From a virus: a stretch of DNA of 21,382 bases. The notes below the pieces were generated by a model. The model searched no databases. It saw only the letters and a list, made by a program, of their open reading frames with translations, and was not told the DNA's origin. The first letter of the stretch is position 1; the number at the start of each line of letters is the position of its first letter. The translations under genes and the position numbers were made by a program. Shown one piece after another: positions 1-21,382 of this stretch. Location: positions 1 to 21,382 of the IMG/VR virus record IMGVR_UViG_3300025127_000340; one strand, written 5' to 3'.

Positions 1-1
1 T

Positions 2-202
2 GGGGATGCCTATGAAAATCATGAAAGAGTTGCTACTATGTGGTCAGCAATATTAGGTATTAAAGTTTCTGTAAGAATGGTGTATCTTTGTTTATTGGCC
101 TTGAAGATTTCACGTTTAGTGAAAACACCGCATCATACAGATTCATGGGTCGATATCTGTGGATATGGCGCACTTGGAGCAGAAGAGAAAGATGATAAGT
201 AG
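2..202 (+). CDS. DUF6378-like protein, 3' part only
   Basis: This is the C-terminal 66 residues of a protein that begins before the window. The open frame runs in phase from base 2 to the TAG at 200-202. The visible part contains ENHERVATMWSAILGI, then ALKISRLVKTPHHTDSWVDI and CGYGAL. This matches my memory of the DUF6378 family found in many phages, which has a conserved 'K-x-x-R' helix followed by 'D-S-x-x-D-I-x-G-Y'. That family has no established function; a nucleotide-pool or MazG-like helical role has been suggested by fold-type reasoning only. The stop lies inside the next gene, which starts at 192 (11-bp overlap), so the two are probably translationally coupled. The A+T-rich codon use is like its neighbours. 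Identity is fairly secure from the motif; function is unknown. Confidence 0.75.
   Translation, partial: GDAYENHERVATMWSAILGIKVSVRMVYLCLLALKISRLVKTPHHTDSWVDICGYGALGAEEKDDK
176..191 (+). promoter_or_regulatory. Purine-rich ribosome binding region deciding the start at 192
   Basis: A GGAG at 176-179 is followed by AGAAGAGAAAG at 181-191, directly before the ATG at 192. In-frame starts further upstream (GTG at 159, ATG at 165) lie deep inside the preceding gene and lack such a sequence. A later ATG at 231 would start just before the PP-loop and is a weaker alternative. Confidence 0.45.
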
Positions 203-1025
203 TTATTTCAAACCACATCCTAATCCAACAATGAGGGTCATAAGCTTAGGCGCAGGTGTGCAATCTTCTGTCATGGCACTGATGGCAGAACGTGGAGAGA
301 TAACACCCAAGCCAGACTGTGCAGTATTTGCTGATACACAAGCAGAACCCGATGAGGTTTACACACATCTTGAGTGGCTATCTTCACAACTATCTTATCC
401 AATATATCAAACAACTGCGGGAGACTTACGTAAAAGTATAACAGAAGGCATAAATATCAGAGGCACAAACAGAGATTATTGTGTAGTGCCTTTTCATGTC
501 AAAGATGGTTTTGGACGTAGACAATGTACAACACAGTTTAAAATAGAACCGATACAGAAAAAGTTTAGAGAATTACTTGGTGTAAAGAAAAATCACAAAG
601 TTAAACCAGGAGTTATACTTGAACAATGGATAGGTATAAGTCAAGACGAACTACAACGTGTTAAAGAATCTAGAGACAAGTGGTTATATAATCGATGGCC
701 ACTATTAGAACTAGGCATGAAAAGATATGATTGTCAGAATTGGTTTGCTAAACACTACCCAGAAAAATATCTACCACGATCTGCTTGCACCTTTTGTCCA
801 TACAAAAATAACAATGAATGGCGACACTTAAGAGACAATGATCCTAAAGGTTGGGAAGATGCGGTGGCCGTGGATAAAAAGATAAGAACTACTGGCACAG
901 ATAAAGGACGTGAGCAATTTGTGCACAGATCCTTAAAGCCATTAGATCAAGCTGACTTACAAACAATGGAAGAGAAAGGGCAACTATCATTCTTAGATGA
1001 GTGTGATGGTATGTGTGGTATGTAA
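192..1025 (+). CDS. PP-loop ATPase of the PAPS reductase-like family
   Basis: A 277-aa protein of the adenine nucleotide alpha-hydrolase superfamily, whose members activate a substrate with ATP or handle adenylyl-sulfate. The P-loop-like motif SLGAGVQSSVMALMAE lies at about residues 17-32 and is followed by FADTQAEPDEVY. Further family marks are RRQCTTQFKIEPI at about 115-127, a cysteine pair in SACTFCPYKNN (about 196-206), and a C-terminal tail with two more cysteines, DECDGMCGM. These cysteines could bind a metal or an Fe-S cluster, which is inference. I do not assign assimilatory PAPS reduction, because phage members of this group are usually uncharacterised. Roles in nucleic-acid thiolation or another ATP-dependent modification are equally possible. 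The gene overlaps the DUF6378-like gene by 11 bp and the polymerase start by 1 bp, which suggests work during replication. Confidence 0.85.
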   Translation: MISSYFKPHPNPTMRVISLGAGVQSSVMALMAERGEITPKPDCAVFADTQAEPDEVYTHLEWLSSQLSYPIYQTTAGDLRKSITEGINIRGTNRDYCVVPFHVKDGFGRRQCTTQFKIEPIQKKFRELLGVKKNHKVKPGVILEQWIGISQDELQRVKESRDKWLYNRWPLLELGMKRYDCQNWFAKHYPEKYLPRSACTFCPYKNNNEWRHLRDNDPKGWEDAVAVDKKIRTTGTDKGREQFVHRSLKPLDQADLQTMEEKGQLSFLDECDGMCGM

Positions 1026-2914
1026 TGAAAGATAAAAACACAATAAGTTTCTTAGAACGTATGGAGATGAATACGTTAGAAAAAGAATGGACAGTGCCTC
1101 AATCCTTTCCAGACCTTACTAACTCTAAATATATAGCAATCGACTTAGAAACATGTGATCCAAACTTAATTGAACTTGGCCCAGGATGGACACGTAATGA
1201 TGGGTTTATTGTGGGAGTAGCTATCGCAGCGGGGGATTTCGTGGGATATTATCCCTTTCGGCACCAAGGTGGTGGCAATATACCAGAGCAAAAAGTATTT
1301 TCATGGCTTAGAAAACAGATGGATACACCACACATACCTAAAATTATGCACAATGCAATGTACGATGCGGGATGGCTTAAGTGGGCAAATGTGGATGTAA
1401 AGGGCAAGATTATTGATACAATGATTGCTGCTCCACTTATTAATGAGAACAGATTTAGTTTTGCACTTAATGCTTTGGGTCGTGATTATCTTGGCGAGCG
1501 CAAGGATGAAAAGGTACTAAAGTCAGCAGCTAAGGACTTTGGATTAGATCCTAAAAAAGAACTATGGAAACTACCCTCACAATTTGTAGGGACCTATGCA
1601 GAACAAGATGCGGCTTTGACTCTTAGATTATGGAATCACTTTGAGCCACTGATAAATAAAGAAGAGTTATCAAGTATATTTGAACTAGAAACAAGTCTCA
1701 TACCTTGTGTGTTCGAGATGAGAAGTAAAGGTGTGCGTGTAGATTTAGATAAGGCAGAGCAAACTAAAACTAAATTACTTACAATGAAGAAACAAATACT
1801 CAAAGAAATAAAAGATGATACCAACATAGATGTAGAACCATGGGTGGCAACAAGTGTAGCCAAAGTATTTGACTATCATAATATTCATTACGATGAGACG
1901 GGTGTAAGCAAACAAGCATCCTTTACAAAAGCTTGGTTGCAAAACTGTCCACATCCCATAGCAGCTAAGGTATTAAGACTCCGTGAATTAGACAAGGCGC
2001 ACAATACATTTATCGATAGTATATTGAAGCATAGTTACAAGGGTCGAATACATTGTGAGTTGCATCAACTTCGTAACGATGATGGTGGTACAGTGACGGG
2101 TAGATTCAGTTCTTCTAATCCTAATCTTCAGCAAATACCATCAAGAGATCCAGAGATTAAGCAAATGATTCGAGGTCTATTTATACCTGAAGAAGGCGAG
2201 AAGTGGGGTAGCTTTGACTATAGTAGCCAAGAGCCAAGGTTATTGGTTCACTATTGTGGAGTCGTAAACAAAGGTAATCCTACTGTGGATAACATTATAG
2301 AACAGTATCAACAAGATGATGTTGATTTTCATCAGATGGTTGCAGATATGGCAAACATATCAAGAAAAGAGGCTAAGACAGTTAATCTTGGTATTATGTA
2401 TGGTATGGGCAAACAAAAACTTGCCAACACTTTAGATATTAAATTAGAAGATGCCAATGAGTTATTAGATACTTACCATCGTAGGGTTCCGTTTGTTAAA
2501 CAACTTGCAGATCAAGTAATGTCACGTGCACAAAAGATGGGTAGGGTACGAACTGTGTTAGGCAGATCATGTAGGTTTGATATGTGGGAGCCAAAGACAT
2601 TTGGTTATAATCAACCCTTAAAGTTTGAAGAAGCTGAAAAGAAATATGGCCCAGGTATTAGACGAGCTTTTACGTATAAGGCATTGAATAGATTGATACA
2701 AGGCAGTGCAGCAGATCAAACAAAAAAAGCTATGGTTGATTGTTACAATGAAGGTTTAGTACCTTTGCTTACAGTGCATGACGAACTTTGCTTTAGTATA
2801 AGTTCACAAGAACAAGCAGACAAGATTACTGAAATCATGGAACAAGGTCTTGAGTTAAATGTGCCTAGTAAAGTTGACCAGGAGTTAGGTAATGATTGGG
2901 GCGAAGTCGGTTAA
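1025..2914 (+). CDS. polA: DNA polymerase I-like, family A, with 3'-5' exonuclease domain
   Basis: The replicative polymerase of the phage, 629 aa. The N-terminal proofreading domain has all three exonuclease motifs: IDLET with D40 and E42, HNAMYDAGW with D114, and YAEQDAALTL with Y191 and D195. No 5'-3' nuclease domain is present, as is usual for phage members. The polymerase domain shows motif A FDYSSQEPRLL (D398, E403), motif B RKEAKTVNLGIMYG (K451, L455, Y459) and motif C TVHDELCF (H585, D586, E587), so both metal-binding aspartates are intact. Position 455 corresponds to Phe762 of E. coli Pol I and is Leu here. I chose the ATG at 1025, which overlaps the preceding TAA (TAATG). A GTG at 1013 or the ATGs at 1061 and 1070 are alternatives. 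The 3' end overlaps the lysozyme gene on the other strand by 4 bp. Confidence 0.95.
   Translation: MKDKNTISFLERMEMNTLEKEWTVPQSFPDLTNSKYIAIDLETCDPNLIELGPGWTRNDGFIVGVAIAAGDFVGYYPFRHQGGGNIPEQKVFSWLRKQMDTPHIPKIMHNAMYDAGWLKWANVDVKGKIIDTMIAAPLINENRFSFALNALGRDYLGERKDEKVLKSAAKDFGLDPKKELWKLPSQFVGTYAEQDAALTLRLWNHFEPLINKEELSSIFELETSLIPCVFEMRSKGVRVDLDKAEQTKTKLLTMKKQILKEIKDDTNIDVEPWVATSVAKVFDYHNIHYDETGVSKQASFTKAWLQNCPHPIAAKVLRLRELDKAHNTFIDSILKHSYKGRIHCELHQLRNDDGGTVTGRFSSSNPNLQQIPSRDPEIKQMIRGLFIPEEGEKWGSFDYSSQEPRLLVHYCGVVNKGNPTVDNIIEQYQQDDVDFHQMVADMANISRKEAKTVNLGIMYGMGKQKLANTLDIKLEDANELLDTYHRRVPFVKQLADQVMSRAQKMGRVRTVLGRSCRFDMWEPKTFGYNQPLKFEEAEKKYGPGIRRAFTYKALNRLIQGSAADQTKKAMVDCYNEGLVPLLTVHDELCFSISSQEQADKITEIMEQGLELNVPSKVDQELGNDWGEVG
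2911..2914. other. Shared TTAA: overlapping stop codons of convergent genes
   Basis: The polymerase gene ends with TAA at 2912-2914 on the plus strand. The lysozyme gene ends with TAA read from 2913 to 2911 on the minus strand. Both stops sit in the same 4-base palindrome, so the two transcription units meet with no spacer. No hairpin with a T-tract is visible close to the junction on either side. Confidence 0.9.
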
Positions 2915-3357
2915 GTAGATATGTTTTCCATACGATTAACTAACCTTTCTGCACGTTTAGTTACTTGATCATACCATTTGGAATTACGCATCTCAGATGC
3001 AGCGGATTTCCAGTCACCTTTGTTAACATTCTCACGCATGCGAACAAATTTAGATAAACGAGGCCGCCCAAGATTAAACATCATATTAGCGATAATTAGT
3101 TGTGCTTCTTCTGGTAGATCATCAAAGTTATCATACAATACTTTGCACTCATCTAATGTTACTTGTATGTCCTTATCAAACAAATTGTTAACACGTTCTT
3201 CTGATACTGGTGTGCCAACTGGCTTACCATATTCTTCGTCCCACTCATTGATAAGGTGGCCTATACCTGTCGTAGGTAAATTTAAATGATCGAGGTACAC
3301 GGAATAAACACATCCCTCATCTCTTTTTAGTTCTTCTCTAAGTTGTTCTATGTTCAT
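2911..3357 (-). CDS. T4-type lysozyme (endolysin, GH24)
   Basis: A 148-aa muramidase that cleaves the beta-1,4 bond between N-acetylmuramic acid and N-acetylglucosamine in peptidoglycan. The N-terminus aligns closely with T4 lysozyme: LKRDEG carries E14 (T4 Glu11), YLDH carries D23 (Asp20), and T29 in LPTTGIGHL matches Thr26, with the same spacing. The downstream part has the usual helical lobe (IIANMMFNLG, WYDQVTKRAERLVNRM). Length is close to T4 lysozyme (164 aa) but slightly shorter. No signal peptide or N-terminal membrane anchor is visible, so it should be cytoplasmic and need a holin, or act from the virion. No holin gene is recognisable in this window. The start ATG overlaps the stop of the large gene before it (ATGA, 3354-3357), so its translation is likely coupled to a virion protein. 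Confidence 0.92.
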   Translation of the reverse strand: MNIEQLREELKRDEGCVYSVYLDHLNLPTTGIGHLINEWDEEYGKPVGTPVSEERVNNLFDKDIQVTLDECKVLYDNFDDLPEEAQLIIANMMFNLGRPRLSKFVRMRENVNKGDWKSAASEMRNSKWYDQVTKRAERLVNRMENIST

Positions 3358-6300
3358 TGACTTCCTACTGTTGCTCTAGTTACGGGGTTCGGTACTAATA
3401 TTGGATTAACACCACCCGTAGATCCTACATTAGCGGGTGGTTTTATATCTGGTACGTTAATACCTTTAATATTTGTTATAGCTCTATCTCTTACTTGTTT
3501 TGCCTCTGGTGACATTTTAAAAGGTCCCTCAGATTTTACTGGCACCACTGCTGATGCAGGAGTTATACCCATCTGACCAAGCACTTGTTGTGCAGATGTT
3601 TGCATAAATTGTAAAGCTTGTCCAAAAGCGTCACCACCAGGTTCTCTACTTGCAAGTAAAACTTTCATTACTGAAGGATTTCTTAATGCTCTAGACATTA
3701 CCATGTAAAAAGCAGCAGCGGGAATAGTTGCAAGTGGTGCGGTTAACATTCCATAGAAACCTAAACCAAGAGCAATTGTTGGTGCAGCAAGTCCACCCTT
3801 ACCAGCTAATGATGCGTTAGATACTGCAACCATGTTGTCTGCTAACTTAAATAAATCGTCTGATTGTTGTTTACCAAACATAGTCTCGATTGTTTCTCGT
3901 CCGTAACCACTAAGTGTACTTTGTAAATTTGATCCGAGTCTACCAGAAACAAAAGCTTCTCTAAATGCGGGTGATTCAACATCACCTAACGATTTAAGTA
4001 TTCTTGTCATTGCAGCATCTTGAACTGCGCCAACTGTGTCTGGAGAAAAACCACCGAGTTCTCTTACAGTTCTATCTCCTATTTTTAAACTTCCATTTTG
4101 AAAAGCTTTAATTCTGTTTGCGTTGCCTCTTGTAAACAAATAACTTACCATGCCCTCAGCATCGTTATTAGCAAGAGATTGTATAAACTTGTTACCATCA
4201 AAAGCTTTTAAATTTTCAAGTTCAGAGTTTCTAAATTTAATCACGTTAGCTAACGTTGCATCTGGAAACTGATCCAATACACGTTTATCAAACTGTGCGC
4301 CAGTTTGTTTTAGTAATGTGGACAACTTATTTACTTGTTTAAGTTCATCCGCACCAAACAACACATTCTTTGTAGTGCCTAATTTATCTATCTTATTTGC
4401 TAATTTGATTCCATCTATCTGTTCAACACCATTACGTATTGAAAAGTTACTTGGATCATTAAGTTCTCTTTTAAACCATTCTTTAGCAAATTGTTGCCTA
4501 GTAATGTCTGCGGTAGTTGCACCTATTTTTCTACCTTCACGTATTTTCGTTAACTCATCTTTCTTTTCATTTATTCTTCTTCTAAAAACATTTTTAGTCC
4601 TACCTTCGGTCATACCTCTTAAATATGTTTCTGCTTCATCTATGGAAGTAAATAATCTATTACCAGGACCTACTAAAGAAATTTTTCTAAGAGTGCGATC
4701 TCCTAACTCTAATCCTTCAATACCCGCACTACCTCTAATTATTTTAAGTAATCTTCTAAGACGTTGCGGTTCATTTGGTTTAACTAAATCGTCAAGATAT
4801 TTTGATGGGTCAAACTTCAATGTGCCTCTTTTAGATTCTGAATAAATCTTTTCTGCTATCACATCATCAAATCTTTTCATTCCATTGGCATAATATTGTC
4901 GTGATCTTTGTAAATTATTTAGTCCAGTTTGTAATGTTTGAAGTAATGCGGTTGTTGGCTCACCAGTAAATTGCATACCAGATTGACCTAACAATGATTC
5001 TAAAGATTGTTGATCTGCCCTTGTTAAACCACGACCAGATATGTCTCTAAATTGTCTTAAAATTAATTCTAAATTCATTTCTGCTTGATCAAATGAAGCA
5101 TTAAAAGAATTTTTAAGTGCTTGTAAATTTCCATTTGCAGTTGTAACTTTAAAAGCGTCATCGTACTGCATATCAATTAAAACACGTCTCAAAAACTGTG
5201 CTTTTTCTGGTGTAAGATATGTATATTGAACAGCCTCTTCCGCAGATATTCGTCTGCCAAATCTTTGTTGTGATCTTGTCATTGTTTGTTGAATAGCATC
5301 ATTTATTTCTTTCAATATGGGAGCATCACCAGGAAAACTACCAGTCTTTGCAGCATCATCTAATGCTTGTTTAATTGGAGCTACTGGAATAATTTCGTTG
5401 TTTTTGCCTAAAGACTTAGTAGCTGCACTAAATAGAGAATCTGATTGTTCGTCAAAAATAGCTTTGGATGTAAGCAGTCTTTTAACTAAATCAGCACTTA
5501 ATCTTTCTCCATCTTTTAATGGTCTTATTATGGCATCAATATCATTCTTTATTTGAATATCAAGTGTTTTCTCAGCACTTTTTACTTGATCATCTAATGT
5601 TGAGTATATCTGACCAATGTCACCTTTAAGTTGTTTTTCTAGATTAGTTAAAGCTTCTTGACTAGTGCCCCTTAAACCTTGTAGTTCTTTCATAATTATT
5701 TTAAGATTTTCAGTTGCAGCTTTTTCGTTTGGAAATATTCCTTCATAAATAGCTTGTAATCTATTAAGAACTGGTCTTAGTCCTGGTGCAGCACCTTCTA
5801 TTGTTGGACGAAATCTCTTCTCTAATAATTCTTTAGCTGCCGCTCTGGATGCCTCTGCTTCTGCACCAGCGGGACCTTTGATAAACCTACCAAATACACG
5901 AGATATAAAACGCCCTACACCTTCACCAGTTATACCTAATACACCTTCAAATGCAGCATCTCTTAATATATCAGATGGAGATTGTCTTTGATATCCTTGT
6001 GCAGTTTCATACGCTTCTTCAGCAATTTTACTAACAGCCATGGTTCCACCAACCACAAGAGCAGCGGGTATAAATCCTGCTCCAGACATTGCAAGTCCTG
6101 CAACAAGACCAGTTCCTAATGGCACACCTGCTTGACCAAGAAAGTCTGCAACATCTGAGGATGAGAACCCCTCTTCATCTATAGCAAGATCTTTACCTTC
6201 TCCTAATCCTAAAGCATCTCGTCCTTTTTGATTGATTATAAATCTACCACCAGGATCTTGTGTGTAAGAATCTGCACCTATTTTATCGTCAAGATACGCT

Positions 6301-6641
6301 TTCTTTTCAGCTTGTGTTTCTCTTGCATTTAGTCCTGCTCTAAAACCAAAATCATCTACACCCGTGTCATAATCTACACCAGGCAGTTTAAGATCTTGTA
6401 TTTCACCAGGCTTTGCAGGTTTCATGGTTTGAGGATCAATACCCGCAAGTCTTAATTGTCTAGCATAGTCTTGTATTTCTTCTTTGGATGCAGTCGCTAA
6501 ATTTATACTTGGTTGAGCGGGCTGTTCTTCAAATAATTCTGGTCTAGAAGTTTGCATTTCAGCAATAACAGACTCTACTTGATCTGGTTCAAGTCCCTCA
6601 GTGTCTATAGTTATGCCACTTGGTAATTCAATTAGAGCCAT
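3354..6641 (-). CDS. Large putative internal virion (ejection) protein
   Basis: A 1095-aa protein without a recognised enzymatic motif. After an N-terminal segment (MALIELPSGITIDTEGLEPD) come a hydrophobic Gly/Ala-rich stretch at about residues 172-204, a long Lys/Glu/Gln-rich central part that looks alpha-helical (about 260-940), and a second hydrophobic stretch at about 948-985 containing APLATIPAAAFYMVM. The C-terminus is Pro/Val-rich. Great length, helical character, two membrane-compatible stretches, and a place directly before the lysozyme fit a podovirus internal or core protein ejected into the host envelope, as T7 gp15/gp16 do. A tape-measure role is an alternative if the phage has a long tail. 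The assignment is from architecture and position, not from a clear family motif. The next gene upstream ends 1 bp before this start. Confidence 0.6.
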   Translation of the reverse strand: MALIELPSGITIDTEGLEPDQVESVIAEMQTSRPELFEEQPAQPSINLATASKEEIQDYARQLRLAGIDPQTMKPAKPGEIQDLKLPGVDYDTGVDDFGFRAGLNARETQAEKKAYLDDKIGADSYTQDPGGRFIINQKGRDALGLGEGKDLAIDEEGFSSSDVADFLGQAGVPLGTGLVAGLAMSGAGFIPAALVVGGTMAVSKIAEEAYETAQGYQRQSPSDILRDAAFEGVLGITGEGVGRFISRVFGRFIKGPAGAEAEASRAAAKELLEKRFRPTIEGAAPGLRPVLNRLQAIYEGIFPNEKAATENLKIIMKELQGLRGTSQEALTNLEKQLKGDIGQIYSTLDDQVKSAEKTLDIQIKNDIDAIIRPLKDGERLSADLVKRLLTSKAIFDEQSDSLFSAATKSLGKNNEIIPVAPIKQALDDAAKTGSFPGDAPILKEINDAIQQTMTRSQQRFGRRISAEEAVQYTYLTPEKAQFLRRVLIDMQYDDAFKVTTANGNLQALKNSFNASFDQAEMNLELILRQFRDISGRGLTRADQQSLESLLGQSGMQFTGEPTTALLQTLQTGLNNLQRSRQYYANGMKRFDDVIAEKIYSESKRGTLKFDPSKYLDDLVKPNEPQRLRRLLKIIRGSAGIEGLELGDRTLRKISLVGPGNRLFTSIDEAETYLRGMTEGRTKNVFRRRINEKKDELTKIREGRKIGATTADITRQQFAKEWFKRELNDPSNFSIRNGVEQIDGIKLANKIDKLGTTKNVLFGADELKQVNKLSTLLKQTGAQFDKRVLDQFPDATLANVIKFRNSELENLKAFDGNKFIQSLANNDAEGMVSYLFTRGNANRIKAFQNGSLKIGDRTVRELGGFSPDTVGAVQDAAMTRILKSLGDVESPAFREAFVSGRLGSNLQSTLSGYGRETIETMFGKQQSDDLFKLADNMVAVSNASLAGKGGLAAPTIALGLGFYGMLTAPLATIPAAAFYMVMSRALRNPSVMKVLLASREPGGDAFGQALQFMQTSAQQVLGQMGITPASAVVPVKSEGPFKMSPEAKQVRDRAITNIKGINVPDIKPPANVGSTGGVNPILVPNPVTRATVGSQ

Positions 6642-6642
6642 T

Positions 6643-8826
6643 TTAACCTAACAAAGCTTTATTAAATTTATCTTTATCAAACTTACCATCAGTTAAGAGA
6701 GTACCTAACTTAATAGTTTGAGTTTTTCCACCTTGTGTGCCACCTTGTGGTTTTGTATATAAACCTAAATCTCTGACTTTAGCAAATTTTACGGGTGCAC
6801 CACTTTGAAAAGTCAAACCATTAGTTGCAGCTAATACATCTTCTATTTCTGCAAGTGAACTTTGTTGGGTGAGTTGTACTTTATCATGTATGCGTTGTAA
6901 TCTTTTTAGTAAAACATCATCGTCTACAAAAGCATATCCAGTAACACCCGCTGCACCACTTGTATATAATCCTACAATCTCTTGAGCTAGCGATCTATCT
7001 ACGTTTGATAAATTTTTTGAACCTTCACCCAATATTTGTTGTATCAAGGTATTAGCTACTTCTTCCATATCTCTGTTATATTCTTCGATATTCGAATAAT
7101 TTTTACCAGGATCTATGTTTGCAACATTAAAAGCTTTTTTCACTAAAGCTTTACCTGCGTTTAAACCACCCGTAATGTTGCCCTCTGAAACGTTGAAAAT
7201 TTGTCCTTGAATAAGTGTCTGTAAATTTCTTGATTTTGTGAAATTTAAAGCTGCACCATCAACTCGTTTAGAAAAAGTATTAAAGTCTTTTGGTGCAAGT
7301 ATTTTTTCTTTATTTAATTTGTTAAGAGCCTTTTTAACTGCTGCGGCGTTATCCATTGCTGCTTTAGTTAATGTTTCAGTTGTAAGACCAGAAGGTATAC
7401 CATTTTTTCTAATAAAACCTTCAGATAAATCTACAACACTGCCTTTTTCATATTTTTTACCATCTACAGTCACGTCTTTATCTGCAATAAAATATTTTAA
7501 TTTTCTATCTTTTGAACGTTCTTGTAAACCATATCTAAGTGCGGCAAGATCTACTTGTCTATTAAAGGCATCTCTTTCTTTTTTATCTTTTATAAATGAA
7601 TCTGCACCTTTTTCTAAACCCTCTGCAATATTAGTTATTGCGTCTGGACTTTTACCTGCAGCTATGGAAAAGAATACTTTTGCTAAAGCAAGATTTTTAT
7701 CCATGCCCTCATATTCTGGTGCGTTTTGTTTAAATTCTGACATTAATTGCTTAAGTTCAGATTGTTGTTCTTCTTCACTACCAGTAGTTATTAACTTTTC
7801 TACTTGTTCTTTTGTTGATGGCTTTGGTTCAACAACATCATCTTTTTTATCTTTTTTATCTTTTTTATCTTCAGTAGTCGTGGTGGTTGTTTTTTCATCT
7901 GGCTTAATTATTTTTTTGTCTGCATCAGATGTTGGTTTTGGTAATACTGGTGATCCAAACTGTGCTTGAGCCCGTCCAGGGGTCATCCTAATATCTTGTT
8001 CACCTAGTTCACCTGCAATACCTAACTCTTCCTCAGCAACAGAAGGATCTGTAGGAAGTCTAGGTTCCACTTCATATTTACCAGTTTTTTCATTATATCT
8101 TACTAATTGTCCATCTTTAGCTAACTCTTGTACTTTCTTATCTTGATCTCTTCTCATAGCAAAATTTAAGGCATCTGCATCCGTAACGTCTATTGCTCCG
8201 ACTTGTGTTGGTGTTAACTCACCTGCTATACCCAACTCCTCTTCAGCAACACTAGGTTCGCCAGTAGGGATTGTGGGTTTTATCTTTTGTGCTTGCATTG
8301 CTTTTTGTAAACCAGGGTCAACAGTTGTTGGCACTTGCTTAAATCCAAACATACTCATTGCATCCGCAGATGGTCTTGTCATTCCGATTCTACCACTTAA
8401 CGTGCTAGCATCTGGTTTACTAGTAAATCCACTAGCTAAACCACCACCAATTGTGCCTAATGCAGTCGCTCCGACATCTCTTACGCCACCTAAAATAGTT
8501 TCACCAAAACCTAATAATTTACCTACTCCACCTTCTCTTCCAACATAATCAGCACCTAAGTTGATTGGTAAATTTTTTCTACCTGCTAAAGTAGCACCTC
8601 TTTGTGCAAGAAAAGTTTGCTCGATTGGACTAAGTGAACCTATGCCTTTATTGTAAGCCTGCAAAGCAAGTCTTTGTACATCGCTCATATTAGTTCCACC
8701 AAAAACCATTGCGGGATTTGTTTTCATTGATGGATTACCACCAGTCTTAAAACTAACTACACCACCCATGGCGTTTAATTTATTGCGGGCATTGCGATTA
8801 AACATTTTGCGATTCATTATGCTCAT
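6643..8826 (-). CDS. Putative internal virion protein with duplicated 14-aa motif
   Basis: A 727-aa protein of unknown function. The N-terminus (MSIMNRKMFNRNARNKLNAM) is basic and is followed by GGVVSFKTGG, a kind of start I recall from marine podovirus structural proteins. Residues about 95-135 are Gly-rich (LLGFGETILGG). The motif PSVAEEELGIAGEL occurs twice, at residues 191-204 and 261-274. It is followed by a low-complexity Thr tract and a Lys/Asp tract (KKDKKDKKD, about 319-329) and then a more globular, helical C-terminal half starting near residue 350. The disordered middle with its repeats could be a flexible linker or a docking segment. Its position among other presumed ejection proteins supports a virion role, but no motif proves it. 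The start ATG at 8826 overlaps the stop of the preceding gene by 1 bp (TAATG). A second ATG nine bases further in is possible. Confidence 0.55.
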   Translation of the reverse strand: MSIMNRKMFNRNARNKLNAMGGVVSFKTGGNPSMKTNPAMVFGGTNMSDVQRLALQAYNKGIGSLSPIEQTFLAQRGATLAGRKNLPINLGADYVGREGGVGKLLGFGETILGGVRDVGATALGTIGGGLASGFTSKPDASTLSGRIGMTRPSADAMSMFGFKQVPTTVDPGLQKAMQAQKIKPTIPTGEPSVAEEELGIAGELTPTQVGAIDVTDADALNFAMRRDQDKKVQELAKDGQLVRYNEKTGKYEVEPRLPTDPSVAEEELGIAGELGEQDIRMTPGRAQAQFGSPVLPKPTSDADKKIIKPDEKTTTTTTEDKKDKKDKKDDVVEPKPSTKEQVEKLITTGSEEEQQSELKQLMSEFKQNAPEYEGMDKNLALAKVFFSIAAGKSPDAITNIAEGLEKGADSFIKDKKERDAFNRQVDLAALRYGLQERSKDRKLKYFIADKDVTVDGKKYEKGSVVDLSEGFIRKNGIPSGLTTETLTKAAMDNAAAVKKALNKLNKEKILAPKDFNTFSKRVDGAALNFTKSRNLQTLIQGQIFNVSEGNITGGLNAGKALVKKAFNVANIDPGKNYSNIEEYNRDMEEVANTLIQQILGEGSKNLSNVDRSLAQEIVGLYTSGAAGVTGYAFVDDDVLLKRLQRIHDKVQLTQQSSLAEIEDVLAATNGLTFQSGAPVKFAKVRDLGLYTKPQGGTQGGKTQTIKLGTLLTDGKFDKDKFNKALLG
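7841..7870 (-). repeat. Short tandem repeat encoding Lys-Lys-Asp
   Basis: A 9-base unit with a T6 run (plus strand TCTTTTTTA) is present about 3.3 times. On the coding strand it gives alternating Lys-Lys-Asp. Because the unit is 9 bases, gain or loss of whole units keeps the reading frame, but slippage within the T6 runs would shift it. Confidence 0.8.
8005..8256 (-). repeat. Two diverged copies of a 42-base coding motif
   Basis: Copies at 8215-8256 and 8005-8046 (210 bases apart) both encode PSVAEEELGIAGEL. All 14 residues are identical, while 7 of the 14 codons differ (Ser, two Glu, Leu, Ile, Glu, Leu), all synonymously. The segment between the copies encodes different sequence. Confidence 0.85.
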
Positions 8827-9713
8827 TAAAATAAGCCTTTTAATATATTACCAAGGCCGCCACCGCCTGCTCCTGCTCCTCCACCGCCAAAAGCACCTAT
8901 AAGACTAGCTACACCACCAGCTAATCCACCAATTTGAGACAATCTACTAGGATCTGGCGAAGTAGTCGTAGTTAATTGTGATTGAGTTGATGGCACACCT
9001 CTAAATATATCTGACATAAAAGATAGTCTTTGATATGGTTCGAATTGAGCTTGTGTAGATGTAGCTCTTAAGGCATCTAGTTCACTTTGTGCTTGTGCTT
9101 GCTCTTGTCCGCCTAATCCAGATAATAAATTAATATCTCTAAGTTGGGCAGCTTGTTGCGCCTCTCCTAAACCTGCAGTTGCAATACCCGCCTTTGTAAA
9201 CAATTCAGATGCCTTTTGTGCTCTGTCTTGTGCAGACTCAAAGGCTTGCGCCCTAAGACCAGCAGACTGTCTTGCAAAAGTATCTGCTAAGTTTCTTTGT
9301 AATTCTTGTTCTGCAATGGCTTGTCTTGACCCACCAAACGCTCCTTGTTGAACCGCTCTACTACCAATTTGTTGCCTTGCAATGTCACCTTGTCTTGTAA
9401 TATCAGCAAGATTTTGATCAATCACATCTTCAATAAATTGATTTTGAAATCTATCTGCACCACCAGGCTGCAAAGCAGCAATGCCTGCTCCTACAGCATC
9501 CGCACCAGTTTGTAACAAATCTTCAAATCCACCAATACCCGCTATTGCTCTATCGACAGCCTCTTGTTGCAAAGGTGTTCTGTCTGCAATTTGTATTTCT
9601 GGAAACTCAACGGGTTGAGTTGCAGTATCTCTAACGTCTGTCAGAAGTTTTTCTAAGAAATCTCTTTGATAATCTGGTAAGACTGTTTTGACTTCTTGTG
9701 TTGACGTTGCCAT
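8826..9713 (-). CDS. Putative virion/ejection protein with GGSR motif and Gly-rich tail
   Basis: A 295-aa protein that is helical and Gln/Ala-rich through most of its length. It contains GAFGGSRQAIAEQELQ at about residues 124-139, then long amphipathic helices (about 140-225), a Thr/Ser/Pro hinge with TTTTSPDPSRLSQIGG, and a hydrophobic Gly-rich C-terminus (ASLIGAFGGGGAGAGGGG, about 268-285) ending in NILKGLF. This architecture recurs in marine phage genomes, as I remember it, next to the tail hub gene. The helical body with a Gly-rich, membrane-active-looking end would suit an internal protein such as T7 gp14, but that is inference. It starts with ATG at 9713 overlapping the preceding stop by 1 bp (TAATG) and ends by the same kind of overlap with the 727-aa gene. 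Confidence 0.6.
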   Translation of the reverse strand: MATSTQEVKTVLPDYQRDFLEKLLTDVRDTATQPVEFPEIQIADRTPLQQEAVDRAIAGIGGFEDLLQTGADAVGAGIAALQPGGADRFQNQFIEDVIDQNLADITRQGDIARQQIGSRAVQQGAFGGSRQAIAEQELQRNLADTFARQSAGLRAQAFESAQDRAQKASELFTKAGIATAGLGEAQQAAQLRDINLLSGLGGQEQAQAQSELDALRATSTQAQFEPYQRLSFMSDIFRGVPSTQSQLTTTTSPDPSRLSQIGGLAGGVASLIGAFGGGGAGAGGGGLGNILKGLF

Positions 9714-10087
9714 TATGCCATTCCTTCAAACTTGTCCATTAAATCATACATAGTTGCTATACCTTTGTCTATATTTCCGTTACCTGCACCTTTAACTGCC
9801 TTTTCTGTAAATACAAACTCATTATTAGATAAGGCTGCACGTTGCACTGGTTTACCATCTTGATATATCATTCCTGGTATACTGTCCGAGGTCCCAGTTC
9901 CAGGACCCTTTAATATACCACCAAACTCTGGAGATCCACCATCCATCAACGCTCTAATACCACCATTATTAGTTGGTGGATTCATTTTAGCCATAACTGC
10001 ATCTTCAAGTTCTTCAATAGAACTATAACCCATACCAGTGTTTGGATCGTTAAAATTTAATAAACTACTTATACCAGTTTGCATCAT
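9713..10087 (-). CDS. Small conserved phage structural-type protein (LSNNEFVFT motif)
   Basis: A 124-aa protein. The recognisable core runs GPGTGTSDSIPGMI, then a short strand, then ALSNNEFVFTEKAVKGAG and MYDLMDKFE. I recall this block from many phages, where it stands alone or forms the end of large tail or tape-measure proteins. Its biochemical role is not known. I prefer the ATG at 10087 (or the adjacent one at 10084) over an in-frame TTG at 10093. No clear Shine-Dalgarno sequence precedes either. The gene sits between a small tail-type gene (about 37 bp away) and the GGSR protein (1-bp overlap), inside the presumed internal-protein block. The Gly-rich core between residues 40 and 75 suggests a flexible or looped fold. 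Confidence 0.7.
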   Translation of the reverse strand: MMQTGISSLLNFNDPNTGMGYSSIEELEDAVMAKMNPPTNNGGIRALMDGGSPEFGGILKGPGTGTSDSIPGMIYQDGKPVQRAALSNNEFVFTEKAVKGAGNGNIDKGIATMYDLMDKFEGMA

Positions 10088-10124
10088 GTTCAAATACTAA
10101 CAAAAAATTAAATACTCGTCTATA

Positions 10125-10412
10125 TTATGATGTTGTAACAGTTACATTTCCTAATGCAGTAGTTCCAACAAAAGTTCCAGAAAAAATATCCTCTGTAGTT
10201 ACAATTCTTAAAAAGCCTGCATCACCAATAAATATATCACCTTCTTGTAATGCATTGCTACTACCTTGTCCACCAACACCTTGAAAGTTTATATTAGCAG
10301 ATCTAACTTCATCTATCAGTCTATCAAGTGCACGTGCTAATTGATTCACGTAAACTTGATCGTATTCTGAAGGTGCTATAGGCAGCACTGTTCGTACAAT
10401 TTTTTTTGTCAT
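10125..10412 (-). CDS. Small conserved protein with C-terminal LGNVTVTTS motif
   Basis: A 95-aa protein. The N-terminal half is helical (PSEYDQVYVNQLARALDRLI), and the C-terminal half is strand-rich and contains GDIFIGDAGFLRIV before the end GTTALGNVTVTTS. No enzymatic motif is present. The terminal L-G-N-V-T-V-T-T-S is nearly the same as the end of the 103-aa protein at 20181-20492, although the remainder of the two proteins is unrelated. The gene overlaps the stop of the tail hub gene by 4 bp (ATGA, 10409-10412), so it is probably produced together with the hub and may be a small virion or assembly component. Function is unknown. Confidence 0.72.
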   Translation of the reverse strand: MTKKIVRTVLPIAPSEYDQVYVNQLARALDRLIDEVRSANINFQGVGGQGSSNALQEGDIFIGDAGFLRIVTTEDIFSGTFVGTTALGNVTVTTS

Positions 10413-12277
10413 CTTCTACCATCAGGTCTAGCATCTAACCTTGGAGCACCTAGTCTCCATTTAACTCCGATAGCTTCATTTTCTACTCTTAAGGACATTT
10501 GCCTTCCTCTAGCTCTGAAAAAAACATTGTCATCATAAACCTCTGGTGGACCAGATGCAGTTCTTGTCACAGTGCCACTTGGAGATTCTGTAAAATCATC
10601 GCCTGGAAAATCACGACTTCTCATTGTAAGTTTAGCAACAGGATTGGAAGCAGACGATCCTCTAAAATTCAAGTCTGGCACTATTCTATTAATTAACATG
10701 AACTGATGACCATCGCCAATATCAAAGTCACTAGACTCAACAAAAGCGTTTACGGCCACTGCACTACCCGTTGCAAAATCATCTAAACCATCTTCATGAT
10801 TAAATAAATATCTGTCAGTGCCCGTTGCTTGTGGAAAACTTCTTAGACCAGACGCTCTATCATTCCATGTGGTTCTAACTAAATTACCAAAATACCAAAC
10901 CTTTTCATTATAATTCCAAATAACGTAACGATCTATTTCAGAACTTGATGCACTACAATAAAACCACCAGATTTCTGTCTGACTACCTATACTGCCCGCA
11001 TGAAACTTAAATGATTGTTGATTGTTCATATCATTAAAAACGTAGTCACGCACACTACATGGTATAGCCTGTATTCGTCCATCATAAATATAAAAGTTTT
11101 CTTGACCCATCCAATAAACAACGTCATTAACACTTATCGCAGTATTAGGTCCAGCAATCCTAATATTGTCACCAATCATAGAGACACCAAAAGTGAATGG
11201 AGGTCCTATAAATTGCATTGAATATAAAGCTTGATCTGTCCAAACAAGTATTTGTCTGCTTGTTTGTACTGCGGTTATTATTTCAGAGCCTTTAGACAAA
11301 CGTATATCACCAGCCGTATTTGTTGCAGTTGGTGTAAAATCAGTTAGAGACTCTTGTGATCCAAACCTTATAAGCAAAGGATCTTGAGCGTTCGTACCAA
11401 TAGTATTTGCACCAAAAAATATAATGTGTCTGTCAACGTCTGAAACTAATATTTTTCTCGCTAATGTTGGTGTGTCTGATGCACCAGCAAGAGATGATAA
11501 TTCTACTGCTCTTGTAGTGACATTTGTGCTTGCATCCCAATAATAAATAGATCCATCGGCTATGTTAAAAATTAAATCTTCACCAAAGTTATCTGCAAAC
11601 CAGAGTCTTAAAGTTTGGCCTGACAGTGAACCAGAGTCTGAGTTCCATGTAAATCTACCCCACGTTCCTGCTGACCAACCCGCACCAAGAATTGTTGTAT
11701 TCAATCCAACGCTAATTTGAAAAGCAGCGGTTCCAGAAGATCCTCCACCTGTAGTGCTTCCAGATGAAGCAGATCCAGCAGTTGTGATGGTAAAAGTTGT
11801 TGTAGAAGGAGTAGATGTTATAACGTGTTCAGTGTTTAATTGATCGGCTGTAATGCCATCAGTTGCAGTCAAACTAGCTAATGTTACAAAATCATTAGTG
11901 GTTGCTCCGTGAGCCGTAGATGTTGTAATTGTAACAACGCCACTGCCTGCACCACCAGTTGTATTGACTGGGTTTGATGCTAAAGATATTGTAGCTCTCA
12001 AAGGTGTTATGTCATTGTAAACACCTGCGTTTTCTAAATATGTTTTTTTCTCAGAACCAATAAATAACAAATTTTCAGATTGTAAAGTTACAAAATCATG
12101 TAACTTTCTTGCAGTTCCTTCAAATTGTGTATTAGAACTTCTTGTCCAACCACCTATGCGTTCTACATATCCATTACGAAAACGTATTTTATCACAATTA
12201 AACCAACCACCTTCGTTTGAATAATTAGTTCCTTCTCTATTTATCCCTGGTCTAAATTGTAATTTTGATAAAGGCAT
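10409..12277 (-). CDS. Tail hub/nozzle protein, P22 gp10-like
   Basis: A 622-aa protein. The start MPLSKLQFRPGINREGTNY, followed by GGWFNCDKIRFRNG and ERIGGW, is typical of the P22 gp10-like family, which forms the tail hub below the adaptor ring and stabilises packaged DNA. The body has repeated aromatic strands (IIFFGAN, ILVWTDQALYSMQF, VVYWMGQENFYIYDG, YVIWNYNEKVWYFGN) consistent with a beta-propeller. Residues about 105-182 look like an inserted domain: VVTITTSTAHG, then NDFVTLASL, LNTEHVIT and a Ser/Gly/Thr linker. I chose the ATG at 12277 because the family usually begins MPL-x-KL, and AAGGA lies about 11 bases before it. An in-frame ATG at 12289 is possible but has its AGG directly against the start codon. 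T7 gp12 is a functional counterpart. Confidence 0.8.
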   Translation of the reverse strand: MPLSKLQFRPGINREGTNYSNEGGWFNCDKIRFRNGYVERIGGWTRSSNTQFEGTARKLHDFVTLQSENLLFIGSEKKTYLENAGVYNDITPLRATISLASNPVNTTGGAGSGVVTITTSTAHGATTNDFVTLASLTATDGITADQLNTEHVITSTPSTTTFTITTAGSASSGSTTGGGSSGTAAFQISVGLNTTILGAGWSAGTWGRFTWNSDSGSLSGQTLRLWFADNFGEDLIFNIADGSIYYWDASTNVTTRAVELSSLAGASDTPTLARKILVSDVDRHIIFFGANTIGTNAQDPLLIRFGSQESLTDFTPTATNTAGDIRLSKGSEIITAVQTSRQILVWTDQALYSMQFIGPPFTFGVSMIGDNIRIAGPNTAISVNDVVYWMGQENFYIYDGRIQAIPCSVRDYVFNDMNNQQSFKFHAGSIGSQTEIWWFYCSASSSEIDRYVIWNYNEKVWYFGNLVRTTWNDRASGLRSFPQATGTDRYLFNHEDGLDDFATGSAVAVNAFVESSDFDIGDGHQFMLINRIVPDLNFRGSSASNPVAKLTMRSRDFPGDDFTESPSGTVTRTASGPPEVYDDNVFFRARGRQMSLRVENEAIGVKWRLGAPRLDARPDGRR

Positions 12278-12278
12278 G

Positions 12279-12458
12279 TCAATCTGCATCCTTTATCTTG
12301 TTGCCTTCAGCTACCCATTGTTGGATTGCTCGGTAGTGTCTGTTAGCAGGGTCTTTAGGAACGAACATCTCTTGCCCGTCTATTATTGTTACAACACCAG
12401 TTTTTACATCATCATCATCTTCATGCCATTGTGCTGAAGTAATATTCATATTATCCAT
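12279..12458 (-). CDS. Small acidic protein, possible tail fibre chaperone
   Basis: A 59-aa protein, N-terminal QWHEDDDDVKTGVVTII, then DGQEMFVPKDPANRHYRAIQ, ending in WVAEGNKIKDAD. The ending, in which an 'x-x-Y-x-A-I-x-x-W-x-x-x-G-N-x-I' helix precedes an acidic tail, resembles small phage proteins found beside fibre genes (XkdW-like or tail fibre assembly type). I infer this from pattern and position only. The start at 12458 is set by AGGAG at 12464-12468. The gene lies 8 bp after the CBM-like fibre gene and ends 1 bp before the chosen hub start, so it is embedded in the tail operon. Confidence 0.7.
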   Translation of the reverse strand: MDNMNITSAQWHEDDDDVKTGVVTIIDGQEMFVPKDPANRHYRAIQQWVAEGNKIKDAD

Positions 12459-12463
12459 ATTAT

Positions 12464-12468
12464 CTCCT
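12464..12468 (-). promoter_or_regulatory. Shine-Dalgarno deciding the start at 12458
   Basis: AGGAG on the minus strand, five bases before the ATG at 12458. It rules against a longer frame that would begin at 12497 inside the preceding fibre gene. It also overlaps that gene's last codons region (stop at 12467-12469). Confidence 0.7.
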
Positions 12469-13378
12469 ATAACTCTGCATCTGCTGTAAACCCACATTTT
12501 GTAGCATTACTTGAACTTGTTTGTGGAGTGTGCATAGTAAAAACAGTTGGTAATGCTTGTATATTTGCACCATCTGTAAAGTTACCTTCGCCTGAAACTA
12601 TATATCTACCTGAACCAGTATCTACGTCTGTTTTTGTTTGTACAGTAGGAGATGCTCTCATAGTGGTTGCAAAAGGTATCATTAGTGGTCGTGGTGCTCT
12701 GCCAAAACTCACATCTCCTGATGCTATAGAACTGCCAGGATTGCTTTGTGTATAATATCTAAGACACAAAGATAAACTTTCAGCACGACTTAAATGCTCA
12801 AAGGGAGTTGCCACAGAACCTTCTTGTAATTGTACTCCTGTAACTGCCATAGTAAATGTGCTTGATCCTGAACATAAAATATTAAGTGCAAGACCATTCA
12901 ACCCTGCTGCTGGCACAGTCCATGATGCTGTGTATTTAACATAATCAGATGTGAGTGTTCCTAAATTTTGTTCTTGTATTGTTGTAGTTGAACTAAAATC
13001 ATCTGCACTATCTGCCGTTTGTAAACTGGTAAATAGAGTTGTAGCATTAGATACATTTTTAGCAAAAAAGCTAACTGTAACAACTTTACCTGATAAATGC
13101 TGTACGTTTTTACTTTCAATCCTTTGACTAATTATAGGATTACCTGATGTAGCACTAACAGTTATAGCAGTTGGAAACTCTGTAGGCGTACCACTTGTTA
13201 TAACAGCAGACGCACTACAACCTGATAATGTAAATCTATCAACAAAATATCCTGATGTAACTGATGAAGCTCCTCTTTGTTTTATAGCCATATCTCCATT
13301 GATTATCAAATTTGTGCGACCTTTACTGCTATTAGTTAGGATTTCACCCATCTTTGCTAATTCTGCTGCTTTGGTCAT
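12467..13378 (-). CDS. Tail fibre-type protein with carbohydrate-binding-like domain
   Basis: A 303-aa protein, probably a receptor-binding or fibre component. Residues 23-36 read NLIINGDMAIKQRG and are followed by YFVDRF (44-49), a common opening of a phage tail domain with a galactose-binding/CBM-like jelly roll. The jelly roll continues through VVTVSFFAKN (about 99-108), KYTASWTVPAAGLNG and MAVTGVQLQEGSVATPFE (about 177-194), the last being the typical closing strand of such modules. After RYYTQS (207-212) a separate C-terminal region with PFATTMRASPTVQ may form the trimer tip. It starts 4 bp inside the preceding S74 fibre gene (ATGA, 13375-13378) with GGAG upstream. Which sugar or receptor it binds cannot be said. 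Confidence 0.75.
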   Translation of the reverse strand: MTKAAELAKMGEILTNSSKGRTNLIINGDMAIKQRGASSVTSGYFVDRFTLSGCSASAVITSGTPTEFPTAITVSATSGNPIISQRIESKNVQHLSGKVVTVSFFAKNVSNATTLFTSLQTADSADDFSSTTTIQEQNLGTLTSDYVKYTASWTVPAAGLNGLALNILCSGSSTFTMAVTGVQLQEGSVATPFEHLSRAESLSLCLRYYTQSNPGSSIASGDVSFGRAPRPLMIPFATTMRASPTVQTKTDVDTGSGRYIVSGEGNFTDGANIQALPTVFTMHTPQTSSSNATKCGFTADAEL

Positions 13379-14487
13379 TCTGCGTTCTCCAATGCTGTAA
13401 TTCTAGCTTCTAATTCTTGTATGGTTTTTACAAGTAATGGTACGAGTTTGCTTTGGTCTATGCCTTGTGGTTTAATTCTAGTTTGCTCATTACCATCATC
13501 ATCAGTATATGTTTCAGTTGCATCTTTTTCACCAGTTATTGCTTCAGGTACAATGCTTGAAACTTCATGAGCAATAAAACCATCTACTGTAGTATCGGCA
13601 TCTACAATAAAATTAAATCTACAAGGTTTTAATTGTTTTAATCTTGTTGTAGCATCAAAATCGTAGTTTAAGTTTTCTTTCAGTCTGTAATCTGAAGATG
13701 TATTAAATGCAGTTGCACTTCCACTTGTTTTTATACTACCTCTCTCAGCACCACCACTATCTTTGAATTGTATCATTGTTGCAGTTTGTGAACTTTGAGC
13801 ATAGGTATGTTGAAGTGTAACTAAATTTTTATCAGCATTTTCAGAGTGTGTTACTTTCAAGGCATGAGATGCACTTGAAGTTTGAATATCTACTACACCA
13901 GAAGGTGAGGTTGTACCCATACCAACAAAACCACCTTGCGACATATCAATATGCACTGGTGTTATTTCGCTACCACCATCATTACCTTTAATTTGTATGT
14001 CTTGGTCTTGTATAGGATTTTTAATTACAAGATAACTTGAAGAATTAGTTAACTCACCAAAAACAGTTCCATTGTCAGCTAATTTTATATCTGCTCCATT
14101 TGCATCAAGAGTAAGGTCACCTTCAACATCTATTGTTAAATCACCACTATCAGTAATATTACCACCAAAACTAACAGCACCATCAAACGTACCACCATCT
14201 GCTTTGCTTACAGTGTCTGCTACTGAAAATACGTCAAATGCTACGACCACTACGAGGTCATCTACCGATGCAGCTTGTGCTAGTACGATTGATGTACCAC
14301 TTGTTGATGTATAGTCTGCGTCACCTAACTTGATACCATTTTGGTATACATCTACGAAGTTACTGTCTTTGTAGCTTAAAGATGTACCCTCTGCACCTGC
14401 ACCACTGAATGTGGTCTGCGATGCTGTGGCAGTGTAGGTGTGAACCCTACGCACTCCGTTAGATGGACTGACTCCTATGTATGCCAT
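13375..14487 (-). CDS. Tail fibre with C-terminal peptidase S74 self-cleaving chaperone
   Basis: A 370-aa fibre protein in three parts. Residues 1-90 form an N-terminal module (MAYIG, TTFSG, VDVYQNGIKL) that is also present in the fibre at 15290-16183 and is probably the virion anchor. Residues about 100-240 are repetitive beta-strands with GDLTIDVEGDLTLD and GMGTTSP. The C-terminal part begins with SSDYRLKENL. By comparison with endosialidase, S265 and K270 are the Ser-Lys dyad, with cleavage just before S265 releasing about 106 residues after the trimer has folded. VDGFIAHEVS and a terminal coiled coil (LVKTIQELEARITALENA) complete the S74 domain. The mature fibre would therefore be about 264 residues. 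The gene has a GGGG sequence before its ATG and sits 3 bp after the preceding gene. Confidence 0.88.
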   Translation of the reverse strand: MAYIGVSPSNGVRRVHTYTATASQTTFSGAGAEGTSLSYKDSNFVDVYQNGIKLGDADYTSTSGTSIVLAQAASVDDLVVVVAFDVFSVADTVSKADGGTFDGAVSFGGNITDSGDLTIDVEGDLTLDANGADIKLADNGTVFGELTNSSSYLVIKNPIQDQDIQIKGNDGGSEITPVHIDMSQGGFVGMGTTSPSGVVDIQTSSASHALKVTHSENADKNLVTLQHTYAQSSQTATMIQFKDSGGAERGSIKTSGSATAFNTSSDYRLKENLNYDFDATTRLKQLKPCRFNFIVDADTTVDGFIAHEVSSIVPEAITGEKDATETYTDDDGNEQTRIKPQGIDQSKLVPLLVKTIQELEARITALENAE

Positions 14488-14490
14488 ACT

Positions 14491-14778
14491 TTAATCCCCT
14501 TGAGATTCCTTAAATGTTTTGTGATTAGCTTTTACTGTGTCTGTCCATAAAGCGTTACAAATTGCTTGTACTTTTGTTGACTCTCCTGATATATCTGTTG
14601 GGGTATGTGTCCAAGTGTCTCCCTCTTTTTTAGATACAAAAGGTTGCAACACATGACGATGACGAGACCTACTTATCTCTGCACCATCTTCTTTAATAAT
14701 TGTGTCCGTTGCCACTTGTACATTCCAATCCCCAACTACTTCTATTTTTGGGATTATAACCTCTTTTGTTATTGCCAT
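14491..14778 (-). CDS. Small conserved protein of unknown function in fibre cluster
   Basis: A 95-aa protein I cannot assign to a characterised family. It starts MAITKEVIIPKIEVVGDWNV, continues with a strand-turn-strand region and ISRSRHRHVLQPF, and ends with a helix containing VQAICNALWTD and a short charged tail. There is no signal peptide, membrane segment or catalytic motif. It could be a small virion protein or assembly helper for the fibres around it. The start is fixed by AAGGAGA at 14784-14790, which is embedded in the end of the preceding gene. An in-frame ATG at 14802 would overlap that gene and is less likely. Confidence 0.7.
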   Translation of the reverse strand: MAITKEVIIPKIEVVGDWNVQVATDTIIKEDGAEISRSRHRHVLQPFVSKKEGDTWTHTPTDISGESTKVQAICNALWTDTVKANHKTFKESQGD

Positions 14779-14783
14779 TATTG

Positions 14784-14790
14784 TCTCCTT
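14784..14790 (-). promoter_or_regulatory. Shine-Dalgarno AAGGAGA overlapping an upstream stop
   Basis: AAGGAGA on the minus strand lies five bases before the ATG at 14778 and overlaps the TAA (14789-14791) of the preceding gene. Ribosomes finishing that gene would therefore be placed on the next ribosome binding site. Confidence 0.7.
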
Positions 14791-15280
14791 ATGTTCCGTC
14801 AATTTTATATGAGATGCTAATACCTATACCAAGTTCATTACCAGAACTAAAAGTAGATCCATTTGTAAAATCTGTTAAATTAAATGTTTCAGTATCACTT
14901 CCTTTTAAATTAGCCATGTGCAAATCTCCAGTAGTGCTAAACTCTCTAAAAACAGCACTTCCGTGACTAAGAGTTCCATCTATGGTAAAAGGAAAACCAG
15001 TTATTTTTCCCAAAGCAGTTGTTGAACTTGTTTGTGTAACTTGCATCTTTATAAATAAAGTAACCATGTTACCAACTCTAGTGTATCTACCTACTTTTAA
15101 AGTATCTCCACTTGATTGACTATATGAAGGAGTAAATGTTCCTTCTTCATAATCGTGCAAAACTTCACTAGACATTCCTGCATTATTTGAGTTAGCACTA
15201 AAGTCAACACCATTGCCACTACTAAAAGCTAACGCATCTAATGTGCCTACACCTGCTCCTATTACTTTTGTTAATGCCAT
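14789..15280 (-). CDS. Small tail/fibre-type protein with 'YEEGTFTPSY' domain
   Basis: A 163-aa protein. After a short Gly/Ser-rich N-terminus, residues about 42-163 form a beta-rich domain opening with LHDYEEGTFTPSYS, then GRYTRVGNMVTLFIKMQV and GFPFTIDG. This opening is common to many marine phage fibre proteins, where the domain usually forms the distal end of a longer fibre. Here it stands nearly alone. It could be a small receptor-binding tip or a decoration protein that joins another fibre. A TTALGKITGF segment near residue 88 resembles the short T-x-L-G pattern seen elsewhere in this cluster. AGGAG lies before the ATG at 15280. The gap to the preceding fibre gene is 9 bp. Confidence 0.7.
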   Translation of the reverse strand: MALTKVIGAGVGTLDALAFSSGNGVDFSANSNNAGMSSEVLHDYEEGTFTPSYSQSSGDTLKVGRYTRVGNMVTLFIKMQVTQTSSTTALGKITGFPFTIDGTLSHGSAVFREFSTTGDLHMANLKGSDTETFNLTDFTNGSTFSSGNELGIGISISYKIDGT

Positions 15281-15289
15281 TATTTACTC

Positions 15290-16183
15290 CTATACTCCTG
15301 CTAACTTATATGCACCAAAGAAGCTTAAATCACCACGAGACGTAGTTGCATCTACATCTGGTGTCGCAGTAATGTCATCTATATAAACAAATACTTCATA
15401 ATAATCAGTGGTGTTAGCTACATCTGTTACTGACAAACTTATAGTATGTTGATTTGTGTAATTATTTGATGGATTAATTCTTGAAGCATAAAATTTTGCA
15501 CCATTTTTCTTTATAAATATAAAAGTATCTACAAGTTGGGAATTATCCTGACCTAACATATGAACTTGTGTGTAAAGAAAATACGTTCCTGCCACTTCGG
15601 GTGTAAATCTATAATTTGTTGAATGGTCATATTTACCATCTGTATCATATACTTCTGTGTCAAATACAACTTTTGTATCTGATGCATCAGGAATATCTTG
15701 GTCTGCTGACATTTTTGCTAAAAACGCAGGTGTATTAGTTAATCTTTTGTCTAAAAGAGTTGGTGTTTGAGTAAAATTTACAACCCCACCACTTGATATT
15801 GCCATTGCATCTGTATCACTTGTACTACCAATGTTACCTGCATTAGGTATAATCACGTTACCTGTAAATGTACCGCTAGTTGCAGTCAAAGCATTATTAC
15901 TCGGATGGCTTACTGTGCCCACTGTTCTAAACAAGTAATACACAAAGATGTTGTTACCTGAGTTACTTGATGGTGCAGTAGTAAATGTAAGTGTAGTTCC
16001 ACTGCTTACTGCGTATGCTACAGATGGTTCTTGTATTACACCATCTACAGATACAAGTATATCCTCATCAGAACCTACTGAGTGCTCTAAAGTAAATGCA
16101 ACAGTAGAACCATCACCAGAAAACTGCGTGGCTGCTTTTGCTGCTACAAATCTATCTGCTGAGGTATTACCTATGTATGGCAT
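15290..16183 (-). CDS. Tail fibre with C1q/TNF-like C-terminal domain
   Basis: A 297-aa fibre protein. Residues 1-90 (MPYIGNTSADRF, QFSGDGSTVAFTLEHSVG, VSVDGVIQEP, FVYYLFRTVG) form an anchor-like module similar in order and motifs to that of the S74 fibre at 13375-14487. A short strand-rich spacer follows (FTGNVIIPNAGNIG). From about residue 151 the pattern is C1q-like: TPAFLAKMSADQ, VVFDTEVYDTDGKYD, RFTPEVAGTYFLYTQVHM, and a final FFGAYKLA. C1q-like domains form compact trimers and are used as binding heads by several phages. The target is unknown. GGAG lies about 10 bases before the ATG. The preceding gene ends 1 bp upstream. Confidence 0.82.
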   Translation of the reverse strand: MPYIGNTSADRFVAAKAATQFSGDGSTVAFTLEHSVGSDEDILVSVDGVIQEPSVAYAVSSGTTLTFTTAPSSNSGNNIFVYYLFRTVGTVSHPSNNALTATSGTFTGNVIIPNAGNIGSTSDTDAMAISSGGVVNFTQTPTLLDKRLTNTPAFLAKMSADQDIPDASDTKVVFDTEVYDTDGKYDHSTNYRFTPEVAGTYFLYTQVHMLGQDNSQLVDTFIFIKKNGAKFYASRINPSNNYTNQHTISLSVTDVANTTDYYEVFVYIDDITATPDVDATTSRGDLSFFGAYKLAGV

Positions 16184-16184
16184 T

Positions 16185-16517
16185 TTATGTGATCTCCATT
16201 ATACTCGCTACTGTATCTAAACTGTTAGCTCCGCTTGAAATAACTGACAGTGTGTGTCCAGTCTCCATAATAATTTTATTACCAGCCATAAATTCAAAAC
16301 TACTTCCAACTGGTATAGGTATATCTTTTGCTAGGAATACTGACTCAGTAGAATGTAATTTAATACTAGCATTTATTTGTGCTGAACTTGTGTTGGCTAA
16401 TGTAAGTCCTATAACAACTGTTGTTGTTGCAGAAGGTACAGTATATACAAGCATCTCTGCACTGGCAGACGTACTTGAGGTGCCATTATATACTTTGTTT
16501 TTAAAAGTATTAGCCAT
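16185..16517 (-). CDS. Small beta-rich virion-type protein
   Basis: A 110-aa protein without a named family that I can assign with confidence. It shows alternating short strands: EMLVYTVPSATTTVVIGLTL, then ANTSSAQINASIKL, a loop with AKDIPIPVGSSFEFM, and TGHTLSVISSG. 'Y-T-V-P-x-x-x-x-x-V-v-x-x-L-x-l-a-N' is a pattern I recall from small marine phage structural proteins with a jelly-roll-like fold. It may decorate the tail or fibres. A full Shine-Dalgarno precedes the ATG, and the preceding gene stops 10 bp before. It is the middle of three consecutive small beta-rich genes (16185-17502). Confidence 0.68.
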   Translation of the reverse strand: MANTFKNKVYNGTSSTSASAEMLVYTVPSATTTVVIGLTLANTSSAQINASIKLHSTESVFLAKDIPIPVGSSFEFMAGNKIIMETGHTLSVISSGANSLDTVASIMEIT

Positions 16518-16520
16518 TTA

Positions 16521-16530
16521 CACCTCCTTA
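16521..16530 (-). promoter_or_regulatory. Near-perfect Shine-Dalgarno TAAGGAGGTG
   Basis: The strongest ribosome binding site in the window, with AAGGAGGTG three bases before the ATG at 16517. The TAA that ends the preceding gene (16528-16530) forms its first three bases. Such complementarity to 16S rRNA suggests high expression of the 110-aa protein. Confidence 0.75.
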
Positions 16531-16980
16531 ACCTACATCGTCTAATAGAGCTACTACTATTGCTTCTGCTGTTGATGCAGAAGATATAGCATGAATATCA
16601 GCTACTGTAGTATTAGGAAGTCTTGCACAGAAAAATTCATTAGGTCCTATTGTTATACCATCTGTCGCAGAACTTGATGCAGTCCCTGCATCTAAAACGA
16701 TAAAAATACTTCTATCATTAGTGTCAACATTTTTAATAAATAAAAAATTTACTTTATCACCTGTTGCTACCGCAGTCGGTGCAGTGTCATCATCAACCGC
16801 AGTGTAATCTAAATAATTACCCGCAATCAAATCCGTGCTTGAATTTGATACACTCGTGAGTTTGTAATAAAACTTATCAGCACCATCAGCAGGTGTAACT
16901 GTCATTGTCGATGATAAAGTCCTTCTTATCTCATCGGGCAAAACACTAACCTGTATGGTCGCTATAGCTTCATTTGCCAT
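16528..16980 (-). CDS. Small conserved virion-type protein
   Basis: A 150-aa beta-rich protein. It begins MANEAIATIQVSVLPDEIRR, with TLSSTMTVTPADGADKFYYK following, and contains KVNFLFIKNVDTNDRSIFIV and GITIGPNEFFCARLP. The order of a lipocalin-like or jelly-roll sandwich with an exposed 'N-E-F-F' loop recalls small structural proteins next to fibre genes in marine phages. No enzymatic residues are seen, and no function can be assigned beyond probable virion component. GGAG lies before the ATG at 16980. The preceding gene stops 9 bp upstream, and the strong ribosome binding site of the next gene overlaps this gene's stop. Confidence 0.68.
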   Translation of the reverse strand: MANEAIATIQVSVLPDEIRRTLSSTMTVTPADGADKFYYKLTSVSNSSTDLIAGNYLDYTAVDDDTAPTAVATGDKVNFLFIKNVDTNDRSIFIVLDAGTASSSATDGITIGPNEFFCARLPNTTVADIHAISSASTAEAIVVALLDDVG

Positions 16981-16989
16981 TTTTTTCTC

Positions 16990-17502
16990 CTATCCTAAAG
17001 CTATGGCCAAACTTGTGGCCTCTGCCGCTATCGCAGCATTGTTTGTTAGTTGTATTGAGTCACCAACACTAGTGACTGCTGCTCCAGATCCAGCACCATC
17101 ACAAAAAACAATATCTGTATTACCATTTGCTATGGTCACTGTGCTACCAGAACCTTGTGTAATAATAGCACTTCTTGAACCAGAAAGACTATTTTTAATT
17201 ATAAAAAATCTTGACGAGGTATTTGGAACAATACTTACTGTATTATTGCCACCTAAATCAGAACCACTATCTTTAACATTTACTACAGAAAACATACCAG
17301 TTTGAACATTACTTGAACCAGAAGTTGGTGAATCAAGTCTAATTCTTAAATTAGTTGTTGTATCACTTGCGGTTAAATCACCTAGTGAAACTAGTCTGTC
17401 CACAATATTTAAATTGAAATTTGTAATGTCACCCCAGGTACCAGACTTTTCGCCTGATGCCATTACTTCGACACCTAAATTTGTAGAAAAAGAACTTGCC
17501 AT
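16990..17502 (-). CDS. Conserved tail-type protein ('TNLGVEVMASGEKSGTWGD' start)
   Basis: A 170-aa protein. The N-terminal TNLGVEVMASGEKSGTWGD (about residues 7-25) with following NIVDRLVSL is very common at the start of marine phage fibre and tail proteins, usually as 'x-N-L-x-L-x-x-x-x-x-G-x-x-S-G-T-W-G'. The remainder is a strand-rich region with TGMFSVVNVKDSG, TVSIVPNTSSRFFII and DIVFCDGAGSGAAV. It may form part of the fibre attachment platform. The start codon overlaps the stop of the repeat protein by 1 bp (TAATG). Function within the tail is not known. Confidence 0.72.
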   Translation of the reverse strand: MASSFSTNLGVEVMASGEKSGTWGDITNFNLNIVDRLVSLGDLTASDTTTNLRIRLDSPTSGSSNVQTGMFSVVNVKDSGSDLGGNNTVSIVPNTSSRFFIIKNSLSGSRSAIITQGSGSTVTIANGNTDIVFCDGAGSGAAVTSVGDSIQLTNNAAIAAEATSLAIALG

Positions 17503-18125
17503 TATGCCGCCTTATTAATCTCAACCCAAGTATCAGTCTGACTTGGAGTTATATTAGTATACTCAGTTGTAGCACCACTTACACTTACATAATTAGGTGT
17601 CTGACTTGGCACCACATCTTGGTATACATTCTCATTTCCAAGACCAGATGTCAATTCAAAACCAGTTACTGCGTATTTTGATTCTATTACAGTAGAACCA
17701 ATAGAACCAGTTGCACTCAGTCCCGTAGGAGTAACTAACGCAGTTCCAACTACTTGCTCATCACCAAAACCTATTGTTCCTACAAGACCAGTTTCAGTTA
17801 CAAGTGCAGATGCACTAACTGTTTCATCACCAGAAACACCAGTTGCGCCTAGTCCAGTAACAGCAAAACTTACATTACAAACAACATTTTCATTGCCTAA
17901 CGCAGTTGTTCCTGCAAGACCAGTTTCAGTTACAAGTGCAGAAGCGGTTACACTCTCATCGCCTAATGCAGTTGTTCCAGCTACTCCCGATACTGGATAT
18001 TCTGAAGCTTGTTGAGCAGTTCCTAAACCAGTGGTTGCTGAAACACCAGTAACTTCTACTGGAAGCGGACTATCCCAAAGACCTTCATCCCAAGTCCCTC
18101 GTCCCCATCCAGTAATTCTAGACAT
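17502..18125 (-). CDS. Repeat protein with seven imperfect ~20-23-aa beta repeats
   Basis: A 207-aa protein. It starts MSRITGWGRGTWDEGLWDSP, an aromatic Trp-Gly segment, and then has seven imperfect repeats between residues 23 and about 168. A typical unit is TGLAGTTALGNENVV, that is T/S-G-l-x-x-T-x-x-l-G-x-x-x-V followed by a variable strand. The C-terminus (DVVPSQTPNYVSVSG, then ITPSQTDTWVEINKAA) has two PSQT motifs and looks like a separate cap. The repeats resemble short beta-arches that could stack into a shaft. No enzymatic motif is present. The gene lies between two tail-type genes with 1-bp overlaps at both ends, so it is most likely a tail or fibre component. I know similar repeat proteins from marine phages only as unnamed open reading frames. 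Confidence 0.72.
   Translation of the reverse strand: MSRITGWGRGTWDEGLWDSPLPVEVTGVSATTGLGTAQQASEYPVSGVAGTTALGDESVTASALVTETGLAGTTALGNENVVCNVSFAVTGLGATGVSGDETVSASALVTETGLVGTIGFGDEQVVGTALVTPTGLSATGSIGSTVIESKYAVTGFELTSGLGNENVYQDVVPSQTPNYVSVSGATTEYTNITPSQTDTWVEINKAA
17622..18059 (-). repeat. Coding repeats of the 207-aa protein
   Basis: Seven protein repeats are encoded here. At DNA level, two 28-base segments (17783-17810 and 17915-17942) are identical and 132 bases apart, which equals 44 codons or two protein repeats. Recent duplication of a two-repeat block is therefore likely. Confidence 0.8.
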
Positions 18126-18580
18126 TAGGCAATCCTAATTATTGCATTACTTCCATTTGCAGTCGGAAACTGAACAGTAAAAGTTCCAGATGTTGATGTT
18201 TTATTACCACCAAAATCAAGTACAGCAACAGCTTTATTACTATCAGAACTATTGTAAATCAAAGCACCTCTTGCAGTAATAGTAGCTGTTGTAAAACTTA
18301 CATCAGTAAAATCAGTAAATGCAGTTGTTCCAGAAGTTGTTGGATCTACTCTTGCTAAAGTTCCTCCTCCAGTGGTGTAAGTGCCACTTGAAGCAACTTC
18401 TCCAGTTGTAACTAGTGCAGTTGTTGTAGCACCTAGTGTTGCAGTTGTAGAAGATTTACCTCCACTACTAATTGCAAAAAGTGCTAATTTAAAAGTATCT
18501 CCACCAGAGTTTTTAAAATTATGTACACCTTCTAACAATTCTTTTTTAAAAGATGTGCACATCGCTTGAGTAATGGCCAT
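18125..18580 (-). CDS. Conserved phage structural-type protein
   Basis: A 151-aa protein with a clear marine phage family pattern. It opens MAITQAMCTSFKKELLEGVH and NFKNSGGDTFKLALFAIS, has GTYTTGGGTLARVD in the middle, and closes ALIYNSSDSNKAVAVLDFGG with TFTVQFPTANGSNAIIRIA. This 'C-T-S-F-K-x-E-L-L' start and 'F-P-x-A-x-x-x-N-A-I-I-R-I-A' end are ones I recall from many uncultured virus genomes near the tail genes. No named function is available. It is beta-rich and of a size suiting a tail or decoration protein. AAGGAG lies just before the ATG at 18580. The next gene starts at its stop (TAATG). Confidence 0.75.
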   Translation of the reverse strand: MAITQAMCTSFKKELLEGVHNFKNSGGDTFKLALFAISSGGKSSTTATLGATTTALVTTGEVASSGTYTTGGGTLARVDPTTSGTTAFTDFTDVSFTTATITARGALIYNSSDSNKAVAVLDFGGNKTSTSGTFTVQFPTANGSNAIIRIA

Positions 18581-18867
18581 TATAATCTCCTTATTAAAGT
18601 TGCTAAATCATTACCACCATTCTTTTCTAGAATATTTACAATACTAGCACGTTCTTCTTTTTTTGCCAATGCAACGTAATCTAAAAGGATTTTTCTAATA
18701 TTTTCTTTATAAGCAAACGCTTGTTGTCTTATTGGCTCTGGTGCGGTGTTAGAAACAATACATATTTTATCCAAAACTATCTGTGCAATTTGTTCATCAG
18801 ATAAACCACCATTATCTGATGTTGATACATTTACATTACCAACTTGTGCAACATTAATATTAAACAT
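18580..18867 (-). CDS. Small helical conserved protein of unknown function
   Basis: A 95-aa protein. It starts MFNINVAQVGNVNVSTSDNG; the VGNVNVSTS part resembles the C-terminal motif of two other small proteins in this window. The rest is helical and charged: LSDEQIAQIVLDKI, APEPIRQQAFAYKENI, DYVALAKKEERASI, and a final DLATLIRRL. It carries no catalytic motif and could be an assembly factor or scaffold-like protein. I chose the ATG at 18867, seven bases after GGAAGG, over the ATG at 18873, which would leave only one base. It overlaps the end of the GT42/MptE-like gene by 8 bp and ends 1 bp inside the next start. Confidence 0.68.
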   Translation of the reverse strand: MFNINVAQVGNVNVSTSDNGGLSDEQIAQIVLDKICIVSNTAPEPIRQQAFAYKENIRKILLDYVALAKKEERASIVNILEKNGGNDLATLIRRL

Positions 18868-19543
18868 GATCATGCCTTCCAAATAAAATGGGTGTTTTAT
18901 CTTGTGGTTCTGGAGAACTTAGTTCAGATTGTCTACTAACTTCAAGAACGCCTTTGTTAATAGTTTGTACCAAAGGATCATCTAATCTGTGATATCCATA
19001 CAATTTTTCTTCATCGGGTACATTTGTATCTAATAAATTTGACCTATGTGCAACTTCAATTTGCATACCTTTATTTATTGCAACCGCAAGCCAAAACTCA
19101 GTGCAAGCTCTACCAGCTTCAGCCATATGTAAGTTATGCATGTAACTATAATCAATACCATATAAATTAATTTTATTAACTTTCTCATGTATTGCCAAGG
19201 CTATGGCATAAGGGACAGTATTATTAAAATAACAAAGTCCAGTATCCTTAACTACATCTGCCAATGGATATTTAACTAAATGTTTCACTCTTTTATCTAA
19301 CTCACACGTATATATAGGTTTTTTGTTATTTTTTAAAAACTCTCTAGCTATTTCAGTTTGTGTGCCTGCGTTCTTTGTATCAAGAAATCTAGATACTGGA
19401 TCCATCATTATTGTTCTATCAACGTGAATAATCCCACCTATAGAATTTATACCCCAGATCTCATCAAACTTTTTAGAGTTCACTCTAGCAGCTATAAAAT
19501 CAGCGTAACTAGCACCCAAACCCACTATAGCTATTTCCGTCAA
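18860..19543 (-). CDS. Rossmann-like protein resembling GT42 sialyltransferases or MptE-like proteins
   Basis: A 227-aa protein. The visible marks are a Gly-rich turn EIAIVGLGASYADF (G8, G10, S12), FDEIWGINS with N33, TIMMDP (D48, P49), PIYTCELDKR, CYFNNTVPYAIALAI (N107-T109), INLYGIDYSY (G129, D131), GRACTEFWLA, and SNLLDT near 168-173, then LYGYHRL. This order (G-x-G-x-S, F-D-x-x-x-x-x-N, x-x-D/N-P, x-G-I-D-Y/F) is like bacterial GT42 sialyltransferases and the MptE/DUF115 group, as I remember them. It may transfer a sugar or bind a nucleotide, but no activity is established, and the usual 'G-N-G' is 'G-L-G' here. It is cytoplasmic, with no signal peptide. It starts with TTG at 19543 overlapping the preceding stop (TTGA), with AGAGG before it. 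Finding it inside a virion gene cluster is notable. Confidence 0.7.
   Translation of the reverse strand: MTEIAIVGLGASYADFIAARVNSKKFDEIWGINSIGGIIHVDRTIMMDPVSRFLDTKNAGTQTEIAREFLKNNKKPIYTCELDKRVKHLVKYPLADVVKDTGLCYFNNTVPYAIALAIHEKVNKINLYGIDYSYMHNLHMAEAGRACTEFWLAVAINKGMQIEVAHRSNLLDTNVPDEEKLYGYHRLDDPLVQTINKGVLEVSRQSELSSPEPQDKTPILFGRHDHV
18875..18880 (-). promoter_or_regulatory. Shine-Dalgarno GGAAGG deciding the start at 18867
   Basis: GGAAGG on the minus strand is one base from the ATG at 18873 but seven bases from the ATG at 18867, favouring the latter. It lies inside the 3' end of the GT42/MptE-like gene. Confidence 0.6.
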
Positions 19544-20184
19544 GTTCTTGGCCTCTCTGGTAGTCCTCTGCGATATGCATCACTATTTTCTCTAGCCTCT
19601 GCTAAGTCTTTAACTCTTGATAAAGATTCTAGAAATCTTTGATTATACAATTGCATAACATCTGGTTCACCTTTCATATAGGTATACGCTTCAATTAAAC
19701 ATCCATATAATAAAGCGTTTGGTGCATTAGTGCTTAACCAGGTAGTACCAGAATCTCCAGAATCTTTTAAACTTGTTGGTCTGTAGTAGTAATGCAGTTC
19801 AACAGAGTAATTATCATCAGGTGTGGGAGATATAAGAAAATTATTTACATCAAATATAGCATAATATTTAGGTCTACCAGTTGATCCATCTGGATTAAAT
19901 TCTTGTAAAAAGTTTACATCTTTTTGTAGTAAAAAATGTTTAGTGCTTGAAGACGTTATAGACAAACTAAATGAAGCTAGATAATCACTTGGCACCGCTA
20001 AAAACTGATTGCTTGATGTCATTGCTCCCGTTACGTTTTTTCTAAAATATTCTAAATCAACTGCTTTAAGTATACGTTCTTCAGCAGATACAATAAAATC
20101 ATCTAAGTGATTAACAAAAGATGTTTCTTGATTTTCACTATAATCTTTAATAGCTGTTTTAAGTGTTGATAGTGTAAAACTCAT
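19540..20184 (-). CDS. Head-tail adaptor-like protein (T7 gp11/P22 gp4 type), second copy
   Basis: A 214-aa protein. The N-terminal part is helical (IVSAEERILKAVDLEYFRKN, about residues 31-50), followed by strands (QFLAVPSDYLASFSLSI, FLLQKDVNFLQEF), then TGRPKYYAIFDVNNFLISPT, PDDNYSVELHYYYRP, a LSTNAPNALLYGCLIEA helix and RFLESLSRVKDLAEARENSD. The 'G-R-P-x-Y-Y ... P-T-P-D ... Y-Y-Y' block also occurs in the 221-aa protein upstream (20492-21157), so the two appear related. Both resemble adaptor or tail tubular A proteins that form a ring below the portal. Which of the two would contact the portal cannot be read. The ATG overlaps the preceding gene's stop by 4 bp (ATGA, 20181-20184). Confidence 0.68.
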   Translation of the reverse strand: MSFTLSTLKTAIKDYSENQETSFVNHLDDFIVSAEERILKAVDLEYFRKNVTGAMTSSNQFLAVPSDYLASFSLSITSSSTKHFLLQKDVNFLQEFNPDGSTGRPKYYAIFDVNNFLISPTPDDNYSVELHYYYRPTSLKDSGDSGTTWLSTNAPNALLYGCLIEAYTYMKGEPDVMQLYNQRFLESLSRVKDLAEARENSDAYRRGLPERPRT

Positions 20185-20492
20185 GACGTACTCACAGTAA
20201 CAGTGCCTAATGCTGATTCTAATTTAAGTTTTTCTTTGAATGAAATAGTTTGTAAATCAAATATTGGAAACTCAACTTTTGCATCTCTAAATTCAACTCT
20301 AGGCTTTGGGTTTCTTAATGCTTGCGGATCTGGACCCACTCGTATTGGATCTAATTGTGGATGTTTAGGTTCATATTCGTCATAACCAACAGTGAGTCCA
20401 TTCCATTCTTTTCTCATGTCTTTTAGTTTATACCTAAATCCAGATCTCTCTGAATAACCAAAGGCTCTTTTGTTACTTGCGTATCTAGCCAT
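20181..20492 (-). CDS. Small conserved virion-type protein with C-terminal LGTVTVSTS
   Basis: A 103-aa basic protein. It contains FGYSERSGFRYKLKDMRKEW, NGLTVGYDEYEPKHPQLDP and DPQALRNPKPRVEF, a pattern ('S-x-R-S-G-F ... E-W-N-G ... K-H-P-Q-L-x-P ... D-P-Q-A-L-R-N') that I recall as highly conserved in marine phages. The C-terminus ALGTVTVSTS is nearly identical to that of the 95-aa protein at 10125-10412. It is probably a small structural or connector protein because it lies between the two adaptor-like genes. GAGGG lies before its ATG. It overlaps the preceding stop by 1 bp and the following start by 4 bp. Function is unknown. Confidence 0.74.
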   Translation of the reverse strand: MARYASNKRAFGYSERSGFRYKLKDMRKEWNGLTVGYDEYEPKHPQLDPIRVGPDPQALRNPKPRVEFRDAKVEFPIFDLQTISFKEKLKLESALGTVTVSTS

Positions 20493-21157
20493 TAAACCCT
20501 CAAGTATTTAATATCTGGTGTAAGTTTAAGAGGCACTCTATCTTCATCCTCATCACTAGCTCTTTGAAATTCTTCTTCGTAAACACTTTTAAGAATTTGT
20601 ATTCTATCTGGTGCTTTTTTCATTGATAAATAATAAGACAAGCCTGCAACTAAACAAGGTAAAAATCTGAATGGTATATCATGCGTGTTTTGCATAGTGT
20701 CTGCATCTTGTATTCTACGCACGTAATAATATATCAAACTATCTGAACTAGAGTCTGGTGTCGGCCATAAAATAACTGCAGGTGTAATTCGTCTATCAAA
20801 ATAATATTGACTTGGTCGTCCAGATTGATCTTTGTTTGGTAAATTTAAATAATCACCTCTGGACATTCTTGATAGTGAAAAATCTGTACCACTTCTTCTT
20901 ATTACAACTTCAAGTAAATCAGCATGATCTGCGGTAAATGTATAAGATGCAGTTCCAGATGTAAGTGCTTGAGTTTTCTGCTCAACAGTCCAAAGATTCA
21001 AACCTCTGTTTGCCCATTCAGAAAACATTATATTCAGAGATCTTCTAGCAGTTCTAAGATCATATCCAGTTTTAACTTCTAAACCACATCTTTCATATGC
21101 TTCTTCTATCGCATCTGATACATCTAATTCAAAATCTCTGGAGTTTGAGGTTGCCAT
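20492..21157 (-). CDS. Head-tail adaptor-like protein (P22 gp4 type)
   Basis: A 221-aa protein. The N-terminal helices (DVSDAIEEAYERCGLEV, TARRSLNIMFSEWANRGLNL) followed by strand segments (GTASYTFTADHADLLEVVIR), SGRPSQYYFDRRITPAVILW, PTPDSSSDSLIYYYVRR and a closing helical part (FLPCLVAGLSYYLSMKKA) match P22 gp4-like head completion/adaptor proteins. These bind the portal and connect it to the tail hub. The 'S-G-R-P-x-x-Y-Y ... P-T-P-D ... Y-Y-Y-x-R' block recurs in the 214-aa neighbour. Length is somewhat above P22 gp4 (166 aa). The C-terminus is acidic in part (RASDEDEDRVP). The start ATG has no strong ribosome binding site. The preceding small gene ends 3 bp upstream, so coupling is likely. 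Confidence 0.75.
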   Translation of the reverse strand: MATSNSRDFELDVSDAIEEAYERCGLEVKTGYDLRTARRSLNIMFSEWANRGLNLWTVEQKTQALTSGTASYTFTADHADLLEVVIRRSGTDFSLSRMSRGDYLNLPNKDQSGRPSQYYFDRRITPAVILWPTPDSSSDSLIYYYVRRIQDADTMQNTHDIPFRFLPCLVAGLSYYLSMKKAPDRIQILKSVYEEEFQRASDEDEDRVPLKLTPDIKYLRV

Positions 21158-21160
21158 TAT

Positions 21161-21313
21161 CTATGCCATTTTCTTTTTGTTATTTGCCATTTTCTTTTTC
21201 TTATTTAAAAACGCTTGAAGACTAGGATTAAGTTTACCTTTTGTTTTAGATTTAGATTTAGTTTTGTTTTTTACATTCTGTATAGCTTTATTAAGTGCGG
21301 TTTTTTTGTTCAT
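21161..21313 (-). CDS. Small Lys-rich protein with 7-residue tandem repeat
   Basis: A 50-aa protein. About two fifths of the residues are Lys. It reads MNKKTALNKAIQNVKNKTKS, then a Lys/Ser/Thr stretch and GKLNPSLQAFLNKKK, and ends with NKKKKMA and NNKKKMA in tandem. AAGGAAA lies before the ATG, and the ATG overlaps the preceding stop (ATGA, 21310-21313). The charge suggests nucleic-acid contact, perhaps packaging or DNA condensation, but no family is recognised. Small size and low complexity leave some doubt that it is a real gene; the coupled start and correct spacing to the adaptor gene support it. Confidence 0.6.
   Translation of the reverse strand: MNKKTALNKAIQNVKNKTKSKSKTKGKLNPSLQAFLNKKKKMANNKKKMA
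21164..21205 (-). repeat. 21-base tandem duplication, one mismatch
   Basis: Two adjacent 21-base units (21164-21184 and 21185-21205) differ only at one base (G versus C at position 16 of the unit). They encode the C-terminal NKKKKMA and NNKKKMA of the small Lys-rich protein. The length is a multiple of three, so the frame is kept. Confidence 0.85.
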
Positions 21314-21381
21314 TTCTTTTTCCTTTTAAGTGCTTTAACTCTTCTTGGTTTACCTGCTGGCTGTCCTAATCTCTTCTTCTG
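21310..21381 (-). CDS. C-terminal end of a Lys/Arg-rich protein (cut by window edge)
   Basis: Only the last 23 residues are in the window: QKKRLGQPAGKPRRVKALKR followed by three Lys. The frame stays open to the edge and its TGA overlaps the ATG of the next gene by 4 bp (ATGA), the usual arrangement in this cluster. The Lys/Arg density recalls DNA-binding tails. The product cannot be identified. The gene starts outside the window. Confidence 0.5.
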   Translation of the reverse strand, partial: QKKRLGQPAGKPRRVKALKRKKK

Positions 21382-21382
21382 T

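Follow-up and report, generated by a model that had tools for sequence, protein, structure and literature searches.

A protein with a predicted GT42/Maf/MptE-type fold encoded among the neck and tail genes of a marine phage, and its possible role in virion glycosylation

A gene for a protein of 227 aa is found among the neck and tail genes of a marine phage, represented by IMG/VR record IMGVR_UViG_3300025127_000340 (positions 1 to 21,382, the whole stretch of 21,382 nucleotides that was analysed and that is called the window here). The question raised by this locus is what kind of protein is encoded at such a place, and whether it could modify the virion. The features around the gene are as follows:

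18860..19543, minus strand: the gene under study, 227 aa, TTG start, single domain, predicted fold of the GT42/Maf/MptE/thiamin pyrophosphokinase (TPK) group
19540..20184, minus strand: SU10-type adaptor (Pfam SU10_adaptor PF24175, E 1.3e-27; phrog_2941), directly upstream in 80 of 80 near loci
20181..20492, minus strand: conserved virion-cluster gene, 103 aa (phrog_28581; synteny)
20492..21157, minus strand: second SU10-adaptor-like protein, 221 aa (Pfam PF24175, E 1.1e-12)
18580..18882, minus strand: core gene, 100 aa, with a 23-nt overlap with the end of the 227-aa gene
18125..18580, minus strand: small virion-cluster protein, 151 aa, Ser/Thr-rich (30.5%) (phrog_644)
17502..18125, minus strand: repetitive Ser/Thr-rich protein, 207 aa
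16990..17502, minus strand: protein of 170 aa (phrog_31104)

The two SU10-adaptor-like genes, at 19540-20184 and 20492-21157, lie one gene apart, and both positions are conserved in most relatives. Elsewhere in the window, the genes at 13375-14487 and 15290-16183 (minus strand) encode tail-fibre-type proteins in which an endosialidase-type chaperone domain (S74) and a C1q-like domain were matched, and an ORF that by eye resembles PAPS-reductase-type proteins is located at 159-1025 (plus strand), upstream of a family A DNA polymerase.

The reading frame at 18860-19543 is a real gene, since relatives are present in at least 586 contig stretches in scans of IMG/VR and its dN/dS against five relatives is about 0.04 (0.02-0.06), which amounts to strong purifying selection and indicates that the gene is maintained. 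The TTG start is supported by a relative (L010) with ATG at the equivalent position; the adaptor's TGA stop and this TTG overlap in the TTGA at 19540-19543 (minus strand), and such an arrangement suggests that translation of the 227-aa protein may be coupled to that of the adaptor. The protein contains G8-L-G10-A-S12, F26-D27-x5-N33, M46-M-D48-P49, N107-N-T109 and Y128-G-I-D-Y132, with Leu9 at the place where GT42 has Asn9 of the G-N-G turn. The original prediction had described all of these motifs, the Asn-to-Leu change, the TTGA overlap and a site between an adaptor-like gene and small tail-type genes, and each of these was found in the sequence, with the SU10-type adaptor upstream and tail-type genes after it.

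Searches with the window protein against Pfam, PHROGs and NCBIfam gave no match, and at E 0.001 a set of 63 diverse relatives had no PHROG match either. No relative came up when 84,980 prokaryote genomes were scanned twice, by a method that depends on exact short patterns and misses distant relatives. Among annotated phages, the window protein matches one, the cultured Microcystis phage Mvi-Yong1342-1, in which the relative XAN61349.1 (L082 7695-8498) immediately precedes the terminase genes. XAN61349.1 is annotated as a 'type 11 methyltransferase' yet matches the domain of the window-protein family, and the label may derive from fused relatives.

The gene stays in the tail cluster of related genomes, a point that the original prediction had raised: in the nearest contigs it directly follows the SU10-type adaptor in 80 of 80 loci, and the 100-aa gene comes next in nearly all of them, while in the full, partly redundant set of fetched entries it adjoins the adaptor in 279 of 333. 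One contig of 69,322 bases (G001) has two copies near its ends (61444-62118 and 2477-3175), perhaps through assembly redundancy or true duplication. By its polymerase, the window phage is closest to 023Pt_psg01, DSL-LC04, HTVC023P and HTVC027P (46-54% identity), and the family profile found the gene in none of these four, of which HTVC023P and HTVC027P are cultured. Directly after the adaptor, HTVC027P and 023Pt_psg01 have a gene which on reading resembles the 151-aa gene. In DSL-LC04 the adaptor is followed by genes corresponding to those of 100 aa and 151 aa; the 100-aa gene of the window appears, on reading, to be homologous to the 95-aa gene that adjoins the adaptor in DSL-LC04. Because the four polymerase-nearest phages lack it, the family gene is an accessory gene that was gained or lost between the adaptor and the 100-aa gene and afterwards retained there. 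Two candidates for a functional partner were dropped: the 100-aa gene, which has a counterpart in DSL-LC04 where the 227-aa gene is absent, and a specially Ser/Thr-rich target in carriers, as the neighbour's 30.5% hardly separates from the 25-28% in non-carriers.

The fold was predicted with AlphaFold2 from a deep alignment of 63 sequences gathered by a motif scan, which gave a model with a pLDDT of 92.8 and a pTM of 0.86. When this model was compared with the PDB by VIA-align, the top match was Maf (5mu5, Z 11.9, rmsd 2.9 over 156 residues), followed by MptE (8sd5, Z 11.2), CstII (Z 10.5; all GT42 entries listed have Z 9.2-10.5), TPK (3lm8, Z 10.3 over 119 residues) and SteA (Z 10.3), which has the same fold and gave no lead on function; mammalian sialyltransferases reached Z 6.6-7.3. 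All rows with Z of at least 6.6 belong to the GT42/Maf/MptE/TPK fold group, and the first unrelated Rossmann protein stands at 5.6. Foldseek likewise gave CstII as the best match (E 3.2e-5). An earlier model from 18 close sequences, made before the motif scan behind the deep alignment, had a pLDDT of only 56; TPK, MptE and GT42 were already top-ranked with it. The window protein is thus predicted, on a well-scored model, to be a small soluble single-domain protein of the GT42/GT29/Maf/MptE/TPK fold group. The resemblance to GT42 and MptE that had been proposed from the sequence is reproduced by the structure comparison, in which Maf, MptE, GT42 and TPK stand far above other folds, and the contrary outcome named in that proposal, a lack of any structural match to GT42 or MptE, did not occur.

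Is the protein then a GT42 enzyme? The nine best matches of the family profile in the PDB are all GT42, individually weak (E 0.02-0.26). The hhalign score of the family against GT42 is 42.5, compared with at most 19.9 for 30 column-shuffled GT42 controls and 14.0 for the reversed control, and on this profile comparison the resemblance appears to exceed chance, with the qualification that part of the YFN..T/GID segment was a selection criterion in the motif scan, and this may inflate the test. The profile-profile similarity to CstI/CstII is local, covering 33 columns of the YFN..T segment and the GID strand. The Pfam CST-I family (PF06002) matches neither the window protein nor the control genomes. 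GT42 Asn31 is kept as N33 in 100% of the near clade and 77% of the far clade, equivalence being judged by sequence position. GT42 N9 of the donor site is replaced by Leu9 in the window and elsewhere in the family by S, T, F or W, and N51 by D48 in the near clade and by H48 in most of the far clade. In GT42, H188 is the general base and Asn51 binds the acceptor (PMC4202792); in the sequence comparison, no conserved His was found in the stretch before the helix that matches the H188 region. Because His188, N9 and N51 are not kept, the window protein is best regarded as GT42/MptE-like rather than as a member of GT42. Of the original reading, the likeness of fold has stood (Z 10.5 and 11.2), GT42 membership has not, and its caution that the activity may differ is borne out insofar as these three residues are missing. 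The related Pfam family PF01973 gives no match to the window protein; 12 of 63 relatives match it with E up to 0.5 (best 0.0013), and no member tested reaches its curated cut-off. By analogy with GT42, the conserved residues N33, D48, F106, N108-T109, D131, R145 and E149 would lie on the side of the pocket, and position 48 (D or H) and position 185 (H, D or E) are candidates for the catalytic base.

A search with a degenerate DNA pattern, modelled on the window protein and its relative in the Microcystis phage, yielded many further relatives, down to about 25% identity. In this superfamily, W30, P93, Y105, F106, A115, A117, G129, D131, E149, Y182 and G183 are invariant or nearly so, position 145 is R or K, and the tree splits into a D48 clade, which includes the window, and an H48 clade. 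Fusion to a class I methyltransferase domain occurs in several distant members, and several sit between the major capsid (phrog_10) and head-tail adaptor (phrog_442) genes of other phages, so the link with the head-neck-tail module spans different capsid lineages. Beside one distant member (L327 2-1249), genes that on reading resemble radical-SAM and sulfotransferase genes follow the head-tail adaptor.

Of 44 records chosen for diverged family members and searched for ulosonic-acid genes, five carry them: four have a CMP-sugar synthetase (PF02348), three of these also with NeuB, and the fifth has a Kdo-8-P synthase. The fullest case is G006 (IMGVR_UViG_3300033148_003473), which carries a pseudaminate-type pathway inside its head module (operon at L364 5012-8329 and L359 313-8578); the order is terminase, Mu-type portal, family gene, CMP-sugar synthetase, NeuB, PIG-L-like deacetylase, GNAT, PseB (E 4.7e-118), PseC-like aminotransferase, Mu-F protein and capsid E. 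In G044, NeuB and a PseF-like gene lie within 4 kb of the family gene, after a connector-type gene; in G049, the order is PseF-like gene, capsid gene, family gene, methyltransferase; and in G035 the sugar genes are about 12 kb distant. In G028 (L329 1500-3676, minus strand), a Kdo-8-P synthase, matched above the curated cut-off, is directly downstream of a methyltransferase/family fusion that belongs to the D48 clade, and lies between this fusion and a connector-type gene.

Such genes are rare in phages: in 50,697 phage records, the NeuB query from G044 finds two, the PseF query one and the KdsA query 14. With comparable statistics, the same NeuB query on the family records finds G006 and G035 besides G044 itself, and the two NeuB-bearing phage records of the annotated collection have no family-gene match. 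Some of the KdsA matches come from short 'phage' records of Listeria and Staphylococcus that resemble host DNA, and these were excluded from the phage cases; DAHP/KdsA-type matches resembling host DNA occur in the short, unannotated OR84xxxx records (Listeria, Staphylococcus, Enterococcus). Neither the window nor any of ten long contigs from its clade yielded a sugar-nucleotide gene, so the link to a sugar donor depends on distant relatives (about 24-39% identity).

GT42, Maf and the mammalian sialyltransferases are all CMP-sugar enzymes, so gene context and fold agree in direction. We judge it about evenly balanced whether the window protein is a CMP-ulosonate-dependent, Maf-like glycosyltransferase that modifies virion proteins. 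The protein would most likely bind a CMP-activated ulosonic acid and, while neck or tail proteins are being made, attach the sugar to Ser/Thr on their surface, with a timing analogous to that of Maf, which modifies flagellin before assembly. Since the long contigs of the window's clade carry no donor synthesis genes, the donor would probably be taken from a Gram-negative host as CMP-Kdo or CMP-nonulosonate; the single sugar gene seen next to a member of the D48 clade belongs to Kdo synthesis, and this would make Kdo the first candidate. It has been reported that the C. botulinum Maf is able to work with Neu5Ac and Kdo, and that Maf transfers nonulosonic acids onto Ser/Thr of a filament protein under assembly (PMC11339370).

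The same chemistry could instead be directed late in infection at the surface of the host, such as the Kdo part of its LPS, against superinfection or for the freeing of progeny. GT42 enzymes modify lipooligosaccharide, surface sugars include Kdo and nonulosonic acids, and biosynthesis genes are present in several relatives, all of which would suit such a target; the fixation of the gene in head-neck-tail modules of very different phages, where a surface-acting enzyme would have no reason to stay, speaks against it, as does the lack of any membrane anchor seen in the sequence, and we regard this explanation as unlikely. The gene's constant place within the structural module and the absence of the GT42 catalytic residues would fit a virion or assembly protein that has adopted the fold for a non-catalytic purpose, such as a chaperone or a part of the neck. 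Among the most conserved positions, however, many lie in the GT42 donor-pocket loops (T131/S132 loop, Gly-x-Asp) and are retained at 25% identity across capsid types, related functional phages do without the gene, and methyltransferase fusions and sugar genes accompany it, which leaves a purely structural role improbable.

TPK and MptE are diphosphokinases, so a common fold is no proof of common chemistry, and a pyrophosphokinase-like or other nucleotide enzyme with a small-molecule substrate has to be weighed on the same evidence. The Z scores of MptE and TPK (11.2 and 10.3) nearly equal that of Maf, 12 of 63 relatives weakly match the Pfam MptE-like family (best E 0.0013), and Asp48 and Asp131 could bind metal. 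Near the members that were read, however, no pterin or thiamin genes were seen, their neighbours being ulosonic-acid and capsid genes, and the PDB profile search reaches GT42, not MptE or TPK; an enzyme of this type is accordingly a poor prospect.

The virion-glycosylating reading can be put more generally, and then only tentatively, as a proposal somewhat more apt to fail than to hold: tailed phages may glycosylate their virions with ulosonic sugars through a single-domain Maf/GT42-like transferase in the head-neck-tail module, some with their own CMP-nonulosonate/Kdo pathway at that place, and others, the abundant marine relatives of SAR11 podoviruses, with a donor from the host. Were this so, a virion-decorating enzyme that current family libraries have missed would be carried by a common family of marine phages and by many other phages, and phages with the family gene may coat their own particles with sugar. 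To our knowledge, few tailed phages glycosylate their own particles; we know of no report of sialic-acid-type sugars on such particles, nor of any link between mycobacteriophage glycosyltransferases and the fold of the window protein. Searches of open-access papers likewise found neither a description of this family nor one of ulosonic acids being transferred in the virions of tailed phages.

As cited in PMC12619734, mycobacteriophages carry glycans on capsid and tail-tube proteins (Freeman 2023), and the likeness to the reading proposed here is that structural proteins of phages would carry the glycans. MptE (archaeal HPPK, PF01973) and TPK share the fold, whereas the members tested are below the PF01973 cut-off and were read in surroundings free of pterin or thiamin genes. 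GT42 CstI/CstII are alike in fold, in the G-x-G-x-S start, in the N31 position and in YFN...T/S...A.AI...I.L.GID, the only segment found by profile search; they differ at N9 (Leu in the window), N51 (Asp) and H188. The Maf flagellin glycosyltransferase has three domains and about 630 residues and is tied to flagellin, whereas the window protein consists of a single domain of 227 aa, is encoded in a phage module and falls below the PF01973 cut-off; the central domain of Maf (Maf_flag10/PF01973, 5mu5) is nevertheless its best structural match.
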